64,000 bases of DNA, taken from contig NZ_AP027370.1 in the NCBI RefSeq assembly GCF_030296055.1, positions 682,001 through 746,000 on the forward strand, in the 5' to 3' direction. The notes under the pieces are model-generated. The model did no database searches. It was not told the DNA's origin and saw only the letters and a list, made by a program, of their open reading frames with translations. This document shows, piece after piece, positions 1 to 64,000 of the stretch (positions are counted from its first letter, which is position 1; every line of letters begins with the position of its first letter). Source of the stretch: Hydrogenimonas cancrithermarum (GTDB lineage: Bacteria > Campylobacterota > Campylobacteria > Campylobacterales > Hydrogenimonadaceae). A program made the position numbers and the translations under genes.

Positions 1-152
1 GGCCTCTTTATGGTTTACGATGCGACGAAGTTTATTTTGCATCCAGAGAGAAGTTTATTGCACTGTTGTGATTGAGGTTCTCTTTTTATTCCCCTGAGGT
101 GCGTTAAGAATCGGGTGATCATTCATTTTCGAAACGATAAAAAATGATGGGC

Positions 153-532
153 TTACGATATCAATACAAAAGCCAAATATCAATATAGAATCTTCCTTTT
201 TGAATCCATTTCAAGATTATCGATGGCCTAAATGGGTTCTCAACATCTTTTATCTTTTTGGTCGTTTTTTATTTCGCCACCAACTTCAAAGGTTCGACCG
301 TTCACTAAGAAATCTCCGCTTTTAGAGAGAAGGGCATGTTCATTTAAGAGTGCCGGTTGATTTGAAAAATAGCTGACGATCTGATTGACAAAGAATGTCT
401 CTCTTTCATTTTCTGCTTTTGTTCATACGCGATTGCACGTATTAGATTTGGATTGGCGCAGGGCCAGCTGATAAATTTGTGTAAAAAGCGGGTTTTTCCC
501 ACTCCTGTTATGAACTTGATATTTATTATCAT
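153..532 (-). pseudogene. Relic of an AAA-family ATPase with DUF4143-type C-terminus
   Basis: The minus strand starts at ATG 532 with a Walker-A-like GVGKTR. After about 45 codons the frame breaks, and the next frame reads ETFFVNQIVSYFSNQP, then GDFLVNGRTFEVGGEIKND. These resemble the RETFF-NQ and VNG-TFEVGG signatures near the C-terminus of ATP-dependent fold ATPases carrying DUF4143. Another frame change leads to AIDNLEMDSKRKI, like the usual family end. Only a fragment of the P-loop region and the tail remain, with at least two frameshifts, so the gene is dead and internally deleted. The family assignment is from remembered motifs, not a search. Confidence 0.6.
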
Positions 533-588
533 TTTTATAATTACTTAAGAAATTCTCCGCTACACTTCCTTATTGAAAATGATTATTA
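517..588 (+). promoter_or_regulatory. Promoter with two Fur-box-like sites around a -10 box
   Basis: TGATATTTATTATCA (517-531) matches the 7-1-7 Fur consensus TGATAATNATTATCA at 14 of 15 positions. TGAAAATGATTATTA (574-588) matches at 13 of 15. A perfect TATAAT lies between them at 536-541. The layout predicts iron-dependent repression of the operon starting at 603. The sites are seen directly; binding by Fur is inference. Confidence 0.65.
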
Positions 589-602
589 TTCAAGGAACAG
601 TT

Positions 603-1547
603 TTGCGAAAAATATTCTTGACCTCATTTTGCTGTTGTATGGCGATGCATGCACAGGTGATACCTGGTATCAATTCCAAAGCGGGAGCGATGGTCGTACC
701 GGAAGGGAAAGTGGTGATAGGTCTCAAGCGTATCTATTTCAAAAGAGAGAGTATGTTTGACGGCACCGATGAAGTGACGAATCGGGAAAATCTCGATGCC
801 AAAGCCAGTGTCACGCTGCTTGTGCTGCGCTACGGTGTTGCGAAAAATACTGATATCAGGGTCATGATCCCCTACAAGCAGATCGAAGCGACGGCCAAAC
901 TGGGACCAAACGATGTTGCCATCGACAACAGCGGTGTCGGGGATATCGTCGTGATGGGGAAATATGTCTTGCGGGATATGGCTGCATACGGATATCAGGT
1001 CGCTGTCGAAGCGGGCGTGAAACTGCCTACCGGATCGACTGACAGCGATTTCAAAAAAGCACCTTCTTTCGCACAGGGTGTGCACACACCGATGCCTACC
1101 CAGATGGGAACAGGTGCTGCAGAGTACAAGGCGGGGATCGGATATTCGCAGATGATCGATTCGACCTGGAGAGTCGATGCCCATACGATGTACACCTACC
1201 GTCCCAAAGCCGAGCACGATTATGACTTCGGTGACGAGTGGACAGTGGATCTTGGAACGACAAAAGCGCTGAGCGACAAGTTCAATATCGGAATAGAGTA
1301 CAACTTTAAATACAACTCCAAAACAGATATGGGGAACGATACCAACCCTATGCTGCGTTCAAAGCTTCCGTTCAAAGCTTTCAGCGGAAATGCGGGATAT
1401 ATCACGCCGCAGATCGAGTATCTGCCTTTTGGCAAACCGAAAATCCACGTCGGAGTCGGTGTATCGTTCCTTGCGCATTACAATCTCAAAGAGTATCAAC
1501 CGTTGGAAAAGAGCAGAGTGGTGGCCCGTGTGGGGTACCTTTTTTAA
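603..1547 (+). CDS. Outer-membrane beta-barrel protein, MetA-pathway (phenol degradation)-like transporter family
   Basis: About 314 aa. I favour a TTG start at 603: an AAGGA-type ribosome site lies just upstream and it gives a clean signal peptide (basic RKIF, hydrophobic core, cleavage near MHAQ). TTG 573 and ATG 579 in the same frame overlap the second Fur-like site. The mature protein has alternating amphipathic stretches, a long run of short strands and a C-terminal RVGYLF ending in an aromatic residue, typical of an outer-membrane barrel. It resembles the Phenol_MetA_deg family, whose substrates are mostly unknown. It is the first gene of a tight operon with an ABC transporter and NnrS, which suggests passage of the same solute across the outer membrane. 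Confidence 0.6.
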   Translation: MRKIFLTSFCCCMAMHAQVIPGINSKAGAMVVPEGKVVIGLKRIYFKRESMFDGTDEVTNRENLDAKASVTLLVLRYGVAKNTDIRVMIPYKQIEATAKLGPNDVAIDNSGVGDIVVMGKYVLRDMAAYGYQVAVEAGVKLPTGSTDSDFKKAPSFAQGVHTPMPTQMGTGAAEYKAGIGYSQMIDSTWRVDAHTMYTYRPKAEHDYDFGDEWTVDLGTTKALSDKFNIGIEYNFKYNSKTDMGNDTNPMLRSKLPFKAFSGNAGYITPQIEYLPFGKPKIHVGVGVSFLAHYNLKEYQPLEKSRVVARVGYLF

Positions 1548-1574
1548 TTTAAAATGAAAAACGAGGGGAAAAAT

Positions 1575-2549
1575 ATGTTGAAAAAAATTGTTATGTTGGG
1601 GGCACTGCTGATCGCTACAGCGACTTTCGCTGCCCAGAAACTGGAAAAAATCGTTATTGCCGGTCCTGCGGCGAATGTCTCACATCCGATCTTTCACATG
1701 ATCGAAACGGGTGCACTCAAAGATGTCGCAAAAAAAGTGGAGTTTCGACTCTGGAACAATCCCGACCAGCTGCGGGCGATGATTATCAACAAAGAGGTCG
1801 ATTTTGTCGCGATACCTACCAATGTAGGTGCCATTTTGTACAACAAAAAACAGCCCATTCAGCTGCTCAATGTCTCTGTCTGGGGAATTTTGCAGATTCT
1901 GGTCAGGGACAGAAGCATCGATACGCTCGAAAAGCTCAGAGGCAAATCACTCGTCGTGCCCTGGAGAGGAGATATGCCTGACATCGTACTGCGCTCTATC
2001 ATGAAGGAAAAGGGGATCAGTAAAAAAGAGATCAAACTCATCTATGTCTCCAATCCGATGGATGCCGCACAGCAGCTTATCATGAGACGACAGGACAATG
2101 CCCTGTTGCCGGAACCCGCTACATCAATGGTGCTCCGAAAGACCAAATCTTTCCCTGTCAGCATCGTCGCACCTGAACTCTACCGCGGTATCGATCTGCA
2201 AAAAGAGTGGGGAGCAGCTTTTGGTACGGAATCCAAAATCGCACAGGCAGGTATGGCGGTTGTCGGCGATATACGTCAGAACAAAGCGGTCATTGAAGCC
2301 TTTGAAAAAGCATACAAAGAGGCGATGGCATGGTACAAAGCACACCCCAAAGAAGCAGGTGAAATGGTTGTCAAACAGATCAAGATGTTTACCCCTGAAG
2401 CGGTAGCGGACTCCATCGCGCATGTCCAGCTGGATGTTGTGCCGGCAAAAGAGGCGCGTAAAGATATCGAATTTTTCTTTACCCAGATGAAAAATGACAG
2501 TCCGAAAATCATCGGCGGTGCATTGCCGGATGAAGGATTTTACTACTGA
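1575..2549 (+). CDS. Periplasmic substrate-binding protein, NitT/TauT (SsuA/NMT1-like) ABC transporter
   Basis: The start at 1575 is chosen because GAGGGG lies 8-13 bases upstream and the protein then opens with a textbook signal peptide (MLKKIVMLGALLIATATFAA); an in-frame ATG at 1554 is less likely. About 324 aa, the usual size. The mature part has features of the NMT1/SsuA fold: VDFVAIPTNVGAILYNK (ligand-cleft loop), LRGKSLVVPWRG at the domain hinge and a helical end with YKAHPKEAGEMVV. Ligand identity cannot be read. The Fur-like promoter hints at a metal or metal chelate rather than nitrate or taurine, but that is inference. The stop overlaps the permease start (TGATGG). Confidence 0.8.
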   Translation: MLKKIVMLGALLIATATFAAQKLEKIVIAGPAANVSHPIFHMIETGALKDVAKKVEFRLWNNPDQLRAMIINKEVDFVAIPTNVGAILYNKKQPIQLLNVSVWGILQILVRDRSIDTLEKLRGKSLVVPWRGDMPDIVLRSIMKEKGISKKEIKLIYVSNPMDAAQQLIMRRQDNALLPEPATSMVLRKTKSFPVSIVAPELYRGIDLQKEWGAAFGTESKIAQAGMAVVGDIRQNKAVIEAFEKAYKEAMAWYKAHPKEAGEMVVKQIKMFTPEAVADSIAHVQLDVVPAKEARKDIEFFFTQMKNDSPKIIGGALPDEGFYY

Positions 2550-3331
2550 TGGATGCGGTCAGAAAGATTCTCAGGGATTTTCCCGCCTTTTTATGGAGCG
2601 GATGGGGAGCGATTGCCTCCATCTTCCTCTTTATCGCGGTATGGGATGTGGGCAACCAGTTTTACGGAGATATGATTCTTCCTTCTCCGATGGATAGTTT
2701 CAAAACGGTAGCAGATCTTTTCCAAGATGAAGAGTTTCTCGAAAATCTCTTCATCACCGTCGACCGTGTGGTGGTCGGGTTTGGCATCTCTATGCTGGTG
2801 GGAACGGTACTGGGACTTCTGGCGGGCTTTTTTGTCACCGCGTCGATGACCAGCCGTCCCATCATCACCATTTTGATGGGTATGCCGCCGATTGCGTGGA
2901 TCGTTCTGGCGATGATCTGGTTCGGTATGGGCGATGCGACGGTGGAGTTTACCGTTTTTGTCGCTTCGATGCCGATTGTCTTTATCGGCGCACTTCAGGG
3001 TACGCGCACACTCGAAGACAAATTTGAAGAGATGGCGGATACTTTCAAAGTTCCCTTCATGATGAAGTTTACCGATATCTATCTGCCCCATATATTCTCT
3101 TATATTTTTCCCGCCTGGGTGAGTGCACTGGGAATGGCGTGGAAAATCGTCGTCATGGCAGAACTGCTGGCGACGAGTGACGGTATCGGTGCGGCACTTG
3201 CCCTCTCCAGAAGTCAGCTCGATACCCAGACTGCGCTGGCTCTGGTTGTGATCATGATCGGGCTTTTGATGCTGGTAGAGTATATCTTTCTGGAGCCGAT
3301 CAAACAGGAGGTCGAAAAATGGCGAGACTAA
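2549..3331 (+). CDS. ABC transporter permease, NitT/TauT (SsuC) type
   Basis: 260 aa with about six membrane segments (for example SIFLFIAVWDVG, VVVGFGISMLVGTVLGLLAG, ALALVVIMIGLLMLVEYIF). The binding-protein-dependent permease EAA-like loop is around EEMADTFKVPFMMKFTDIYL-PHIFSY. IAWIVLAMIWFG is the conserved SsuC/TauC segment. It starts one base inside the binding-protein stop and its end overlaps the ATPase gene by 13 bases, so the three subunits are translationally coupled. Confidence 0.88.
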   Translation: MDAVRKILRDFPAFLWSGWGAIASIFLFIAVWDVGNQFYGDMILPSPMDSFKTVADLFQDEEFLENLFITVDRVVVGFGISMLVGTVLGLLAGFFVTASMTSRPIITILMGMPPIAWIVLAMIWFGMGDATVEFTVFVASMPIVFIGALQGTRTLEDKFEEMADTFKVPFMMKFTDIYLPHIFSYIFPAWVSALGMAWKIVVMAELLATSDGIGAALALSRSQLDTQTALALVVIMIGLLMLVEYIFLEPIKQEVEKWRD

Positions 3332-4056
3332 AAGTAGAACATCTGACCTTTTCGTTTGGATATAAAACGATTCTGGAAGATATCGGTTTTGAATTGCAGG
3401 AAGGTGAAGTGCTCTCCGTCGTGGGACCCAGCGGCGGTGGGAAAACGACACTGCTGCGCCTGTGTGCCGGACTTCTGGATCGGCAGGAGGGTTTGATCGA
3501 GAACAGCTTTGAAACACAGTCCATCGCTTTTCAGGATCCCCGTCTGCTGCCGTGGAAAAATGTCATAGACAATATCGCTTTCGGACTCAAAGCCTTGGGA
3601 GTTCCCAAAAGCGAACAGCTCCAGCGTGCAAGAGAGATCGCACTGCGCTTCGATCTGGAAGAGGATGATTTCGACAAATTTCCCAAGGAACTCAGCGGCG
3701 GAATGAGTCAGCGGGTCTCTTTTGCCAGAGCACTCGTGACGAAACCGGATCTGCTCTTTCTGGACGAGCCTTTTTCGGCACTCGATATCGGACTCAAACG
3801 GGAACTCCAGAACCATGTCATCGAACTGATCGGAAAGAAGGAGATCACCATCTTTTTCATCACGCATGACATCATGGAAGCGATCCGTCTGAGCGACAAG
3901 ATATTGCTGCTTGAACCCGATCCGGGCAGAATCGTCAAAACATTTACGTTTGATCGCCCGCAGAGCCAGAGGGACGACGCCTATGTCTATCATGAGACAG
4001 CAAAACTTCTGAGCGATCCCTACATCATCGAGACATTTGAACTGGAGTTAAAATAA
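3319..4056 (+). CDS. ABC transporter ATP-binding protein, NitT/TauT (SsuB) type
   Basis: 245 aa, normal for the family. Visible motifs in order: Walker A GPSGGGKTT (around residue 37), Q-loop AFQDPRLLPW, signature LSGGMSQRVSFARAL, Walker B LLFLDEPFSALD and switch FITHDIMEAI. A purine-rich ribosome site (ACAGGAGGTC) is in the permease coding region. It energises the permease encoded immediately upstream. The next gene, NnrS, starts on the last base of its stop codon. Confidence 0.92.
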   Translation: MARLKVEHLTFSFGYKTILEDIGFELQEGEVLSVVGPSGGGKTTLLRLCAGLLDRQEGLIENSFETQSIAFQDPRLLPWKNVIDNIAFGLKALGVPKSEQLQRAREIALRFDLEEDDFDKFPKELSGGMSQRVSFARALVTKPDLLFLDEPFSALDIGLKRELQNHVIELIGKKEITIFFITHDIMEAIRLSDKILLLEPDPGRIVKTFTFDRPQSQRDDAYVYHETAKLLSDPYIIETFELELK

Positions 4057-5285
4057 TGGCAGCTACCAAACATTACGAATCCTATCCTGAGGGGAATATT
4101 CCAATCTTTTTGGCTTACGGATTTCGCCCCGCATTTTTACTGATGGCACCCTATATGATCCTTTCGATCCTTTTGTGGGCGCTTTATTATAACGGTACCA
4201 TTACACTCGGTTTTATCTCTGACGGCTTGAGCTGGCATATCTACGAGATGCTTTTTGGTGTCGGTTTTCTGGGAATGGCGGCGTTTATCTTTACCGGTGC
4301 TCCTGAACTCTATCCGGGGACGGTACCTATTGTCGGCAAAACACTTGCCGCTATTTTCGGACTCTGGATGATAGGGCGCGTGACATTCTGGATGATGGGC
4401 ACTATCGGTGTCTATCCGACTGCCATCGTCAATATTCTGCTGTTTGCATGGCTTACCCTGCTGGTGATCAAACCGATTTTTAAAGATCCTGCCAAACGGC
4501 ATGTCAGTATCGCCTATGCTTTCGTAGCGGTACAGGCAGCGCAGATATGGTTTTTCCTCAGCGTCGCAGGTATCGCAAAGACAGCACCTCTGGAAGTTTT
4601 GAAAGTATCACTTGGTGTTTTTCTGGTATTGATTATACTGGCGATTCGCCGTGTCAATATCGAAGCGGTGAGTGAGATACTGGAGCTGGAGGGGAATGAA
4701 GAGGCATTTTTCGCCCGCCCGCCGGCATACAATCTGACTATCTTCATGATCACACTCTTTACGACACTTCAGTTTTTCTTTCCAGAAAACAGAGCACTGG
4801 GCTGGATCGCTCTGGGTACGGCTGCCGCCAGTCTGGCGATACTCAACGATTTCATCAACTACGATGAAACCAATATCCTTTTTGAAAAGCTAATCGTCTC
4901 GCTCGAACTGCTGCCCATACTGATCGCCATAGGATACGGACTCATCGGGTACAACTATCTCAGCGGTCTGCACTATTTCGACGGCGATCTACTGCATGTG
5001 CTCACCACCGGCGCCTGGACACTCTCGTTCTATCTGGTGATGATCGTCATCACCATCGTCCATACGGGAAGAGACATCGCCAAAGAGCGTAACGGCTGGA
5101 TCTGTCTGAGTGTCGCTCTGATCGTACTGGCGACGATCCTTCGCATCGCCGTCGCCTTCTATCCAGAGCAGGCATCGACCCTTTACCTACTTTCGGCTCT
5201 GATTTGGAGTGCACCATTCCTGATCTACATAATCCGCTATTCCGAATGGCTGCTTTCACCGCGAGTGGATGGATTGCCGGGATAA
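4056..5285 (+). CDS. nnrS: NnrS family haem/copper membrane protein
   Basis: 409 aa with about twelve membrane segments. It begins with the family hallmark IFLAYGFRPAFLL followed by WHIYEMLFGVGFLGMAAFIFTGAPE (in part). The conserved His and Glu in that stretch and WTLSFYLVMIVITIVHTGRD near the C-terminus are typical. NnrS proteins are known to be haem- and copper-containing membrane proteins linked to nitric oxide and nitrosative-stress tolerance; the exact reaction is unsettled. Here it is the last gene of a Fur-box-controlled operon with an ABC importer, and a second NnrS lies at 38158 beside the nos cluster. Confidence 0.85.
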   Translation: MAATKHYESYPEGNIPIFLAYGFRPAFLLMAPYMILSILLWALYYNGTITLGFISDGLSWHIYEMLFGVGFLGMAAFIFTGAPELYPGTVPIVGKTLAAIFGLWMIGRVTFWMMGTIGVYPTAIVNILLFAWLTLLVIKPIFKDPAKRHVSIAYAFVAVQAAQIWFFLSVAGIAKTAPLEVLKVSLGVFLVLIILAIRRVNIEAVSEILELEGNEEAFFARPPAYNLTIFMITLFTTLQFFFPENRALGWIALGTAAASLAILNDFINYDETNILFEKLIVSLELLPILIAIGYGLIGYNYLSGLHYFDGDLLHVLTTGAWTLSFYLVMIVITIVHTGRDIAKERNGWICLSVALIVLATILRIAVAFYPEQASTLYLLSALIWSAPFLIYIIRYSEWLLSPRVDGLPG

Positions 5286-5488
5286 CACAGCATACTGACA
5301 TTCCAGGCAAACCACTCAAACGTGATACGAAATACCAAAAGAAAAATTTGGCAATCTAATTCTGACACTTTTATGTATTGTCGGTACCATGATGAAAAGT
5401 AGGCTTTTCAGCGTCGACTACTTATACCCATATGAAGCCTATGTATCATGTGAGCAAAGAAGGTCAAAAAAGTAAAATGGAAAAACAG

Positions 5489-5508
5489 AGCTCCGCCAAA
5501 GCGGAGCT
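5489..5508 (-). terminator. Rho-independent terminator of the peroxidase gene
   Basis: The 8-bp stem AGCTCCGC / GCGGAGCT with loop CAAA lies 6 bases past the peroxidase stop. On the minus strand it is followed by CTGTTTTT, a T-run. Confidence 0.75.
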
Positions 5509-5513
5509 TCGAG

Positions 5514-6545
5514 TTAGTTCAGGTCAGGTTTTGGTGTTTTGTCGGTACTTGCAGGAAGTTCGGGATAACGGACATACGGTTTCTTGCCGGTCAGCGCACC
5601 GAAGAACGCTTTGATCTTGTCGGCCTCTTTGTCGCTGATCTTCACGCCAAGCTGGGTTTCACCCATGATTTTGATCGCCTCTTCGATATCCCAGACCGCA
5701 CCGTTGTGGAAGTAGGGGCGTGTTTCGAGAATGTTGCGCAGTGTCGGCGTCTTGACCATTCCGTTTTTGTCACCTTTGAAGTCGCCGACATTGGCATACT
5801 TGTACTTGCCGACGGCAGGGAACGGCTGCATGCTTCCACCGAGCCCGACGCCGTTATGACAGCTCGCACACCCTTTGTCGATAAAGATCTTCAGCCCCTC
5901 TTTCTCTTTCTTGGTGAGCGCTTTGTCACATCCGTTCAGAAACTCGTCGAAGCGTGAAGGGGTGACGAGTGTGCGCTCGAAAACGGCGATAACGTCCGCG
6001 ACATCTTTGAAGCTCGGTTTGAACTTCGGATCGTTATAGGCTTGTTTGAACGCTTTGACATACGCGGGCATGGAGTTCACGACCTTTTCGACATGCTCTT
6101 TCGTCGCCGCCATTTCAGGCGTCGCCTGGATCGGCCCCTGTGCCTGATCTTCGAGATCCGGGCTTCGTCCATCCCAGAACTGTTTTTCCATAAAGACCGC
6201 ATTGTAGACGGTTGGAGAGTTCAGGTGGTGCGGATTTCCTCTCCATTTGTGGCCTGTCGCCACATCGACACCATCGACGCCGCCGGTCGCAAGGTTATGG
6301 CATGTGTTACAACTGATGAGGCCGCTTTTGCTCAGCCGTGGATCGAAATAGAGTTTTTTGCCCAATTCGATTTTTTCGTCCGTCACCGGATTTTTCGGAT
6401 TGTCGATGAGTTTATAAAGCTCTGTCTTGTTTTCCGGGATCGGCTTGAGTCCCGCCTGTTTCGCTTTCTCGATCAAAGCGTCGGACGCGACGGCACTGAG
6501 ACCGAATGCTGCAACGACACTCAATGTAATAGTCAATTTTTTCAT
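5514..6545 (-). CDS. Periplasmic di-haem cytochrome c peroxidase
   Basis: 343 aa with a signal peptide (MKKLTITLSVVAAFGLSAVA). Two c-type haem motifs are visible, CNTCH near residues 79-83 and CASCH near residue 226. They are separated by the MauG/CCP-type region with FWDGRSPDLEDQAQGPI and a Met-containing loop. Such enzymes reduce H2O2 to water in the periplasm with electrons from cytochrome c. The upstream spacer carries a TTTTCCTTAAA motif also found twice in front of the Fur/PerR and ferritin genes, suggesting shared peroxide or iron control. It ends in a strong terminator. Confidence 0.92.
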   Translation of the reverse strand: MKKLTITLSVVAAFGLSAVASDALIEKAKQAGLKPIPENKTELYKLIDNPKNPVTDEKIELGKKLYFDPRLSKSGLISCNTCHNLATGGVDGVDVATGHKWRGNPHHLNSPTVYNAVFMEKQFWDGRSPDLEDQAQGPIQATPEMAATKEHVEKVVNSMPAYVKAFKQAYNDPKFKPSFKDVADVIAVFERTLVTPSRFDEFLNGCDKALTKKEKEGLKIFIDKGCASCHNGVGLGGSMQPFPAVGKYKYANVGDFKGDKNGMVKTPTLRNILETRPYFHNGAVWDIEEAIKIMGETQLGVKISDKEADKIKAFFGALTGKKPYVRYPELPASTDKTPKPDLN

Positions 6546-6593
6546 ATTCCTGCTCCTTCAAATTTTTTTAGAATAATACCATTAAAAGATAAA

Positions 6594-6607
6594 TTTTTTC
6601 CTTAAAT
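6594..6607. promoter_or_regulatory. TTTTCCTTAAA motif upstream of the peroxidase gene
   Basis: TTTTCCTTAAA at 6596-6606 lies about 50 bases upstream of the peroxidase start. The same 11-mer occurs at 8722-8732 and 8742-8752 between the ferritin-like and Fur/PerR genes. It is a candidate operator; the binding protein is unproven. Confidence 0.4.
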
Positions 6608-6615
6608 AAACTTCT

Positions 6616-7488
6616 TTACTCCCACCGATATTTCGTCATCGGTGTATCGTCACGGTTCGCCCACTCCTTCATCGAAGCGTCGTAAAGTTTCGCTTTGGTG
6701 AATCCGAGCAGTCGATGGAGCACGAAATAGTTCATCGATGTCTCAAGGCCACCCGTGCAGTAGGTGACGATCTCTTTTTCCGGGTCGAGACCCATCCCGT
6801 CAACCAGCATCGCTTCGATCGTGGCGGCCGGCTTCATCGTCCCATCGTCGTTGAAGCTGTATTTCCAGAAATAGCTGCTTGCACCGCTGACATGGCCGGC
6901 ACGTTTCAATGCGGGCTGCTTTCTGGCACCGAAGTAGAAAACGGCCGGGCGGGCATCGAGCATCCGAACTTTTCCGATACGTGCTTCGACCCCCTTCAGG
7001 TCCACCGCCATTTTCGGATGGAACGAAGCTTCGAAATCTCCTGGCTCGACGGCCGGTATCGCTTTGGAGAGCTTTCCACCCGCTTTTCGCCATGCCTTCA
7101 GGCCACCGTCGAGCATCGCCGTATTTTTAAACCCGTAGAGCTCCATCGCCCATATCACATAAGAGGGCTTGAGCATATCCTTACTGTTGCTGTGGTGCGA
7201 GTAGACGACCACTCTGCTCTCCTTGCCGATGCCCAGACGGCGCATCAGTGTCTCGATCTCCTCCATGGAGCGGACGAGGGCGAATTTTCCATTCACTTTC
7301 CGCCATTTTCCGATGCCGCTCTGCACGGCACCCGGAATATGCCCCTTTACATAAAGTTTTTTCGAAGAGAGATCGACGATAACGAGATCTTTGTCATTCA
7401 AATGGGCTTTCAGCCACTCGGCATTCACCAGTGGCTCCATCGCGAAAAGCGAAAGCGAAACCGCAACGAGCATTAAAATTTTTATCAT
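6616..7488 (-). CDS. Two-domain rhodanese (sulfurtransferase), exported
   Basis: 290 aa with a short N-terminal signal (MIKILMLVAVSLSLFA). Two rhodanese modules follow: an inactive N-terminal one (VVVYSHHSNSKDML, without the catalytic Cys) and a C-terminal one with the active-site loop TYCTGGLETS near residue 242. The DGGLKAWRKAGG and LDARPAVFYFG motifs are typical of thiosulfate or 3-mercaptopyruvate sulfurtransferases. It lies 22 bases after rubrerythrin in the same orientation, so it is probably co-transcribed with the ferritin-like and rubrerythrin genes. The substrate is not decided by sequence. Confidence 0.85.
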   Translation of the reverse strand: MIKILMLVAVSLSLFAMEPLVNAEWLKAHLNDKDLVIVDLSSKKLYVKGHIPGAVQSGIGKWRKVNGKFALVRSMEEIETLMRRLGIGKESRVVVYSHHSNSKDMLKPSYVIWAMELYGFKNTAMLDGGLKAWRKAGGKLSKAIPAVEPGDFEASFHPKMAVDLKGVEARIGKVRMLDARPAVFYFGARKQPALKRAGHVSGASSYFWKYSFNDDGTMKPAATIEAMLVDGMGLDPEKEIVTYCTGGLETSMNYFVLHRLLGFTKAKLYDASMKEWANRDDTPMTKYRWE

Positions 7489-7510
7489 CTATTTTCCTTT
7501 TGTTTCGACA

Positions 7511-8158
7511 TCAGCACAAATGTTCACGCTTGAAATACTCCTGCGGTGCTTTGCAGAGTGGACAGGCTTTGGGTGCTCTCTTGCCGCGATGGACATGGCC
7601 GCACACTTCGCAGACCCAATACTCCTCATCGCCACTTTCGAAAAATCCCTCCTCTTCGAGGCACTTTTTGAGTTCCGAATATTCGCGTTCATGCTCCACT
7701 TCGACTTTGCCGATCGCTTTGAGAAGCCTCGCGATCGAGTTGTATCCCTCCTCTTCGGCTATTTTCGCAAAATTCGGATACATCTGTGTATGTTCGTAAT
7801 GCTCACCCTCCATCGCGATATCGAGGTTTTTGAGTGTTTCGTAGATCTCGATACCGTAGAGCAGCTGGTTGTAGGCTTTGAATTCCGCCTTGGCATGATA
7901 CTTTTCGTTCAACGCCGCTTCCTTGAAGTGCTCGGCGATACGGTGCCACCCCTCTTCATACGCCATCTCGGCGAAAAACTCATACTTGTTTCGCGCCATC
8001 GATTCACCGGCGAAGGCTTTCATCAGATTGACCGCTGTCAGATTCTCGGTCGTGCATACCATCTCTTCACCGCAGCAGACCAGCGTACCGCCACCCACTC
8101 TCTGGACTTCGACTTCGTTGCCACACTTCTCACACCTGTATGTTTCGTACTGTCTCAT
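7511..8158 (-). CDS. Rubrerythrin with two rubredoxin-like iron sites
   Basis: 215 aa, longer than a classical rubrerythrin. The N-terminal 35 residues carry a desulforedoxin-like site (CEKCGNE ... CCGEEM). The middle is a ferritin-like di-iron helical bundle (FAGESMARNKYEFFAEMAYEEGW, ending EVEHEREY). The C-terminus is a rubredoxin site (CEVCGHVHRGKRAPKACPLC). Proteins of this layout reduce hydrogen peroxide in anaerobes and microaerophiles. The start ATG overlaps the stop of the ferritin-like gene (ATGA), showing coupled translation. Confidence 0.92.
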   Translation of the reverse strand: MRQYETYRCEKCGNEVEVQRVGGGTLVCCGEEMVCTTENLTAVNLMKAFAGESMARNKYEFFAEMAYEEGWHRIAEHFKEAALNEKYHAKAEFKAYNQLLYGIEIYETLKNLDIAMEGEHYEHTQMYPNFAKIAEEEGYNSIARLLKAIGKVEVEHEREYSELKKCLEEEGFFESGDEEYWVCEVCGHVHRGKRAPKACPLCKAPQEYFKREHLC

Positions 8159-8670
8159 GAAATTGAACCTTTGATCTGGTCGATAAACTCCGTAATATCC
8201 TCGTGCAATGCCACGAGATCCTCTTCATGTTCCACTTCATCGGCAAGAATCTGGCTGACGATGTCGTAGGTCACGATATCTTTTCCCTGCGTCATCTCCG
8301 CGAGCTGACTGTAGACGCCGATGGCACACTGCTCTCCCTTGATCGCGTCTTCGAGAATATTCAACACATTGAACTCCGTCGGTGCGTCGTAACCGCAGTT
8401 CGTCTTTTCGAACCACTCTTTCGGATGTAGAATCGGTGTGCCACCCAACTGGATGATCCGATCCGCTACCATACCGGCATGGCGAAGCTCGTCCGCCGCA
8501 TGCTGATCCAGTTCGGCAATCGCCGCATCTTTCATGATCCCTTTGACGACCTTGCTCTCTATGTAGTACTGATAATAGGCCAGCCACTCGTCCGCATACG
8601 CCCGGTTGAGTAGATTGATCACTTCACCGATCTCCAAACCCTTGATGATCGAATTTCCTCGAGTCGCCAT
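8155..8670 (-). CDS. Ferritin-like / bacterioferritin-type di-iron protein
   Basis: 171 aa. Iron ligands of a four-helix ferritin-like bundle are visible: DEWLAYYQYYIESK, DQHAADELRHAG, GEQCAIGVY and ADEVEHEEDL, the E-xx-H pairs of the di-iron centre. It belongs to the Dps/bacterioferritin-like group used for iron storage or peroxide consumption. First gene of the ferritin-rubrerythrin-sulfurtransferase operon, with a purine-rich AGGAG site ahead of ATG 8670. The intergenic region with the divergent Fur/PerR gene holds repeated operator-like motifs. Confidence 0.85.
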   Translation of the reverse strand: MATRGNSIIKGLEIGEVINLLNRAYADEWLAYYQYYIESKVVKGIMKDAAIAELDQHAADELRHAGMVADRIIQLGGTPILHPKEWFEKTNCGYDAPTEFNVLNILEDAIKGEQCAIGVYSQLAEMTQGKDIVTYDIVSQILADEVEHEEDLVALHEDITEFIDQIKGSIS

Positions 8671-8696
8671 AATTTCTCCTTTTCTATGGAAAATAT

Positions 8697-8753
8697 TTTT
8701 CCTTTGATAATTATTGTATAATTTTCCTTAAAAGAAAATAATTTTCCTTAAAA
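8697..8753. promoter_or_regulatory. Repeated operator-like motifs between ferritin-like and Fur/PerR genes
   Basis: Two exact copies of ATTTTCCTTAAAA start at 8721 and 8741 (20-bp, two-turn spacing), with a partial copy TTTTTCCTTT at about 8697. An overlapping TGATAATTATTGTAT (8705-8719) matches the 7-1-7 Fur/PerR-type box at 11 of 15 positions. The motif recurs ahead of the peroxidase gene. The position fits autoregulation plus control of the divergent iron/peroxide genes. Confidence 0.5.
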
Positions 8754-8849
8754 AGGATATCTCTTTATTGTATTATTCGAATAGTTGATGTATAAACTTA
8801 TAAAAACAAAAACTTCGGTAAAATGCCGAAATTTATAGAGGGAGATTTT

Positions 8850-9263
8850 ATGAAAGGGACCGCGGAACTGCTCAAAGAGCATGAACTGAAAGTGACGCCA
8901 CAGCGGTTGAAGATCATATCGATGCTCGAAAAACATGGGCATATCAATATCGAAGATCTTTATCAGGAGATGCTTAAAGAGTTTCCAAGCGTATCGCTTG
9001 CGACAATTTACAAGAATATCAATCAGATGATCGAAAACGGCCTTATCCAGGAGGTCAAACTGCCACAAGCCAAATCGGTCTACGAGCTCATCAAGGATCC
9101 GCATCTGCATATGGTATGCGATAGATGCCATAAAGTCGAAGACATCGTCATCGGCGTTGAAAAAATCATAGAAGAGGCTGAAAATTTAAGCGGCTATAAA
9201 ATCGAAGAGAGCTTCATAACTCTGCGCGGAATCTGTCCTGAGTGTCAGGCCAAATCCCGATAG
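8850..9263 (+). CDS. Fur-family transcriptional regulator (PerR or Fur)
   Basis: 137 aa from ATG 8850, chosen because GAGGGAG lies 7-13 bases upstream; an earlier in-frame ATG at 8823 lacks one. The N-terminal winged helix (LKVTPQRLKIISMLEKHGH ... PSVSLATIYKNINQM) is followed by the dimerisation/metal domain HLHMVCDRCHKVEDI and CPECQAK, the two CxxC pairs of the structural zinc site. Sequence alone does not separate PerR from Fur. The neighbours (rubrerythrin, ferritin-like protein, peroxidase) favour PerR; the Fur boxes at 517-588 show that a Fur-type regulator is used nearby. Confidence 0.88.
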   Translation: MKGTAELLKEHELKVTPQRLKIISMLEKHGHINIEDLYQEMLKEFPSVSLATIYKNINQMIENGLIQEVKLPQAKSVYELIKDPHLHMVCDRCHKVEDIVIGVEKIIEEAENLSGYKIEESFITLRGICPECQAKSR

Positions 9264-9394
9264 TACACTCCATTAGGCATTCCATTCGCATCTTCACCAT
9301 TTATCCAAAACCCTATGTGCCGAATTGCATTATGGTCGGTTCGGTTCATTGATTCGACAGGGCCGAAGAAGAAGGGGTTTGTGTAGTAAATAAA
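9264..9394. other. Spacer between fur/perR and groEL terminator
   Basis: No gene supported. The minus strand is open (SMNRTDHNAIRHIGFWI...) but the reading frame starts inside the terminator and I recognise no family; it may be the tail of a lost gene. Confidence 0.4.
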
Positions 9395-9427
9395 AAAAGG
9401 CAAGCGGGAGCATCCCGCTTGCCTTTT
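9395..9427. terminator. Strong bidirectional terminator after groEL
   Basis: A perfect 15-bp stem (AAAAGGCAAGCGGGA / TCCCGCTTGCCTTTT) with loop GCA. On the minus strand it ends in a run of seven Ts, so it terminates groES-groEL and probably also the convergent fur/perR transcript. Confidence 0.92.
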
Positions 9428-9448
9428 CATGGTGGAAATGGGCGTCGA

Positions 9449-11095
<1,647 letters not shown>

Positions 11096-11106
11096 TCACC
11101 CTCCTC

Positions 11107-11376
11107 TTATTTCAAAATTCCGAGAATGTCGTCGCTGTTGAGAATAAGCAACTCTTTTCCGTCAATGGTAATCTCTGTTCCGCTGTATTTGCCGAACACG
11201 ACTTTGTCACCCACTTTGATGTGGCCTTCCTCTTCTACTTCCGGTCCAATCGCCAGAACTTCAGCCTCCTGGGGCTTCTCTTTGGCGTTATCGGGAATGA
11301 TAATGCCGGATGCAGTTTTTTGTGGTTCATCAACACGCTCTACCAAAACTCGGTTCGCAAGTGGTTGGAAACTCAT
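11107..11376 (-). CDS. groS: Co-chaperonin GroES
   Basis: 89 aa. It begins [16 protein letters not shown] and has the mobile-loop segment [20 protein letters not shown] plus [15 protein letters not shown], as expected for the heptameric lid of GroEL. First gene of the operon. A degenerate HrcA operator-like sequence is upstream. Confidence 0.97.
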
Positions 11377-11401
11377 TGACGCTCCTTTCGTGATGTGGAT
11401 T

Positions 11402-11428
11402 TTAGCAATTACTTTTTATAAGTGCCGA
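11402..11428. promoter_or_regulatory. Degenerate CIRCE-like element upstream of groES
   Basis: TTAGCAATT, nine bases, then AAGTGCCGA resembles the CIRCE consensus TTAGCACTC-N9-GAGTGCTAA (7 of 9 and 6 of 9 matches, correct spacing). It lies 26 bases upstream of the groES start. HrcA control is possible but the match is imperfect. Confidence 0.35.
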
Positions 11429-11586
11429 AATTTTAACCCAAAATTTTTTCTTTGTCAAGATATACATCGAATTATTTAGCTATATCGATGCACATTCTTT
11501 AGTCTTTTTGACTAAATGTTTAAACTACAATCCTCTATTCATGGCGCTCATGATATAATGTGCGAAATATTGTATACGAGGAAACG

Positions 11587-13089
11587 ATGATGAAAATATT
11601 TGTGTCGATGCTTTTTCTGCTCCTTCTACTATTTGGAGCGGCTTACGGCTTACTCTTTACCACTCCCGGGAACAACTTCCTTCAGCCGCTTCTTGAAAAA
11701 AAAATAGCTGCACAGGTACCATTGCCGACCAGGTTGGAGACATTTCTTCTTCGCCCGGATCGTTTCGAGTTTGCTCTCAAAATCGGAGACGATACGATCA
11801 TTTCCACCAAAGGTACGATGAATCTGCTGTCACAACACGTCGATGCGACTTACGACGTCGAAATCCAGGAACTTTCAAATCTTCAAAAACTCATCGGAAC
11901 CAAATTCAATGGGCCGTTCAGGACACACGGGAGCGTCAAAGGCGACAAAGAGCGGATGCAGATCGATGGCGAGAGCGATATCGCCGAAAGCGAGACGGCA
12001 TATCACCTGACACTCAAAGCGTTCAAACCCGGGGATCTGAAAGCCGATGTCGAACATCTTCATATCGAGAGGCTTCTGCATATGCTCGATCAACCCGATT
12101 ACGCCCAGGGAATCGTGAATATCAAAGCCGATATACCCAGTCTGGATATGGAAAATCTCGATGGAAAGGTGCTGACGACCATCAGAAAGGGACTTCTTCA
12201 CCCTCTTCCGATCGAGCGGGATTTCAACCTGAGCATCCCGTCCAATTTTACCTTCAAGGGTGACATAGCGACAGACCTTGAACATACCAAAGCCGTTTCC
12301 GATCTATGGTTTGTCACATCGGTTGCGAATCTGAGCGCGAAGAGACTCGCTTACGATATCAAAGAAGGAGCGCTCTCCACCGACTATACCTTGAATGTAC
12401 CCGACCTCGACAAGCTCCACTTCATCACCAATCAGCACATGAAAGGCGATATAAAAATCACCGGCGATGTCGAAACCTCCAAAAACCTGGTCCAAGCCAC
12501 AGCGCACTCCGACACATTGGGCGGCGCTTTCGATGCCCTTTATAAAAACGGAATCGCCAATGTCCAGATCAAAAACATCCAAACCGTTGCATTGACCGAC
12601 ATGCTACTCTATCCGCATATTTTCGATTCCCGTGCCAATGCGAAACTGACCTTCGATACGCTGAAACAGATAGGAACCCTCCATGCCGAGCTTCTTAACG
12701 GACAGATCCTTCCCAATAAAATGAGTTTCCTTCTTCAACAACTGGCGAATTTCGACATTACGAAAGAGGTGTATGAACGTACCATCATCGATACAAAAAT
12801 CGACAAGAAAATATTGCGGTCGGACCTCTATATGAAAAGCCGTCTGACGGAAATAAGTTCGAAAGATGGAAAGATCGATCTTGAAAATCAAACCATCGAT
12901 ACGACGCTCGACATCAAAATTCGAAAAATGATGCTGCCTGTAACGCTCGAGGGGCCACTGATGAAACCGAACATCAAAATAGATAAAAATGCTCTCTTGA
13001 AATCGAAGGCAAAAGAGGAGATCGAAAAGAAACTTCCTGAGAGCATCAAAAACTCTCCGGCGGGCGATTTGATAAAAAGCTTCTTTTGA
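11587..13089 (+). CDS. AsmA/DUF748-like envelope protein
   Basis: About 500 aa from ATG 11587 (ACGAGGAAACG ribosome site); the upstream in-frame ATG at 11560 lacks one. There is one N-terminal membrane anchor (VSMLFLLLLLFGAAYGLLF), then a long beta-rich region with short amphipathic repeats and blocks such as KADVEHLHIERLLHML and TIDTTLDIKIRKMMLPVTLEGPL-MKPNIKID. That C-terminal VTLEGPLxxPxIxID pattern is characteristic of AsmA-type proteins, which act in envelope lipid transport or assembly. The specific function is not readable. It stands alone, divergent from groES, and ends 53 bases before tRNA-Met. Confidence 0.6.
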   Translation: MMKIFVSMLFLLLLLFGAAYGLLFTTPGNNFLQPLLEKKIAAQVPLPTRLETFLLRPDRFEFALKIGDDTIISTKGTMNLLSQHVDATYDVEIQELSNLQKLIGTKFNGPFRTHGSVKGDKERMQIDGESDIAESETAYHLTLKAFKPGDLKADVEHLHIERLLHMLDQPDYAQGIVNIKADIPSLDMENLDGKVLTTIRKGLLHPLPIERDFNLSIPSNFTFKGDIATDLEHTKAVSDLWFVTSVANLSAKRLAYDIKEGALSTDYTLNVPDLDKLHFITNQHMKGDIKITGDVETSKNLVQATAHSDTLGGAFDALYKNGIANVQIKNIQTVALTDMLLYPHIFDSRANAKLTFDTLKQIGTLHAELLNGQILPNKMSFLLQQLANFDITKEVYERTIIDTKIDKKILRSDLYMKSRLTEISSKDGKIDLENQTIDTTLDIKIRKMMLPVTLEGPLMKPNIKIDKNALLKSKAKEEIEKKLPESIKNSPAGDLIKSFF

Positions 13090-13142
13090 CTCTTGACAAA
13101 TCCTCTGGGTTAGGATAAAATACCGCTCCACAAACAGAGGTT

Positions 13143-13219
13143 GGCTGGGTAGCTCAGCTGGCTAGAGCGCTGGTCTCATAAGCCGGAGGTCGGGAGTTCA
13201 AGTCTCCCCCCCGCCACCA
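13143..13219 (+). tRNA. tRNA-Met (CAT anticodon, elongator type)
   Basis: A full cloverleaf is visible: acceptor GGCTGGG, D arm GCTC...GAGC, anticodon stem CTGGT/GCCGG with loop CTCATAA, T arm GGGAG-TTCAAGT-CTCCC, acceptor CCCCGCC, discriminator A and encoded CCA. The anticodon stem lacks the three G-C pairs of an initiator. tRNA-Ile2 (lysidine-modified CAT) is not fully excluded. The acceptor has one T4:C69 mismatch. The 3' part is the attachment site of the integrated element. Confidence 0.93.
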
Positions 13220-13220
13220 T
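13171..13220 (+). repeat. attL: 50-bp direct repeat, 3' part of tRNA-Met
   Basis: The 50 bases from the anticodon stem to one base past the CCA end are repeated exactly at 22077-22126. The repeat bounds a segment whose last gene is a tyrosine integrase, so it is the tRNA-side attachment site. Confidence 0.93.
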
Positions 13221-13289
13221 ACTTCAAGTCCTAAATTCAGTGATTTCAATCCTATTCTTTCAACTCTGATTTCGTTTAAGTTTTCTCTA

Positions 13290-13312
13290 GGTGACACTTT
13301 GGGTGACACTTT
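13290..13312 (+). repeat. Left pair of GGTGACAC repeats (putative integrase arm sites)
   Basis: GGTGACACTTT occurs at 13290 and GGTGACACTTT again at 13302, 12 bp apart, about 70 bp inside attL. The same octamer pair with the same spacing and orientation lies near attR (21952, 21964). Confidence 0.6.
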
Positions 13313-13423
13313 CAAGATTTTCTACTGATTTTCTTTCGGACAAGCAATGCAGAGTCCACGCAGTGGAAAGTATTGATTCAACAAACGCAGTGCGTTAGTC
13401 TTCTCCACTCTTCCACGTTCTGT

Positions 13424-13960
13424 TCAATAGTGGTACTCGTAGATGTCACCGTCATATTCGCGGTAGCATCCTTCGTACTCCAGATCTCTTGCAATACCCT
13501 CGTAATCGATATGATTGGCGATAAGTGCTGGGATATTATCAAGGTTATAGCTTTCCTGGATCAGGTTATAAGCGACATCCTCCATCTCCTGACCTTCGTG
13601 GATGATTACTTCATCGGAACTGGCGATAGCGTCGTCAATATCGAGTGATATACCTTGATCCAGGAGAAACCGAACTGCTTTGAGCTGATATGGCTGGAGT
13701 TCGGAGAGTTTTTGAACTTGATCGTTCAGTTCGAAGAGGTTTGCGTACTCTTCCACGTCAAGCACCTGCTCTTCTTCCCATTCGTAGTCTGTTATGAAAT
13801 ACTCCTCGTGATCTTCCGTCTTACAAACGGTTTCACCCTCGTTCAGCACTTCTGAAATCGTATGTGAGAGCTCAAAAGAGGTCAGTGGCAGTTCGATCCA
13901 TTTCCCACCCCAATGTCCTTCGTTGTACGCCTGCAAGTCTGTAAGATAGACTTTTAACAT
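13424..13960 (-). CDS. ardA: Antirestriction protein ArdA
   Basis: 178 aa from ATG 13960, chosen because GGAGG lies 6-10 bases upstream; a longer frame to 14047 has no ribosome site. The opening VYLTDLQAYNEGHWGGKWIEL is the ArdA signature. It is very acidic throughout (DYEWEEEQ, EYDGDIYEYHY), as expected for a DNA mimic that blocks type I restriction enzymes. It lies next to the left end of the integrated element, where early expression would help entry into a new host. Confidence 0.92.
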   Translation of the reverse strand: MLKVYLTDLQAYNEGHWGGKWIELPLTSFELSHTISEVLNEGETVCKTEDHEEYFITDYEWEEEQVLDVEEYANLFELNDQVQKLSELQPYQLKAVRFLLDQGISLDIDDAIASSDEVIIHEGQEMEDVAYNLIQESYNLDNIPALIANHIDYEGIARDLEYEGCYREYDGDIYEYHY

Positions 13961-14180
13961 GATTACCTCCTGTGATTTGGATTCATCACTAGAAAGGAAC
14001 CAGATAGGAGAGATGTCAGTGGCGGTGTTCGGGGTACTATACTCCAAGGGTGTGGAAAGAGGTGTAAAGAATCCTTTGGGTGTGAATACCCCGGGGCATT
14101 CCGAAAGTATCGGGACTGTGAGTTAATACTGAGGTCGTAAGTCTGTGAAGATTTTTTGAAAAAAGTTTCGGAAGATCATC

Positions 14181-14399
14181 TATACAACCAACATCATCGA
14201 ATCGGTCCACCGGCAATCAGGAAACTGAACAAAAACCAAGGGAGCCTTTTCGAATGAAAATAGCCTGCTGAAACTGCTTTATATGGGCATCTAGAATGCC
14301 AAGAAGAAGTGGTCCAAGCCCATCGCCAACTGGAATCTGACACTGTCCCAGCTGGCCATCATCTACGAAGGCAGGCTTGACGGGGTATTGGAGCTTTGA
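14181..14399 (+). pseudogene. Relic of an IS256-family (Mutator-type) transposase C-terminus
   Basis: Translation gives YTTNIIESVHRQ, then (after compensating indels and an in-frame TGA) TKTKGAFSNENSLLKLLYMGI, a TAG, then NAKKKWSKPIANWNLTLSQL and EGRLDGVLEL followed by a stop. These are the conserved last 70 residues of IS256-type transposases. Two in-frame stops and no N-terminal part make it dead. About 240 bases after it hold no gene. Confidence 0.82.
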
Positions 14400-14636
14400 T
14401 ATGATTTCGGTCTACTGGATCCTGACACAAAATTCTGAACAGCCTCGCAGTATTCACAACCTCTTTACAAACCATCTCGCCTTCTCTGTTGTCTTTTCTT
14501 TCGTCTCATGGATGCCGGGCCATAATTGATGGTCGACGGTGAGTTCGATGAAGAGCCTGAAGTCGTCTATAACGAAATTCTTCCGAAACTAGGCGTAGCT
14601 ATTCTCCCTAATTGCTTTCGTCAACTGATACAGACA
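14400..14636. other. Non-coding remnant downstream of the transposase relic
   Basis: No open frame with recognisable content. It probably includes the former right end of the insertion sequence; no clear partner inverted repeat is visible. Confidence 0.4.
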
Positions 14637-15719
14637 TCACCCATTAGGACCATACGGGGAATCTTTAGGTAATAGATACCACGGTGTTGGCGTTACGGGG
14701 TACTGAACTACAATCTTCATGTCCTTGTAACAATATATGCCTTTTCCTGTCTCGTGGGTACTCCCTCCAAGAAAAGTGGCGGTCCAGCCCCGCGCGATAT
14801 AAAAGATTTTTCTTACTTTGTAACTCCCTTTGTTTTCTCGAAATTCGTTCAATGCTTTTTCAACAAAGGGGAGCCCAGTCGCGATCTGCAGTTTTTCCAC
14901 AATGATCGATGCGTCGAGATTGACAAAATCGAAGTCGTACGCACTCAGTTTTTTGTAGACATTGGGCAGTAGATCCCGCTCCATGGGAGAGTCCCAGTGT
15001 TTGCACTGCACAAGATCCAGGGTGCGGTTTTTGGGCGAAATGTAGACCAGGTCGACCCCTTTGTCTTCAAAGCCCCTGATTTGACCATTGTAAATGACAA
15101 GTCCGCCGTTTTTTTCGTGGTGGAGCCCAATGAACAGTTCGTAATTTTTCCCCTTCTCAAGCGGATGGGGTGCGGCGGCGATTTGGGGATCGGCGGCCAC
15201 TTTGAGGCCGTGGACGATTTCTGCGAAAATAACAATCGGCATTTGTATTATGGCAACGAGGATTTCCAGCAAGGATTTATCGTCCGGTTTTTTTCTTGGG
15301 GGCGGCAGGCAGGGTAGCCCCTGGCTCCAAAAATCATCCGTCTCGAGCAGACGGGCTATCCGGAACTCGAGCTGCTCCGCCTTTAGCCGAAACAGAATCT
15401 CCATCGTGTCCGTGTCGTCATCTTTCATCCTGGCGTATAGTGCCGCTATTTTTTTCGCATCCCTGTTGCCATAATGGACCGTCAGTTGCTGTTCGATATC
15501 GTCGAGGACCGCATCCATGTCTCGGCCACTCTTTTCTGACCCACGGACAGCGGATCGGCGAAGGAAGTCTATGCGTTTTTGGGTTCGGTACCGAAGCCAG
15601 CCCAGGCCAAGATCCTCGTTTTTTGCGGCGGCGTCCGTCCCGTGCCACCGAAGGAGTGCCTCGAGGGTACGTTCAAACTCATTAACCTGTTTCGCGAGAA
15701 GATTCAAAATATGCTCCAT
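14637..15719 (-). CDS. Mrr-like restriction endonuclease-fold protein
   Basis: 360 aa. The first 130 residues are charged and helical. A hydrophobic segment (LLEILVAIIQMPIVIFAEIVHG) follows near residues 150-170. The C-terminal half has a PD-(D/E)xK nuclease core: GFEDKGVDLVYISPKNRTLDLVQCKHW gives the G-x-D then QxK catalytic pattern of Mrr-type enzymes. These cut modified or foreign DNA. The predicted membrane segment is unusual for Mrr and could anchor it. The start is uncertain because no clear ribosome site precedes ATG 15719; the frame begins inside an SRAP relic. Confidence 0.6.
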   Translation of the reverse strand: MEHILNLLAKQVNEFERTLEALLRWHGTDAAAKNEDLGLGWLRYRTQKRIDFLRRSAVRGSEKSGRDMDAVLDDIEQQLTVHYGNRDAKKIAALYARMKDDDTDTMEILFRLKAEQLEFRIARLLETDDFWSQGLPCLPPPRKKPDDKSLLEILVAIIQMPIVIFAEIVHGLKVAADPQIAAAPHPLEKGKNYELFIGLHHEKNGGLVIYNGQIRGFEDKGVDLVYISPKNRTLDLVQCKHWDSPMERDLLPNVYKKLSAYDFDFVNLDASIIVEKLQIATGLPFVEKALNEFRENKGSYKVRKIFYIARGWTATFLGGSTHETGKGIYCYKDMKIVVQYPVTPTPWYLLPKDSPYGPNG

Positions 15720-15846
15720 AGTTTAATTTTTAGTCTAAAAAGCGGATGGAGTCTGAGTACGGCCGTATCCCTCAATGTTTCGTCAAGCCAGAGCCGTGCA
15801 TCTTCCAGTTTCAGTATGACGGGTATCCGATCGTGGATGGGTTTCT
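15704..15846 (-). pseudogene. C-terminal relic of an SRAP (YedK/HMCES-like) gene
   Basis: Minus-strand translation reads KPIHDRIPVILKLEDARLW followed by LDETLRDTAVLRLHPLF, matching the C-terminal motif of SOS-response-associated peptidases (IHDRMPVIL...W). Nothing of the N-terminus, including the catalytic Cys2, is present. It runs into the start of the nuclease gene. A longer SRAP relic lies at 17083-17788. Confidence 0.75.
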
Positions 15847-15977
15847 ATCAGGGAGTATTCGAATTTTTATGTTATACGGAAAAGTTCATGAAAATTCAGC
15901 AGGAGTGACATAAAAATTCTAACACTCCCATGATACTAATACAACTTATACAATTTTATGAAACAACGTGCTTAAAC

Positions 15978-16829
15978 CTAAAAAGGGGGTAGATTATTTT
16001 CTTGCATTATTTTGTCTGACCATAGGTATAATTCTTGCATATTTCTTAATTCATCTTGATCATTTTTTACAAAACCTTGTTCGATTGCTGTTTTTTTATT
16101 TTTTAGCCACGATTTTAATAAACTATTTAAATATGGAATATTTTCTGTTTCTATTTCTCCATCACTACCTACAAGTTCGCCTATTTTGTGACCAAGCCAT
16201 ATTGAATATTCATTGGCTGATTCTCCATCCCCATTATCAGCTGCTAGTGACATCCAGTCGAGAATACTTGCATCATCAACTTCTACACCTTCCTCTTTCA
16301 TTACCATTAATGAATACCACATTGCTATTTGAGCATATACATTACCATTATCAGCGATTTCAGACAATTCTTTTAACGAATATTTCATGATTAAATTTTT
16401 TATTTGTTCATCACGGGAATATTCTTCTTTCTGGTATTTCCCAAGTTTATACATTTTCATTACAAAATCTATTACTTCCCGACGAAAACTTCCAGCCAAG
16501 TGTTTATCATGCAGCAAAGCAATACTATATTTATTCATTATATTTTGTGCTTTCTCTGCAGATGCAGACATTTCTCTATTTATAGAACCTCTAAATTCTT
16601 CTATATGAATACCACTTTGTATAGCAAACAAGGATGAGTCTTTATCACCACGTGATGCAGCATCTAATTCGGCCAAAATAAATTCCAATGCAATGTTTTT
16701 ATTTCCACCTAAATGTTTAGTTAATACTAATGCTGCTTCCTCAGCTGCTTTATGAAATCCAACTTCTTTAATTAATTCAGTAAGGGGATTATCAGAAGTC
16801 TTTTTTTTACCAAAATTAAAAAATCCCAT
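15978..16829 (-). CDS. Hypothetical protein with Sel1/TPR-like helical repeats
   Basis: 283 aa, AT-rich and with codon use unlike the flanking chromosome. It starts with a basic MGFFNFGKKK and is helical throughout. Stretches such as GNVYAQIAMWYSLMVMKEEG and DWMSLAADNGDGESANEYSIWLG look like Sel1-type repeats (A-W/Y spacing), a protein-interaction fold. An AAGGATAT ribosome site precedes ATG 16829. No enzymatic motif is seen. Placement between two SRAP relics in the island suggests a recent accessory cargo gene. Confidence 0.55.
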   Translation of the reverse strand: MGFFNFGKKKTSDNPLTELIKEVGFHKAAEEAALVLTKHLGGNKNIALEFILAELDAASRGDKDSSLFAIQSGIHIEEFRGSINREMSASAEKAQNIMNKYSIALLHDKHLAGSFRREVIDFVMKMYKLGKYQKEEYSRDEQIKNLIMKYSLKELSEIADNGNVYAQIAMWYSLMVMKEEGVEVDDASILDWMSLAADNGDGESANEYSIWLGHKIGELVGSDGEIETENIPYLNSLLKSWLKNKKTAIEQGFVKNDQDELRNMQELYLWSDKIMQENNLPPF

Positions 16830-16843
16830 TATAATATCCTTTT

Positions 16844-16985
16844 TTATTTATATGTGCCATCCGGCGTCAAATTGGATGATAATCCACCTGTATATGAACC
16901 ACTTGGTGGAATAGTCACATTATTGTCACTAACATAATGACCATCTGTAGTTAAGGTCAATCTTCCATCCCAACCCTGTTACAGT
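16844..16985 (-). pseudogene. C-terminal fragment of an unidentified gene
   Basis: On the minus strand one frame reads WDGRLTLTTDGHYVSDNNV then TIPPSGSYTGGLSSNLTPDG and stops at 16844. Further upstream the sense-looking sequence TYTVTGLGW is in another frame. This looks like the frameshifted tail of a secreted or surface protein rich in Thr, Ser and Gly. The family is not recognised. Confidence 0.4.
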
Positions 16986-17082
16986 ATAAGTTGATATATA
17001 CAAGATAGCAGTTATTATATTCCTAAATCCTTTTTTTCATTTTTTCATTGAATGTTTTTTTACAAAGATATGAATACTAACA

Positions 17083-17788
17083 TTATTGTCTTAAATTAAT
17101 ATCAACAAATATATTATTGTTTAAAGGCAGTATACATCGCTTACCATTATATTGCGAGCCATTGTATAAAAATATAACTGGCCAATCTTCCAGATAATCA
17201 TCTTCGATAGGTTTCATTAGCGGTCTCAAAACAAAAGAATCTCTCACTGTCTCGACTAACCACAGTCAAACGTCTTCTGGCTTTATAATAAGCGGCATTC
17301 GATCGTGGATGGGTTTTATAATCTCGTATCGTACAGCTTTTAATGATCTCATCGTCTTCATGCCACTCGTCCCAAATACCGGCAAGCAATAGATAGGATT
17401 TCTCCCTGGCTCTGAAGTACCAGGGCTGTTTCGTTTTGGAGCCGGGGATCTTCTGCCATTTTCGTAGAAGCCGTTGACGGGAATCAGACAGCGACGATAT
17501 TTGAAGGATGAGGCATAGGCGGGTCTCCTGGCCACATCTTCGGCCCTGGCGTTAATCATTGAGTATTTGGTGTTTTTCTCATTTACCCAATGTGGGATAA
17601 GCCCCCCAGTGCATGGGGTAGAGAATGCCGTGTTCATTATGCTCGTACCAGACTGGCAAATCTGTGGATGGCGGAACATTGTACCCCAGGGTATCGTAAA
17701 CGATATGGTCTTCGACATTGCCCTCGTAATATTTTCTGACGTCTTCTTTGACTGATTCGAGATCGTACATATCCACTCTGCCGCACAT
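17083..17788 (-). pseudogene. Frameshifted SRAP (YedK/HMCES-like) gene
   Basis: The gene starts MCGRVDMYDLESVKED at 17788 with catalytic Cys2 intact. A frameshift near 17600 leads to IPHWVNEKNTKYSMINARAE and CLIPVNGFYEN. Further frame changes give LAGIWDEWHEDDE, and then IIKPIHDRMPLIIKPEDV followed by TGA and LWLVETVRDSFVLRPLMKPI. All conserved SRAP blocks (Cys2, N-A-R-E, GFYEW, IHDRMP) are present in order, but at least three frame changes and one stop make it non-functional. SRAP proteins crosslink abasic sites in single-stranded DNA and are common on phages and islands. Confidence 0.85.
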
Positions 17789-18479
17789 CGGTCGTATCTC
17801 CAAAGTTGATTGTCATAGTACAGCGCGAGACGAATTAGTCTTTAGACTCCCTTTAGTCGAAATCCACGGCAATTCATAGTTTAGCATTTAGGTTCTGGAA
17901 TTTTGGATGAGTAGGAAAATCTGTGTGAAACTCCCGTGGGTCAGGCATTCAAAAAATTTGGAGTGGAATGATAGGCTTTAGGGTCTCTTTAGATTCGGCC
18001 AATATGCCAATAATTTAGGTTTGGCCAAAAAGCACTGCACTTCGATACTCACGACTTCCATGCCGCATCTGCATCGAGCAGGCTAGTCACTCCGTGACTG
18101 GCGCCTTCTCGACGTAGCTGCTCCACTTCAGCCGTTTCGTATCTAGACAGTACTTTTCAGCCAAACATAGCGGGTTATACCGTCCGAACAAAATGAATGA
18201 GGATGAGACGATGAGCAGTAAGTGACGCCCGTCAGGAGCACGGAGTGCCCAAGGGCGAACGTCTGCGAAGAGTCGAAGAGTCGTGAATGAAGTGAGAGGC
18301 GGTATAGCTCAATTATAATAGTAATAGGGGGCTATTTGTTGTGAATCTTGTGCAACCACCGATATATTAGGAATCTATAAATAGAATTCTATAAAATATT
18401 CAGATTATTCATTATTCAGTTGCACAAGATTCCCAGGTATCCGCCATCCATGCAAGATTCCCAATAGTATCACTACTAG
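17789..18479. other. 690-bp non-coding region of the island, with palindromes
   Basis: No gene supported. It contains a hairpin AGTCAC-TCC-GTGACT (18085-18099), a 10-bp palindrome TAGAATTCTA (18382-18391) and a 14-bp inverted repeat at 18343-18432 immediately downstream of the RepA-like gene. It is locally very AT-rich at 18360-18420. Confidence 0.5.
18343..18432. repeat. Exact 14-bp inverted repeat flanking an AT-rich spacer
   Basis: GAATCTTGTGCAAC (18343-18356) and its exact complement GTTGCACAAGATTC (18419-18432) enclose 62 bases that are nearly all A and T and hold the palindrome TAGAATTCTA. The position right after the RepA-like ATPase makes it a candidate replication origin or operator. 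Confidence 0.5.
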
Positions 18480-19382
18480 TCAACTGGCTTCTTTCAAATT
18501 TTCATCTTTTTTCAATGTCCAGTTCCTTTTTCTACCATCCCCTCCCTTTTCCCAGAAGGTGTTTATGTATCGGTTTAAAATGTCATTTGTTCGTCGTCGT
18601 GATATTTTTTGTGATTCCATATATTTGTGTATCTGCGTGGTCATTCTTGGTTCAGTCAGATAGCCTTTAATCATGTTTATAATCGGTTTGTCTTTTGCCA
18701 ACTGAGCAGGGTCATCATATTTTTCTGGCTCAATATCGTATGTTAATGTGGAGATTTTATAACTTCTTTTCTCGATGTATCCACGCTTCTTTTCTGGCTC
18801 CATTGTAACGACAATATTTCCTACATCATCTGAAAATCCAGTCAAATACAGCAATGTATCCGACTGTGCTTTGATGACCGAACTCCCAAAAAACTGTTTT
18901 TTGGGGTTTTCTGAATTACTGTCACCTTTATTGGTGTGATGGAGAACAACAACACCATTGCCGTTATTTGTGATCCGCCTGAGGAGTTGATAGAAACTTT
19001 GTACATCAACATTATTATTAGGGTCTACAAAATGTGAGAGTGTATCGACAATGATTAATTTGCCTGACACTCCAGATGTTAGAATTTCATTTAGAATGTC
19101 TTTTAAATCATCCATCGAAGCTCCCATGCTGGTAGCGTAAATGTCACATTTTTTTAAGATCTGATCGGGAAATGTATCTATCGGATTTTCGGCATCCAGA
19201 TAGATGGCATTAATCAACCGTGCCAATGCCATCGACAACGTAGTTTTGCCCTGATTGGGATCGGCATAAACGGTTGTTAGCCGATTCATCGCAATAGTGC
19301 CTTCAAGAATATATATCTGCTCCTGAGCCTCTTCTATTGCTGCAGGTGTTATTTTAAATTTATCATATTTTAAGAGACTCAT
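18480..19382 (-). CDS. RepA-like AAA_25 (RecA-fold) ATPase / helicase
   Basis: 300 aa. Walker A is ADPNQGKTTL (near residue 40), Walker B is GKLIIVDTLSHF and a sensor segment reads GNGVVVLHHTNKGD, the arrangement of plasmid RSF1010 RepA-type hexameric helicases and phage AAA_25 proteins. The last 70 residues look like a winged helix (MTTQIHKYMESQKISRRRTND). It probably serves replication or regulation of the element. Its start overlaps the stop of the upstream SANT-like gene by 4 bases (ATGA). Confidence 0.75.
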   Translation of the reverse strand: MSLLKYDKFKITPAAIEEAQEQIYILEGTIAMNRLTTVYADPNQGKTTLSMALARLINAIYLDAENPIDTFPDQILKKCDIYATSMGASMDDLKDILNEILTSGVSGKLIIVDTLSHFVDPNNNVDVQSFYQLLRRITNNGNGVVVLHHTNKGDSNSENPKKQFFGSSVIKAQSDTLLYLTGFSDDVGNIVVTMEPEKKRGYIEKRSYKISTLTYDIEPEKYDDPAQLAKDKPIINMIKGYLTEPRMTTQIHKYMESQKISRRRTNDILNRYINTFWEKGGDGRKRNWTLKKDENLKEAS

Positions 19383-19864
19383 GACGCTCTCCTTAACTCA
19401 TCAAGGATACAAGCAACCTGCTTTAATAAATTTTCAGCAATATCTATTTTTTCATTTATTGATGGCATTGAAGATGGATATTGTGGTACAATATTCATTA
19501 TTAAACTTTTTAAATTAGTCAAATATGAAGTCGTTCCCGCGGCTTCATTTTGTAGCTCTTCCTTCGTTCGTCTCTTGCGCCTTTTGACGCCTTTGACAAA
19601 CAAAGTCTTATTATCTTTTGTACGACTTGAATAGCCGAAAGAAAGTGCCATATTAAGAATAGCTTTGCGTGTTCGCAGCGGGAATAATTCCATTGCCTGT
19701 TCTACATCATAGCCATTCTTAATAGCCTCGAAAAGTAGGTTCTTCTCCTCTTGGCTCCACCGCGAGTTATGTTTTCTCGGTGACTCTATAGGCCTCAAAG
19801 ACATAACAAACTTTGCCGAAGAGTTAAATGGCGTACTGTTTGTTAGATGCATAGGCGTTCTCAT
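19379..19864 (-). CDS. Hypothetical protein with Myb/SANT-like helix motif
   Basis: 161 aa from ATG 19864, preferred because GGGAGGG lies upstream and the ATG overlaps the stop of the AlpA-like gene (ATGA); a longer frame starts at 19900. SRWSQEEKNLLFEAIKNGYD followed by MELFPLRTRKAILNMALSFG resembles a SANT or GcrA-like DNA-binding helical module. It is followed by a very basic patch (VKGVKRRKRRTKEE) and a C-terminal helix. Likely a DNA-binding partner of the RepA-like ATPase in the same coupled operon. Confidence 0.5.
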   Translation of the reverse strand: MRTPMHLTNSTPFNSSAKFVMSLRPIESPRKHNSRWSQEEKNLLFEAIKNGYDVEQAMELFPLRTRKAILNMALSFGYSSRTKDNKTLFVKGVKRRKRRTKEELQNEAAGTTSYLTNLKSLIMNIVPQYPSSMPSINEKIDIAENLLKQVACILDELRRAS

Positions 19865-20067
19865 GCCACCCTCCCTTGTACCTGGTGCTCTTCCAGCCAT
19901 TTGTCGATGGCAAATCTATCGTATCGGATATATTTGCCACCGATCTTACTAAAAGGAATGTTTGAGCCACTGGTGGCCATCCTCATTTTGGACTGAGACG
20001 ATTTACTAAAACCGTACTCGGCTTCTAGTTCTGCTGGACTGAGCCAGCGTTTCTGGGGAAGTTGCAT
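19861..20067 (-). CDS. AlpA/excisionase-like helix-turn-helix protein
   Basis: 68 aa from ATG 20067 (AAAGGAGCAGAA ribosome site); the in-frame ATG at 20085 is an alternative. KRWLSPAELEAEYGFSKSS followed by PFSKIGGKYIRYDRFAIDKW is the MerR-like HTH_17 module of AlpA and excisionase regulators. These steer integrase direction or activate element genes. First gene of the alpA-SANT-repA set, which overlaps by 4 bases at each junction. Confidence 0.7.
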   Translation of the reverse strand: MQLPQKRWLSPAELEAEYGFSKSSQSKMRMATSGSNIPFSKIGGKYIRYDRFAIDKWLEEHQVQGRVA

Positions 20068-20183
20068 TTCTGCTCCTTTATTCAAAATAGATCGATAGTT
20101 CTTCAGAACTCATCGATCGCTACTGGAAGTATACGGTTCTAGATGTATCGTGGTAAGGGGTGAAAAAAAGTTTTTTTACCCCC

Positions 20184-20810
20184 CTACAAGGAGGCTAGTA
20201 CTGATCTATATTGCGGTATGAGTTGAAGATATTTTTCAGGTTTTATCCATTCAGAAACGAAGCTGATATCGGACTTTATGGTTTTCTTACTGGACCTCGT
20301 TGGATCCAAACTATAAACTGTTTGGCCCATAATCTTGATAGCATCATAATGTTTGAAAGTAGTACCATCCATCAAACGCTGTAGTTTTCCTCCTCTACTT
20401 TCAATTAGCTGGTTAATTCGTCTATATGCCTCCAATTCATTTTCCTTTCTAAAGAAGGGTTTTTTAGAATTTGGGTGCACCAAAAACTTATCACCACGAT
20501 ATTCATTGATTTTTTCCAATGTATTGGGATCTTCTACTGTCCCTTCTCCATATGGGGAGAAGGGGTGATGCACAATATGCGTCAGATGTTCATAATCCAG
20601 ATACAGTTCTCGTAGACTTAGAATCTCTATTTCTTGACCATCTCTAAAATCAATTGATTTTGAATAGATCCCATAGGATGAAAGTTCCTCTGCAATACTT
20701 TGGTCTAGAGATAACCCTAACAACTCAATAACTCTGGGATTTCTGATTGCAAATTCGTAGGCAAGTTGATTGAAGTCATTTGGAGTATATTCAGATTTTT
20801 TACTTGCCAT
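20184..20810 (-). CDS. Hypothetical island protein
   Basis: 208 aa from ATG 20810, where GGGAGAG lies upstream; an alternative start is 20837. The gene overlaps the integrase 3' end by 11 bases, so it is co-translated with it. The sequence is mixed helix/strand with no signal peptide. YLDYEHLTHIVHHPFSPYGEG and RINQLIESRGGKLQRLMDG are the most patterned parts. I do not recognise a family. The tight overlap with the integrase suggests a role in element maintenance. Confidence 0.6.
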   Translation of the reverse strand: MASKKSEYTPNDFNQLAYEFAIRNPRVIELLGLSLDQSIAEELSSYGIYSKSIDFRDGQEIEILSLRELYLDYEHLTHIVHHPFSPYGEGTVEDPNTLEKINEYRGDKFLVHPNSKKPFFRKENELEAYRRINQLIESRGGKLQRLMDGTTFKHYDAIKIMGQTVYSLDPTRSSKKTIKSDISFVSEWIKPEKYLQLIPQYRSVLASL

Positions 20811-21930
20811 CTTCGTCTCTCCCGGTAATTTTTCCAATCATCTCATTGGCCACATGAGACGCTTTCGTATGATTGGCCGACAGATAGAAGTTATTGACCG
20901 TATCAAGGTTTGTATGCCCAAGGGATGCGCTGAGGATCGTTGTCGCCGTTCCAGCCTCTCCCATAGCTGAGACAAGAATATGCCTGAAATAGTGCATCGT
21001 AAGTTCTGGAATTTCTGCCAGCTGTTTGATCTTCGCCAACTGTTTTTTAGGTGGATAGAGCTCCTTGCCTGTGACTGGGGACTTGAAGATAATTCCGTCT
21101 CTGTTACCGTCAAACTGTGAAAGGGCTTCAGCGATCGGAGTTGGCAGCTCATACGTCTGGTTCCGCTTGATCTTATTATTTTTAGCCCGAATAGTATAAG
21201 TTCGGTTTAGAAAATTGACATCTTCCCATCGGAGCGTTCGTATTTCATTCCATCGCCTGCCGTACAATGCAAACAGAAACAAAGCCCTATAAAAGGGATC
21301 GCTGTCGTATGTGTTCATAATGGTCTGATAAAGCATGGAGAGCTTGGTTGTGGCGTCTTCCACTATCTTTTTCTGTCGATTTTGTTTGGGTGCTTTGATG
21401 TTTGGAATGTCGTCGATAACTTTGTTATCGTGGGCGTATTGCATGATGGGTTTGAGAATTTGAAGCAATACTTTCCTGATTGTTCTCGGGCTGCACCCAT
21501 TGGCCGATTGTTTTGAGAGGCCTTTGGTTTCCATACTGCGGCGCAGGGCATCGAAATCGACCTGGCGGATATCTTTCAGACGTTTTTTGCCAATACCATC
21601 CTTGCAGTAGAGGTTATAGACGTATCGACGCTCTTCGGTCCACTTGGAAGCTTCGCAGGCTTGATTGAAGTAGATATCTGCCACATCGTTCAGCCTGCTG
21701 TTCTCGTTAAAATTGACACTGGCATTGGAAGCTTTTTCTTTCTGGGTTATGAACTCTGTCTTTGCCCTTGATGTTCTGGTTCGTTTATCCCACTCTTTGT
21801 TGGTATAGTCGATGATCCCACGTTTTGATTTTCCGTTAACCTTGAAACGGTATAAAAATCGTTTATACGATGCATCGGCCTTTAACCCTGGTTCGATCGT
21901 ATTGACGAACTCTTTGGTATCTATGGCCAT
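20800..21930 (-). CDS. Tyrosine recombinase integrase of the element
   Basis: 376 aa. There is an N-terminal arm-binding-like region, a SAM-like core-binding domain (residues about 70-165), and a catalytic domain with Arg in YGRRWNEIRTLRWEDV, His-Arg in MHYFRHILVSAMGEA, His in LGHTNLDTVNNFY and nucleophile Tyr in the last motif. An AGGAGC site precedes ATG 21930. It lies 146 bases from attR, the usual location, and catalyses integration at the tRNA-Met 3' end. The GGTGACAC repeats lie directly in front of it and could also autoregulate it. Confidence 0.93.
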   Translation of the reverse strand: MAIDTKEFVNTIEPGLKADASYKRFLYRFKVNGKSKRGIIDYTNKEWDKRTRTSRAKTEFITQKEKASNASVNFNENSRLNDVADIYFNQACEASKWTEERRYVYNLYCKDGIGKKRLKDIRQVDFDALRRSMETKGLSKQSANGCSPRTIRKVLLQILKPIMQYAHDNKVIDDIPNIKAPKQNRQKKIVEDATTKLSMLYQTIMNTYDSDPFYRALFLFALYGRRWNEIRTLRWEDVNFLNRTYTIRAKNNKIKRNQTYELPTPIAEALSQFDGNRDGIIFKSPVTGKELYPPKKQLAKIKQLAEIPELTMHYFRHILVSAMGEAGTATTILSASLGHTNLDTVNNFYLSANHTKASHVANEMIGKITGRDEDGK

Positions 21931-21951
21931 GATTTTTGCTCCTGTGGCTTG

Positions 21952-21971
21952 GGTGACACCCTAGGTGACAC
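21952..21971 (+). repeat. Right pair of GGTGACAC repeats (putative integrase arm sites)
   Basis: GGTGACAC at 21952 and 21964, 12 bp apart, in the integrase promoter region. Octamer, spacing and orientation are the same as in the pair at 13290/13302 near the other end. Confidence 0.6.
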
Positions 21972-22076
21972 CTTTGTATGAATAGATAGTACATGAAAAA
22001 GAATTAGTAGGAATTGAAGATTCCCTAAATCACAGGCTTATAGTGCACTGAATTCATTTAAAGAAGGGTGGTCTTT

Positions 22077-22126
22077 TGGTCTCATAAGCCGGAGGTCGGG
22101 AGTTCAAGTCTCCCCCCCGCCACCAT
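22077..22126 (+). repeat. attR: 50-bp direct repeat, orphan tRNA-Met 3' end
   Basis: Exact copy of 13171-13220. It has the anticodon loop, T arm and CCA end but no 5' half, so it is not a second tRNA gene. The sequence after it resumes chromosome-like composition. Confidence 0.93.
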
Positions 22127-22263
22127 CATTGCTTCCAATCCCCAAATGCAAATATCGAACTTCTACCATTATTTTTACACATATGAAACGTAGCGTGAAA
22201 ACTTATTGTTTCATAGATTTACGAAATTCTCCCTGGATCGGTTGTCATCTCGCCCATTCAAAA

Positions 22264-23370
22264 CTATCGCAGTAGATGTTTTTTACCATGATAGGAAAAA
22301 TATTTTATCAAAGCGAAAGGGTATTGCACTCTCGATTGCAAGCCGTAAAATTGCTGAAGTGCACTGTAAGAGTAAATCTCTTTGAAATCTGTATACGCCG
22401 TATAGAGTTTATGGATTTTTGTCTCCGGGATCAATGTGGACTCCCATAAACATTTTTTGTAAAAGAGCCAACCTCTCAACGCGTTCGTTGGAATGGGAGT
22501 TTCAAGCATAAAAAGTTTTTCAGCCAAATAGAGGAAATCTTCGAGAATCTTTTCATGGTGATATTTTTCGGCCAGGCTGTAGAGTAGGTTCCAGTCGATT
22601 TCCTCCCCGTAGGAAGAGGCCAAAACGGAAAAGTCGTAGACGTTTTTCAAGGCGAGTTTCCAACGCTGATGACTCTTGTCGACAACTGCCGAATGGAGGA
22701 AAGTGTGATACAGATGCCATGTCGGCTTGAGTACGTTCGAATCCTTCAAAAGTCGGTTTCGGCTCCTTTGCGACGTCACTTCGTCATAAGGAATATACTC
22801 GATTTTTTGATCGAATATAACTCGAAAATGAGGTTCGACTGCAGCGGGAAACCCCTTTTTGTTGATACGAGGTGTGTGATGATGCCATCGACCCAGATCA
22901 CGGCCGAATTCGATGTATCCCCTCTTCTTCAACAGCGCCAAGCCCTCCTGGAACACTTCCGGATGCATCATGATATCGATATCGGTCATCGTCCGAATAC
23001 CGGGGGCGGGATAGAGTTTTTCGCTGATGACGGCTGCACCCTTCAGCAATAACGGTTTGATGCCTGCTGGGGCAAGAATTTTCTGGATATCCTCCAACTG
23101 GCCGAGTATCCCCTCGTTACGTTCTGCGTTGTTTCTGTAAACCTCTTTCAAAAAACCTTCGAGCAGCGGGTCGTCGATGAGATCGAACAATTTTTTAGAC
23201 TCCAATGCATGATAGAGGGCTGGAGTCAAAAAGTTACCGTTGGCGACACCTACCAGCTTGACCCAGTCTATATCCCCTTCGGATATCTCTTTTTCGAATT
23301 TCTCTTTCTCGGCGTCAGATCCGAGAGAAAGAAGCTTGCACAGCTGTATGATCTCCTTGCGATTATCCAC
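22264..23370 (-). CDS. Nucleotidyltransferase-fold family protein (NTP_transf_5)
   Basis: 368 aa. The core nucleotidyltransferase motif is PLLLKGAAVISEKLYP then GIRTMTDIDIMM, with the D-x-D pair and the preceding KG typical of NTP_transf_5. This family often stands next to HprK-like kinases and PqqD proteins. The rest is helical with WHLYHTFLHSAVVDKSHQRW. It presumably transfers a nucleotidyl group to a small molecule or peptide; the substrate is unknown. Its ATG lies within the end of the kinase gene (8-base overlap), so the two are translationally coupled. No terminator is evident before attR. Confidence 0.75.
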   Translation of the reverse strand: MDNRKEIIQLCKLLSLGSDAEKEKFEKEISEGDIDWVKLVGVANGNFLTPALYHALESKKLFDLIDDPLLEGFLKEVYRNNAERNEGILGQLEDIQKILAPAGIKPLLLKGAAVISEKLYPAPGIRTMTDIDIMMHPEVFQEGLALLKKRGYIEFGRDLGRWHHHTPRINKKGFPAAVEPHFRVIFDQKIEYIPYDEVTSQRSRNRLLKDSNVLKPTWHLYHTFLHSAVVDKSHQRWKLALKNVYDFSVLASSYGEEIDWNLLYSLAEKYHHEKILEDFLYLAEKLFMLETPIPTNALRGWLFYKKCLWESTLIPETKIHKLYTAYTDFKEIYSYSALQQFYGLQSRVQYPFALIKYFSYHGKKHLLR

Positions 23371-24613
23371 TGCACAGATCCTTTATTCTTCCCACAGCCT
23401 CTTCTAAAGAACCATAGCTCAGGCTGTATGCGGGGCGGGAAAGCAGATGGGACAATATCGACTCGAAATTTTCTTCGCTCAACGGTTTTTCCAGTTGATA
23501 CCCGGCATCTTTAATACGTTTCAGCGTCTCACAAGAACTCAGACGTTCGAGTTTACATTCCGAATTTTTTTCGTATTTGGGAAAAATGACCATCGACACG
23601 GTATCGTTTTCCTTCGCCAGATTCTCCGGCGGCAGAAACTTCACCTTCTGCCCATCGAAGCGCAGAAATGCCTGCTGTTTTTCCAATTTCGGAAACCGTT
23701 CATTCAATACGCTCCAACTCCCCTCTTTGATATTCATACAAAAAGGGATGGGTTTCAACTTTCCATCATATCCCAGCAGGGCTATTTCATCGGAATAGAG
23801 ATCGAACCCTTCACTGACGAGTGCGGCCGTCAAGGTTGTCTTTCCCGATCCACTGAGAGCAGGAAAGACGAGCGAGTGACGCCCATATTTGACGGCACCT
23901 GCATGCATCGCCATGAGATAAGGTTTCGACTGGTAGTATGCGATAATCATGTTTTCTTGCAAAAGCAATGGCAAAGACTCTTCACGGACCGGCGCGGCGA
24001 TTCGCTCGCCATTGAACAGAATCTGCCAATAATTCCCTTCGCTCATCTTGATGAAATCGATATTGATAGCTTTGTCGGTTCGGGAGTGGCGAGACAAATG
24101 CTCGACCAATGGATAGATTTTTCGCTTCAAGGATTCTTTTGGGAACTCGATGAAGAATGTCAAAGGAACGGTGGAAAATTTTTCTCTCTTTTTTTCATCA
24201 TCTTTATAGATGCCTATGTTTAGTGGGGGTTCATAAACTTCTTTTCCCAACTCTTCGTTGCAAAGAAGAAATTTCGAAAAAGAGGTCAAAATGGCTTTCG
24301 GAACCGTCGGAATTTTTGAATAGATCTCATCGACGGAATTCTCTTTGAGAAGCTCGTCTATTTGCAGGAGCAAAGCGGCCGATTCGGATTCAAATCCGTA
24401 TACACGGCCACTTTTTTTATGGTAGAGTATCAGCGACTCGTTATCCAAATATCCACTCAAACATTCCGTATTGAGAGGACACTTTAAAAACTGCTTCAAC
24501 TCTTTGTAATCTGTCAGATTCCACTGCTTATCAAAGCAGATTTCTAAACCAGTCGTAAAGCGGGTTGCTAGGAGTGACTGTATAGTGGTCGTTCGCTCCA
24601 GGCCCTTCCACAT
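23363..24613 (-). CDS. PqqD-like domain fused to HprK-related kinase
   Basis: 416 aa if started at ATG 24613, which overlaps the upstream small gene by 83 bases. A TTG at 24499 (378 aa) would remove the overlap; neither has a strong ribosome site. Residues about 45-120 look like a PqqD peptide-chaperone domain (YLDNESLILYHKKSGRVYGF ... AALLLQIDELL). The second half is HprK-like: Walker A PALSGSGKTTLTAAL after LMAMHAGAV, then LYSDEIALLGYDG. It lacks the full HPr kinase N-domain. A PqqD part next to a small leader-bearing protein suggests that the kinase recognises that protein as substrate; this is inference. Confidence 0.78.
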   Translation of the reverse strand: MWKGLERTTTIQSLLATRFTTGLEICFDKQWNLTDYKELKQFLKCPLNTECLSGYLDNESLILYHKKSGRVYGFESESAALLLQIDELLKENSVDEIYSKIPTVPKAILTSFSKFLLCNEELGKEVYEPPLNIGIYKDDEKKREKFSTVPLTFFIEFPKESLKRKIYPLVEHLSRHSRTDKAINIDFIKMSEGNYWQILFNGERIAAPVREESLPLLLQENMIIAYYQSKPYLMAMHAGAVKYGRHSLVFPALSGSGKTTLTAALVSEGFDLYSDEIALLGYDGKLKPIPFCMNIKEGSWSVLNERFPKLEKQQAFLRFDGQKVKFLPPENLAKENDTVSMVIFPKYEKNSECKLERLSSCETLKRIKDAGYQLEKPLSEENFESILSHLLSRPAYSLSYGSLEEAVGRIKDLCSG

Positions 24614-24839
24614 AGATATTCTGGTCGTCTTTCAACGTATAGGTAATAGTATGGTTGTTGTGCCAAGTACATGTACCTGTTGATGACGCCTGCGCTTTCG
24701 AAGCACCTGCACCCAACAGCAGATACATCCCCAACGGGGCTGTTGCGGCATATTTGCCGAACTTTTTCATAAATTCGCGTTTCGCTTCGTCTACGTCCAC
24801 CTCTTCGCATGTTGCAGAGGTTTCAACTTTTTCCGTCAT
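24531..24839 (-). CDS. Small protein with Tat-like leader, putative substrate of the adjacent kinase
   Basis: 102 aa. It opens with an acidic segment with Cys (TSATCEEVDVDE), then AKREFMKKFGKYAATAP, a KR variant of the Tat motif (RRxFLK), a hydrophobic run (LGMYLLLGAGASKAQA) and an AQA-SS cleavage-like site. The remaining 50 residues are short, Asn/Thr/Asp-rich with CTWHNNHTITYTL and a C-terminal DWFRNLL. There is a good ribosome site (AGGATG with spacing). It lies directly upstream of the PqqD-HprK and nucleotidyltransferase genes and shares their transcript. Function unknown; a modified exported peptide or small structural protein is plausible. Confidence 0.65.
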   Translation of the reverse strand: MTEKVETSATCEEVDVDEAKREFMKKFGKYAATAPLGMYLLLGAGASKAQASSTGTCTWHNNHTITYTLKDDQNIYVEGPGANDHYTVTPSNPLYDWFRNLL

Positions 24840-24855
24840 CTTTCATCCTTTCTAG

Positions 24856-24922
24856 ATGGTCTATAACCATTATTAGACCATATTTACAATTATAATTTTC
24901 TTAATAATTAACGATTAATTAA
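24856..24922. promoter_or_regulatory. Promoter region of the small-protein/kinase operon with inverted repeat
   Basis: ATGGTCT (24856-24862) and AGACCAT (24875-24881) form a perfect 7-bp inverted repeat with a 12-base spacer, 17 bases from the start codon. Upstream is an AT-rich stretch with the direct repeat ATTAACG (about 24907-24922). Candidate operator and promoter. Confidence 0.4.
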
Positions 24923-24996
24923 CGAAAATGAATAATATTTCAACCAAATCCATCATTGGGGCTATATTTCATACAAACTGCTTTTTTAGCCATTGT

Positions 24997-26238
24997 TCAA
25001 TATCGGACAAAGTCCCCCATCGGCACATACGTTCCCGGCAATTGCAATGTTCGTGAAACCCAAAGATAATCGAGGTCGATTTCATAAAATTTCGCGTCAC
25101 AGTTGGCGACACTGTAAAAATAGCGGCCCGTTTCATCGAAACTGCACGTGTGTGCCTGGGCATTTTTCCCTGCATTTCGCTCTTCTGCCGTCAAAGGCAT
25201 CGCGACATCGATGTTTTTGACAACGACGGGGCTTTGCGGGTTGGAGACGTCGACGACGGTGACGTAGGTCGCTTTATGATTGGTGACGATGGCCATGCGC
25301 TTTCGAATGGAAAAAGTGATGTGCCCGGCACCTTCTCCCGCCTGAAAAGTCGAAACCTGCTTCATGCTCTCCTTGTCGACGACATAGACCTTCCCGCTAT
25401 AGGTAGGGAAAAAGATATACTTGTCACCATAAAATCTCGCGTGATGCGCTCCACCATCTTCATGGGCCGCGTGAAATATCTCTTCGACATTTATAACATT
25501 GTTTCCGTCGACAGTGAGTTTCATGATACCGGCGGCCGGAATTGTAGCGTCGTTGGGATCTGCCGGGCCTTCGAGGACGACATAGTATGTTCCATTTCCG
25601 GATGCGTCGACATCCACCGGCCTGTACAACACATGATGTGCAGTCGTCTCCGTTTGAATTTCATAAAGAGGCACTTCGTTCTCTTTGTCATAGAGAGAGA
25701 TTTTTCTGTTTACACGATCCAATAGTAAAAAGCGTTTCCCGTCCGCCAGCCAAAACGGGTGTCCCGTATTGTTTCCTCCTCCGAAGTAGTGGGCCGTATC
25801 GACGTTTTGACCGGTTTCATTTCCGAAGTAACGTTTCACCCTATGGTCGGTTTTGCCTATCGTAACCGCCATCGGTTCGGTTTTGCCGGAAACGAGCACC
25901 AGATCTATATTCGGAAGGGTCGCTGTCGAACGGGGATGAAATTTCAAGGGAATCACTTTTACCACGCGGTCTCGCCTGAAATCGACCACGGCGATCGAAT
26001 CACTCTTTCGGGTAAGGGCGAACGCTTCGCGGTCGGAATCGCACTCTACTCCATATGGCCCGTCTGCAGGCGCAACGTCCATCACGGACTCGAGTTTCAT
26101 ACTTTTCGTATCTATGTCGAAAACTTTCGTAGATTCATAATCTCCATACAATGCATGCAGTGTAGGACCTTCATCGTTACATCCACTCAGCAATACCATA
26201 GCCAGCATCATCGTGCCAAACGAAGTGAGATATTTCAT
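24997..26238 (-). CDS. Beta-propeller lipoprotein
   Basis: 413 aa with a lipoprotein signal (MLAMVLLSGC, Cys at 20). The remainder is a series of about seven four-strand blades in which a strand ends in a D-x or V-V-D turn, for example SIAVVDFRRDRVVKVIPL, VYVVDKESMKQVSTF and YVTVVDVSNPQSPVVV. That is the YVTN/WD-like propeller layout used by periplasmic and surface proteins. Two Cys in the last blade region (HTCSFDE, VANCDAK) and many His could bind metal. It lies 157 bases upstream of the small-protein operon in the same direction; a functional link is possible but not shown. Confidence 0.7.
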   Translation of the reverse strand: MKYLTSFGTMMLAMVLLSGCNDEGPTLHALYGDYESTKVFDIDTKSMKLESVMDVAPADGPYGVECDSDREAFALTRKSDSIAVVDFRRDRVVKVIPLKFHPRSTATLPNIDLVLVSGKTEPMAVTIGKTDHRVKRYFGNETGQNVDTAHYFGGGNNTGHPFWLADGKRFLLLDRVNRKISLYDKENEVPLYEIQTETTAHHVLYRPVDVDASGNGTYYVVLEGPADPNDATIPAAGIMKLTVDGNNVINVEEIFHAAHEDGGAHHARFYGDKYIFFPTYSGKVYVVDKESMKQVSTFQAGEGAGHITFSIRKRMAIVTNHKATYVTVVDVSNPQSPVVVKNIDVAMPLTAEERNAGKNAQAHTCSFDETGRYFYSVANCDAKFYEIDLDYLWVSRTLQLPGTYVPMGDFVRY

Positions 26239-26433
26239 GTATTATCCTTTCGGCCAAATCTCTCGGAGGGGAGAAGTACTTCCTCCTATCAAGGATATCG
26301 TCACATTATATGAAATAATAAGTCCCAAAAGGGGTTGGTTCAAATTCGTTAACAAAAAACTTAAACGAGTCTGTCGTCGAGAAGGTGTAATGTGGAGGGA
26401 AAGAGAAAGAGGCGAAACAGAAAACAGATCAGC

Positions 26434-27231
26434 CTATGCCGTCTCCACTCCCTCCTCCGCTTCATCGAAACGCTTCAAAAACAGTGTTCCTCCCCGATGC
26501 ACTTCATCGATCAAAAATGCATAGGCATCCTTTAGTTCGAATCCACTCGCAAGAAACATTTTTCGGCCACGTTTCAGCAAAAAGTCCGCCGCTTTGAGCT
26601 TCGTCACGATTCCACCCGTAGCGAAACTTCCATGGGGTGTACACTCCGCTTCCAACGACTCTTTCGGTATCTCCCGAACCACTTTGAGCGGTTTGGCATC
26701 TTCATACTTACGAGGGTCTTTATCGTAATAGCTGTCGATATCCGAAAGGATCACCAGAAGTTCCGCATCGAAATAGTGCGCCACATGTGCGGAAAGCTGA
26801 TCATTGTCGCCAAAAACGAGCTCTTCGGTCGCCGTCACGTCATTTTCGTTAATGATCGGTACGATGCCCTGTTCCAGCAACGTCTCCACCGCGCATTTGG
26901 CATGATAGGTCCGCTTTCTGGAGTCGAAGTCGTCTGCCGTCAGAAGGATCTGCGAAACGACGACATCGTGCTTTCCGAACTTCTTCTGATACATCGAGAT
27001 CAGTTTCGGCTGGCCGATCGAAGCGAGAGCCTGACGATTGGCCACAATCTTCTTGTCGAGTTTGCAGAGCGTATAGCCAGCGGCAACGGCCCCGGAACTG
27101 ACGAGGATAACTTCTATCCCTTTTTCCCTGACTTTGACAATCAGATCGACCAGAGCTGCCATCCGTTCTCTGACAACCCTGTTCTGTTCCGTGAGTACGG
27201 CACTGCCCACTTTGATGACGATGCGCTTCAT
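26434..27231 (-). CDS. proB: Glutamate 5-kinase (proline biosynthesis)
   Basis: 265 aa, the short form with only the amino-acid-kinase domain; the C-terminal PUA domain of E. coli ProB is absent, as is usual in Campylobacterota. Motifs: [33 protein letters not shown] and [10 protein letters not shown], with the substrate loop [14 protein letters not shown]. It phosphorylates glutamate as the first step to proline. The gene follows obg directly: its ATG is the base after the obg stop. Confidence 0.95.
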
Positions 27232-28302
27232 CTATTTGCCCATCACGTCTGCAAGCGCGAAGATCAGTGGTTGGATATTGATATTGGCCACCGAAGATAT
27301 CGGTATGACAAAGAGCGGATTTCTCCCTTCTTCGTTTCGATATCCCAGATAATTCTCATCGATGCCGTATTGTCCGAGCCCATCGTTGGCCTTCAGTCCC
27401 AATGCCTCGAGAAGCTCGCCCATCTTTTCGTTCGCCTCTTCAGGTGTCATCGCATCGATACGCGTCAATGCAATGGCGTAGGGGCGTTTGGCCAGCTCTT
27501 CGCTGTAACGCTCGAGTTCATTCTTGAGGGCTTCATACTGCTGTGCCACGTCACGATAGTTCGCCGCATCGATCATGTACAGAAGCGTCTTGGTCCGTTC
27601 GATATGCTTCAAAAACTCGATACCCAGGCCTTTTCCGTCGCTTGCCCCTTCGATGATACCGGGAATATCGGCCATGACGAATGCGCGGTAGTCGTCGATC
27701 GCGACAACGCCCAGTTTCGGTGTCAAAGTCGTAAACTCGTAATTGGCCACTTCCGGATGGGCGTTCGAGACGGTCGAGATGAGCGTCGACTTGCCGACAT
27801 TCGGGAAACCGACAAGGCCCACATCGGCAATCAGCTTCAGTTCGAGCCGCACATCTTTTTCCTCCCCCGGTTTTCCGGGCTGTGCATAGGTGGGACGCTG
27901 GTTGGTGGAGGACTTGAAATGGACATTGCCCAGGCCGCCCTTGCCACCTTCGAGAAACTTCACCTTCTCGCCATCTTCCGTCAGGTCGAGAAGCAGTTCA
28001 CCCGTCTCTTGGTCGATGACCTGCGTGCCGGGCGGGACTTTGACATAGAGCGATTCGCCCGTTTTTCCCGCACACTTTCTCGGCATGCCGGGCCGCCCGT
28101 TTTTGGCTTTCAGGTGCGTTTTTCCCTTGAAATGGGAGAGTGTATCGGTGTTTTTGTCCACGACGAACCAAACATCGCCGCCGCGTCCGCCATCGCCACC
28201 GTCGGGACCGCCCTTGTTTACAAATTTTTCACGTCTGAACGATGAACACCCCTGCCCACCTTTTCCGGAACTGAGTTTCAGTTCTACACTGTCTACAAAC
28301 AT
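27232..28302 (-). CDS. obg: GTPase Obg (ribosome assembly)
   Basis: 356 aa. The glycine-rich Obg fold ([20 protein letters not shown]) is followed by the G domain: G1 [11 protein letters not shown]3 [16 protein letters not shown] and an ALTRIDA guanine-recognition segment. It acts in large ribosomal subunit maturation. The order rplU-rpmA-obg-proB is the common conserved arrangement. Confidence 0.97.
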
Positions 28303-28377
28303 ATACTATTGCCTTAAAGTTTTTTGATATAAAATATCAAATTTTTATCGATTTGTCAAAAAGAGTTGGGAAGAAAA

Positions 28378-28398
28378 ACGGCACCGTATGGATGCCGT
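28378..28398 (-). terminator. Terminator after rpmA
   Basis: ACGGCA ... TGCCGT hairpin followed on the minus strand by TTTTTC, 15 bases beyond the rpmA stop. It separates rplU-rpmA from obg-proB, at least partly. Confidence 0.7.
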
Positions 28399-28412
28399 CA
28401 AAAATGAGAAGA

Positions 28413-28667
28413 TTATGCGGGGTAGACAGAAACTTTTTTGCGATGCTTGTCTTTACGCTCATACTTGACGACACCGTCGATGAGTGCGTAAAGCGTATGA
28501 TCTTTGCCCATACCGACATTGTTGCCCGGATGGATTTTCGTGCCACGCTGGCGATAGATGATATTGCCTGCGATGACTTCCTGTCCACCGATTTTCTTGA
28601 CGCCTAATCTGCGACCCGCTGAATCGCGGTTATTCTGGGTTGAACCCTGACCTTTCTTGTGAGCCAT
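28413..28667 (-). CDS. rpmA: 50S ribosomal protein L27
   Basis: 84 aa. It begins [18 protein letters not shown] and continues [20 protein letters not shown], fully typical. There is no N-terminal cleavable extension as found in Firmicutes. Confidence 0.98.
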
Positions 28668-28689
28668 ATTTATCTCCTTTTTTTACGGT

Positions 28690-28775
28690 AATCGAACAAA
28701 GTACGCTTACCTAGCGCTAACGCTGTCTCCGCTTCGGCAGCGGTCCCGCCACGCTAGCGTGGCTTTGCTCCCTAA
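28690..28775. repeat. Palindromic spacer between rplU and rpmA
   Basis: Contains the perfect 16-bp palindrome GCCACGCTAGCGTGGC (28748-28763) and the nested hairpins AGCG-CTAA-CGCT and CCGCTTCGGCAGCGG just before it. Could act as an RNA attenuator/processing site or be a REP-like insertion. Confidence 0.5.
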
Positions 28776-28778
28776 GAG

Positions 28779-29087
28779 TTATGCGATTTTCGTAATGCGT
28801 ACGCGAGTGAAATCTCGGCGGAAGCCACGCTTGAGCTTGCTATCTTTACGACGTCGTTTTTTGTAGATGACAATCTTTCTTTCACGACCCTCGTTGATCA
28901 CTTCCGCTTCGACAACAGCGCCATCGACGAACGGTGTACCGATTTTGAGGTCTCCGTCGTTGTCGACAGCCAATACCTCTTTGATTTCAACTTTGGCTTT
29001 CGGCTCGAGGCCCATATGATCGAGGCAGAGGATGTCGCCTTCGCTGACCTTGTACTGCTTGCCGCCATGCTTGATAATTGCTGTCAT
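28779..29087 (-). CDS. rplU: 50S ribosomal protein L21
   Basis: 102 aa. It starts [18 protein letters not shown] and ends with the basic [23 protein letters not shown] segment typical of L21. First gene of the rplU-rpmA-obg-proB cluster. Confidence 0.98.
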
Positions 29088-29185
29088 GCCGTTTCCTTCT
29101 GTTTGTTTGTCAAGTATGCCAAACGATTTTAGTGGCGAATTATACCCATAGTATATTTAAGAATAGTTTAATAGGCACAGCTATT

Positions 29186-29584
29186 TCAGTCGGGAATCGG
29201 TGCTTCGACCAAAGCGATACACTCGATCTCGACCAGGGCGTTTTTGGGCAACGTTTTGACCGCAACGGTGCTGCGCGCGGGCTTATGAGCGTCGAACCAT
29301 TTTTCGTATACGGTATTGACAGCGGCGAAATCATCCATATCCGCCAGGAAAATCGTCGTTTTGACGACATTTTGCAGACTGCTGCCCGCCGCTTCGAGAA
29401 CCGCTTTGAGGTTTTTCATCACCTGTGCCGTCTGAAGTTCGATATCGTTTTGGACCATCACGCCATTGGGAGTCAAAGCGATCTGTCCGGATGTGAAGAC
29501 AAAATCACCCACTTTCATCGCCTGTGAATAAGGGCCGATCGCCTGTGGTGCATCGCCTGTTTGGATTGTTTTCATCATATTCAT
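29186..29584 (-). CDS. ridA: RidA family reactive-intermediate deaminase
   Basis: 132 aa. [44 protein letters not shown] and [20 protein letters not shown] are the family signatures, including the Arg of the active site. It hydrolyses enamine/imine intermediates from PLP enzymes and acts in the cytosol. Divergent from the M20 amidohydrolase gene. Confidence 0.95.
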
Positions 29585-29653
29585 GCCTTTCGTTTTTGAG
29601 GATTATTATACATTAAGATGAGGGGTACTATTATTAAAAACAAGGAGGCTTTC

Positions 29654-30850
29654 ATGAAACTCGAAGAAGCGATACGAAAAGAGATAGACGGCATATTCGA
29701 CCAAATTATAAAGATTCGTCACGACATTCACCAAAATCCTGAACTTTCAGGAGAGGAACAGCAGACACGTCTACTCATTCGAGCCATCCTCGAAGCGGAA
29801 GGCATTCCTTTCAAAACTTTCGAAAAGCATTACGGTGTCGTTGCGGATATCATCAAAGACCCGGCACTTCCCACAGTTGCCATTCGAGGCGATATGGATG
29901 CCCTGCCCATGCCGGAAAACAGTGCCAAACCCTACGCTTCCAGAAAAGAGGGGATCATGCATGCATGTGGACACGATGCCCATACGGCGATCGCGCTCGG
30001 ATGTGCCCTCGTGCTGAACCGCTTCAAAGAGCGTCTGCCGGGCAATGTCCGTATCATCTTCCAACCTTCGGAAGAGGTACTCGAAGGTGGAAGCAACCAG
30101 ATGATAGAAGATGGTGCACTCGATGGGGTCGCCGCCATCTTCGGCCTGCATGCCTACCCCTACCTGAGAACCGGTCAAATCGGCTACAAATATGGCGTCA
30201 TGATGGCTTCCGCCGACACGTTCAGTTTCGACATTTACGGCAAAACCGCCCACGGCGCGCGTCCGCACGAGGGAATCGACGCAGTGCTTGTGACAGCCAT
30301 GGCGATCAACTCGCTCAACCATATCGTCAGCCGGCGTATCGACCCGCTGCATCCGGCCGTTATCTCGATGGGAAAGATCGAAGGGGGCAAGGCGCCCAAT
30401 ATCATCTGCGACTTCGTCACGGTTGCCGGAACGGTTCGGACCGTCAATGAATCGGTTCGCAAAAAGATCCCGGAGATGATGGAGACGACGATCAAGGGAA
30501 TCTGCGAGGCGATGGATGCGAAGTATCACTTCAGGTATGAATTCGGCCCACCGGAACTGACCAACAACGATCATATGGTCGATATCGTCAAAGCCGCTGC
30601 CGAAGAGGTCGTCGGGCAAGAGGGGCTTGTGGATCTCGTCGATCCCGTCATGGGCGGCGAAGATTTTTCACGCTATCTTCAGATCGTGCCGGGAGCCTTT
30701 TTCCGCCTCGGAATCTGCAACGAAGCCAAAGGCACCTGTGTACCGCAACACAACACCCGTTTCGACGTCGACGACGACTCTCTCGCGATCGGCATAAAAA
30801 TTTTGTCGCTCAGCGCCGTCAAAGCCCTCGATGAAATGAGGAAAAAGTAG
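29654..30850 (+). CDS. M20 family amidohydrolase (hippurate hydrolase-like)
   Basis: 398 aa from ATG 29654, preceded by AAGGAGG; a longer frame from 29618 lacks a ribosome site. Metal-binding motifs: GDMDALPM, HACGHDAHTAI, IIFQPSEEVLEGGSN and MGGEDFSRY. It belongs to the HipO/N-acyl-amino-acid amidohydrolase branch (M20D). The amino-acid-type amide substrate is not defined by sequence. One base separates its stop from the next gene, so the two are co-expressed. Confidence 0.9.
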   Translation: MKLEEAIRKEIDGIFDQIIKIRHDIHQNPELSGEEQQTRLLIRAILEAEGIPFKTFEKHYGVVADIIKDPALPTVAIRGDMDALPMPENSAKPYASRKEGIMHACGHDAHTAIALGCALVLNRFKERLPGNVRIIFQPSEEVLEGGSNQMIEDGALDGVAAIFGLHAYPYLRTGQIGYKYGVMMASADTFSFDIYGKTAHGARPHEGIDAVLVTAMAINSLNHIVSRRIDPLHPAVISMGKIEGGKAPNIICDFVTVAGTVRTVNESVRKKIPEMMETTIKGICEAMDAKYHFRYEFGPPELTNNDHMVDIVKAAAEEVVGQEGLVDLVDPVMGGEDFSRYLQIVPGAFFRLGICNEAKGTCVPQHNTRFDVDDDSLAIGIKILSLSAVKALDEMRKK

Positions 30851-32296
30851 ATGAGGCATCTTGTCTCGCTCGCCATTCCCAACGACAAACGCTATATTCC
30901 TCTGACTCTCAACCTCATCAAAGAGGCTGCACAGCTGGCACAGATCGGTCAAAAAGATACGATTGAAATCATCGATGCGAGCAGAGAACTCCTCTACAAC
31001 GCCGTTTTACATGCCTATCCGAAACATATGAACGGGCCGATCGACATCGAGATCCATTTTCTGTCGCATGGCATCGAGATCACCATTCACGATATGGGGC
31101 TTCCTTTCGATTTCGACCGCTATATGGCTTCTGAAAACGAAGGAGGGCTCAAAAGAATTCGGCATTATGTCGACGAACTCCGCTTTGTCAATCTTGGAAA
31201 AAAAGGAAAGTCGTTTACAGTTTTCAAATCACATCCGATCGACTTCGAAGAGATGGTTTTCCGGCCCTACTCCGATCTCGAAGACGAGTCTCCCGCTTCG
31301 TTGAAGCCTGCCTCGATACAGATCCGCGATTTTGAGCCGGGAGACGAGGAAGCGATCAGCCGGCTCATTTACAACAACTATACCTACAGTTATTACAAGT
31401 CGCTCTTCTATTATCCCAAACGGATCCGTGAGCTCAACGAAAAGGGTGAAATCGCCTCCATCGTGGCCCAGACCAAAGAGGGTAAAATCGTCGGGCACTT
31501 CGCGTTGGTCAGAATATCCGACTCCAACATCGCGGAAATCGGCGTCGCAGTCGTTCATCCGGAGTACAAAGGCAAGGGTATCATGAACGCGATGCTCGGG
31601 CGCATCCAGCAGCGTGCGAAAGAGATGGGTCTCGATGCGATTTTCGGAGAGGCACTGATGCTGCATCCTTTTAGCCAGCGGGCAAATCTGCATCATGGCT
31701 TCGGTGAAAGCGCCCTTCTGCTCGGCATCGTCCCCAACACCGTCTCCCTGACCGATCCAAACGCCGTCAGAACCCAAAAGCGTGCTGCCGTACTTGTCGG
31801 CTACAAAATTCTGAACAAGACGGAGACTCGGGCCATTTTCGTACCCAAAGCGTACAAAAATCTCGTCGAGACGATCTATGCGAACAATCATCTGAAAATT
31901 ACGACGCCCGAAGTGAAAAAGAGACCTCCGCTCAATCTTATCGGGTATGAGTTGAGTGACTATACACAGACCGGCACCCTGATTATCGACAGAATCTGCA
32001 GCGACTTCACCCATACCTTGCGCCATTACCTCCATCTTCTCTACAAAAAGCATGTCGACATGATCTACGCCGATATCAACCTGATGCAGTGCAATCGAGT
32101 CGATGAAGCGGTAAAGATTTTAAAAGAGGAGGGGTTTGTCTTCAGCGGTATACTTTTTTTCAGAAAAGGGAGTGATGACTACCTGCGGCTTCAAATGCCG
32201 AACAGCGATAATGTGGAGATGCGGCAGATCGTCTGCCACTCGGATTTCTGCCATCGACTGCTCGATGTCATCACTGCCGAGTTCGACGCGTTTTGA
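30851..32296 (+). CDS. HATPase (anti-sigma-factor type)-GNAT acetyltransferase fusion
   Basis: 481 aa. Residues 1-125 are an RsbW-like ATP-binding domain (DASRELLYNAVLHAYP as N-box, ITIHDMGLPFDF as G1-box). From residue about 155 a GNAT domain follows (IRDFEPGDEEAISRLIYNNY, IAEIGVAVVHPEYKGKGIMNA with the acetyl-CoA Q/R-x-x-G-x-G/A-like loop). The C-terminal 170 residues look like a second, degenerate GNAT-like unit (VDMIYADINLMQCN ... LKEEGFVFSGILFF). The combination suggests a regulator that couples a partner-switching kinase fold to acetylation; targets are unknown. Its end overlaps the convergent thioredoxin-like gene by 26 bases. Confidence 0.75.
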   Translation: MRHLVSLAIPNDKRYIPLTLNLIKEAAQLAQIGQKDTIEIIDASRELLYNAVLHAYPKHMNGPIDIEIHFLSHGIEITIHDMGLPFDFDRYMASENEGGLKRIRHYVDELRFVNLGKKGKSFTVFKSHPIDFEEMVFRPYSDLEDESPASLKPASIQIRDFEPGDEEAISRLIYNNYTYSYYKSLFYYPKRIRELNEKGEIASIVAQTKEGKIVGHFALVRISDSNIAEIGVAVVHPEYKGKGIMNAMLGRIQQRAKEMGLDAIFGEALMLHPFSQRANLHHGFGESALLLGIVPNTVSLTDPNAVRTQKRAAVLVGYKILNKTETRAIFVPKAYKNLVETIYANNHLKITTPEVKKRPPLNLIGYELSDYTQTGTLIIDRICSDFTHTLRHYLHLLYKKHVDMIYADINLMQCNRVDEAVKILKEEGFVFSGILFFRKGSDDYLRLQMPNSDNVEMRQIVCHSDFCHRLLDVITAEFDAF

Positions 32297-32684
32297 GCCG
32301 GCGTATCGCCATCGTCAAATCACTCATATAGTCATCCGGTTCCCAATAGCCCGCAACCGGTTTCATAAGCATCTTTTCGTTCGATGTCAAAAAAAATGTT
32401 GTCGGGACCATCGGAGATTTGATGAAATCGGGAAAATCCAGGTTTTCCCGGTAGACGATAACCGGCACAAAATGATTATTGATATAAGTAACTACTTCGG
32501 GGTTTTGCAGTGTTCTGTTCTCCAGTTTTCGACACCAGCGGCAGGTATGTGACACCAACAGAACGAGCATCGGCTTGCCCATTCTTTTCGCTTCCACCTT
32601 GGCTGCATCGTAATTTGGCTGCCAATTCACTTCCGCCATCAGAAATCCGGCAAGTGTCAAAAAGAGTATCAACAATTTCTTCAT
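32271..32684 (-). CDS. Exported thioredoxin-fold protein (CRWC)
   Basis: 137 aa with a signal peptide (MKKLLILFLTLAGFLMAEV) and a thioredoxin-like core: GKPMLVLLVSHTCRWCRKLE with active-site CRWC and cis-Pro in SPMVPTTFF. It resembles the DUF255/SoxW-type thiol reductases. Probably keeps periplasmic cysteines reduced, for example during cytochrome c maturation. The 3' end overlaps the convergent HATPase-GNAT gene. Confidence 0.85.
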   Translation of the reverse strand: MKKLLILFLTLAGFLMAEVNWQPNYDAAKVEAKRMGKPMLVLLVSHTCRWCRKLENRTLQNPEVVTYINNHFVPVIVYRENLDFPDFIKSPMVPTTFFLTSNEKMLMKPVAGYWEPDDYMSDLTMAIRRLKTRRTRQ

Positions 32685-32742
32685 TCATTCCCCTCTATGA
32701 TTTTTTCTTATTTTAAAGAATGTTTGTGGAATGTTTGTGGAG

Positions 32743-33846
32743 TTAAAATGATTTAATTACTTCATCGAAGACCCGCTTAAGCCCCTCTACCTCTTCGGGA
32801 GTCGTTCGCTCGTTGGGTGCGTGGATCGTATCGTTTTTGACACCGAATTCGACGACATCGACGCCGAATTCGGCCAAAAACCGTGCATCGCTCGTACCTC
32901 CGGCGGTAGAGTATTTCGTATCGATACCCGTTTCATCTTTGATCGCAGCGGTTATCGCTTTGACGATTTTGGAAGCCTTGTCCGTCATAAAAGGCGCAGC
33001 CGACTGATTCAACGTAAGAATGTAGTTCATGTCCTTGAAATAGCGGTCGACGAAACTCTCGATATCGGTTTTGGATGTTTTGGTGTTGTTGCGGACGTTG
33101 AACATCATCTTCAGTTTCCCGGGTGTGACGTTCGTCACCTCCATACCGGCACGAATGTCGGTGATGACGAATTTGCTCGGGGCAAAAAACTCATCCCCTT
33201 CGTCCAGGTCGACGCCGGCGATATACGGAAGCACCTGCGCCACCTTATGGATCGGATTGACCGCCTTTTCCGGATAGGCCGCATGCCCCTGTTTTCCGAT
33301 CTTTTCGATAATCCCGTTGATCGAACCGCGCCGGCCGATCTTGATCGCATCGCCAAATACCTCTTCACAGGTCGGTTCGGCGACAATCGCGTAGTCGGGC
33401 AGAAAGTTTTTCTCTTCGAGATATTTCAGCACCTCGATCGTTCCATGCTTCGCATCACCCTCCTCGTCACTCGTCAAAAGCAGCGACAAAGTTCCGTTGA
33501 AATGTTCGGCTTCACGACACGCCTGTACGAACGCCGCCACACCGCTTTTCATATCCTGAGCACCGCGGGCATAGATGAAACCATTTTCGAACTTCGGTAC
33601 AAACGGATCGCTCCCCCACCCGTCACCCGGCGGGACGACATCGATATGGCCTGCAAAACAAAGATGCGGACCTTCTCCAAATTTTTTGTAAAGAAAAAGG
33701 TTCTTGACATTGACCCTGTTGATCCACTCCGCCTCGAAGCCATCGAGATAGTCCCGAATGAATGTCAGCGCCCCCTCGTCGTTCGGTGTCACGGAAGGGT
33801 AGGAGAGAAGTTTGACGAAGAGTTCTATCGTATCGAGTTTATGCAC
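32743..33846 (-). CDS. dapE: Succinyl-diaminopimelate desuccinylase
   Basis: 367 aa. M20A motifs: CFAGHIDVVPPGDGW, ARGAQDMKSGVAAFV, LTSDEEGDAKHGT, VAEPTCEEVFGD and TAGGTSDARF, the last typical of DapE. It produces LL-diaminopimelate for lysine and peptidoglycan. Start ATG 33846 lies 12 bases after the lipoprotein gene, suggesting co-transcription with the exbB-exbD genes. Confidence 0.94.
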   Translation of the reverse strand: MHKLDTIELFVKLLSYPSVTPNDEGALTFIRDYLDGFEAEWINRVNVKNLFLYKKFGEGPHLCFAGHIDVVPPGDGWGSDPFVPKFENGFIYARGAQDMKSGVAAFVQACREAEHFNGTLSLLLTSDEEGDAKHGTIEVLKYLEEKNFLPDYAIVAEPTCEEVFGDAIKIGRRGSINGIIEKIGKQGHAAYPEKAVNPIHKVAQVLPYIAGVDLDEGDEFFAPSKFVITDIRAGMEVTNVTPGKLKMMFNVRNNTKTSKTDIESFVDRYFKDMNYILTLNQSAAPFMTDKASKIVKAITAAIKDETGIDTKYSTAGGTSDARFLAEFGVDVVEFGVKNDTIHAPNERTTPEEVEGLKRVFDEVIKSF

Positions 33847-33858
33847 TGCAGAACCTTC

Positions 33859-34200
33859 TCAATATTCAGGGTTTTCATAAAAGATATAGGGCGTGAAGTT
33901 GCTGATTTCGAAATAGAGCTTCTTCTCTCCTTCGTCTCTTTTGAAGTTGAAGTTTTTATCGAGATAGCCATAGCCGTAACGGTATTGGCGCGGCGTACCG
34001 TCATCCGTTCCCTTTGCCGTGGAAAGCTTGTCGATCTTGATGAAACGCATCACGAGCTTCCCTCCTTCATAAATATCGAGAACACCGTCGGTGCCGGTCC
34101 AGTTCTGCATCGCCCGCCCCAGTTTGTTCTGCGTCTCCTGGGTACATCCCCCCAGCCATATGAGTGTCGTAAACAGCAAAAGCGTTGTCACTCTCTTCAT
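33859..34200 (-). CDS. Small lipoprotein, unknown function
   Basis: 113 aa from ATG 34200, with GAGGAGGGGAAC directly upstream; the longer frame to 34275 overlaps exbD and has no ribosome site. The lipobox is LIWLGGC (Cys around residue 19). The rest is polar with LDIYEGGKLVMRFIKIDKL and RYGYGYLDKNFNFK, a strand-rich small domain seen in Campylobacterota but without assigned role. It overlaps the end of exbD in no frame and follows it closely. Confidence 0.7.
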   Translation of the reverse strand: MKRVTTLLLFTTLIWLGGCTQETQNKLGRAMQNWTGTDGVLDIYEGGKLVMRFIKIDKLSTAKGTDDGTPRQYRYGYGYLDKNFNFKRDEGEKKLYFEISNFTPYIFYENPEY

Positions 34201-34231
34201 GTTCCCCTCCTCTTTTTGATCGATTGTAGCA

Positions 34232-34621
34232 TTACTGCGCAGCTTTTTCAACCAGTGCCAGATTGTTGAGCCCATGCTTTTTCAAAAGATCGAAAAGTTT
34301 GATAATCTGTTCATACTCAACCTTTTTGTCGATCCGTACAATGACCGGTAGGCTCTTCTCTTCGATCCGGGAGAGTTCTTCATCCAGTTTTTTGAAATCC
34401 ACCGTATGGTCGTTGAATGCCAGCGAGTCTCTGTTCATCTCTATGATCGCCTCTTTTTTCTTGACCATTTTACCCCCCTCTTTACCTTCCGGAAGATTCA
34501 GAAGAAGTGCCAGTTCGTCTTTTTTGAAAACCGAAGTGACCAGAAAAAATATCAGTAACAAAAATACGACATCGACAAGCGGTGTCATATCGAGGGTAAG
34601 GGACTCTCTTCGTCTCATCAC
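34232..34621 (-). CDS. exbD: ExbD/TolR biopolymer transport protein
   Basis: 129 aa. LTLDMTPLVDVVFLLLIFFLVTSVF contains the single membrane helix with the essential Asp; a periplasmic domain (IVRIDKKVEYEQIIKLFDLL) follows. It forms the proton channel with ExbB to energise TonB. Its ATG overlaps the exbB stop (ATGA). Confidence 0.93.
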   Translation of the reverse strand: MMRRRESLTLDMTPLVDVVFLLLIFFLVTSVFKKDELALLLNLPEGKEGGKMVKKKEAIIEMNRDSLAFNDHTVDFKKLDEELSRIEEKSLPVIVRIDKKVEYEQIIKLFDLLKKHGLNNLALVEKAAQ

Positions 34622-35142
34622 TTCGATCCGTAAAAGTGGAAAAGAAGTTCCGCTTCGAGATTCGCTTCGATCCTGTCCAGATAGGCGATCAGGTAGTTGT
34701 AACCGATCGTATGGATAATCGCGACGATCAATCCCCCCACCGTCGTCACAAGTGCCATCGAGATACCCTTCGCGAAACTCGAGGGATCGCCCATTCCGAC
34801 TTTTGCGATCGCTTCAAAGGCCATCAGAACACCGATGACCGTTCCAAGCAATCCGAAAAGTGTCGCTGTCGTCGCAACGATCTTGATTGTCGGCATCCCT
34901 TTTTCAAGCCTTTTCAGGCGGCTCTGCAACAACTCTTTGATAACGAGCAAAACAGTCTCGTTCTCTCCCGATCCTATCGCCGAAAACTCTTCGACAATCG
35001 CATGCGCGTGTACTTTTATCTTTCCATTGTAGAGCCAGTACTGTATCGCTTTGGTGACCATTATGGCGACGCCCAGGGTATTCATGGCGATAAGAACCTC
35101 CATGATGACACCACCCGATTCGATATACTCCATCAGACTCAT
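34618..35142 (-). CDS. exbB: ExbB/TolQ proton-channel protein
   Basis: 174 aa with three membrane helices. TATLFGLLGTVIGVLMAFEA and ISMALVTTVGGLIVAIIHTIGYNYL are the conserved pore helices. It partners with ExbD and TonB encoded on either side, 13 bases from tonB. Confidence 0.93.
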   Translation of the reverse strand: MSLMEYIESGGVIMEVLIAMNTLGVAIMVTKAIQYWLYNGKIKVHAHAIVEEFSAIGSGENETVLLVIKELLQSRLKRLEKGMPTIKIVATTATLFGLLGTVIGVLMAFEAIAKVGMGDPSSFAKGISMALVTTVGGLIVAIIHTIGYNYLIAYLDRIEANLEAELLFHFYGSK

Positions 35143-35155
35143 GACATTTCCTGTT

Positions 35156-35929
35156 TTATTTCAATCGATAGTTGATCGGCACGGTGAGTATCAGCCGCTC
35201 TTCATCAAAAACTTTCGGTAGCGGACCGAATGTTCCAATTTCGTTCACCGTTTTGAGTGCCGCACGGTTGAGTCTTCGATATTTCGAAGCCCGAACCACT
35301 TTGGCGCAGCAAACACTGCCGTCTCTTTGAATGACAAATTGTACCTCAACCTCACCGGTTTGTCGAAGTTTTTTCGCAATCCTCGGATAATATTTCTTTC
35401 TCTCGATCATCTGTCGCACCTTTTTGAGATATTCGGCCTTTTGTCGTTCAAGCTTTTCCAGATCGAGCTTCTGTGCCGATACGGACGGCTTTTTCGCCAT
35501 AGGGGTAGGCGAAGGAGCGGAAACGGGTGCTTCATGTTTTTCTATTGTCGGTTCGAAACTCTTGTCGACTTTTTTTGCGACACTCTTGCGGACTTCATCG
35601 GCCGGCTTCGGAAGAGGTTTGACTTCGGGTTTCGGTTTGGGCCGTGGTTTCGGCTTCGGCTTCGGCTTCGGCTTTGGTTTTGGTTTGACCTTCTCGGGTT
35701 TGGCAAGAGGCTTCGGACGCCGCTGTTGTGGTACCGGTTTCAATGTCGGCTTCGGTTTGCAGACCTCTTTTTCCGATGCAATCCGCAAACGTACAGCACG
35801 CTCTTTTACCACAGGTTTTTGTGAAGCGGGCTCGAGATGAACATAGAGCAGAATCAACGCTTCGGCAACGACGACGGTAATCAAAATGGAAAAGAAGAGA
35901 TAGCGCCCTACATATTTTTCGTCAAACAC
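35156..35929 (-). CDS. tonB: TonB energy-transducing protein
   Basis: 257 aa. An N-terminal membrane anchor (YLFFSILITVVVAEALILLYV) is followed by a Pro/Lys-rich periplasmic spacer (residues about 55-115, with a run of KP repeats) and a C-terminal domain, YYPRIAKKLRQTGEVEVQFVI then ASKYRRLNRAALKTV. It transmits the proton-motive force to outer-membrane receptors. No receptor gene lies next to it here. Confidence 0.92.
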   Translation of the reverse strand: MFDEKYVGRYLFFSILITVVVAEALILLYVHLEPASQKPVVKERAVRLRIASEKEVCKPKPTLKPVPQQRRPKPLAKPEKVKPKPKPKPKPKPKPRPKPKPEVKPLPKPADEVRKSVAKKVDKSFEPTIEKHEAPVSAPSPTPMAKKPSVSAQKLDLEKLERQKAEYLKKVRQMIERKKYYPRIAKKLRQTGEVEVQFVIQRDGSVCCAKVVRASKYRRLNRAALKTVNEIGTFGPLPKVFDEERLILTVPINYRLK

Positions 35930-36033
35930 CGTACCTGCCTTTGATCTCGACCCCCATTGCTTCGGTTGAAACAGTGATTATATACAAAAGAGGTTAGGCA
36001 AAAATTAAAATAGACTTTAAAATGAATATTATC

Positions 36034-36046
36034 GCACTTTAAGTGC
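36034..36046. promoter_or_regulatory. 13-bp palindrome between tonB and the GGDEF-EAL gene
   Basis: GCACTT-T-AAGTGC, a perfect palindrome in the AT-rich intergenic region of two divergent genes, 45 bases from the GGDEF-EAL start. Candidate operator; no known regulator is recognised. Confidence 0.35.
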
Positions 36047-36090
36047 AATCTCTATAAAATAAATACACTTTTAATTATAATGGTAAATAG

Positions 36091-38109
36091 ATGACAAAAA
36101 ATATTTCTGCAAGATTCTTAATCATCTTTCTCTCTTTTTTTATCTCCGGAGCGTTTCTTATCGACTCCATTTTGCGCTCGATGGAGCTCAATCGACATGT
36201 CGAGAGATACAACGAACAAATCCTCGAGCCTCTTTTCAAATTGGGCCTTCTACTGAGCGAGCTCCACCACGATGCGATGCGAACGCTCATACCAATCACA
36301 AAAGAGGCTTTGAAAGTCGAACGGCGGTTACCGTACAACCATGAAGAGATATCGAAACAGTTTACATCGCTTTTGAGTAACGATATCGCTTTTTTGGATC
36401 GAAAAACGTATGAAGCGCAGATTCTTTCACTGAAGAACGAGTGGAAGGTGTTCGAGAAAAAGCATGAAAAGCTGCTGAAGAGTCTGAAAAAGAGGGACAA
36501 GAGATTGGAACACCTCTATTCGGACTATCTTTTCACCTATACCAATTTCCAAGCGAACCTCGACGCATTGAAAAAATATCTCGACAGTCACTTCAACGAT
36601 TTTATCGAAAATGAGAAAAAGAGCATTACAAACACCTTTTACCTCGCTGCTGTACTCGCCGTTTCGACCCTTGTTTTACTCTTTTTTCTACTGCAGGAAG
36701 TCAACACCATCAACAGAAAACTGAAAAAGTACCTGGAAGAGCGTGAAGATTTTCAAAAACGGCTTGCCGAAGCGAACAGAGCGTTGACGGACTATTCCGA
36801 AAAACTCGAAGACGAAGTCAAACGACGTACCGAAGAGGCATTGGACCATCTGATGAAAAATCCTCTCACGAAATTTCCCAACCGTTTGAGTTTCATCAAA
36901 AAACTCGGGGAGTTCCCCACTGCATCCATCGCACTTTTCAACATCGACCATTTCCGCTCCTACAACGATCTTTTCGGTGCCAAAGTGGGAGACAGGATCA
37001 TTCAGGAGTATGCAGCCTACCTTCGTCAAACCATTCCTTATCTGTATGAAATCTATCATCTGCAGGGTGACGAGTTCGCGATTGTGGAACCCAATAAAAA
37101 GACTTCAGGAACGTTCCAGGCAATGATGAAACAGGTGGCACAGCTTGTCAGAGAGTTTCATTACACCGACAGCAACGGAAACTTCGTTCTGCAAGTTTCG
37201 ATGGGTGTGGCCATCGACGAGGAACAAGCACTCAACAAAGCGGATATGGCGCTTCGCCAGGCCAAAAGTTCCAATGAAAGTCTCGTATTTTACAGCGAAG
37301 CCCTGATCGGCACCCACCACTATCTGGAAAACATCACGATGACGAAAGTTTTGAGCAGTGCCATCAAACAAAAGCGCATCGTCCCCTATTTTCAGGCCAT
37401 TGCGGAGACATCCAGCGGCAAAATCGTCAAATACGAGGTTCTGGCACGACTTATCGATGAAGAGGGAAATGTGATTCCACCGGGTCAATTCATGCAGCTG
37501 GCGAAACAGATCAAACTTTACGAGAAGATTACAAAAAGCATCTTTGAAAAAGCGATGGATGCCATAGAAAAATATGGTTTGCATCTCAATGTCAATCTCT
37601 CCGCAGACGATATCCACCATCTTCCAATAAGGGATTATATCATCGATCGCCTGGCCATGTCACAATACAGCGATCATCTGACACTCGAACTGCTGGAATC
37701 GGAGGAGACGAAAAACTATGAAGATGTCCGTGCATTCATTCAGCGTGTCAAACAGTATGGCGTAAAGATCGCCATCGACGATTTCGGATCGGGATACTCC
37801 AACTTTGCGAAGATCCTGAAACTTCGGATCGACTATCTCAAAATCGACGGTTCGTTCATCAGCAAAATCGATACCGACCCCGATTCGAAAGAGTTTGTCG
37901 AAATTATCCAAAAACTTGCCAAGACCTATGACATTGAAACGGTTGCCGAATATGTCTCGAGCGAATCGATCTATCGGGAAGTACGCGCGATCGGCATCGA
38001 CTTCGCCCAGGGTTATCATATTTCCAAACCCAAACCCCTTGAAGAGATTTTAATCGACAATACGCGCCATACACCGCTATCCGTCGGTTTTAAAAGAGAT
38101 ACCGGTTAG
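36091..38109 (+). CDS. Membrane GGDEF-EAL protein (cyclic di-GMP turnover)
   Basis: 672 aa. Two membrane helices (residues about 7-27 and 178-200) enclose a helical periplasmic sensor. A coiled segment leads to the GGDEF domain (FNIDHFRSYNDLFGAKVGD; the signature reads QGDEF, a variant of GGDEF) and an EAL domain (KYEVLARLI, CSxxN-like LHLNVNLSADDIHH, IDDFGSGYSNFAKI, LKIDGSFI). EAL metal and catalytic residues look intact, so phosphodiesterase activity is likely. The first signature Gly is replaced by Gln, which may reduce cyclase activity. Stands alone, divergent from tonB. Confidence 0.88.
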   Translation: MTKNISARFLIIFLSFFISGAFLIDSILRSMELNRHVERYNEQILEPLFKLGLLLSELHHDAMRTLIPITKEALKVERRLPYNHEEISKQFTSLLSNDIAFLDRKTYEAQILSLKNEWKVFEKKHEKLLKSLKKRDKRLEHLYSDYLFTYTNFQANLDALKKYLDSHFNDFIENEKKSITNTFYLAAVLAVSTLVLLFFLLQEVNTINRKLKKYLEEREDFQKRLAEANRALTDYSEKLEDEVKRRTEEALDHLMKNPLTKFPNRLSFIKKLGEFPTASIALFNIDHFRSYNDLFGAKVGDRIIQEYAAYLRQTIPYLYEIYHLQGDEFAIVEPNKKTSGTFQAMMKQVAQLVREFHYTDSNGNFVLQVSMGVAIDEEQALNKADMALRQAKSSNESLVFYSEALIGTHHYLENITMTKVLSSAIKQKRIVPYFQAIAETSSGKIVKYEVLARLIDEEGNVIPPGQFMQLAKQIKLYEKITKSIFEKAMDAIEKYGLHLNVNLSADDIHHLPIRDYIIDRLAMSQYSDHLTLELLESEETKNYEDVRAFIQRVKQYGVKIAIDDFGSGYSNFAKILKLRIDYLKIDGSFISKIDTDPDSKEFVEIIQKLAKTYDIETVAEYVSSESIYREVRAIGIDFAQGYHISKPKPLEEILIDNTRHTPLSVGFKRDTG

Positions 38110-38157
38110 ATAGTTTGCAATCTGCTACAATTACATTTTAAATTTCAAGGAATCATC

Positions 38158-39372
38158 GTGCGTACTTTTCAACCCGAAAAATCGGAACATTCAACTTTTA
38201 CATATTTTCTCTCTCAGCCTCATCAGCCATTTTTTCTCATGGGAATCGTCTGGGCCATCGTCACGATGCTGCCGTTTATGCTCGGTTTCAAAGGCATTCT
38301 CCCGCTAGGGCTGGGCCCGACCGTTTTTCATGCCTATACGATGCTCTTTATCGTCTTCAGCCATTTTTTTCATGGCTTTCTGCTTACGACGTTTCCCCGT
38401 TTTTGTATGACACAGCCTGTACCTTACGCTATTTACACTCGACTCTTCCTCCTTTATGAGGCTGGTGCGCTGCTCTTTATTCTCGGTGCCCTCTTCTTTG
38501 CACCACTTGCAATTATCGGAGTTTTGACGCTCTTTGCAGGCCACCTCTTCGCAATAAGCAATTTCCGACTCATCTACCAAGCTGGCGGTTCACCGGAAAA
38601 GTCCGATCCCTTTTGGCTGCTTGTCGCACACGCGTCCGGCCTTGCCGCCCATCTGATTTTCGTTGTTGGAATCATCTACGATACCTTCGATATCCACTTC
38701 GGCTGGCAGCCTCTCGCCGTCGGCATCGGCATCTATCTCTACCTGATTTTTCTGACGTTTACCGTCGCACAGCGGATGATCCCCTTTTTCAGCCATGTCA
38801 TAGCAGACAAACCGCAGCGATTCGTCCCCATCGTCTACTCGATGCTGGCGATCAAAGCCGCATCGTTCGCCTTCGGATTGAACGCACTCGACATTGTCGT
38901 GACATTGGTTTTGGCGGGCTACCTGCTCAAAGAGTTTCTAAGCTGGAAACTGCCTGTTTTCAGTTCTCCGGCAATTTTGTGGGTGCTGCATCTGGGACTC
39001 TTCTGGCTTCCGGCGGGACTTTTGATCGATGCGGTGAGCAGATTGGCGGAACTCTGGTTTCAGACGTCGTTCCTTTTTGCAGGGATGCACCTCGTCGCGA
39101 TCGGGTTTGTCACCACAATTCTGATCGGTTTCGGTACGCGCGTGACACTGGGGCACTCCGGACAGGTTCCACATGCTGACAAGATATCGGTGGGGCTCTT
39201 TTGGCTAACAGAAGCGGTGGTTTTGGTGAGGTTTCTCTACTCTTTGGGTATGGGTCTCGGGCTCGATCTCTTCTGGCTTTTCGATCTTGCCGCAACACTT
39301 TGGACGGTTCTTTTCATTGCCTGGGGCATCAAATTCGGCCCCGTTTTGTTCAGGGGTAAAACAGAGGGGTAA
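38158..39372 (+). CDS. nnrS: NnrS family haem/copper membrane protein (second copy)
   Basis: 404 aa starting at GTG 38158 (CAAGGA upstream). About twelve membrane segments. SQPHQPFFLMGIVWAIVTMLP, FHAYTMLFIVFSHFFHGFLL and the conserved His/Arg pattern of NnrS are visible, though it is divergent from the NnrS at 4056. NnrS proteins relate to NO metabolism, so the location beside the nos cluster makes sense. Convergent with the small gene at 39377-39646. Confidence 0.82.
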   Translation: MRTFQPEKSEHSTFTYFLSQPHQPFFLMGIVWAIVTMLPFMLGFKGILPLGLGPTVFHAYTMLFIVFSHFFHGFLLTTFPRFCMTQPVPYAIYTRLFLLYEAGALLFILGALFFAPLAIIGVLTLFAGHLFAISNFRLIYQAGGSPEKSDPFWLLVAHASGLAAHLIFVVGIIYDTFDIHFGWQPLAVGIGIYLYLIFLTFTVAQRMIPFFSHVIADKPQRFVPIVYSMLAIKAASFAFGLNALDIVVTLVLAGYLLKEFLSWKLPVFSSPAILWVLHLGLFWLPAGLLIDAVSRLAELWFQTSFLFAGMHLVAIGFVTTILIGFGTRVTLGHSGQVPHADKISVGLFWLTEAVVLVRFLYSLGMGLGLDLFWLFDLAATLWTVLFIAWGIKFGPVLFRGKTEG

Positions 39373-39376
39373 AAGT

Positions 39377-39646
39377 TTACCCTTCTGCCACACCTGTCTC
39401 ATCCTGATACTTCTGCATCAAACCGCGTATCTCGAGGACATAGACATCCATGATCGTTTTGTCGACCGTCGGGTCGACACTCCATGCTACCTGCATGCCG
39501 GGACCGTAGTCGCGCCCCATCTCTTCGATCTTTTCCATATATTCGTCCAGATTGTCACACACGACCGTCTCTCCGGTTGCCGTTTCGGTTAGTTCGATAT
39601 ACCATCCGCCCAGCGGCTTTGCTTTGATGACCGATTGAAACTCCAT
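39377..39646 (-). CDS. Small conserved hypothetical protein
   Basis: 89 aa, with AAAGGAG before the ATG. Compact alpha/beta sequence (GGWYIELTETATGETVVCDNLDEY, MQVAWSVDPTVDKTIMDVYVLE) with a single Cys and no signal or membrane segment. Last gene of the nos-side minus-strand run, 12 bases from the nosL-like gene, so probably co-transcribed. No function assigned. Confidence 0.7.
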   Translation of the reverse strand: MEFQSVIKAKPLGGWYIELTETATGETVVCDNLDEYMEKIEEMGRDYGPGMQVAWSVDPTVDKTIMDVYVLEIRGLMQKYQDETGVAEG

Positions 39647-39658
39647 TCGTTGACTCCT

Positions 39659-40138
39659 TTAATATCCTAGTAATTTTTTTCTGATTTTCGGGTCTTTGAG
39701 CGTCAGACCACGCAGCACACGCAGTCGCATCTCCTCGAAAGGTATGCGATCCTTCGCCGGTTTTTCGTAGGCACCGAAGCCATACCCCATCGGCGTCGGA
39801 TCGGTTTGTGAATAGTGCGCTTTCGTCGCATCGATCCAGCGGTGCATGTCTCTGCTGTAGACCCAGAGTCTGACGTGTGAGGGGTCGACATGGTGCGCCT
39901 CCATCCAGAGCACCATGCAGCCAGGATCGTCAAAGACGACCACCTCCCCGTTTTTTCGTACCAGTTCGGCACTGTCGATCATCGATTTGAGATCCATATG
40001 GCACTGCGGACAGGTAACGCTGCCGGGTTTGAAATCGACGGGTTTGCCATTTTCGCTTCTGATACCGACATTTCCGCCTTTGTCACCGCAGCCGCCCAGA
40101 ATGAAAAGCGACAAAAGAAACAGACCGATCCATCTCAT
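39659..40138 (-). CDS. nosL: NosL-family copper chaperone lipoprotein
   Basis: 159 aa from ATG 40138, which overlaps the stop of the upstream gene (ATGA); the longer frame to 40270 has no support. Lipobox FILGGC. The NosL copper-site motif is VTCPQCHMDLKSMIDSA, then FDDPGCMVLWMEAHHVD and the KAHYSQTDPTPMGYGF segment characteristic of NosL. NosL delivers Cu(I) to apo-NosZ at the outer face of the membrane. This is one of four NosL-family genes in the window. Confidence 0.9.
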   Translation of the reverse strand: MRWIGLFLLSLFILGGCGDKGGNVGIRSENGKPVDFKPGSVTCPQCHMDLKSMIDSAELVRKNGEVVVFDDPGCMVLWMEAHHVDPSHVRLWVYSRDMHRWIDATKAHYSQTDPTPMGYGFGAYEKPAKDRIPFEEMRLRVLRGLTLKDPKIRKKLLGY

Positions 40139-41100
40139 AGCCAGACTCCGTTTTTCAGATAGAAACTTATCGGGTAGTATGATACAACAAAGAGGTATAA
40201 AGTGTCCAAAACTATCGACCGATTCAGCCATCCGCGTACCGTACCATAGCCCAACTTTTCCGCGATCCATGCGGCGATGCCGTAAAAGGTTCCACCAAAG
40301 AGAAAGGTATAGAGGAAATAGCCGACATAATGGTAGTCGCTCTGCAAAAGGCAGAAGGGGCAGTGGTGGTGCGGCATTTCGTAGACGTAGGTCGAGAAGA
40401 AGGCGATGAGAGAGACGATCGCGACAGGAATGAAAAGAAGGTTGAAAAGCGCCGTCCAGAAAGCGCGTTTAAAAAGCCATGCCACTGCGATCAATACGAA
40501 ATTTCCATAGAACAGCCCGAGAATGAGCGGAGTCGGAAGCGTGATGAACGCCGATACTGCCGAACTTTTGGCCGCCGAAAAGAGCGTTCCGCAGCAGCTG
40601 ACGATGACGTGGGGATTGATACCTCCCATGTGAAGCGCCTCCAGCACGACTTCGAGGGTAAAGAACGGAAAGATCAGGATGAAAAACCAGAATTTCATCT
40701 TCGTAAAGGGGTAGTCCGGTTTTTTCATGTCGATGCGATGCAGAACGATCCAGAATCCGAAAAGGTAGAGGTCGAGAATCTTGACGACAAAAAGCGGCAG
40801 GCCGTAGACGGTGGCGTTGGTCACCCCGGCCGCACACATGGCGCCGGGCAGGATGTTGGAAAGGTTGTCGAGCGTATAGATGAAATAGAGAAAGAGCGGC
40901 AGTTTGAGGTAGAAGATATACTCGATGATCGTCGCAACCAGATAGGCCCGTTTTTCGAGTGCGTACTGCAGCGGCGTCGTGGCGTTTCGGTCCCACTTTC
41001 GGACGATCTGTACCGAAATGGCAAGCGCAATGAGCGCAAAAAGAAACAAAATGCCATCGAGCAGTAAAATGGCGATGACATCGGGGCTCAAAAGGTTCAC
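40135..41100 (-). CDS. Multi-pass membrane protein of the nos extension, with Cys motifs
   Basis: 321 aa starting at GTG 41100, which overlaps the ATPase stop (GTGA). About eight membrane helices. Cysteines are in CAAG, VSCCGTLF and HHHCPFCLLQSDYHYVGY; the His-rich CPFC could bind copper or serve thiol chemistry. No family recognised with certainty. Coupled to an ABC transporter upstream and NosL downstream, it most likely takes part in copper or thiol handling for NosZ maturation. Confidence 0.65.
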   Translation of the reverse strand: MNLLSPDVIAILLLDGILFLFALIALAISVQIVRKWDRNATTPLQYALEKRAYLVATIIEYIFYLKLPLFLYFIYTLDNLSNILPGAMCAAGVTNATVYGLPLFVVKILDLYLFGFWIVLHRIDMKKPDYPFTKMKFWFFILIFPFFTLEVVLEALHMGGINPHVIVSCCGTLFSAAKSSAVSAFITLPTPLILGLFYGNFVLIAVAWLFKRAFWTALFNLLFIPVAIVSLIAFFSTYVYEMPHHHCPFCLLQSDYHYVGYFLYTFLFGGTFYGIAAWIAEKLGYGTVRGWLNRSIVLDTLYLFVVSYYPISFYLKNGVWL

Positions 41101-41765
41101 ACGACCCTTCCGTTATGAAGTGTGATCTCTCTGTCGGTGATCGGCAGATCGAAAAAGAGCGGGTCGTGCGTCGCGATGAGAATGGTCTTCCCCTCTTCCT
41201 TGATACGCTTCACATACTCCAAAAACCGCTCTGCCAGTTTCGCATCTAGATTCGCCGTCGGCTCGTCGGCGAGAATGATAGGTGGATCGTTCACGAGCGC
41301 TCTGGCGATCGCCACCCGCTGCTGCTCCCCGCCCGAAAGATTTTTTGCCAAGTCATCCCGCTTGTGCGCGATCGAAAACTCTTCCATCACCCGCTCCGCC
41401 TTCGCTTCGAGCTCCTTTTCGCTCAGCTTTTCGGGAATCAGCGGTGTCACGATATTGTCGAACACCGAAAGCGTCGGAATGAGATTGAACTTCTGAAAGA
41501 TGAAGCCGATCTTTTCGCGCCGAAAGAGCGAAGCGAAATCGTCGGGAAGTTTCGACACCCGCGTCTCCTCCACGATCACCTCCCCCGAGGTCGGTTTCTG
41601 CAGCGCCGCGATGAGCGAAAGCACCGTACTCTTCCCGCTCCCGCTGGGCCCTTTCAAAATGACGAGCTCGTTCTCCCCCACTTCGAAGGAGACATCCCGC
41701 AGTGCCGTCATCTCGTTGGGCCTACCCTGATTAAAAACCTTCGTTACATTTTTGACTTCAATCAT
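41097..41765 (-). CDS. ABC transporter ATP-binding protein, MacB/LolD type
   Basis: 222 aa. Walker A GPSGSGKST, Q-loop GFIFQKFNLIPTLSVFDN, signature LSGGEQQRVAIARAL, Walker B PIILADEPTANLD and switch ATHDPLFFD. It groups with MacB/LolD-type ATPases that drive FtsX-like permeases. Encoded 13 bases after such a permease. Within the nos extension it may export or insert a maturation component; this is inference. Confidence 0.92.
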   Translation of the reverse strand: MIEVKNVTKVFNQGRPNEMTALRDVSFEVGENELVILKGPSGSGKSTVLSLIAALQKPTSGEVIVEETRVSKLPDDFASLFRREKIGFIFQKFNLIPTLSVFDNIVTPLIPEKLSEKELEAKAERVMEEFSIAHKRDDLAKNLSGGEQQRVAIARALVNDPPIILADEPTANLDAKLAERFLEYVKRIKEEGKTILIATHDPLFFDLPITDREITLHNGRVV

Positions 41766-41778
41766 TCATAATCCATCA

Positions 41779-42948
41779 TCATCGTATGACCTCATCCGCC
41801 TCAAGTGTCGCCGCCTTCCATGAAGGAATCAGCGTCGCGGCGATATAAACCGGGACCGTCGTGAAAAAGATCAGCGCCAGCGTCCCACCGTCGAGCGCAA
41901 AGGGCAGATCGAAGGGAGGCTTGAGCACCGAATAGCCCATAAACAGATCCCGCATCAACGGCGCGCCGAGGCCGAAGACGTAGCCAAGCGCCAGCGTCAC
42001 GGCCAGAAAATAGGCACCCACGGAGATGACGGCAGCCTCGAAAAACTTGACATTCAGGATGTCGCCAATCTTCCAGCCCAGCGCTTTGAGGATGCCGATT
42101 TCGCGTTTCTCCTCACTGCTGAGTCCGCTCGCTTTGTCGTAGATAATGATGAAAAAGGTGAAGATGGCGATGATGAAGAGTGCCAGGAAGATGCCGCTTT
42201 TGTAGTCGAAGACGTTCTGGTAGCTGATGCGCAGATCCTCTTTGGTGATGACGCGGGTATCGGGATAGTGTTCACCGATCTTTTTGGCGATCGTCGCCAC
42301 CTCTTCGGGGTTGGCCACATGAACGACGATATCGGTCGCCGCGCCTTCTTCCATTCCGAAAATATCCCGAACCAGAGAGCTCTCCATCACGATGATATCG
42401 TTGCTCTCGAGCGTCGTCGCCGGCTTGAAGACACCTCCGACCGTCACCTTCGTCAACTCCCCGTCGGGCTTGACGAAATAGAAGTAGTCGTTGAAAAAGT
42501 TCCGTTTCAGCGTTTCGTAAACCCCCTGGCCCACGATCATCGTATCCTCTTCGACCAGCCCCTCCGCATAGGTGTCGGCTACCATATCGAGCTCTTTTTT
42601 ATACTGTTTTCCAAACGCTTCGACTCCGACGATACTGAAATTGACTCCGGCTTTCGGAAAATAGTAATAACCCCAGACCCTGGGTATCGCGTCGCTCACG
42701 CCGAATATCCGGGCAATGGTTTCGCTTCTGTCGGCTTCGATGTCGGTCTGCTTACCGGCTACGACGCGCTGTACCGTAATATCGGGCAACGCTTCGAGTG
42801 TCGTGAACATCTCGACTTTGAGCGAATGGGTGATCATGAAGATCGATGCGAGAATGAAGATCATCAGCGCGAAAATAACGAAAATGAAAAGGTTCTTGCT
42901 TCCTCGCCGCATCAAAGAGCTGAGTGCGAATGCAAATAGATTTTTCAT
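41779..42948 (-). CDS. ABC transporter permease, FtsX/MacB type
   Basis: 389 aa. One N-terminal helix (LFIFVIFALMIFILASIFMITHSL), then a large periplasmic domain (residues about 50-265: DITVQRVVAGKQ, MIVGQGVYETLK) and three C-terminal helices (FIIAIFTFFIIIYD, LAVTLALGYVFGLGA, LALIFFTTVPVYIAATLI). LSSEEKREIGILKALGWK is the FtsX-fold hallmark. Paired with the ATPase downstream; its start overlaps the upstream hypothetical gene (ATGA). Confidence 0.9.
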   Translation of the reverse strand: MKNLFAFALSSLMRRGSKNLFIFVIFALMIFILASIFMITHSLKVEMFTTLEALPDITVQRVVAGKQTDIEADRSETIARIFGVSDAIPRVWGYYYFPKAGVNFSIVGVEAFGKQYKKELDMVADTYAEGLVEEDTMIVGQGVYETLKRNFFNDYFYFVKPDGELTKVTVGGVFKPATTLESNDIIVMESSLVRDIFGMEEGAATDIVVHVANPEEVATIAKKIGEHYPDTRVITKEDLRISYQNVFDYKSGIFLALFIIAIFTFFIIIYDKASGLSSEEKREIGILKALGWKIGDILNVKFFEAAVISVGAYFLAVTLALGYVFGLGAPLMRDLFMGYSVLKPPFDLPFALDGGTLALIFFTTVPVYIAATLIPSWKAATLEADEVIR

Positions 42949-43262
42949 TGGCCGACGATCCTCGATGGTACCAGTTTTTCGATATGGGAAGGTGCATAGG
43001 TGAACGATGCTGGAAAATAGTCCAGAAGCTCGGGCCCCTCATTGAACGGAGAGTAGAGATCGGAGAGGGAACGAAAACGGATAAACCTCGCTTCCGTCGC
43101 GACACTGAGATCCGGAAGCTGTACCATTGCGACAAACGCATTTTTTGTAGCGACAGTCGCTTTCGACACACTCTTTTCCGCTTCGAAATAGAGCATCTCT
43201 CCCACCATCACAGACAGGAGCAGTGCACTCATAACCGAAAAGTGTCCGATACGCCTATTCAT
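42945..43262 (-). CDS. Small membrane-anchored hypothetical protein
   Basis: 105 aa from ATG 43262, inside the last codons of the double-NosL gene (ATGAATAG overlap); a longer frame to 43295 is less likely. One N-terminal hydrophobic segment (FSVMSALLLSVMVGEMLYF), then a periplasmic tail with PDLSVATEARFIRFRSLSD. It overlaps genes on both sides by a few bases, so it is a real part of this operon. Function unknown. Confidence 0.65.
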   Translation of the reverse strand: MNRRIGHFSVMSALLLSVMVGEMLYFEAEKSVSKATVATKNAFVAMVQLPDLSVATEARFIRFRSLSDLYSPFNEGPELLDYFPASFTYAPSHIEKLVPSRIVGQ

Positions 43263-44454
43263 CCAGTTTGTAGACGAGCTCTTTCGTGATTTCATCGAAA
43301 CGGAGAATTTTCCTACCGTGATGGTCTCTCATGAAGTTCTCCGCCGCCGCTTTCGTTTTGAAAGGGATCAATTCGTTCCCCATCGGCCCATAGACATCAC
43401 TGCCGACGACATACCACGCCGCTTTCGCCCAGACCGGCTTGAGTGTATAGTAGTCACGCACGACAATCTTTTTGATATGCTTTTTGATATCCCCGTAATC
43501 GCCCCATTTCTCGGGTTCGAAGTAAAACTTCATCAAATCTTTGACACCGTCGAACGCCAGATGTGCCAGTTTTCCATTCTTTTCGTAATAGATAAACGCG
43601 GCCCATTTGGGATGTTTGTAGACGAACATACCGCAAACCGGGCATTTTTCCTGCTTGCTCAGGTCGGGTCCTGCAGCCGGCTGTGCCGCACCCATTTTGC
43701 CTTTGCAGCCCGGCATACGGCCTCTATTCATGTCACAGCGGCACCCTTTCATCATATCGTCGGCATGGCCGCCTTTGACATCCCAAAGATAGAGCGCCAC
43801 CGCCTGCAGCTGCTTCTCCTTCATCGGTTTGCAGAGCTTTTCACTTCTAATCGCCGCTTTGAGATCGTTGATGTGTGCAAATTTGGAAACATCGATCGGC
43901 TGACACATTTTTTTGTAGATCCTCTCACCCATCGGATACATTTTGGTCTGCTTCTTCCTGGCGATCATCATCGAATCTTTCGCCAACGCCTTTTGCGCCA
44001 TCTTGAAAGCCGCATCGAAATCTACGATCTTCCCACCATACTTTTTCTGGAACTTTTCGGCATCTTCGAGCTTTGCGAAAGCGATTTTGCTCGTCATGCT
44101 CATCGTCCCTTTGATTTTCGAACCCACCACATAACGGGCCCGTTTCGCATCGATCAACTCTCCGGTTTTTGCATCGACGACGAGAATCTTTTCAACATTC
44201 TCTTTTATATTGGGCCAGTCGGCGGCAAGACAGCGTATGGAACAGTACTGTTTTTTCGTGCCGTCTTTCAAAACGGCCGCGTGGGAAGTTTTGTAGAACA
44301 TCTTCAGATTCATGCCACACACCGGACACCACATTTTCTGCGGCCCTGACTGAATCAACTGCGGTTTGCCCTCCGCCATCTTGCTGAAACCCGCGGCCGA
44401 TGCCATCGCCGTCAGCGAAAGCACCGTTACGATCAGCACTACAAATCTTTTCAT
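43255..44454 (-). CDS. Double NosL-domain protein with a cytochrome-like linker
   Basis: 399 aa with a signal peptide (MKRFVVLIVTVLSLTAMASA). Residues about 35-150 form a NosL-like domain (MWCPVCGMNLKMFYKTSH, KQYCSIRCLAADW). Residues about 165-245 resemble a cytochrome c-type helical domain without a CxxCH (GERIYKKMCQPIDVSKFAHI, KEKQLQAVALYLWDVKGG). A Cys/Met-rich stretch (MKGCRCDMNRGRMPGCKGKM) follows, then a second NosL domain (EKCPVCGMFVYKHPKWAA). The arrangement suggests a periplasmic copper relay. It is not a standard NosL and is twice the usual length. Confidence 0.8.
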   Translation of the reverse strand: MKRFVVLIVTVLSLTAMASAAGFSKMAEGKPQLIQSGPQKMWCPVCGMNLKMFYKTSHAAVLKDGTKKQYCSIRCLAADWPNIKENVEKILVVDAKTGELIDAKRARYVVGSKIKGTMSMTSKIAFAKLEDAEKFQKKYGGKIVDFDAAFKMAQKALAKDSMMIARKKQTKMYPMGERIYKKMCQPIDVSKFAHINDLKAAIRSEKLCKPMKEKQLQAVALYLWDVKGGHADDMMKGCRCDMNRGRMPGCKGKMGAAQPAAGPDLSKQEKCPVCGMFVYKHPKWAAFIYYEKNGKLAHLAFDGVKDLMKFYFEPEKWGDYGDIKKHIKKIVVRDYYTLKPVWAKAAWYVVGSDVYGPMGNELIPFKTKAAAENFMRDHHGRKILRFDEITKELVYKLDE

Positions 44455-44520
44455 CTCTTCAACTCCATTTCATTGTATTCATGGAAAATCTTACCCAACC
44501 GATGTTAATATCGCGTTAAG

Positions 44521-45000
44521 TCACATATCGAGATAGCGGATCAGCCCGTATCCTTTGTTGCCCATTTCATCGAAATCCATAATCCGAGTTCCGCCGTATC
44601 TTTTGACGAAGAGTTCGGCTTTCGTTCTGGATGAAAAAGGAATCAGGTCATCCCCATGGGGGCCTGTGAGGCGGCTTCCGAAAACGAACCATGCCTTTTC
44701 TATGGGAACCCTTTCACCACCGAGATAGTCTTTGACGTACATCTTGTCGACTTCGGTCCGATCTTTCACCCCATACTCCGGATACTTTTCAGGGTGGTAA
44801 TAGAAATTCATCATCGCCTTGACGCAGCAAAAACGGATATGTTTTCCGTTTTTGAGAATCATCTCGGTTTCGAACTTCGGGAATTTGTCGATCATCAGCT
44901 GATAGACCGGATCACGCTCGTTCGGTTTGTCGCCCCAGGCACTATCGGCCGCAAACATAACCGACGTGATCAGCAACAGTGCCAAAAATATTCGTCTCAT
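44521..45000 (-). CDS. NosL-related periplasmic protein
   Basis: 159 aa with a signal peptide (MRRIFLALLLITSVMFAADS). KHIRFCCVKAMMNFYYHPEK is the NosL-type Cys segment with a CC pair; the N-terminal CxxC of canonical NosL is absent. KAWFVFGSRLTGPHGDDLIPF and KRYGGTRIMDFDEM match the tail of the double-NosL protein next door. Probably a copper-binding NosZ maturation factor. Confidence 0.78.
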   Translation of the reverse strand: MRRIFLALLLITSVMFAADSAWGDKPNERDPVYQLMIDKFPKFETEMILKNGKHIRFCCVKAMMNFYYHPEKYPEYGVKDRTEVDKMYVKDYLGGERVPIEKAWFVFGSRLTGPHGDDLIPFSSRTKAELFVKRYGGTRIMDFDEMGNKGYGLIRYLDM

Positions 45001-45068
45001 TCAACCTCCTCTTTCTTCACTCATTCAAAATTTGAGGGACATTGCCCCGCACTCGCGCCTTACACCTT

Positions 45069-45896
45069 CTACAGCAGGTCTCTTTTCCTGAACGAAACGT
45101 ACCCGAGCAATGCAAATATCGCACCCAGGACAATCGGATAGAGAATCGCATAGACCATCAGGAATGTATGGCCCAGTGTATCGAGAAGATAGTATGCGAC
45201 GGGCCCGATCACAGTCAGCTCCGGATCGAAAAGCGCGATCGCCCCGATACGGAACGCTTCCAGAGGATTGAGCATCGCGATTGTGATAATCACGCCGTCA
45301 GGCACTCTGTTTTGCATCATGAGCCCGATCAGCGCGACATCGATAAAGGCGAGCAGAAGAATCCAGACGGTAAACGACAGCCCGAGTGCGACATCGTGGG
45401 ACTTGACGAGTGTCGAGATAAAAAAGGCGATCCCCAGAAACACCGTACAGATCGAAAAAATGAGTCCGGAATAGAGAAACACCATCGCCCATGGCAGTGC
45501 GCCTCCCTTGGTAAGCCCCCACGCCACGCCGATAAAGAGTGCGATGATGACCGGAAGAAAGACCGTCATGAAACGGCCGAGGATCTTGCCCCAATAGTAG
45601 GCTTTTAGCGAGATCGGAAACGAAAGCATATATTCGAGTACATTGCTCTCACGGTCGGCCGATATCGATTTTACCGTGGTGATCAGGATGAAAATCGGCA
45701 AAATGATCACCGTCACCTGCATAAAAACGAGAAGCAAGCGGCTGAGTCCCGTAAACCCCATCACCACGGCATCGGTAATGCCGCTGATGAAAAAGAGCCC
45801 CATCAGTCCGCCGAATACGAAGGCATAGACATAGAACCACTTCGCCCGCAGGCTCTCTTTGATATCCAGGTAGGCTATCAATCCAATATTTTTCAT
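45069..45896 (-). CDS. nosY: NosY, ABC permease for NosZ maturation
   Basis: 275 aa with six membrane helices. YLDIKESLRAKWFYVYAFVFG, KSISADRESNVLEYMLSFP and the helix LSFTVWILLLAFIDVALIGLM are typical of NosY. Together with NosF and NosD it forms the NosDFY complex that matures the CuZ cluster. Encoded downstream of nosL rather than directly after nosF. Confidence 0.88.
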   Translation of the reverse strand: MKNIGLIAYLDIKESLRAKWFYVYAFVFGGLMGLFFISGITDAVVMGFTGLSRLLLVFMQVTVIILPIFILITTVKSISADRESNVLEYMLSFPISLKAYYWGKILGRFMTVFLPVIIALFIGVAWGLTKGGALPWAMVFLYSGLIFSICTVFLGIAFFISTLVKSHDVALGLSFTVWILLLAFIDVALIGLMMQNRVPDGVIITIAMLNPLEAFRIGAIALFDPELTVIGPVAYYLLDTLGHTFLMVYAILYPIVLGAIFALLGYVSFRKRDLL

Positions 45897-45993
45897 CGAT
45901 TAAATATCTCCTCTCTTTGTGAACACGTCCCCAAAGAAATTCCTTTCACTGAAGCTTCGTCGTCGACGAGAGAAACGATCGACGATTGCTTCA

Positions 45994-46446
45994 TTATCGT
46001 CCTATCTTGATGACACGCCGTTTGACCTCATCGAAGTCGATCACTTCGCCGCTTCCGGCATCCTCTTTGTTTTTATAGGCGGTAAACCCATACCCCATCG
46101 GTGTGATTTTGTCGGTCGAGTACCATGCTTTTCTCGCATCGATCCACGCTCCCGTCTTGGCATCCTTGACCCAGATGATCGCCTGATCGCCCCAGGGCAG
46201 ATGCTCCTCTTCGAACCACAAAATCGCACATCCGATATCGTCGAACTTATAGTGTCTGTGTGTTTTCGGATCGACCACATCGACGGCGTATTTGCGCTCG
46301 CTGATCGCCATTTTGCACCGCTCGCACATATCACGGTCCCAGTGCACCTTTTCGGGTTGACGCCAATCTTTTTTCTCACACCCTCCGAACGTCGTCACCA
46401 GCCATGTGCCGATCAAGAGTGCGAAAAGCGCTTTAAATCGGTTCAT
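45994..46446 (-). CDS. nosL: NosL copper chaperone lipoprotein
   Basis: 150 aa from ATG 46446, overlapping the nosF end by 14 bases. Lipobox LVTTFGGC. NosL signature: WDRDMCERCKMAISERKYAV, FDDIGCAILWFEEEHLPW and KAWYSTDKITPMGYGFTAY. Copper delivery to NosZ. It lies between nosF and nosY, its usual place in clade II clusters. Confidence 0.93.
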   Translation of the reverse strand: MNRFKALFALLIGTWLVTTFGGCEKKDWRQPEKVHWDRDMCERCKMAISERKYAVDVVDPKTHRHYKFDDIGCAILWFEEEHLPWGDQAIIWVKDAKTGAWIDARKAWYSTDKITPMGYGFTAYKNKEDAGSGEVIDFDEVKRRVIKIGR

Positions 46447-47080
46447 CTTCCATGACCTTTCCAAGATCCATGTAGACTTTTCTGTTCGCCAATCCCTCGA
46501 TCTCCTCCACGCGATGGGTAATGAAAATGGTGGAATGGTCGTAATCGATCGAAGAGAGAAGCCGGTAAAAGTGGTCTCTCGCTTTGGGATCGAGGTTGGC
46601 CGTCGGTTCGTCGAATACGAGAAGCCGGCTCTTTTTCGCCAGTGCGATCGCGATGAGAAGTTTCTGCTTCATGCCGCCGGAGAGTTTGAAAAAGGGTTTT
46701 GCCATATGTTTTTCGACATCCAGTTCCATCGCATCGGCCTGCGAAACGATCTCCTCCTTTGCCGTGCCGGTGCTTCGCTCGACATAGGTCAGAAGTTCCG
46801 AAATATTCAGCTTTACCGGTGGCGGAAGCTGAGGAATGAAGCTGATATGTCTCAACACGTCCACCCGTGCGACAATCGGGTCATACCCCTCGACACGAAT
46901 CGATCCGCTGTCGACATGGTAGAATCCGAGAATCGAACGGACGAGTGTCGTTTTCCCGGCACCGTTGGGGCCCATCATCGCGACCTTGTCGCCGAGCCGT
47001 ATCTGCAAAGAGACATCATCGAGCACTTTGGCACCCATGAACTTTTTTGTAACGTTGCGTACTTCGACGATGTTTTTCAT
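46433..47080 (-). CDS. nosF: NosF, ABC ATPase for NosZ maturation
   Basis: 215 aa from ATG 47080, which overlaps the nosH stop; the frame upstream to 47152 lies inside nosH. Walker A GPNGAGKTTLVRSI, signature LSGGMKQKLLIAIAL, Walker B LLVFDEPTANLD and a switch His in IFITHRVEE. NosF hydrolyses ATP to drive NosD/NosY. Confidence 0.92.
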   Translation of the reverse strand: MKNIVEVRNVTKKFMGAKVLDDVSLQIRLGDKVAMMGPNGAGKTTLVRSILGFYHVDSGSIRVEGYDPIVARVDVLRHISFIPQLPPPVKLNISELLTYVERSTGTAKEEIVSQADAMELDVEKHMAKPFFKLSGGMKQKLLIAIALAKKSRLLVFDEPTANLDPKARDHFYRLLSSIDYDHSTIFITHRVEEIEGLANRKVYMDLGKVMEDEPI

Positions 47081-47991
47081 CAGACCAAATCTTTCAATCG
47101 GAATGTAAAGTTGTAGGCATCGGTATGACAAACGTCGAAACAGCGGGCACAAAGCGTACAGTCACCATTGACGACAATCTGCTTCGTGACACCCTTCTCC
47201 TTCCGCTCCTTGTCATATTTCGGCTTGATGAATTCTATCACATGATTTTCGAAACAGGCGTTCAAACAAGCGCCGCAGTGGTCGCACTTGTCCATATCCC
47301 ACTGCACTTTCGTCGCGCTGATCCATCCAAGAAGGTTGTAGGTCGTTCCTACAGGACAGATGTAGCGGCACCACATACGTCGTGAGTAGAAGATTTCGAA
47401 AAGCAGGATCACGAGAACCCAGACGATCGCCAGGCTCCACCCATAGACGATAAAGCGGCTCAAAATCCCGATCGGGTTGACCACTTCGAAGATCAAAAAA
47501 CCGTCGATAAACGTCACCACGATGATGACGGCCCAGAACGCGAAACGGATGCGTGGGTCCCAGTTCCGCTCTTTGATCATCTTTTTCGTCACCAGCTTTT
47601 GATGGATATGTTCACCGATTTCGCTGAGGATGCCGTATGGGCATGCCCATGCACAGAACGACTTGCCCCCGACCAGCAGGTAAAAAACGGCGATCGTGAC
47701 CGAACCGATAATCATATTGGTGTGGATCACGTGCGTCGCCGCCCAGGTTTCGATGGCTGTAAAGAGATCGATCAGGTGGAACCCCAAAAGCCTCGAACCG
47801 TTCATCGTCCCTTCGAGCAGCTGCACGTCGACATGATACGATATAAAAAACGCGATATTGATGACGATGACGCTCATCCAACGCCAAAAACGCCAGGTTG
47901 GACGAACGCTACCCGTTTTCGTCCTGTAATAGAAGGTGGACAAAAATGGGGCACGGATGATATCGCGAATACTACTGTTATATCTATCCAT
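47080..47991 (-). CDS. nosH: NosH, membrane ferredoxin-type protein (NapH-like)
   Basis: 303 aa with four to five membrane helices and conserved CAWACPYGILSEIG and CRYICPVGTTYNLLG segments of NapH-like quinol oxidases. Two 4Fe-4S sites follow at the C-terminus: CDHCGACLNACFEN and CTLCARCFDVCHTD. With NosG it is proposed to pass electrons from menaquinol to NosZ via the NosC cytochromes. Confidence 0.92.
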   Translation of the reverse strand: MDRYNSSIRDIIRAPFLSTFYYRTKTGSVRPTWRFWRWMSVIVINIAFFISYHVDVQLLEGTMNGSRLLGFHLIDLFTAIETWAATHVIHTNMIIGSVTIAVFYLLVGGKSFCAWACPYGILSEIGEHIHQKLVTKKMIKERNWDPRIRFAFWAVIIVVTFIDGFLIFEVVNPIGILSRFIVYGWSLAIVWVLVILLFEIFYSRRMWCRYICPVGTTYNLLGWISATKVQWDMDKCDHCGACLNACFENHVIEFIKPKYDKERKEKGVTKQIVVNGDCTLCARCFDVCHTDAYNFTFRLKDLV

Positions 47992-48023
47992 TCTCTATCC
48001 TTTTGTTAATGGAACGGTTCACG

Positions 48024-48542
48024 CTACTCGGCAGCCGCTTTCAGTTTCTCTTCGAACGTCGCGATCTCTTCACTCAACGCTTTCAAATCGGCATCCGACA
48101 TTTTGGCGAGAAGCCCATACATGACATAGTTTTTGCGCACGCCGCTCTTGAAATCGGTCAACGCTTTGTAAAGATCGGCTTCACTCTTTCCGATAAGGCT
48201 CGGCCCGATGGCGCCTTCACCGTTGACCCCGTGGCAGGATGAACATTTCTGCTTGTAGAGCGGACTCACTTTGAACGCCATCGCACTTCCCGCACGCTCT
48301 CTGAGCGCCTTGAGTTTCTTGGCGACTTCGTCTTCCTCTTTCTTCATCTGCTCTTCCACGCTCGACTCTTCGATCTGTTGGATCGGCTGTGTCGTCTTCT
48401 GCACAGGCACTTCCTGCTTCGACTTCTCGATAATTTCCTGTATCTGCCTGAAGCGTTCCGCTTTCTGATCGAGCTGATACATGAAAACCATAGCCCAAAG
48501 TGCGAGCAGTGTCGCAATCGCCGCGATAATATGTCGAATCAT
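48024..48542 (-). CDS. nosC2: NosC2, monohaem cytochrome c
   Basis: 172 aa with an N-terminal anchor (IIAAIATLLALWAMVFMYQL), a charged linker (residues about 30-95) and a cytochrome c domain with KCSSCHGVNGEGAIGPSLIG. It is the second of two cytochromes in the classical C1-C2 order. Its start overlaps the nosC1 stop (ATGA). Confidence 0.92.
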   Translation of the reverse strand: MIRHIIAAIATLLALWAMVFMYQLDQKAERFRQIQEIIEKSKQEVPVQKTTQPIQQIEESSVEEQMKKEEDEVAKKLKALRERAGSAMAFKVSPLYKQKCSSCHGVNGEGAIGPSLIGKSEADLYKALTDFKSGVRKNYVMYGLLAKMSDADLKALSEEIATFEEKLKAAAE

Positions 48543-49102
48543 TGTCTACCCTTTCTCATTTCCTGGATTTGTTTGTTGAATATCGCGATCTCGTCCGCGA
48601 TACTTTTGAGTTTCGCATCGTCGAGCTGATCGACCAGCTGCTTCATCAGAACGTTCTTTTTTTCACCCGATTTGAACGCCAAGAGTCTTTTGTAGATGAA
48701 ATCTCCGTCTTTGTCCAACAGCGAAGGACCGATGACACCGTTGGCGTAATCGTCGTGACAGGGTGAACATTTGACGATGAAGTCGCGGCTCAGTTTGTTG
48801 ATCATCATCTCGATCTGCACACGCTCGTACGGGGAGCGGATATTGAGATAGGCATCGAGTGTCGTACGCCGTTTCTCCTCTTCCGATGCGTTTTTCTCTT
48901 TGTTGTAGGAGTAGTAGAACTGTCCCGTATTCTCTTTCGACTCCTGCTGAACGTCACTTTTTTTGACGGCTCCGGCCGTCACTTTGATCTGTGGTGCACT
49001 CCGTTGTGACTGCGATTTCGACTCTTCGCTCTTCTTCTCGCCGCAGCCGGCCAGACCGGCTATCAACACGGCACTCAGCGCCACCATTGTAAACTTATGC
49101 AT
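48539..49102 (-). CDS. nosC1: NosC1, monohaem cytochrome c lipoprotein
   Basis: 187 aa with a lipobox (VLIAGLAGC) and the haem site KCSPCHDDYANGVIGPSLL. The C-terminal helix (LDDAKLKSIADEIAIFNKQI) parallels that of NosC2. The start overlaps the nosG stop by eight bases. Confidence 0.92.
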   Translation of the reverse strand: MHKFTMVALSAVLIAGLAGCGEKKSEESKSQSQRSAPQIKVTAGAVKKSDVQQESKENTGQFYYSYNKEKNASEEEKRRTTLDAYLNIRSPYERVQIEMMINKLSRDFIVKCSPCHDDYANGVIGPSLLDKDGDFIYKRLLAFKSGEKKNVLMKQLVDQLDDAKLKSIADEIAIFNKQIQEMRKGRQ

Positions 49103-49895
49103 TTTCTACCTTTCCCCCATATATGTCGGCGTATGTTTTACGCGGAATGATCTTGATAACGTCAACCGGGCAGAGCTCCACACAAGCACCGCAGCCGTTA
49201 CACGCTTCACGGATTTCAGGGAGCATTCCGCCCCCTTTGGCATCGACCATGCCGATGGCCAGTGTATGATCCGGATGGAACGGACACAAATCGGCACAGA
49301 TCGTACACACCTCTTCCCCCCGATGCTTTTCGAGCTTCTGCAGCAGCGCTTTTTGCAACTCCACCTTCTCCGGGTCGTTCGGATCGATCGTGACTTTGTG
49401 GGTTCGACGCTCCTCTTGCGTAATGACTTTGGTATGCTCGTAGATTCTATCGATCGCACTGTCCGGCACCGGCTTCCCGATCTTAGCAAGACATCCGTCC
49501 GGGTCGTGGACGACGGCGATGCCCATATGGATGAATTCGATGCTGTCGTGCTCGTGGTCGAGCGCGCCGCTCGGGCAGGCAAGAATGCACGGAAAGGCTT
49601 CGCAAAGATAACATCCGCGGTCTCTGGGTTCGATATAGGCCATTCCGACACCCGCTTTGCCGTCGATATCTTCGAGTTTAATCGAGTCGTAGGGGCAGAC
49701 CTGTAGACACTGGCCGCATTTGATACATAGGCCGACATACTCCTCTTCGGGCACCGCACCCGGCGGCCGCAGTCTCGGCTCGGCCGCTTTCAGATAGGGC
49801 CCACCTAGAATACCTCCAGCAGCGACAAGACCAAGTACCCCGAGTCCCGACATCTGCTGTATAAATTTGCGTCGTTTTTTCTCTTCAGGTGTCAT
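49095..49895 (-). CDS. nosG: NosG, polyferredoxin (NapG-like)
   Basis: 266 aa. A short N-terminal hydrophobic region (SGLGVLGLVAAGGILGG) follows KKRRKFIQQ, a Tat-like start. Four Fe-S motifs follow: CIKCGQCLQVCPYDS, CYLCEAFPCILACPSG, CTICADLCPFHPDH and CNGCGACVELCPVDV. Electron transfer partner of NosH. The ATG overlaps the nosD stop (4 bases). Confidence 0.93.
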   Translation of the reverse strand: MTPEEKKRRKFIQQMSGLGVLGLVAAGGILGGPYLKAAEPRLRPPGAVPEEEYVGLCIKCGQCLQVCPYDSIKLEDIDGKAGVGMAYIEPRDRGCYLCEAFPCILACPSGALDHEHDSIEFIHMGIAVVHDPDGCLAKIGKPVPDSAIDRIYEHTKVITQEERRTHKVTIDPNDPEKVELQKALLQKLEKHRGEEVCTICADLCPFHPDHTLAIGMVDAKGGGMLPEIREACNGCGACVELCPVDVIKIIPRKTYADIYGGKVENA

Positions 49896-51145
49896 TGAAC
49901 AACCCCCTTTTCCAAATCTTTTTCATACATGACCGGATGTGCGTCTTTGAGCAGCATCACCGGTTGAGAAATCGGTGCCAGTCTGGCGAGAAAATTCATG
50001 ATCGAGATAATTGGAGATGCGTAGAAAAATTTGATGTTCGGATTCAAAAGCCATATTTTATCCGCATAGTAGAAGAGATTGTATGGCGTATCTCCTATGC
50101 CGTCGTTGTCTTTATCGAATCCTTCATAGTCATCCCAATAGTTTCTATCCCAAAAATTCTTGACCGAATGGAGCGTCACCTTGTCGTCGTCGACGACATG
50201 TTCGATATTACCCTTGAATATATTTCCGACGATATTGTTGGAGATACTCAACGAGTGAAAATGGATTCCCTCCGAATTGTAGAGAATCTTGTTGCCCTCG
50301 ATCGTATTGTTCTGATCGGGCTGAAAAGGGGAACGGTCGATATAAATGCCCCTCGCACAGTAGATCAGGGTATTGTCTTTCAAGGTAAAGTTGCTGGCAT
50401 CCTTGAGCCCGATGCCAAGCCCCGTCGTACCCAAAGAGCTCTTAACCACATTGCCGATGGCGATGGTATCCTGCGAATACATGAAAAAGATGCCGACCGA
50501 GTTGTGCTCATAGGTATTGTAGAGCACTTCGTTTTTCCCCGCATACATGAAATGGAGCGAATAGCGGCCATACTCTCCGAAGTTATGGGCGATGACGTTG
50601 CCGTGCGAATACCAGACGACAAAATCGCGCGACTGGGTTACATGGTTATAGCTCAAATTGTTGTCGTTGCTGTACCAGACACGAATGGCATCGCCCCGAA
50701 GACCGAGCGTAAAGGGTTTCGACCGGATCCAGTTGCGCGTTATCCGCGAACGGTGCACCTGCTCCATATCGATACCGAAGAGGCAGTCGTCAATTTTACA
50801 GTTGTCGACCGTGACATGCTCCGCCTCTTTGATGGAAACACCGGCATCGACCCTTTCGTGTTCTTCCCCACTGTGCAGAATCGTCAGGTTTTTCAATGTC
50901 ACGTAGGAGCTCCTGATCGTGACAACCGTTCCATTTCCATCGCCAACGATTTTGGCTTTTTGGTCAACTCCATCGATGATCAACGGTTTGTCGATGACGA
51001 TGTTTCCATGGTACTCGCCGGCCGGAAGCTCCAGTTTGGAGCCCGATTCGGCACGGTCGATGGCTTGCTGCAGAAGATTCTCCTGCAAACTGTTCGAAGC
51101 CATCAGTCCCATTATGGATACCATCATCAACACCGCACGTTTCAC
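49892..51145 (-). CDS. nosD: NosD, periplasmic beta-helix maturation protein
   Basis: 417 aa with a signal peptide and a CASH-type parallel beta-helix (repeats such as NSVGIFFMYSQDTIAIGNVV and NTIEGNKILYNSEGIHF). The C-terminal ENLWDRNYWDDY-like block reads FWDRNYWDDYEGFDKDNDGI, typical of NosD. NosD receives copper from NosL and delivers it for CuZ assembly. Confidence 0.93.
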   Translation of the reverse strand: MKRAVLMMVSIMGLMASNSLQENLLQQAIDRAESGSKLELPAGEYHGNIVIDKPLIIDGVDQKAKIVGDGNGTVVTIRSSYVTLKNLTILHSGEEHERVDAGVSIKEAEHVTVDNCKIDDCLFGIDMEQVHRSRITRNWIRSKPFTLGLRGDAIRVWYSNDNNLSYNHVTQSRDFVVWYSHGNVIAHNFGEYGRYSLHFMYAGKNEVLYNTYEHNSVGIFFMYSQDTIAIGNVVKSSLGTTGLGIGLKDASNFTLKDNTLIYCARGIYIDRSPFQPDQNNTIEGNKILYNSEGIHFHSLSISNNIVGNIFKGNIEHVVDDDKVTLHSVKNFWDRNYWDDYEGFDKDNDGIGDTPYNLFYYADKIWLLNPNIKFFYASPIISIMNFLARLAPISQPVMLLKDAHPVMYEKDLEKGVVQ

Positions 51146-51154
51146 CCGCTCTCC

Positions 51155-51943
51155 TTACACTTCCTGTGCCGCGAGCTTGCGAGCTTTACGTTTGGAAATG
51201 ATCGCCAGCAGGCTCAATGCACTGATGGCGAGCAGCAGCCAGAATCCGGTCGTTGGATAGGAGTGGGTCGTAAACTGCGCCACCTTACCGTCTCCAAAAA
51301 CCGTCGGCATGAACGGCTTGATCTTGAAAGCCCCCCATGCATGCATATGGTGGCCGAACCAGTAGAGCCAGTAGGCATAGAACCCCAGGAAGATCACGGG
51401 CAACGTCACCGGAATCAGCATCAAAAGGTCGAGGATTTTTGCATCGTAGAGCATATAATAGACCATCAGAAGCGCCACCAATACCAGTGCATAGGGTGCA
51501 AAAGCCCGCAGATACGGTGCACCGCGCTCCATCGGATCCATTCCGATATAGTGGTTGATCGTATTCATTTCGTGGACGTCACCGCTGAAGCCGTCGAAAT
51601 GGTAGTAGACCGGAATCCCTTCAGGAAAGGACTCTTTCGGATAGTTCGGTGCTTCGAGCGCGACATACCAGATCGGTGCCGTCACGACCGAAAGCTCCGC
51701 ATCCTCTTCGATCATCTTTTTCAGATCCCCTACCGCCTCTTTGGGGGTCGTCGTACTGACGTACTGCCCTTTCTGGTAGTAGTTCCACACTTTATAGGAG
51801 ATTTCCGGAATCTGATCCGCTTTCCCGGCACGTACAAGCTCCACGACATCGTGTGTAAATACTGCCGGAATGACAAACCAATACATCAAAATACCAAAGG
51901 CGATCAGTGTAAAAATTCTGGCCTTCGTCAGTGAACTCTTCAT
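51155..51943 (-). CDS. nosB: NosB, membrane protein of clade II nos clusters
   Basis: 262 aa from ATG 51943, with AGGAACC upstream; a frame extends to 51997 without a ribosome site. N-terminal helix (IFTLIAFGILMYWFVIPAVF), periplasmic loop, then helices including YALVLVALLMVYYMLYDAKI and TLPVIFLGFYAYWLYWFGHH, and a C-terminal helix. It follows nosZ in clade II clusters; the role is unknown but strictly linked to them. First gene after the FNR-type promoter. Confidence 0.85.
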   Translation of the reverse strand: MKSSLTKARIFTLIAFGILMYWFVIPAVFTHDVVELVRAGKADQIPEISYKVWNYYQKGQYVSTTTPKEAVGDLKKMIEEDAELSVVTAPIWYVALEAPNYPKESFPEGIPVYYHFDGFSGDVHEMNTINHYIGMDPMERGAPYLRAFAPYALVLVALLMVYYMLYDAKILDLLMLIPVTLPVIFLGFYAYWLYWFGHHMHAWGAFKIKPFMPTVFGDGKVAQFTTHSYPTTGFWLLLAISALSLLAIISKRKARKLAAQEV

Positions 51944-51976
51944 GGCTCGGTTCCTTTCATTGCTAGATTGGAATTG

Positions 51977-52019
51977 ATTATACACAAAAACGACCATATA
52001 ATTATTTGATTCAAGTCAA
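51977..52019 (-). promoter_or_regulatory. FNR/Dnr-type promoter of the nosB operon
   Basis: The palindrome TTGAT-TCAA-GTCAA (52006-52019) matches the FNR/CRP-family consensus TTGAT-N4-ATCAA. On the minus strand a perfect TATAAT lies at 51977-51982, its centre 33 bases from the palindrome centre, as in a class II promoter. It places the start of transcription near 51971, about 28 bases before nosB. Confidence 0.75.
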
Positions 52020-52092
52020 ATTATAGTAGCAAGTCATATAATCAATAATTTTGACGAATAATTATATGGTTATTCGGTCAGTTGCTGTTGCA

Positions 52093-52116
52093 GGACCCGG
52101 GAAAGTTCCCGGATCC
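52093..52116 (-). terminator. Hairpin after nosZ copy 1
   Basis: GGACCCGGGAA ... TTCCCGGATCC stem just past the stop, without a clear T-run. Copy 2 has an equivalent but different hairpin at 57820-57843. Weak or factor-assisted termination, or a read-through attenuator before nosB. Confidence 0.45.
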
Positions 52117-54742
52117 TGAGAGAATTAGAACAGATTGGCGTTTTCGTCAACCCATTTGAAGTACTCGATGATATCTTTGATTTCCTCGTCGCTCATGCCC
52201 TGGTTCGGCATACGCAGATTGAAATAGTTGATCATCGACTGGATGTATGGATCATTGTATTTATGTTCCGGATTTTTGATGAATTCGGCAACCCATTTCT
52301 CACCATTTTCATGGCGCTGGAGAACACCCGTCAAATCCGGTCCGGAAGAGACTTTACCGATGACGTGGCATCCGCCGCATCCGCCTTCGTTGAAGGCGAC
52401 TTCACCGCGTTTGGCCGCTTCACTCATCGGTGTCGCGACTTTACGGATCAACAGATCTCGTGCACGGATACCGACATCCGCCGTTTTGACCATATACTGC
52501 CAGATCATGTTTTCGAACAGAATCGCTTTTTCCAGATCGCCTTTTTTGAAATATTCATCGGCTTTCTTCTTCTGCTCCGGAATCTTGCCGTACTGATCGA
52601 GCGCATCTTCCACCAGTTGCTTGACGACCGGATATTTCTCGTAATGGTTCTCTTTGAGAAACTTCACGACACTCTGGATGACTTTGTCGGTCGCGGCGTT
52701 GGTCGCGACGATTTTGTCGTATTCCGCTTTGAGCTGTTCGGGCGACATTTTCGCCATTTTCAGTTTCTGGGCGGAGACATATTTCTTGCTCGGGTCTTTG
52801 ACCAACAGGTATCCCATCATCTCGAGGTGAAGGGCCGAACAGAACTCGGTACAGTAGTAGGGGAAGACACCTTCGCGGTCCGCTTTGAACGTGAGAGCGA
52901 CCGTTTTACCCGGTTCGAGCGACGCATGGACGTTGTACTGGTCGACGGTAAATCCGTGTGTTTCGTCTTCGGCACGCTCGAGGTTGGTCAGGTAGAACGT
53001 GACGGTATCGCCGAGGTTGACGGTGACGTGCTCCGGATTGATGTGGGAGCGGACAACGGTACCGTAGACATAGACATGGTTCCCTTTGCGTACGATTTTC
53101 TCCTGTCCCGCAAGCGTTTTACCTTTATGGATCTTTCCGGTAAACGGATTGGTACCCATTTTGTAGCGGACATGTGGATGCAGTTTGCTCGCACGGATCG
53201 CGACGGCCTGGTGCGGCTCACCGAGAGGAATCGGCATATCGTACAGAAGTTGCATCTTCTTGCCGCGGATGTCGATCAGCTGGTGGTTCTGCGGATGCAG
53301 CGGCCCGATATTGTTGAATCGGTCGATCGCCAGTTTGTTCAGTGCGATGATGTACTCGCCCTGAGGATCTTCGGTTTTACCCTCCATACCGCAGAGGTGG
53401 CCGATGTTGTAGTTGACGTTGACGCGGTCTTCGACTTTACAGGTCAGATAGTTCCATTTGACGACCTGGCTGTCGACGTAGAGTGACGTATAGATCTCGC
53501 CATCCGTTTTCCACTTCGATCCATACTGGTTGTGGAGTGGCCCGAGGCCCAGTTCCGCCTGGCAGTGTGCCGCTTTCTTCATATCGATGATCGGAATACC
53601 ATACGGGTCTTTACCGACGAAATCTTTATGATCGATCGCCTTTTTGATCTTGTCCCAACTGTAGACCGTCGCATGGGTATCGAGTTTACCGCAGACGACG
53701 ATATATTTGCCGTCCGGGCTCACATCGACGCCGTGCGGAGATTTCGGTTCGGGAACCAGGAAGAGCGCGTTGTTCTTGACGGCGACATCGATCGGCACAA
53801 CTTTATGGCCGTTGATGATCTTGACGTTTTTCGGATTTTCGGCCAATTTCGCCAGTTTCTTCCAGTTGTAGACATGAAGGTAGTCGGTATCGTTACGGCT
53901 ACATCCCGCTTCGAACGGAGGAAGGCCCTTTTCGATACCGCCGGTATACATTTCGGAGTTGAAGGAGTTGGTGAAGCCCCAGCCGTAGCTCGCCTCTTTA
54001 CCCGCATCGCTCAAATCCTGCATATAGGGCGGCATCTCGATCGTGAACGACTTTTCCGGAAGAATCTTTCCATGTTTGTGATCAAACTTCCAGACCGTCA
54101 CACCGCCGCGATAGGTCTCTTTGTACTCTTCCATCGGGTGGTAGTTGTTGTCCAGCGGTGCACCGTACTGGCACGCTTCGAGAATGTACTCGCTATTGGG
54201 CGTGAAGAAAGCCCCGCCGTGGTCCGATTTGAAGACCGGGTTGACGACGATCTGCTTCGTCACGAAGTCGGCGAGATCGATGACAGCGATACGCGGATTG
54301 GCTTTGTCGTTGATGACGAGCCATTTTCCGTCATATTTTCCGTCGGTTTCGGAAATCGCCGGGTGGTGCGTATCGCCCCACGTGATCTGCTTCCCTCGAA
54401 TCTTCCCTTGTGCGAGAACCTTTTTCGTATCGTCGTCGTATCCCCACCCCTGCCATGGTTCCGGGGTAAACACACCGATATATTTGAGAATCCTCATGGA
54501 CGGTACGCCATATACCATGATCTGCCCCGACTGTCCGCCCGAACTGAATACGATATATTTGTCACGTCCGCCGCTTGGCGTATATGTCTTGGCTGCCGCC
54601 AGCAGATCCTGCTGCGTCAGTCCCCGCTCTTTCATCACTTTTTCAAGCTCTGAACTCGCGGAGGCCATCGACACACCCACCATCGTTCCGATCGCTACCA
54701 TCGATAGCTTCTTGACAATCGAACTCATACTGCCTCCTTCTT
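52108..54742. repeat. nosZ duplication, copy 1 (2,635 bp)
   Basis: Direct repeat of 57834-60468 at an offset of 5,726 bases. The two copies appear identical except A at 54717 versus G at 60443, a synonymous ATT/ATC change in codon 4 of nosZ. Identity begins a few bases after the stop and ends just upstream of the ribosome site. Confidence 0.93.
52125..54728 (-). CDS. nosZ: Nitrous oxide reductase, clade II (copy 1)
   Basis: 867 aa from ATG 54728 (AGAAGGAGGCAGT); a longer frame to 54818 has no support. There is a Sec signal (VAIGTMVGVSMASA) rather than a Tat leader, which marks clade II. The beta-propeller carries the CuZ histidines (GDTHHPAISET, DSDHGG-like KSDHGGAFF). The cupredoxin domain has the CuA site YYCTEFCSALHLEMMGYL. 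The C-terminus adds a cytochrome c domain (GGCGGCHVIGKVSSGPDL). Reduces N2O to N2 in the periplasm. It is the last gene before nosB-D-G-C1-C2-H and lacks an FNR-type site in its own upstream region. Confidence 0.97.
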   Translation of the reverse strand: MSSIVKKLSMVAIGTMVGVSMASASSELEKVMKERGLTQQDLLAAAKTYTPSGGRDKYIVFSSGGQSGQIMVYGVPSMRILKYIGVFTPEPWQGWGYDDDTKKVLAQGKIRGKQITWGDTHHPAISETDGKYDGKWLVINDKANPRIAVIDLADFVTKQIVVNPVFKSDHGGAFFTPNSEYILEACQYGAPLDNNYHPMEEYKETYRGGVTVWKFDHKHGKILPEKSFTIEMPPYMQDLSDAGKEASYGWGFTNSFNSEMYTGGIEKGLPPFEAGCSRNDTDYLHVYNWKKLAKLAENPKNVKIINGHKVVPIDVAVKNNALFLVPEPKSPHGVDVSPDGKYIVVCGKLDTHATVYSWDKIKKAIDHKDFVGKDPYGIPIIDMKKAAHCQAELGLGPLHNQYGSKWKTDGEIYTSLYVDSQVVKWNYLTCKVEDRVNVNYNIGHLCGMEGKTEDPQGEYIIALNKLAIDRFNNIGPLHPQNHQLIDIRGKKMQLLYDMPIPLGEPHQAVAIRASKLHPHVRYKMGTNPFTGKIHKGKTLAGQEKIVRKGNHVYVYGTVVRSHINPEHVTVNLGDTVTFYLTNLERAEDETHGFTVDQYNVHASLEPGKTVALTFKADREGVFPYYCTEFCSALHLEMMGYLLVKDPSKKYVSAQKLKMAKMSPEQLKAEYDKIVATNAATDKVIQSVVKFLKENHYEKYPVVKQLVEDALDQYGKIPEQKKKADEYFKKGDLEKAILFENMIWQYMVKTADVGIRARDLLIRKVATPMSEAAKRGEVAFNEGGCGGCHVIGKVSSGPDLTGVLQRHENGEKWVAEFIKNPEHKYNDPYIQSMINYFNLRMPNQGMSDEEIKDIIEYFKWVDENANLF

Positions 54743-54768
54743 GAAATATTCTCAACCAAACCACTACA

Positions 54769-55066
54769 ATAAGGTCATGTTCATTGAAAACCCATCGTTT
54801 TTGCGAAAGCTGGCTCAAAACAGTTTTCTATTTTTCATGTATAAAGTAGCTGATCTGCAAGATAGCGAGGAGGGGGTAGTATCTTGGATATTGTCATGTG
54901 AGGCTTGTCATCTATTGTCACTTGTTGGCGTGCCATCCGTGTCGCAGAGACTACTCTGCTCGATTCACGTCTTACCATACTGTCAAGATACACTATGTCG
55001 GAGGGGATGTTCCTGTTTTGCAACAGCCTTGTAAAAACGATGGGTTTTCAATGAACACGACCTTAT
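54769..55066. repeat. Inverted-repeat (foldback, MITE-like) element in the nosZ copy-1 leader
   Basis: The 34-bp arms 54769-54802 and 55033-55066 are complementary with one mismatch; weaker similarity continues inward for about 20 bases. The interior (about 230 bases) has no convincing gene. No target duplication is obvious. It separates nosZ from any distal promoter. Confidence 0.6.
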
Positions 55067-55140
55067 CGTTTTTAGATCGATTTGGTCGTTTGAACCTTCT
55101 TTCAAAACACTCAGACGACTAAACCGACAATTCCAAACTC

Positions 55141-55266
55141 GATCCATTTTTTCAAAATGGATCCTTGTTAATTCTATGTTAAATACCGACATCACTATTG
55201 TACTCCAGTGTCGGTTTCTTTTGAGTCGCTGCTAAAAAAAATCATTAAAAGCGACTCAAAAGAAAC
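55141..55266. repeat. Three stacked perfect hairpins upstream of the response regulator
   Basis: GATCCATTTT/AAAATGGATC (55141-55163, loop TTC), ACCGACA/TGTCGGT (55185-55215), and a 17-bp stem GTTTCTTTTGAGTCGCT / AGCGACTCAAAAGAAAC (55214-55266). Together they fill the region between nosZ copy 1 and the response-regulator gene. Possible terminators or RNA attenuator. Confidence 0.6.
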
Positions 55267-55314
55267 TTTTTATCTTGAAAAGTATTCTCTTTTTTTATGA
55301 TAAAATTGCATCTT

Positions 55315-56007
55315 ATGAAAAATGAAAGTGAACTTGTTCTTAAAAACAGCTCTATTTTACTCGCGGAAGACGATGAAGGATTGAGAGAAATCTTTAAAAA
55401 AATCCTTCTTCTTTATGTAGATACCGTTTATGAAGCGAGTAATGGCATGGATGCCTATGAGCTGTACCTGAAACATCGTCCCGACATTATCATTACCGAT
55501 ATAAAAATGCCAAAACTGAATGGCCTCGAATTCATAAAGAGGCTGAGGGAAAAAGACAAAAAAACGCCGGTTATCGTAACGAGTGCCTATGCCAATCAGG
55601 AATTGCTGCTTGAATCCATCAAACTCTCTTTGGTCGAATATCTGATAAAACCGATAAAAGAGAGTGATCTCACCAAAGTCCTCACGGACTGTTCCCGAAT
55701 TATATCCGCGAATGTTCAGACAAATATTCTGATAGAATTGAAAAACGGTTGTCTCTACGACTATAAAAACAAAAATATATCGATAAACGAGAAACAGATC
55801 AAATTGACGGCAAAGGAGATAGAGTTTTTCGAGCTTTTGATCGAGCACAGAGGCTCTTTGGTAACGAAACAGACCATAGAAGACAAACTCTATATGTATG
55901 ATGAAGTCCCTCCTTCCGCCCTTAAAAACCTGGTTTTCAAACTTCGAAAGAAACTGGATTGCGACATCATAAAAACTGTCGGCAAGTTGGGATATATGAT
56001 CGATTAA
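55315..56007 (+). CDS. OmpR-type response regulator
   Basis: 230 aa from ATG 55315; the ORF-frame start at 55297 lacks support, and neither has a strong ribosome site. Receiver: SILLAEDDEGLREI (acidic pocket), IIITDIKMPKLNGLEF (phospho-Asp), VIVTSAYA, and the Lys in LIKPIKE. The C-terminal winged helix has LTAKEIEFFELLIEHRGSLV and LKNLVFKLRKKLDCDI. It probably works with the histidine kinase encoded convergently; their stop codons overlap. Confidence 0.88.
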   Translation: MKNESELVLKNSSILLAEDDEGLREIFKKILLLYVDTVYEASNGMDAYELYLKHRPDIIITDIKMPKLNGLEFIKRLREKDKKTPVIVTSAYANQELLLESIKLSLVEYLIKPIKESDLTKVLTDCSRIISANVQTNILIELKNGCLYDYKNKNISINEKQIKLTAKEIEFFELLIEHRGSLVTKQTIEDKLYMYDEVPPSALKNLVFKLRKKLDCDIIKTVGKLGYMID

Positions 56008-57659
56008 TCCGGGAGTACCTTCGTCTTTGGAAGGATGATGGTGAACATCGCGCCTTCATCGATGTTACGGGCAGTGATGCATCCTTTGAATTTCTCTTCT
56101 ATGATCAATCTCGACATATAAAGTCCTATCCCTGTCGAGGGAACCGTTTTTTTGCTTTTGAACGGTTCGAAAATCTCTTCGATCGGTTTGACGATAATTC
56201 CTCCAGCGTTATCGGCTATCGTCAATTCCACCTCTTCATCGGAGCGCTCTTTCAATACTATCTTTATTACAGGATTTTGAATCTCTCTCTGTTTTATAAC
56301 ATCGATCATATTTTGCAGAATCGAGAGTACCACCTGGGCCAGACTGTTGATGCTTCCGTAAACGGTTGCACCGCTTCGAAAATCTTTTACCAGTTCGATT
56401 TGATTGAGTTTGAATAACGATTCGAGCAGCTTGAGCGCCTGAGCGATCGATTTTTCCGGATGGAATATTTCACGCTTCGATTTTTTATAAAAATCCTCAA
56501 AACTTGAAATCGTTTCAGACATAAACGCTATGATCTCTTCGTTTTTGCTTATCTCCTTTTTAAGTTCATCATCTTTCAGTTTTTTTCTTATATACATACA
56601 GTTGAAATTCAATTGCGCCAAAGGCTGTCGCCACTGATGGGCAATGATGGCGATCATTTCACCCAAAGCTGCAAATTTCGCTTGTTGCTGTACGATGGTA
56701 TCCTTGAGTTTCTCTTTGCTGATATCCTGAATGTTCGCCACGATAGAGACATTTTCTTTATCGCTGGTTTTACCGAAATAGATTCTTATAGGGAATACCT
56801 TGTTATCTTTCCTCAAACCTTCAAGCTCGAGCACTTCGCCTCTATGTTTCAATTTTCCGCTTTTCATAAAATTGCTCAAGCCAAGGTCATGCAACCTGCG
56901 ATATTTTTTGGGAATGATCTTTTTAAGAGAATCTTCTCCGATCATCTCTTCTTTTGTATATCCGAATATTTTTTCCGCCATCTTGTTATAGGTTTGCACC
57001 TTGCGGTCTTTGTCCAATGCGATAATCGCATTGGCACTCGATTCGATAATCATATTTGAATAATCTTTTTCCGCGGTCAACTCTTTCGTTTTTTTGTTGA
57101 TGCTTCTGTTGGCAGGCATAAAAATGAAAATAGCTTCGAAAAAGAGCGTTATCAATGTCAAAACGAATATGAAGAATTCGACTTTTTTCAGTTTTTTGGT
57201 TTTGATTTCCGCCTCTTTTTGATAGATCGATACCGCCCGATCCAGATCATAAAGAAGGCTCTGCGAATGTTTGAGAACATAATTCAAACTTCTGCCGTCA
57301 TGATTTTCATAAAAACGTTTTGCATGAAAAAGATACTCTTTGACTCTTTTATCCAAATGAACCGGTTCTTCGAAATAGAGTTTTTTCAATTCGTCCGACA
57401 TTTTGCTTGAAACGAGCAATCTATGCGAATGCTCCATAAGTTTAATATTTTCAAAGAGGTATTTCGTTTTGTAGTAAATTGAAAACAACGCAATTTTTTG
57501 GGAGAGCATTCTTTGCCTACCACTTATATTGATCATTTTACCATCGTCGACCTGACTCTCGATCATATGATTGAGATTGAAATAGGCCAAAGTCGACAAC
57601 AATGCGATGATCCCGAGTGCCAGGACATATCTTTTGGTAAAACTCAATGCGGTAAGCAT
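56004..57659 (-). CDS. Membrane histidine kinase with PilJ/NarX-like sensor and PAS domain
   Basis: 551 aa. TM helix (YVLALGIIALLSTLAYFNL), then a periplasmic PilJ/type IV pili N-domain-like sensor (ISGRQRMLSQKIALFSIYYK), as in nitrate/nitrite and chemotaxis sensors, then a second TM (about residues 155-178). A PAS domain (residues about 200-320; IESSANAIIALDKDRKVQTY) precedes the H-box (ALGEMIAIIAHQWRQPLAQL) and ATPase part (LTIADNAGGIIVKPIEE, STGIGLYMSRLI). Encoded between the two nosZ copies and convergent with its likely regulator; a role in sensing N-oxides or redox is inference. Confidence 0.85.
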   Translation of the reverse strand: MLTALSFTKRYVLALGIIALLSTLAYFNLNHMIESQVDDGKMINISGRQRMLSQKIALFSIYYKTKYLFENIKLMEHSHRLLVSSKMSDELKKLYFEEPVHLDKRVKEYLFHAKRFYENHDGRSLNYVLKHSQSLLYDLDRAVSIYQKEAEIKTKKLKKVEFFIFVLTLITLFFEAIFIFMPANRSINKKTKELTAEKDYSNMIIESSANAIIALDKDRKVQTYNKMAEKIFGYTKEEMIGEDSLKKIIPKKYRRLHDLGLSNFMKSGKLKHRGEVLELEGLRKDNKVFPIRIYFGKTSDKENVSIVANIQDISKEKLKDTIVQQQAKFAALGEMIAIIAHQWRQPLAQLNFNCMYIRKKLKDDELKKEISKNEEIIAFMSETISSFEDFYKKSKREIFHPEKSIAQALKLLESLFKLNQIELVKDFRSGATVYGSINSLAQVVLSILQNMIDVIKQREIQNPVIKIVLKERSDEEVELTIADNAGGIIVKPIEEIFEPFKSKKTVPSTGIGLYMSRLIIEEKFKGCITARNIDEGAMFTIILPKTKVLPD

Positions 57660-57833
57660 TAAAATTATTCCTCTGAATATAAAAAATAGTGATCGTCTAC
57701 ATTCGATTATCGCATAAAGCGTATAAATGTGTACTTTTATGCAAAAGCAATCACCTTATGCTGCTTTATAAAGACGATTGAAAGGGATTTACGTTTAAGG
57801 CTGTATATCTTGTAGATAGGGCCCGGGGGAATC
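57660..57833. other. Spacer between histidine kinase and nosZ copy 2
   Basis: Contains an inverted repeat GCATAAA (57712-57718) / TTTATGC (57736-57742), probably in the kinase promoter, and the GC-rich hairpin after nosZ copy 2 (57820-57843). No gene. Confidence 0.45.
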
Positions 57834-60468
57834 CCCGGATCCTGAGAGAATTAGAACAGATTGGCGTTTTCGTCAACCCATTTGAAGTACTCGATGATAT
57901 CTTTGATTTCCTCGTCGCTCATGCCCTGGTTCGGCATACGCAGATTGAAATAGTTGATCATCGACTGGATGTATGGATCATTGTATTTATGTTCCGGATT
58001 TTTGATGAATTCGGCAACCCATTTCTCACCATTTTCATGGCGCTGGAGAACACCCGTCAAATCCGGTCCGGAAGAGACTTTACCGATGACGTGGCATCCG
58101 CCGCATCCGCCTTCGTTGAAGGCGACTTCACCGCGTTTGGCCGCTTCACTCATCGGTGTCGCGACTTTACGGATCAACAGATCTCGTGCACGGATACCGA
58201 CATCCGCCGTTTTGACCATATACTGCCAGATCATGTTTTCGAACAGAATCGCTTTTTCCAGATCGCCTTTTTTGAAATATTCATCGGCTTTCTTCTTCTG
58301 CTCCGGAATCTTGCCGTACTGATCGAGCGCATCTTCCACCAGTTGCTTGACGACCGGATATTTCTCGTAATGGTTCTCTTTGAGAAACTTCACGACACTC
58401 TGGATGACTTTGTCGGTCGCGGCGTTGGTCGCGACGATTTTGTCGTATTCCGCTTTGAGCTGTTCGGGCGACATTTTCGCCATTTTCAGTTTCTGGGCGG
58501 AGACATATTTCTTGCTCGGGTCTTTGACCAACAGGTATCCCATCATCTCGAGGTGAAGGGCCGAACAGAACTCGGTACAGTAGTAGGGGAAGACACCTTC
58601 GCGGTCCGCTTTGAACGTGAGAGCGACCGTTTTACCCGGTTCGAGCGACGCATGGACGTTGTACTGGTCGACGGTAAATCCGTGTGTTTCGTCTTCGGCA
58701 CGCTCGAGGTTGGTCAGGTAGAACGTGACGGTATCGCCGAGGTTGACGGTGACGTGCTCCGGATTGATGTGGGAGCGGACAACGGTACCGTAGACATAGA
58801 CATGGTTCCCTTTGCGTACGATTTTCTCCTGTCCCGCAAGCGTTTTACCTTTATGGATCTTTCCGGTAAACGGATTGGTACCCATTTTGTAGCGGACATG
58901 TGGATGCAGTTTGCTCGCACGGATCGCGACGGCCTGGTGCGGCTCACCGAGAGGAATCGGCATATCGTACAGAAGTTGCATCTTCTTGCCGCGGATGTCG
59001 ATCAGCTGGTGGTTCTGCGGATGCAGCGGCCCGATATTGTTGAATCGGTCGATCGCCAGTTTGTTCAGTGCGATGATGTACTCGCCCTGAGGATCTTCGG
59101 TTTTACCCTCCATACCGCAGAGGTGGCCGATGTTGTAGTTGACGTTGACGCGGTCTTCGACTTTACAGGTCAGATAGTTCCATTTGACGACCTGGCTGTC
59201 GACGTAGAGTGACGTATAGATCTCGCCATCCGTTTTCCACTTCGATCCATACTGGTTGTGGAGTGGCCCGAGGCCCAGTTCCGCCTGGCAGTGTGCCGCT
59301 TTCTTCATATCGATGATCGGAATACCATACGGGTCTTTACCGACGAAATCTTTATGATCGATCGCCTTTTTGATCTTGTCCCAACTGTAGACCGTCGCAT
59401 GGGTATCGAGTTTACCGCAGACGACGATATATTTGCCGTCCGGGCTCACATCGACGCCGTGCGGAGATTTCGGTTCGGGAACCAGGAAGAGCGCGTTGTT
59501 CTTGACGGCGACATCGATCGGCACAACTTTATGGCCGTTGATGATCTTGACGTTTTTCGGATTTTCGGCCAATTTCGCCAGTTTCTTCCAGTTGTAGACA
59601 TGAAGGTAGTCGGTATCGTTACGGCTACATCCCGCTTCGAACGGAGGAAGGCCCTTTTCGATACCGCCGGTATACATTTCGGAGTTGAAGGAGTTGGTGA
59701 AGCCCCAGCCGTAGCTCGCCTCTTTACCCGCATCGCTCAAATCCTGCATATAGGGCGGCATCTCGATCGTGAACGACTTTTCCGGAAGAATCTTTCCATG
59801 TTTGTGATCAAACTTCCAGACCGTCACACCGCCGCGATAGGTCTCTTTGTACTCTTCCATCGGGTGGTAGTTGTTGTCCAGCGGTGCACCGTACTGGCAC
59901 GCTTCGAGAATGTACTCGCTATTGGGCGTGAAGAAAGCCCCGCCGTGGTCCGATTTGAAGACCGGGTTGACGACGATCTGCTTCGTCACGAAGTCGGCGA
60001 GATCGATGACAGCGATACGCGGATTGGCTTTGTCGTTGATGACGAGCCATTTTCCGTCATATTTTCCGTCGGTTTCGGAAATCGCCGGGTGGTGCGTATC
60101 GCCCCACGTGATCTGCTTCCCTCGAATCTTCCCTTGTGCGAGAACCTTTTTCGTATCGTCGTCGTATCCCCACCCCTGCCATGGTTCCGGGGTAAACACA
60201 CCGATATATTTGAGAATCCTCATGGACGGTACGCCATATACCATGATCTGCCCCGACTGTCCGCCCGAACTGAATACGATATATTTGTCACGTCCGCCGC
60301 TTGGCGTATATGTCTTGGCTGCCGCCAGCAGATCCTGCTGCGTCAGTCCCCGCTCTTTCATCACTTTTTCAAGCTCTGAACTCGCGGAGGCCATCGACAC
60401 ACCCACCATCGTTCCGATCGCTACCATCGATAGCTTCTTGACGATCGAACTCATACTGCCTCCTTCTT
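57834..60468. repeat. nosZ duplication, copy 2 (2,635 bp)
   Basis: Direct repeat of 52108-54742; one base differs (60443 G versus 54717 A). Flanking sequences are unrelated outside the repeat, so the repeat edges coincide closely with the gene. Confidence 0.93.
57851..60454 (-). CDS. nosZ: Nitrous oxide reductase, clade II (copy 2)
   Basis: 867 aa, identical in sequence to copy 1 (same Sec leader, CuZ and CuA motifs and C-terminal haem domain). Its ATG 60454 has the same ribosome site, and the upstream FNR-type promoter at 60533-60602 is unique to this copy. It is followed by the convergent two-component pair, so it is monocistronic or nearly so. Both copies can supply NosZ, but only copy 2 carries the recognisable anaerobic promoter. 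Confidence 0.97.
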   Translation of the reverse strand: MSSIVKKLSMVAIGTMVGVSMASASSELEKVMKERGLTQQDLLAAAKTYTPSGGRDKYIVFSSGGQSGQIMVYGVPSMRILKYIGVFTPEPWQGWGYDDDTKKVLAQGKIRGKQITWGDTHHPAISETDGKYDGKWLVINDKANPRIAVIDLADFVTKQIVVNPVFKSDHGGAFFTPNSEYILEACQYGAPLDNNYHPMEEYKETYRGGVTVWKFDHKHGKILPEKSFTIEMPPYMQDLSDAGKEASYGWGFTNSFNSEMYTGGIEKGLPPFEAGCSRNDTDYLHVYNWKKLAKLAENPKNVKIINGHKVVPIDVAVKNNALFLVPEPKSPHGVDVSPDGKYIVVCGKLDTHATVYSWDKIKKAIDHKDFVGKDPYGIPIIDMKKAAHCQAELGLGPLHNQYGSKWKTDGEIYTSLYVDSQVVKWNYLTCKVEDRVNVNYNIGHLCGMEGKTEDPQGEYIIALNKLAIDRFNNIGPLHPQNHQLIDIRGKKMQLLYDMPIPLGEPHQAVAIRASKLHPHVRYKMGTNPFTGKIHKGKTLAGQEKIVRKGNHVYVYGTVVRSHINPEHVTVNLGDTVTFYLTNLERAEDETHGFTVDQYNVHASLEPGKTVALTFKADREGVFPYYCTEFCSALHLEMMGYLLVKDPSKKYVSAQKLKMAKMSPEQLKAEYDKIVATNAATDKVIQSVVKFLKENHYEKYPVVKQLVEDALDQYGKIPEQKKKADEYFKKGDLEKAILFENMIWQYMVKTADVGIRARDLLIRKVATPMSEAAKRGEVAFNEGGCGGCHVIGKVSSGPDLTGVLQRHENGEKWVAEFIKNPEHKYNDPYIQSMINYFNLRMPNQGMSDEEIKDIIEYFKWVDENANLF

Positions 60469-60532
60469 AAATTTTCCTGAGATAACAGGCTGAATTCCCT
60501 ATTTAAATAGAAAATTCAAACTGCATGTTAAA

Positions 60533-60602
60533 ATAATAGTTAATTCTTTGTTAATTTTTCTTGACTTATGTCAATAATTTATCGCCATGTTTATAGTATA
60601 AA
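60533..60602. promoter_or_regulatory. Divergent FNR/Dnr-type promoters of nosZ copy 2 and the PAS gene
   Basis: The palindrome TTGAC-TTAT-GTCAA (60561-60574) has its centre at 60567.5. On the minus strand TATTAT (60533-60538) lies 32 bases from that centre; on the plus strand TATAAA (60597-60602) also lies exactly 32 bases away. A single FNR-type dimer could activate both genes. Confidence 0.72.
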
Positions 60603-60636
60603 TAATTTAAACTAATCTTTTGAGAAGGATCCGAAT

Positions 60637-61167
60637 ATGCAACACGAACGACCGCAACCCCGGAATGAAGAGATTCAACTCGACAATACCAAATATATCG
60701 AAAGCGAGACCGATACGAAAGGAATCATTACCGGCTGCAACGACTACTTTGCCGAAATATCAGGTTATACAAAAGAGGAGCTTATCGGACAGCCGCACAA
60801 CATCGTCCGCCATCCGGATATGCCGAAAATCGCCTTCAAACTGCTCTGGGACCGCATCAAGCAAGGGAAAAATATCACGGCCGTCATAAAGAACCTGGCC
60901 AAAGACGGCCGATACTACTGGGTCTTCACCCATTTCGAGATCATCCGTGACATCAACACGAAAGAGATCACCGGCTACAAAGCCTACAGAAAAGCGGTAT
61001 CGAAACATATCAAAGAGCTTCTCGACCCTCTTTACAAAAAATTGACGGAAATCGAAAAAGAGGGCGGCATGGAAGCGAGTGAAAAGGCATTGAACGAATT
61101 TTTACGCCAAGGCGGAGAAGATGTCACCTTCGACAATCTGATGGAGGAGATCTACAGGTTCTATTAA
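60637..61167 (+). CDS. PAS-domain protein (Aer-like redox sensor)
   Basis: 176 aa. The Aer-type PAS core is ESETDTKGIITGCNDYFAEI and EELIGQPHNIVRHPDMPKIA, the latter containing residues (N, R, H-P-D-M-P) seen in FAD-binding PAS domains. A C-terminal helical tail (residues about 120-176) has no effector. It may act as a stand-alone redox sensor signalling to chemotaxis or kinase partners. Divergent from nosZ copy 2 with a shared FNR-type site. Ends at a hairpin terminator. Confidence 0.75.
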   Translation: MQHERPQPRNEEIQLDNTKYIESETDTKGIITGCNDYFAEISGYTKEELIGQPHNIVRHPDMPKIAFKLLWDRIKQGKNITAVIKNLAKDGRYYWVFTHFEIIRDINTKEITGYKAYRKAVSKHIKELLDPLYKKLTEIEKEGGMEASEKALNEFLRQGGEDVTFDNLMEEIYRFY

Positions 61168-63350
61168 TCGTTAAAAAGGCGTATCGATGCGCCTTTTTGG
61201 GTCTTCAGCCAATCGAACAGCCGATCGAACGGATCGTGGGCTTCGAGGGTCGGTCTATTGCCGATCATAATGAGTTTCGTTTTGGCGCGTGTCATCGCGA
61301 CATTGAGGCGGCGTCTATCTTTGACGAAGCCTATCTCCTTTGCGATGTTCGCACGGACAAATGAGATGACGATTGCCTCTTTCTCACGTCCTTGAAATCC
61401 ATCGACACTCTTGACTTCCACCTTCAATCCTTCCGTTTCGAGCATCTGACGAATTCTTTTGACCTGTGCCAGATAGGGTGTGATAATACCGATCTCATCT
61501 GCCTCGACGCCCCCTTCAAGCAACGCTTTGACCGCATTCATCACCCATTCGGCCTCGACGGGGTTTTCATACGAGGTCGCACGCGGCTGCAAAACTTCAT
61601 CGGCATCGAGATCCACGGTATCAGCAAAAAGGAGTGGAACGTCGGGGGCGAACATCTCTGCAAGCAACCTGCTCTCCGGTACCTCTTCCAGTCTCAATTT
61701 TCTATGGGCTACGCTCTCGTCCGCTTTCAGCTTTCCTGCGTACATAAGCAGGTTCGGAAACTCCATGATCTTCTCGTTCATCCGGTACTGCACTTCGAGC
61801 ATAGTCTGCGGCGTATCGCTGCGCTCCATCAACCGCTCGAAGAGAGAGTGTTTGAGAATGTCGAGATTACTGATCACCGTCGGAGGGAGCTGTTTATGGT
61901 CTCCGGCGAGAACCACCTTTTTCGCCCGCATCATCGGTAGCAGTGTCGAAGGCTCCATCTGCTGACTCGCTTCGTCGATGACGGCGACATCGAACGTGAA
62001 GCCTTCGAGCATTTCGGCACCGATCATCCCGTTCGTCGAGAGAACGACATCGGCACCGCCGATAATATCGCGGATAATGGAGGTTTCGAGTTCGCGGATG
62101 GCAGCGTAAAAACGCTCGACCTTCTCATCCTCTTTGATCCACTGTGCCATCGACTGGATCGTTTTCACATCGACGCCACGGTACGCTCTTCCGGTCGCGG
62201 CCAATGTCTTGACACGCTCTTTCGACATTCCCCGCAGGCGTGCCTGCGTCGGCTTGCTGTACCGGTTACGTACTTCGACCAGTTTCTGGGCATCTTCGAG
62301 CATCGCTTTGACTTTCTGTGTCCGTGGGTCGGCCTCGATACGCGAAAAGAGTGCATACTTCTCGAGCTTCTCGCCGACACGGGCCGGATGGCCGATACGC
62401 ACGAGATCGATGCCCTCTTTTTCCGCCAGTTTTTCGAGCATGTTGTCGACCGCCACGTTCGAATCCGCCGCTGCGAGCACCTTTTTCCCGGCTTTGACGA
62501 ACTGTACGACCGCTTCGACGACCGCCGTCGTCTTTCCGGTCCCGGGTGGTCCGTGAATGAGTGCGATCTCTTTGGCGCCAAGCGCCTTTGCGACAGCGAC
62601 ATGCTGTTTCTCGTTCAATCGCTCGTTCTGCGAATCGAAAGAGACGATTTTCGCCGGTTTTGCAACTGCCAGTCCCAGCACGATATCGCGAAGCTGCGAA
62701 AAGGGAGACTCGATGTGGCGTATTCTCTCCAGATTGTTTTCCATCCGCTTGAATGTCACGTCGTTGACGAAAAGATCGAGTCTGACACCCTCCTTCACCC
62801 ATGGCGGCGGTTTCTGCGAAAATGCAACCTCCACGAAGTTTTTCGCCACATGCATCACCGTGGCCGTGAGATCGCTCTTGAGAGGATCACCCCGGCTGAT
62901 CAGCACGATATCTCCACTGCCGATCTCCGTTTCGATGATCCGGTCACGGCTGAAACGGTAGAGATAGAGATCGAACTTCCGCCCCACACTCCGTCCCCTG
63001 AGCCCCAGAATCGCCCGTCCGTAGACTTCTCGCTCTTTCCCGCTTATGGAGCGAATCTCCCTGATCTGCGCATCCATCTCCGCACGCCGCTCGACATCGA
63101 TCAGCCCCTTGTACTCTTCGATATAGGCATGGATCGTTTTGATGCGATGCTCGAGTTCTCGGCTCGGTATCATGACTTTGGGAAGTTTGAAGTAGCTCTT
63201 CTTCGTAGGGATGTAGAGAACCCAACCGTCACCCTCGTAAATGCGGGCGATATTGGCGGGTTTGATTTTATGGCGCCGAAGTTCCCGAGAGCGCCGCCTC
63301 TCGTCCAAAGAGGCGGGAAGGATAAAAGGAAGTGGCCGCTTGGACGCCAT
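61164..63350 (-). CDS. SF1B-type DNA/RNA helicase (UPF1/SMUBP-2-like)
   Basis: 728 aa. Walker A HGPPGTGKTTAVVEAV (near residue 265), motif II FDVAVIDEASQQMEPST, motif III VVLAGDHKQLPPTVI, and C-terminal VDGFQGREKEAIVISFVR and LNVAMTRAKTKLI. The first 230 residues form an OB/beta-barrel-like domain. Such helicases are IGHMBP2/SMUBP-2 relatives. Its stop is covered by the convergent PAS gene, and its last codons form the terminator hairpin of that gene. Confidence 0.92.
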   Translation of the reverse strand: MASKRPLPFILPASLDERRRSRELRRHKIKPANIARIYEGDGWVLYIPTKKSYFKLPKVMIPSRELEHRIKTIHAYIEEYKGLIDVERRAEMDAQIREIRSISGKEREVYGRAILGLRGRSVGRKFDLYLYRFSRDRIIETEIGSGDIVLISRGDPLKSDLTATVMHVAKNFVEVAFSQKPPPWVKEGVRLDLFVNDVTFKRMENNLERIRHIESPFSQLRDIVLGLAVAKPAKIVSFDSQNERLNEKQHVAVAKALGAKEIALIHGPPGTGKTTAVVEAVVQFVKAGKKVLAAADSNVAVDNMLEKLAEKEGIDLVRIGHPARVGEKLEKYALFSRIEADPRTQKVKAMLEDAQKLVEVRNRYSKPTQARLRGMSKERVKTLAATGRAYRGVDVKTIQSMAQWIKEDEKVERFYAAIRELETSIIRDIIGGADVVLSTNGMIGAEMLEGFTFDVAVIDEASQQMEPSTLLPMMRAKKVVLAGDHKQLPPTVISNLDILKHSLFERLMERSDTPQTMLEVQYRMNEKIMEFPNLLMYAGKLKADESVAHRKLRLEEVPESRLLAEMFAPDVPLLFADTVDLDADEVLQPRATSYENPVEAEWVMNAVKALLEGGVEADEIGIITPYLAQVKRIRQMLETEGLKVEVKSVDGFQGREKEAIVISFVRANIAKEIGFVKDRRRLNVAMTRAKTKLIMIGNRPTLEAHDPFDRLFDWLKTQKGASIRLFND
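61173..61198 (+). terminator. Terminator of the PAS gene, inside the helicase coding end
   Basis: AAAAAGGCG ... CGCCTTTTT hairpin with a short loop and T-run, 6 bases beyond the PAS stop. The same bases encode the last nine residues of the convergent helicase. Confidence 0.8.
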
Positions 63351-64000
63351 CAGTGGGTCGGAATATGGACCGGTGTCGTATTTTCCGATTCGCTCTCATG
63401 GCTCGGTGCAGCTTCCTCTGCCGGGGCGCTTTCGTGCTCTGCAGGAGCCGTTTCGTGACTTTCTTGGGCGGGGGCGGATTCTTCATGCGTCTGTGCCGGT
63501 GCACTCTCGTGTTCCGATGCGGCAGGCGTTTCATGAGTACTCTCTTGCTCCGGCGCCGCTTCGTGTTCAGGCTCAGAAGAACTCTCTTCAGACGCGGGCG
63601 CCGCGTTTTCAACTTCTGCCGGAGCGGCCTCCTGTGATTCTGCCGGTGCGGCGGCACCCTCTTCCTTCGCGGCGCACTCCTCTTTCACTTTTTTCAATTC
63701 CGCTTTCAGGTCGTCCAGATCGTACTGCATATCATCGAGTTTGTTCTGTACTTCGGTCACGGCTTTGACGTTCACACCGTACTCGTAAACCAATTCACCG
63801 CCATCTTTGCCCTGCTTGAACATGACACCGATAAAAACGACCAGAAAAACGAGGAAAAAGTCACGCGCCCAGCTCTTTTTGACGAGCATCGCCAATGCTT
63901 TGAGAAGAAAAAGGATCAGCGTCCCGTAAACGAGATAGGTACCGAGCAGTTTGTGAAACTTCAACTCCTCTTTCGCTTCCGGCGTGAGCAGCGCAAAGGC
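63350..64000 (-). CDS. Membrane protein with Ala/Glu/His-rich tail (5' end outside window)
   Basis: The frame is open through the window edge (AFALLTPEAKEELKFHKLLG), so the true start lies beyond 64000; a TTG at 63964 is only a frame artefact. Three hydrophobic helices are visible (VYGTLILFLLKALAMLV, FFLVFLVVFIGVMF). A coiled segment (VTEVQNKLDDMQYDLDDLKA) follows, and then a low-complexity tail of about 100 residues rich in Ala, Glu, Pro, Ser and His, with ESAPA-like repeats. The start of the frame resembles small DUF2231-type membrane proteins. Function unknown; the His-rich tail could bind metal. The next gene start overlaps its stop (TGATG). Confidence 0.55.
   Translation of the reverse strand, partial: AFALLTPEAKEELKFHKLLGTYLVYGTLILFLLKALAMLVKKSWARDFFLVFLVVFIGVMFKQGKDGGELVYEYGVNVKAVTEVQNKLDDMQYDLDDLKAELKKVKEECAAKEEGAAAPAESQEAAPAEVENAAPASEESSSEPEHEAAPEQESTHETPAASEHESAPAQTHEESAPAQESHETAPAEHESAPAEEAAPSHESESENTTPVHIPTH

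Follow-up and report, generated by a model that had tools for sequence, protein, structure and literature searches.

What do an HprK-related kinase, a PqqD-like domain and a nucleotidyltransferase act on when they are encoded side by side? NCBI curators have named this set, the literature searched gives no defined substrate for it, and no papers were retrieved on the three-gene set, on HprK-related kinase or on HPr-rel-A. The window analyzed here (the whole stretch of 64,000 nucleotides from Hydrogenimonas cancrithermarum) contains such a set together with a small gene, and a first-pass annotation had proposed the leader-bearing product of that gene as the candidate for a modified, exported substrate. 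We came to the view, held with slightly better than even confidence, that this cassette is a RiPP-like, leader-directed modification-and-export system in which the small protein would be the precursor.

The three ORFs are present where that annotation had placed them, all on the minus strand. They encode a protein of 102 aa (24531–24839), the kinase (23363–24499) and the nucleotidyltransferase (22264–23370), which starts at a GTG and shares its first 8 bases with the end of the kinase gene. On this strand the genes are arranged in the order obgE, proB, a beta-propeller lipoprotein gene (24997–26238), the three cassette genes and then an integrative element. One start had to be corrected. With the kinase start listed originally (24613), the kinase gene and the small gene would share 83 bases, but residues 1–35 of this long ORF are unconserved in the alignment and disordered in the AlphaFold model, and an equivalent TTG serves as start codon in most close orthologs. 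The long ORF was therefore rejected, and the kinase, with 378 codons, probably starts at TTG 24499, 31 bases past the stop of the small gene and hence without overlap. The small gene (ATG 24839) has AAGGA before its start and no well-placed ribosome site was found for the kinase TTG; judged from these contexts, the difference would fit a higher output of precursor than of enzyme. A promoter search scored against shuffled sequence gave no candidate that stood out.

The gene for the beta-propeller lipoprotein is present in 8 of the 11 kinase-positive Hydrogenimonas genomes versus 1 of the 7 kinase-negative ones, and the lipoprotein possibly acts together with the exported product. In the kinase-negative genome that has it (G014), a transposase-like gene adjoins the lipoprotein gene. 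At the other end of the cassette we observed an exact 32-base direct repeat (13188–13219 and 22094–22125) that flanks an integrase gene (20800–21930); one copy forms the 3' end of a gene for tRNA-Met, and the second is located just downstream of the cassette. This repeat bounds an integrative element of ~8.9 kb, which abuts the cassette and leaves the cassette outside.

The first-pass annotation had described the kinase as a PqqD-like domain fused to an HprK-type kinase. The kinase half of this description was borne out. The protein matches TIGR04352 (HprK_rel_A) with an E-value of 6e-28 and 97.8 bits, below the curated cut-off of 200, and it is thus a homolog of HprK-related kinase A and not a member by cut-off. 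The AlphaFold model (mean pLDDT 87) matched PEPCK and HprK structures in Foldseek searches. Both the fold and the P-loop (PALSGSGKTT, 23834–23863) are intact, and P-loop residues S256, G257, K258 and T260 as well as D275/E276 further downstream are invariant in the kinase alignment. The assignment of the N-terminal domain (24266–24490) is weaker by sequence. Its best match among 18,950 NCBIfam models is TIGR04353, with an E-value of 0.04 (0.041) and 14.8 bits against a cut-off of 35; no match to PF05402 or any other Pfam family was obtained, and comparing its profile with those of other PqqD domains gave no useful signal (13% probability). The predicted structure consists of four strands (residues 42–45, 52–56, 60–65 and 71–75) followed by three helices (76–88, 94–100 and 106–116), an order that fits the PqqD/RRE fold. 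Moreover, a kinase homolog of Methylobacterium (L061) contains a clear PF05402 domain (4.7e-9). We therefore regard the fused domain as probably PqqD-like, based on its fold order and its homology to L061.

The identification of the downstream gene product as an NTP_transf_5 protein was confirmed by its match to PF14907 (133.3 bits against a cut-off of 31.2; E-value 1.4e-38). The catalytic motif R-x-x-x-D-x-D (R126, D130 and D132; 22975–22995) and K110 show no variation among 15 sequences that represent two phyla. The structure was predicted from an alignment of Hydrogenimonas sequences only, and its neighbors of the NTase fold in the PDB include small-molecule adenylyltransferases and FKRP.

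The 102-aa protein is composed of a KRxFMKK...AQA leader and a variable mature part of 51 aa. The conserved leader, VDEAKREFMKKFGKYAATAPLGMYLLLGAGASKAQA (24687–24794), ends in a predicted cleavage site after AQA. The KR motif is found in the window protein and in most Hydrogenimonas leaders, and relatives have RR; the window leader did not match the Pfam TAT_signal family, and the genome encodes TatC. In 16 aligned Campylobacterota sequences, D17, R21, F23, K26, G28, G37, L41 and S47 are invariant. The annotation had asked whether the small ORF is conserved; orthologs are present in 11 of the 18 genus genomes, and it is the leader that is kept and not the body. Mean pairwise identity between orthologs is ~82% for the leader, 49% for the kinase and 37% for the mature part, the latter being barely above the 28% obtained for shuffled cores. 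A kept leader ahead of a body that is not kept is the pattern expected of a precursor recognized by an enzyme, and the cassette has the gene-level hallmark of a RiPP, a short precursor with a conserved leader and a variable core that is encoded beside modifying enzymes.

The mature part (24534–24686 in the window) is hypervariable. Its length in relatives ranges from 18 to 120 aa, and among the bodies are GHHGHHGHHGHQGP, GRPGRPCRPRP and domains of 110–120 aa that look folded. Beyond the Ser/Thr at the junction they have no obvious site in common. Ser directly follows AQA in all bodies of the main Hydrogenimonas group, many relatives start with S-[GT]-S-C, and this Ser is a candidate for the modified residue. 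Neither the window protein nor its relatives matched a Pfam or NCBIfam family above cut-off, and DUF7601 was rejected as the identity of the window protein, its 19.1 bits falling short of the cut-off of 27. Eight of the 16 Campylobacterota precursors (L019–L027 and the window, 24531–24839) have a C-terminal Pro.

Such a diversity of bodies raises an alternative, which we consider improbable though worth weighing, namely that the leader serves as an N-terminal tag for sorting instead of as a RiPP leader, and that a class of exported proteins with nothing else in common, whose bodies vary in function, is modified or escorted by the cassette at the junction or close to it. It would suit the occurrence of one leader ahead of anything from His/Gly repeats of 18 aa, the shortest bodies, to sequences that look like domains, as well as the presence of several copies per genome, the orphan copies and the junction Ser shared by the whole main group. 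However, most cores are very short, of low complexity and peptide-like rather than enzyme-like. This alternative differs from the precursor reading mainly in what gets modified.

If the small protein is indeed the precursor, it should accompany the kinase, and the first-pass annotation had posed this as a question. Profile searches, using a leader profile of 42 positions, showed that the kinase-positive and the leader-positive genomes are identical sets, 11 of the 18 Hydrogenimonas genomes in each case. The chance of obtaining identical sets is 1 in 31,824 if genomes are independent, but the genomes of a genus share ancestry and the true weight is smaller. Among 298 Campylobacterota genomes, the leader profile detected only the kinase-positive G000, G002 and G007, plus one marginal match elsewhere (E-value 0.006). 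The leader is thus far beyond what chance would produce. The leader gene is located directly upstream of the kinase gene in 10 of the 11 genus genomes, and a leader protein is encoded within ~5 kb at every Hydrogenimonas kinase locus examined. In the eleventh genome, G016, three leader genes are located 3–5 kb upstream; these are in tandem (L026, 13234–15127), and their bodies are 112–120 aa long, with two of them alike. Leader and kinase are also paired on two other Campylobacterota contigs (L017 and L018), and G003 encodes an additional orphan leader protein away from the kinase.

A second architecture was found in other Campylobacterota. There, HprK-like kinases occur without the nucleotidyltransferase, most are preceded by mini-proteins with SRRSFLKKAAYxAPxLIxLGQLAKP leaders, and some loci encode a separate PqqD downstream. 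Mini-proteins with RR leaders and GPSGPPxxGW-like tails were seen beside HprK-like kinases without NTP_transf_5 at L036, L038–L040, L042, L046, L048 and L104. The SRRSFLKK-type leader, which makes up a third leader subfamily, is present in 8 of the 298 genomes of the phylum, and all 8 have an HprK-like kinase. This kinase had already been flagged in 7 of them; in G265, an unflagged kinase missed by the curated model directly adjoins the leader gene. The leader gene and the kinase gene of G165 lie on separate contigs, as do those of G021. The leaders are Tat-like in all three subfamilies.

Kinase homologs are also encoded on alphaproteobacterial and Vibrio plasmids, and no kinase relative was found in viral contigs. 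In this convenience sample, 11 non-lasso plasmid loci contain the kinase and the nucleotidyltransferase together, and a protein of the leader family was detected at 9 of the 11 by leave-one-out leader profiles, in which the Sinorhizobium/Ensifer leaders were held out together for three loci. The nine loci are from Methylobacterium (a weak match, E-value 0.005), Sinorhizobium chiapasense, Rhizobium sullae, Leisingera, Parasedimentitalea, Ensifer canadensis, Novosphingobium, Ensifer adhaerens and S. meliloti Ak57. At the other two loci (Vibrio and Sphingomonas), divergent proteins that were judged Tat-like by eye are encoded beside the kinase. With these two counted as leader-bearing, loci with both enzymes and no small leader protein, which the first-pass annotation had named as evidence against its proposal, were not seen in this sample. 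A typical leader of the plasmid loci is DRREFLKxCGRFAAVTPPAVTxLLSTSLTSxAIAxSGG; the Hydrogenimonas leader model recognizes alphaproteobacterial leaders at 4e-6, and the reverse search gave 2e-5. No leader protein was found at the kinase loci of Methylosinus (L062) and Halobaculum (L067), and these also lack the nucleotidyltransferase. Sinorhizobium symbiotic plasmids (L073–L076) also encode orphan leader proteins, which have glycine-rich tails and are not close to any kinase gene; orphans such as these and that of G003 are as expected when one enzyme has several substrates.

These surveys bear on a second alternative, in which the small protein is a bystander or the substrate of another enzyme, and the two cassette enzymes act on a different molecule, for example a surface glycan or a small molecule. 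The NTase-fold neighbors named above and the kinase loci without a detectable leader speak for it, but the pairing is repeated in two phyla, in three leader subfamilies and among differing neighbors, and a search with the leader uncovered the unflagged kinase of G265. We consider this alternative quite unlikely. Among candidates for the target of the two enzymes, the small protein is so far the best, a proposal of the first-pass annotation that the pairing and the conserved leader support; judging from the genes, this protein may be phosphorylated or nucleotidylated.

The cassette resembles several known systems. The HPr-rel-A system (TIGR04352 HprK_rel_A, TIGR04353 PqqD_rel_X and a PF14907 nucleotidyltransferase) has the same three activities side by side, and in a Sphingomonas locus (L070) the annotated genes of this set follow the gene order of the cassette. 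In contrast to that system, the kinase and PqqD-like parts are fused in the cassette and score below the curated cut-offs, and a recognizable family of leader proteins is encoded alongside. HPr kinase/phosphorylase (HprK/P) has the P-loop kinase fold and the H, P-loop and D motifs in common with the cassette kinase, but it is distant (10–14% identity in Foldseek alignments), whereas the cassette kinase has a PqqD-like N-terminus and a leader-protein neighbor instead of a sugar-uptake context.

A chemical precedent is provided by the phosphorylated and phosphoglycosylated lasso peptides paeninodin and pseudomycoidin, for which an RRE/PqqD protein, an HPr-kinase homolog and a nucleotidyltransferase act on a short precursor; HPr-kinase homologs phosphorylate lasso precursors, and in pseudomycoidin hexoses are attached to the phosphate by a nucleotidyltransferase (PMC8498205). 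However, the lasso B2 protease and the asparagine-synthetase-like cyclase are absent at the locus, where the neighbors are obgE, proB, the beta-propeller gene and the integrase gene. In addition, lasso kinases phosphorylate a C-terminal Ser, and Ser ends only 1 of the 16 leader precursors, the window protein ending in Leu. Lasso-peptide membership was therefore rejected. HprK-like kinases were also seen in lasso-like clusters of a Campylobacterota genome (G256; L047) and of Butyrivibrio (L078, with two NTP_transf_5 genes). Bufferins and other MNIO-modified RiPPs likewise have a precursor with an export signal in place of a leader, and modification is thought to precede export (PMC12452194). 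These have Sec signals and iron oxidases, whereas the cassette has a Tat-type leader, a kinase and a nucleotidyltransferase. No Tat-type RiPP precursors were described in the literature searched.

The precursor reading starts from gene linkage, co-occurrence, a conserved leader with a variable body, intact catalytic motifs and the presence of TatC, and from these it proposes a docking step, a modification chemistry, an order of steps and export through Tat. The N-terminal leader would be at once the docking site for the PqqD-like kinase domain and a Tat-type signal peptide. While the precursor is docked, still in the cytoplasm, a hydroxyl residue in its mature part would be phosphorylated by the HprK-type domain, the likeliest target being a Ser/Thr just after AQA. 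The NTP_transf_5 enzyme would then add a nucleotidyl or sugar group to the phosphate, as in pseudomycoidin, and the product would leave the cytoplasm through the general Tat machinery, with cleavage behind the AQA site. The proposed chemistry is taken from the paeninodin and pseudomycoidin precedents, and the idea that an export signal can double as leader from that of the bufferins. Counting against this model are the weak sequence match of the PqqD-like domain, the KR instead of RR in a leader that gave no Pfam Tat match, the lack of an obvious common site in the mature parts beyond the junction Ser/Thr, the bodies of 110–120 aa, and the leaderless kinase loci of Methylosinus and Halobaculum, although these two also lack the nucleotidyltransferase. 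PqqD domains bind leader peptides, and Tat systems use signal-binding chaperones. It is very improbable that the PqqD–HprK protein is a Tat proofreading chaperone for which the small protein is a client and which uses ATP to gate export without leaving a covalent mark, because this reading, which the Tat-like leaders of all three subfamilies and the properties of PqqD domains and Tat chaperones would suit, leaves the intact R-x-x-x-D-x-D of the nucleotidyltransferase and the conserved kinase motifs unexplained.

For a set of activities that had been named by curators, the leader provides a concrete candidate family of substrates and a search probe, which has already found a kinase missed by the curated model. 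Tentatively, and at somewhat less than even confidence, we suggest in broader terms that the leader is an interchangeable N-terminal tag on widespread, undescribed exported peptides and proteins; it would be read by a complex of the PqqD-like domain, kinase and nucleotidyltransferase and then by Tat, so that, ahead of its folded export, the cargo would receive a phosphate and a nucleotidyl or sugar group in the cytoplasm. Sec signals in RiPP precursors have been called highly unusual (PMC12452194). If modification does take place before Tat export, Tat-type leaders would be added to the RiPP field.
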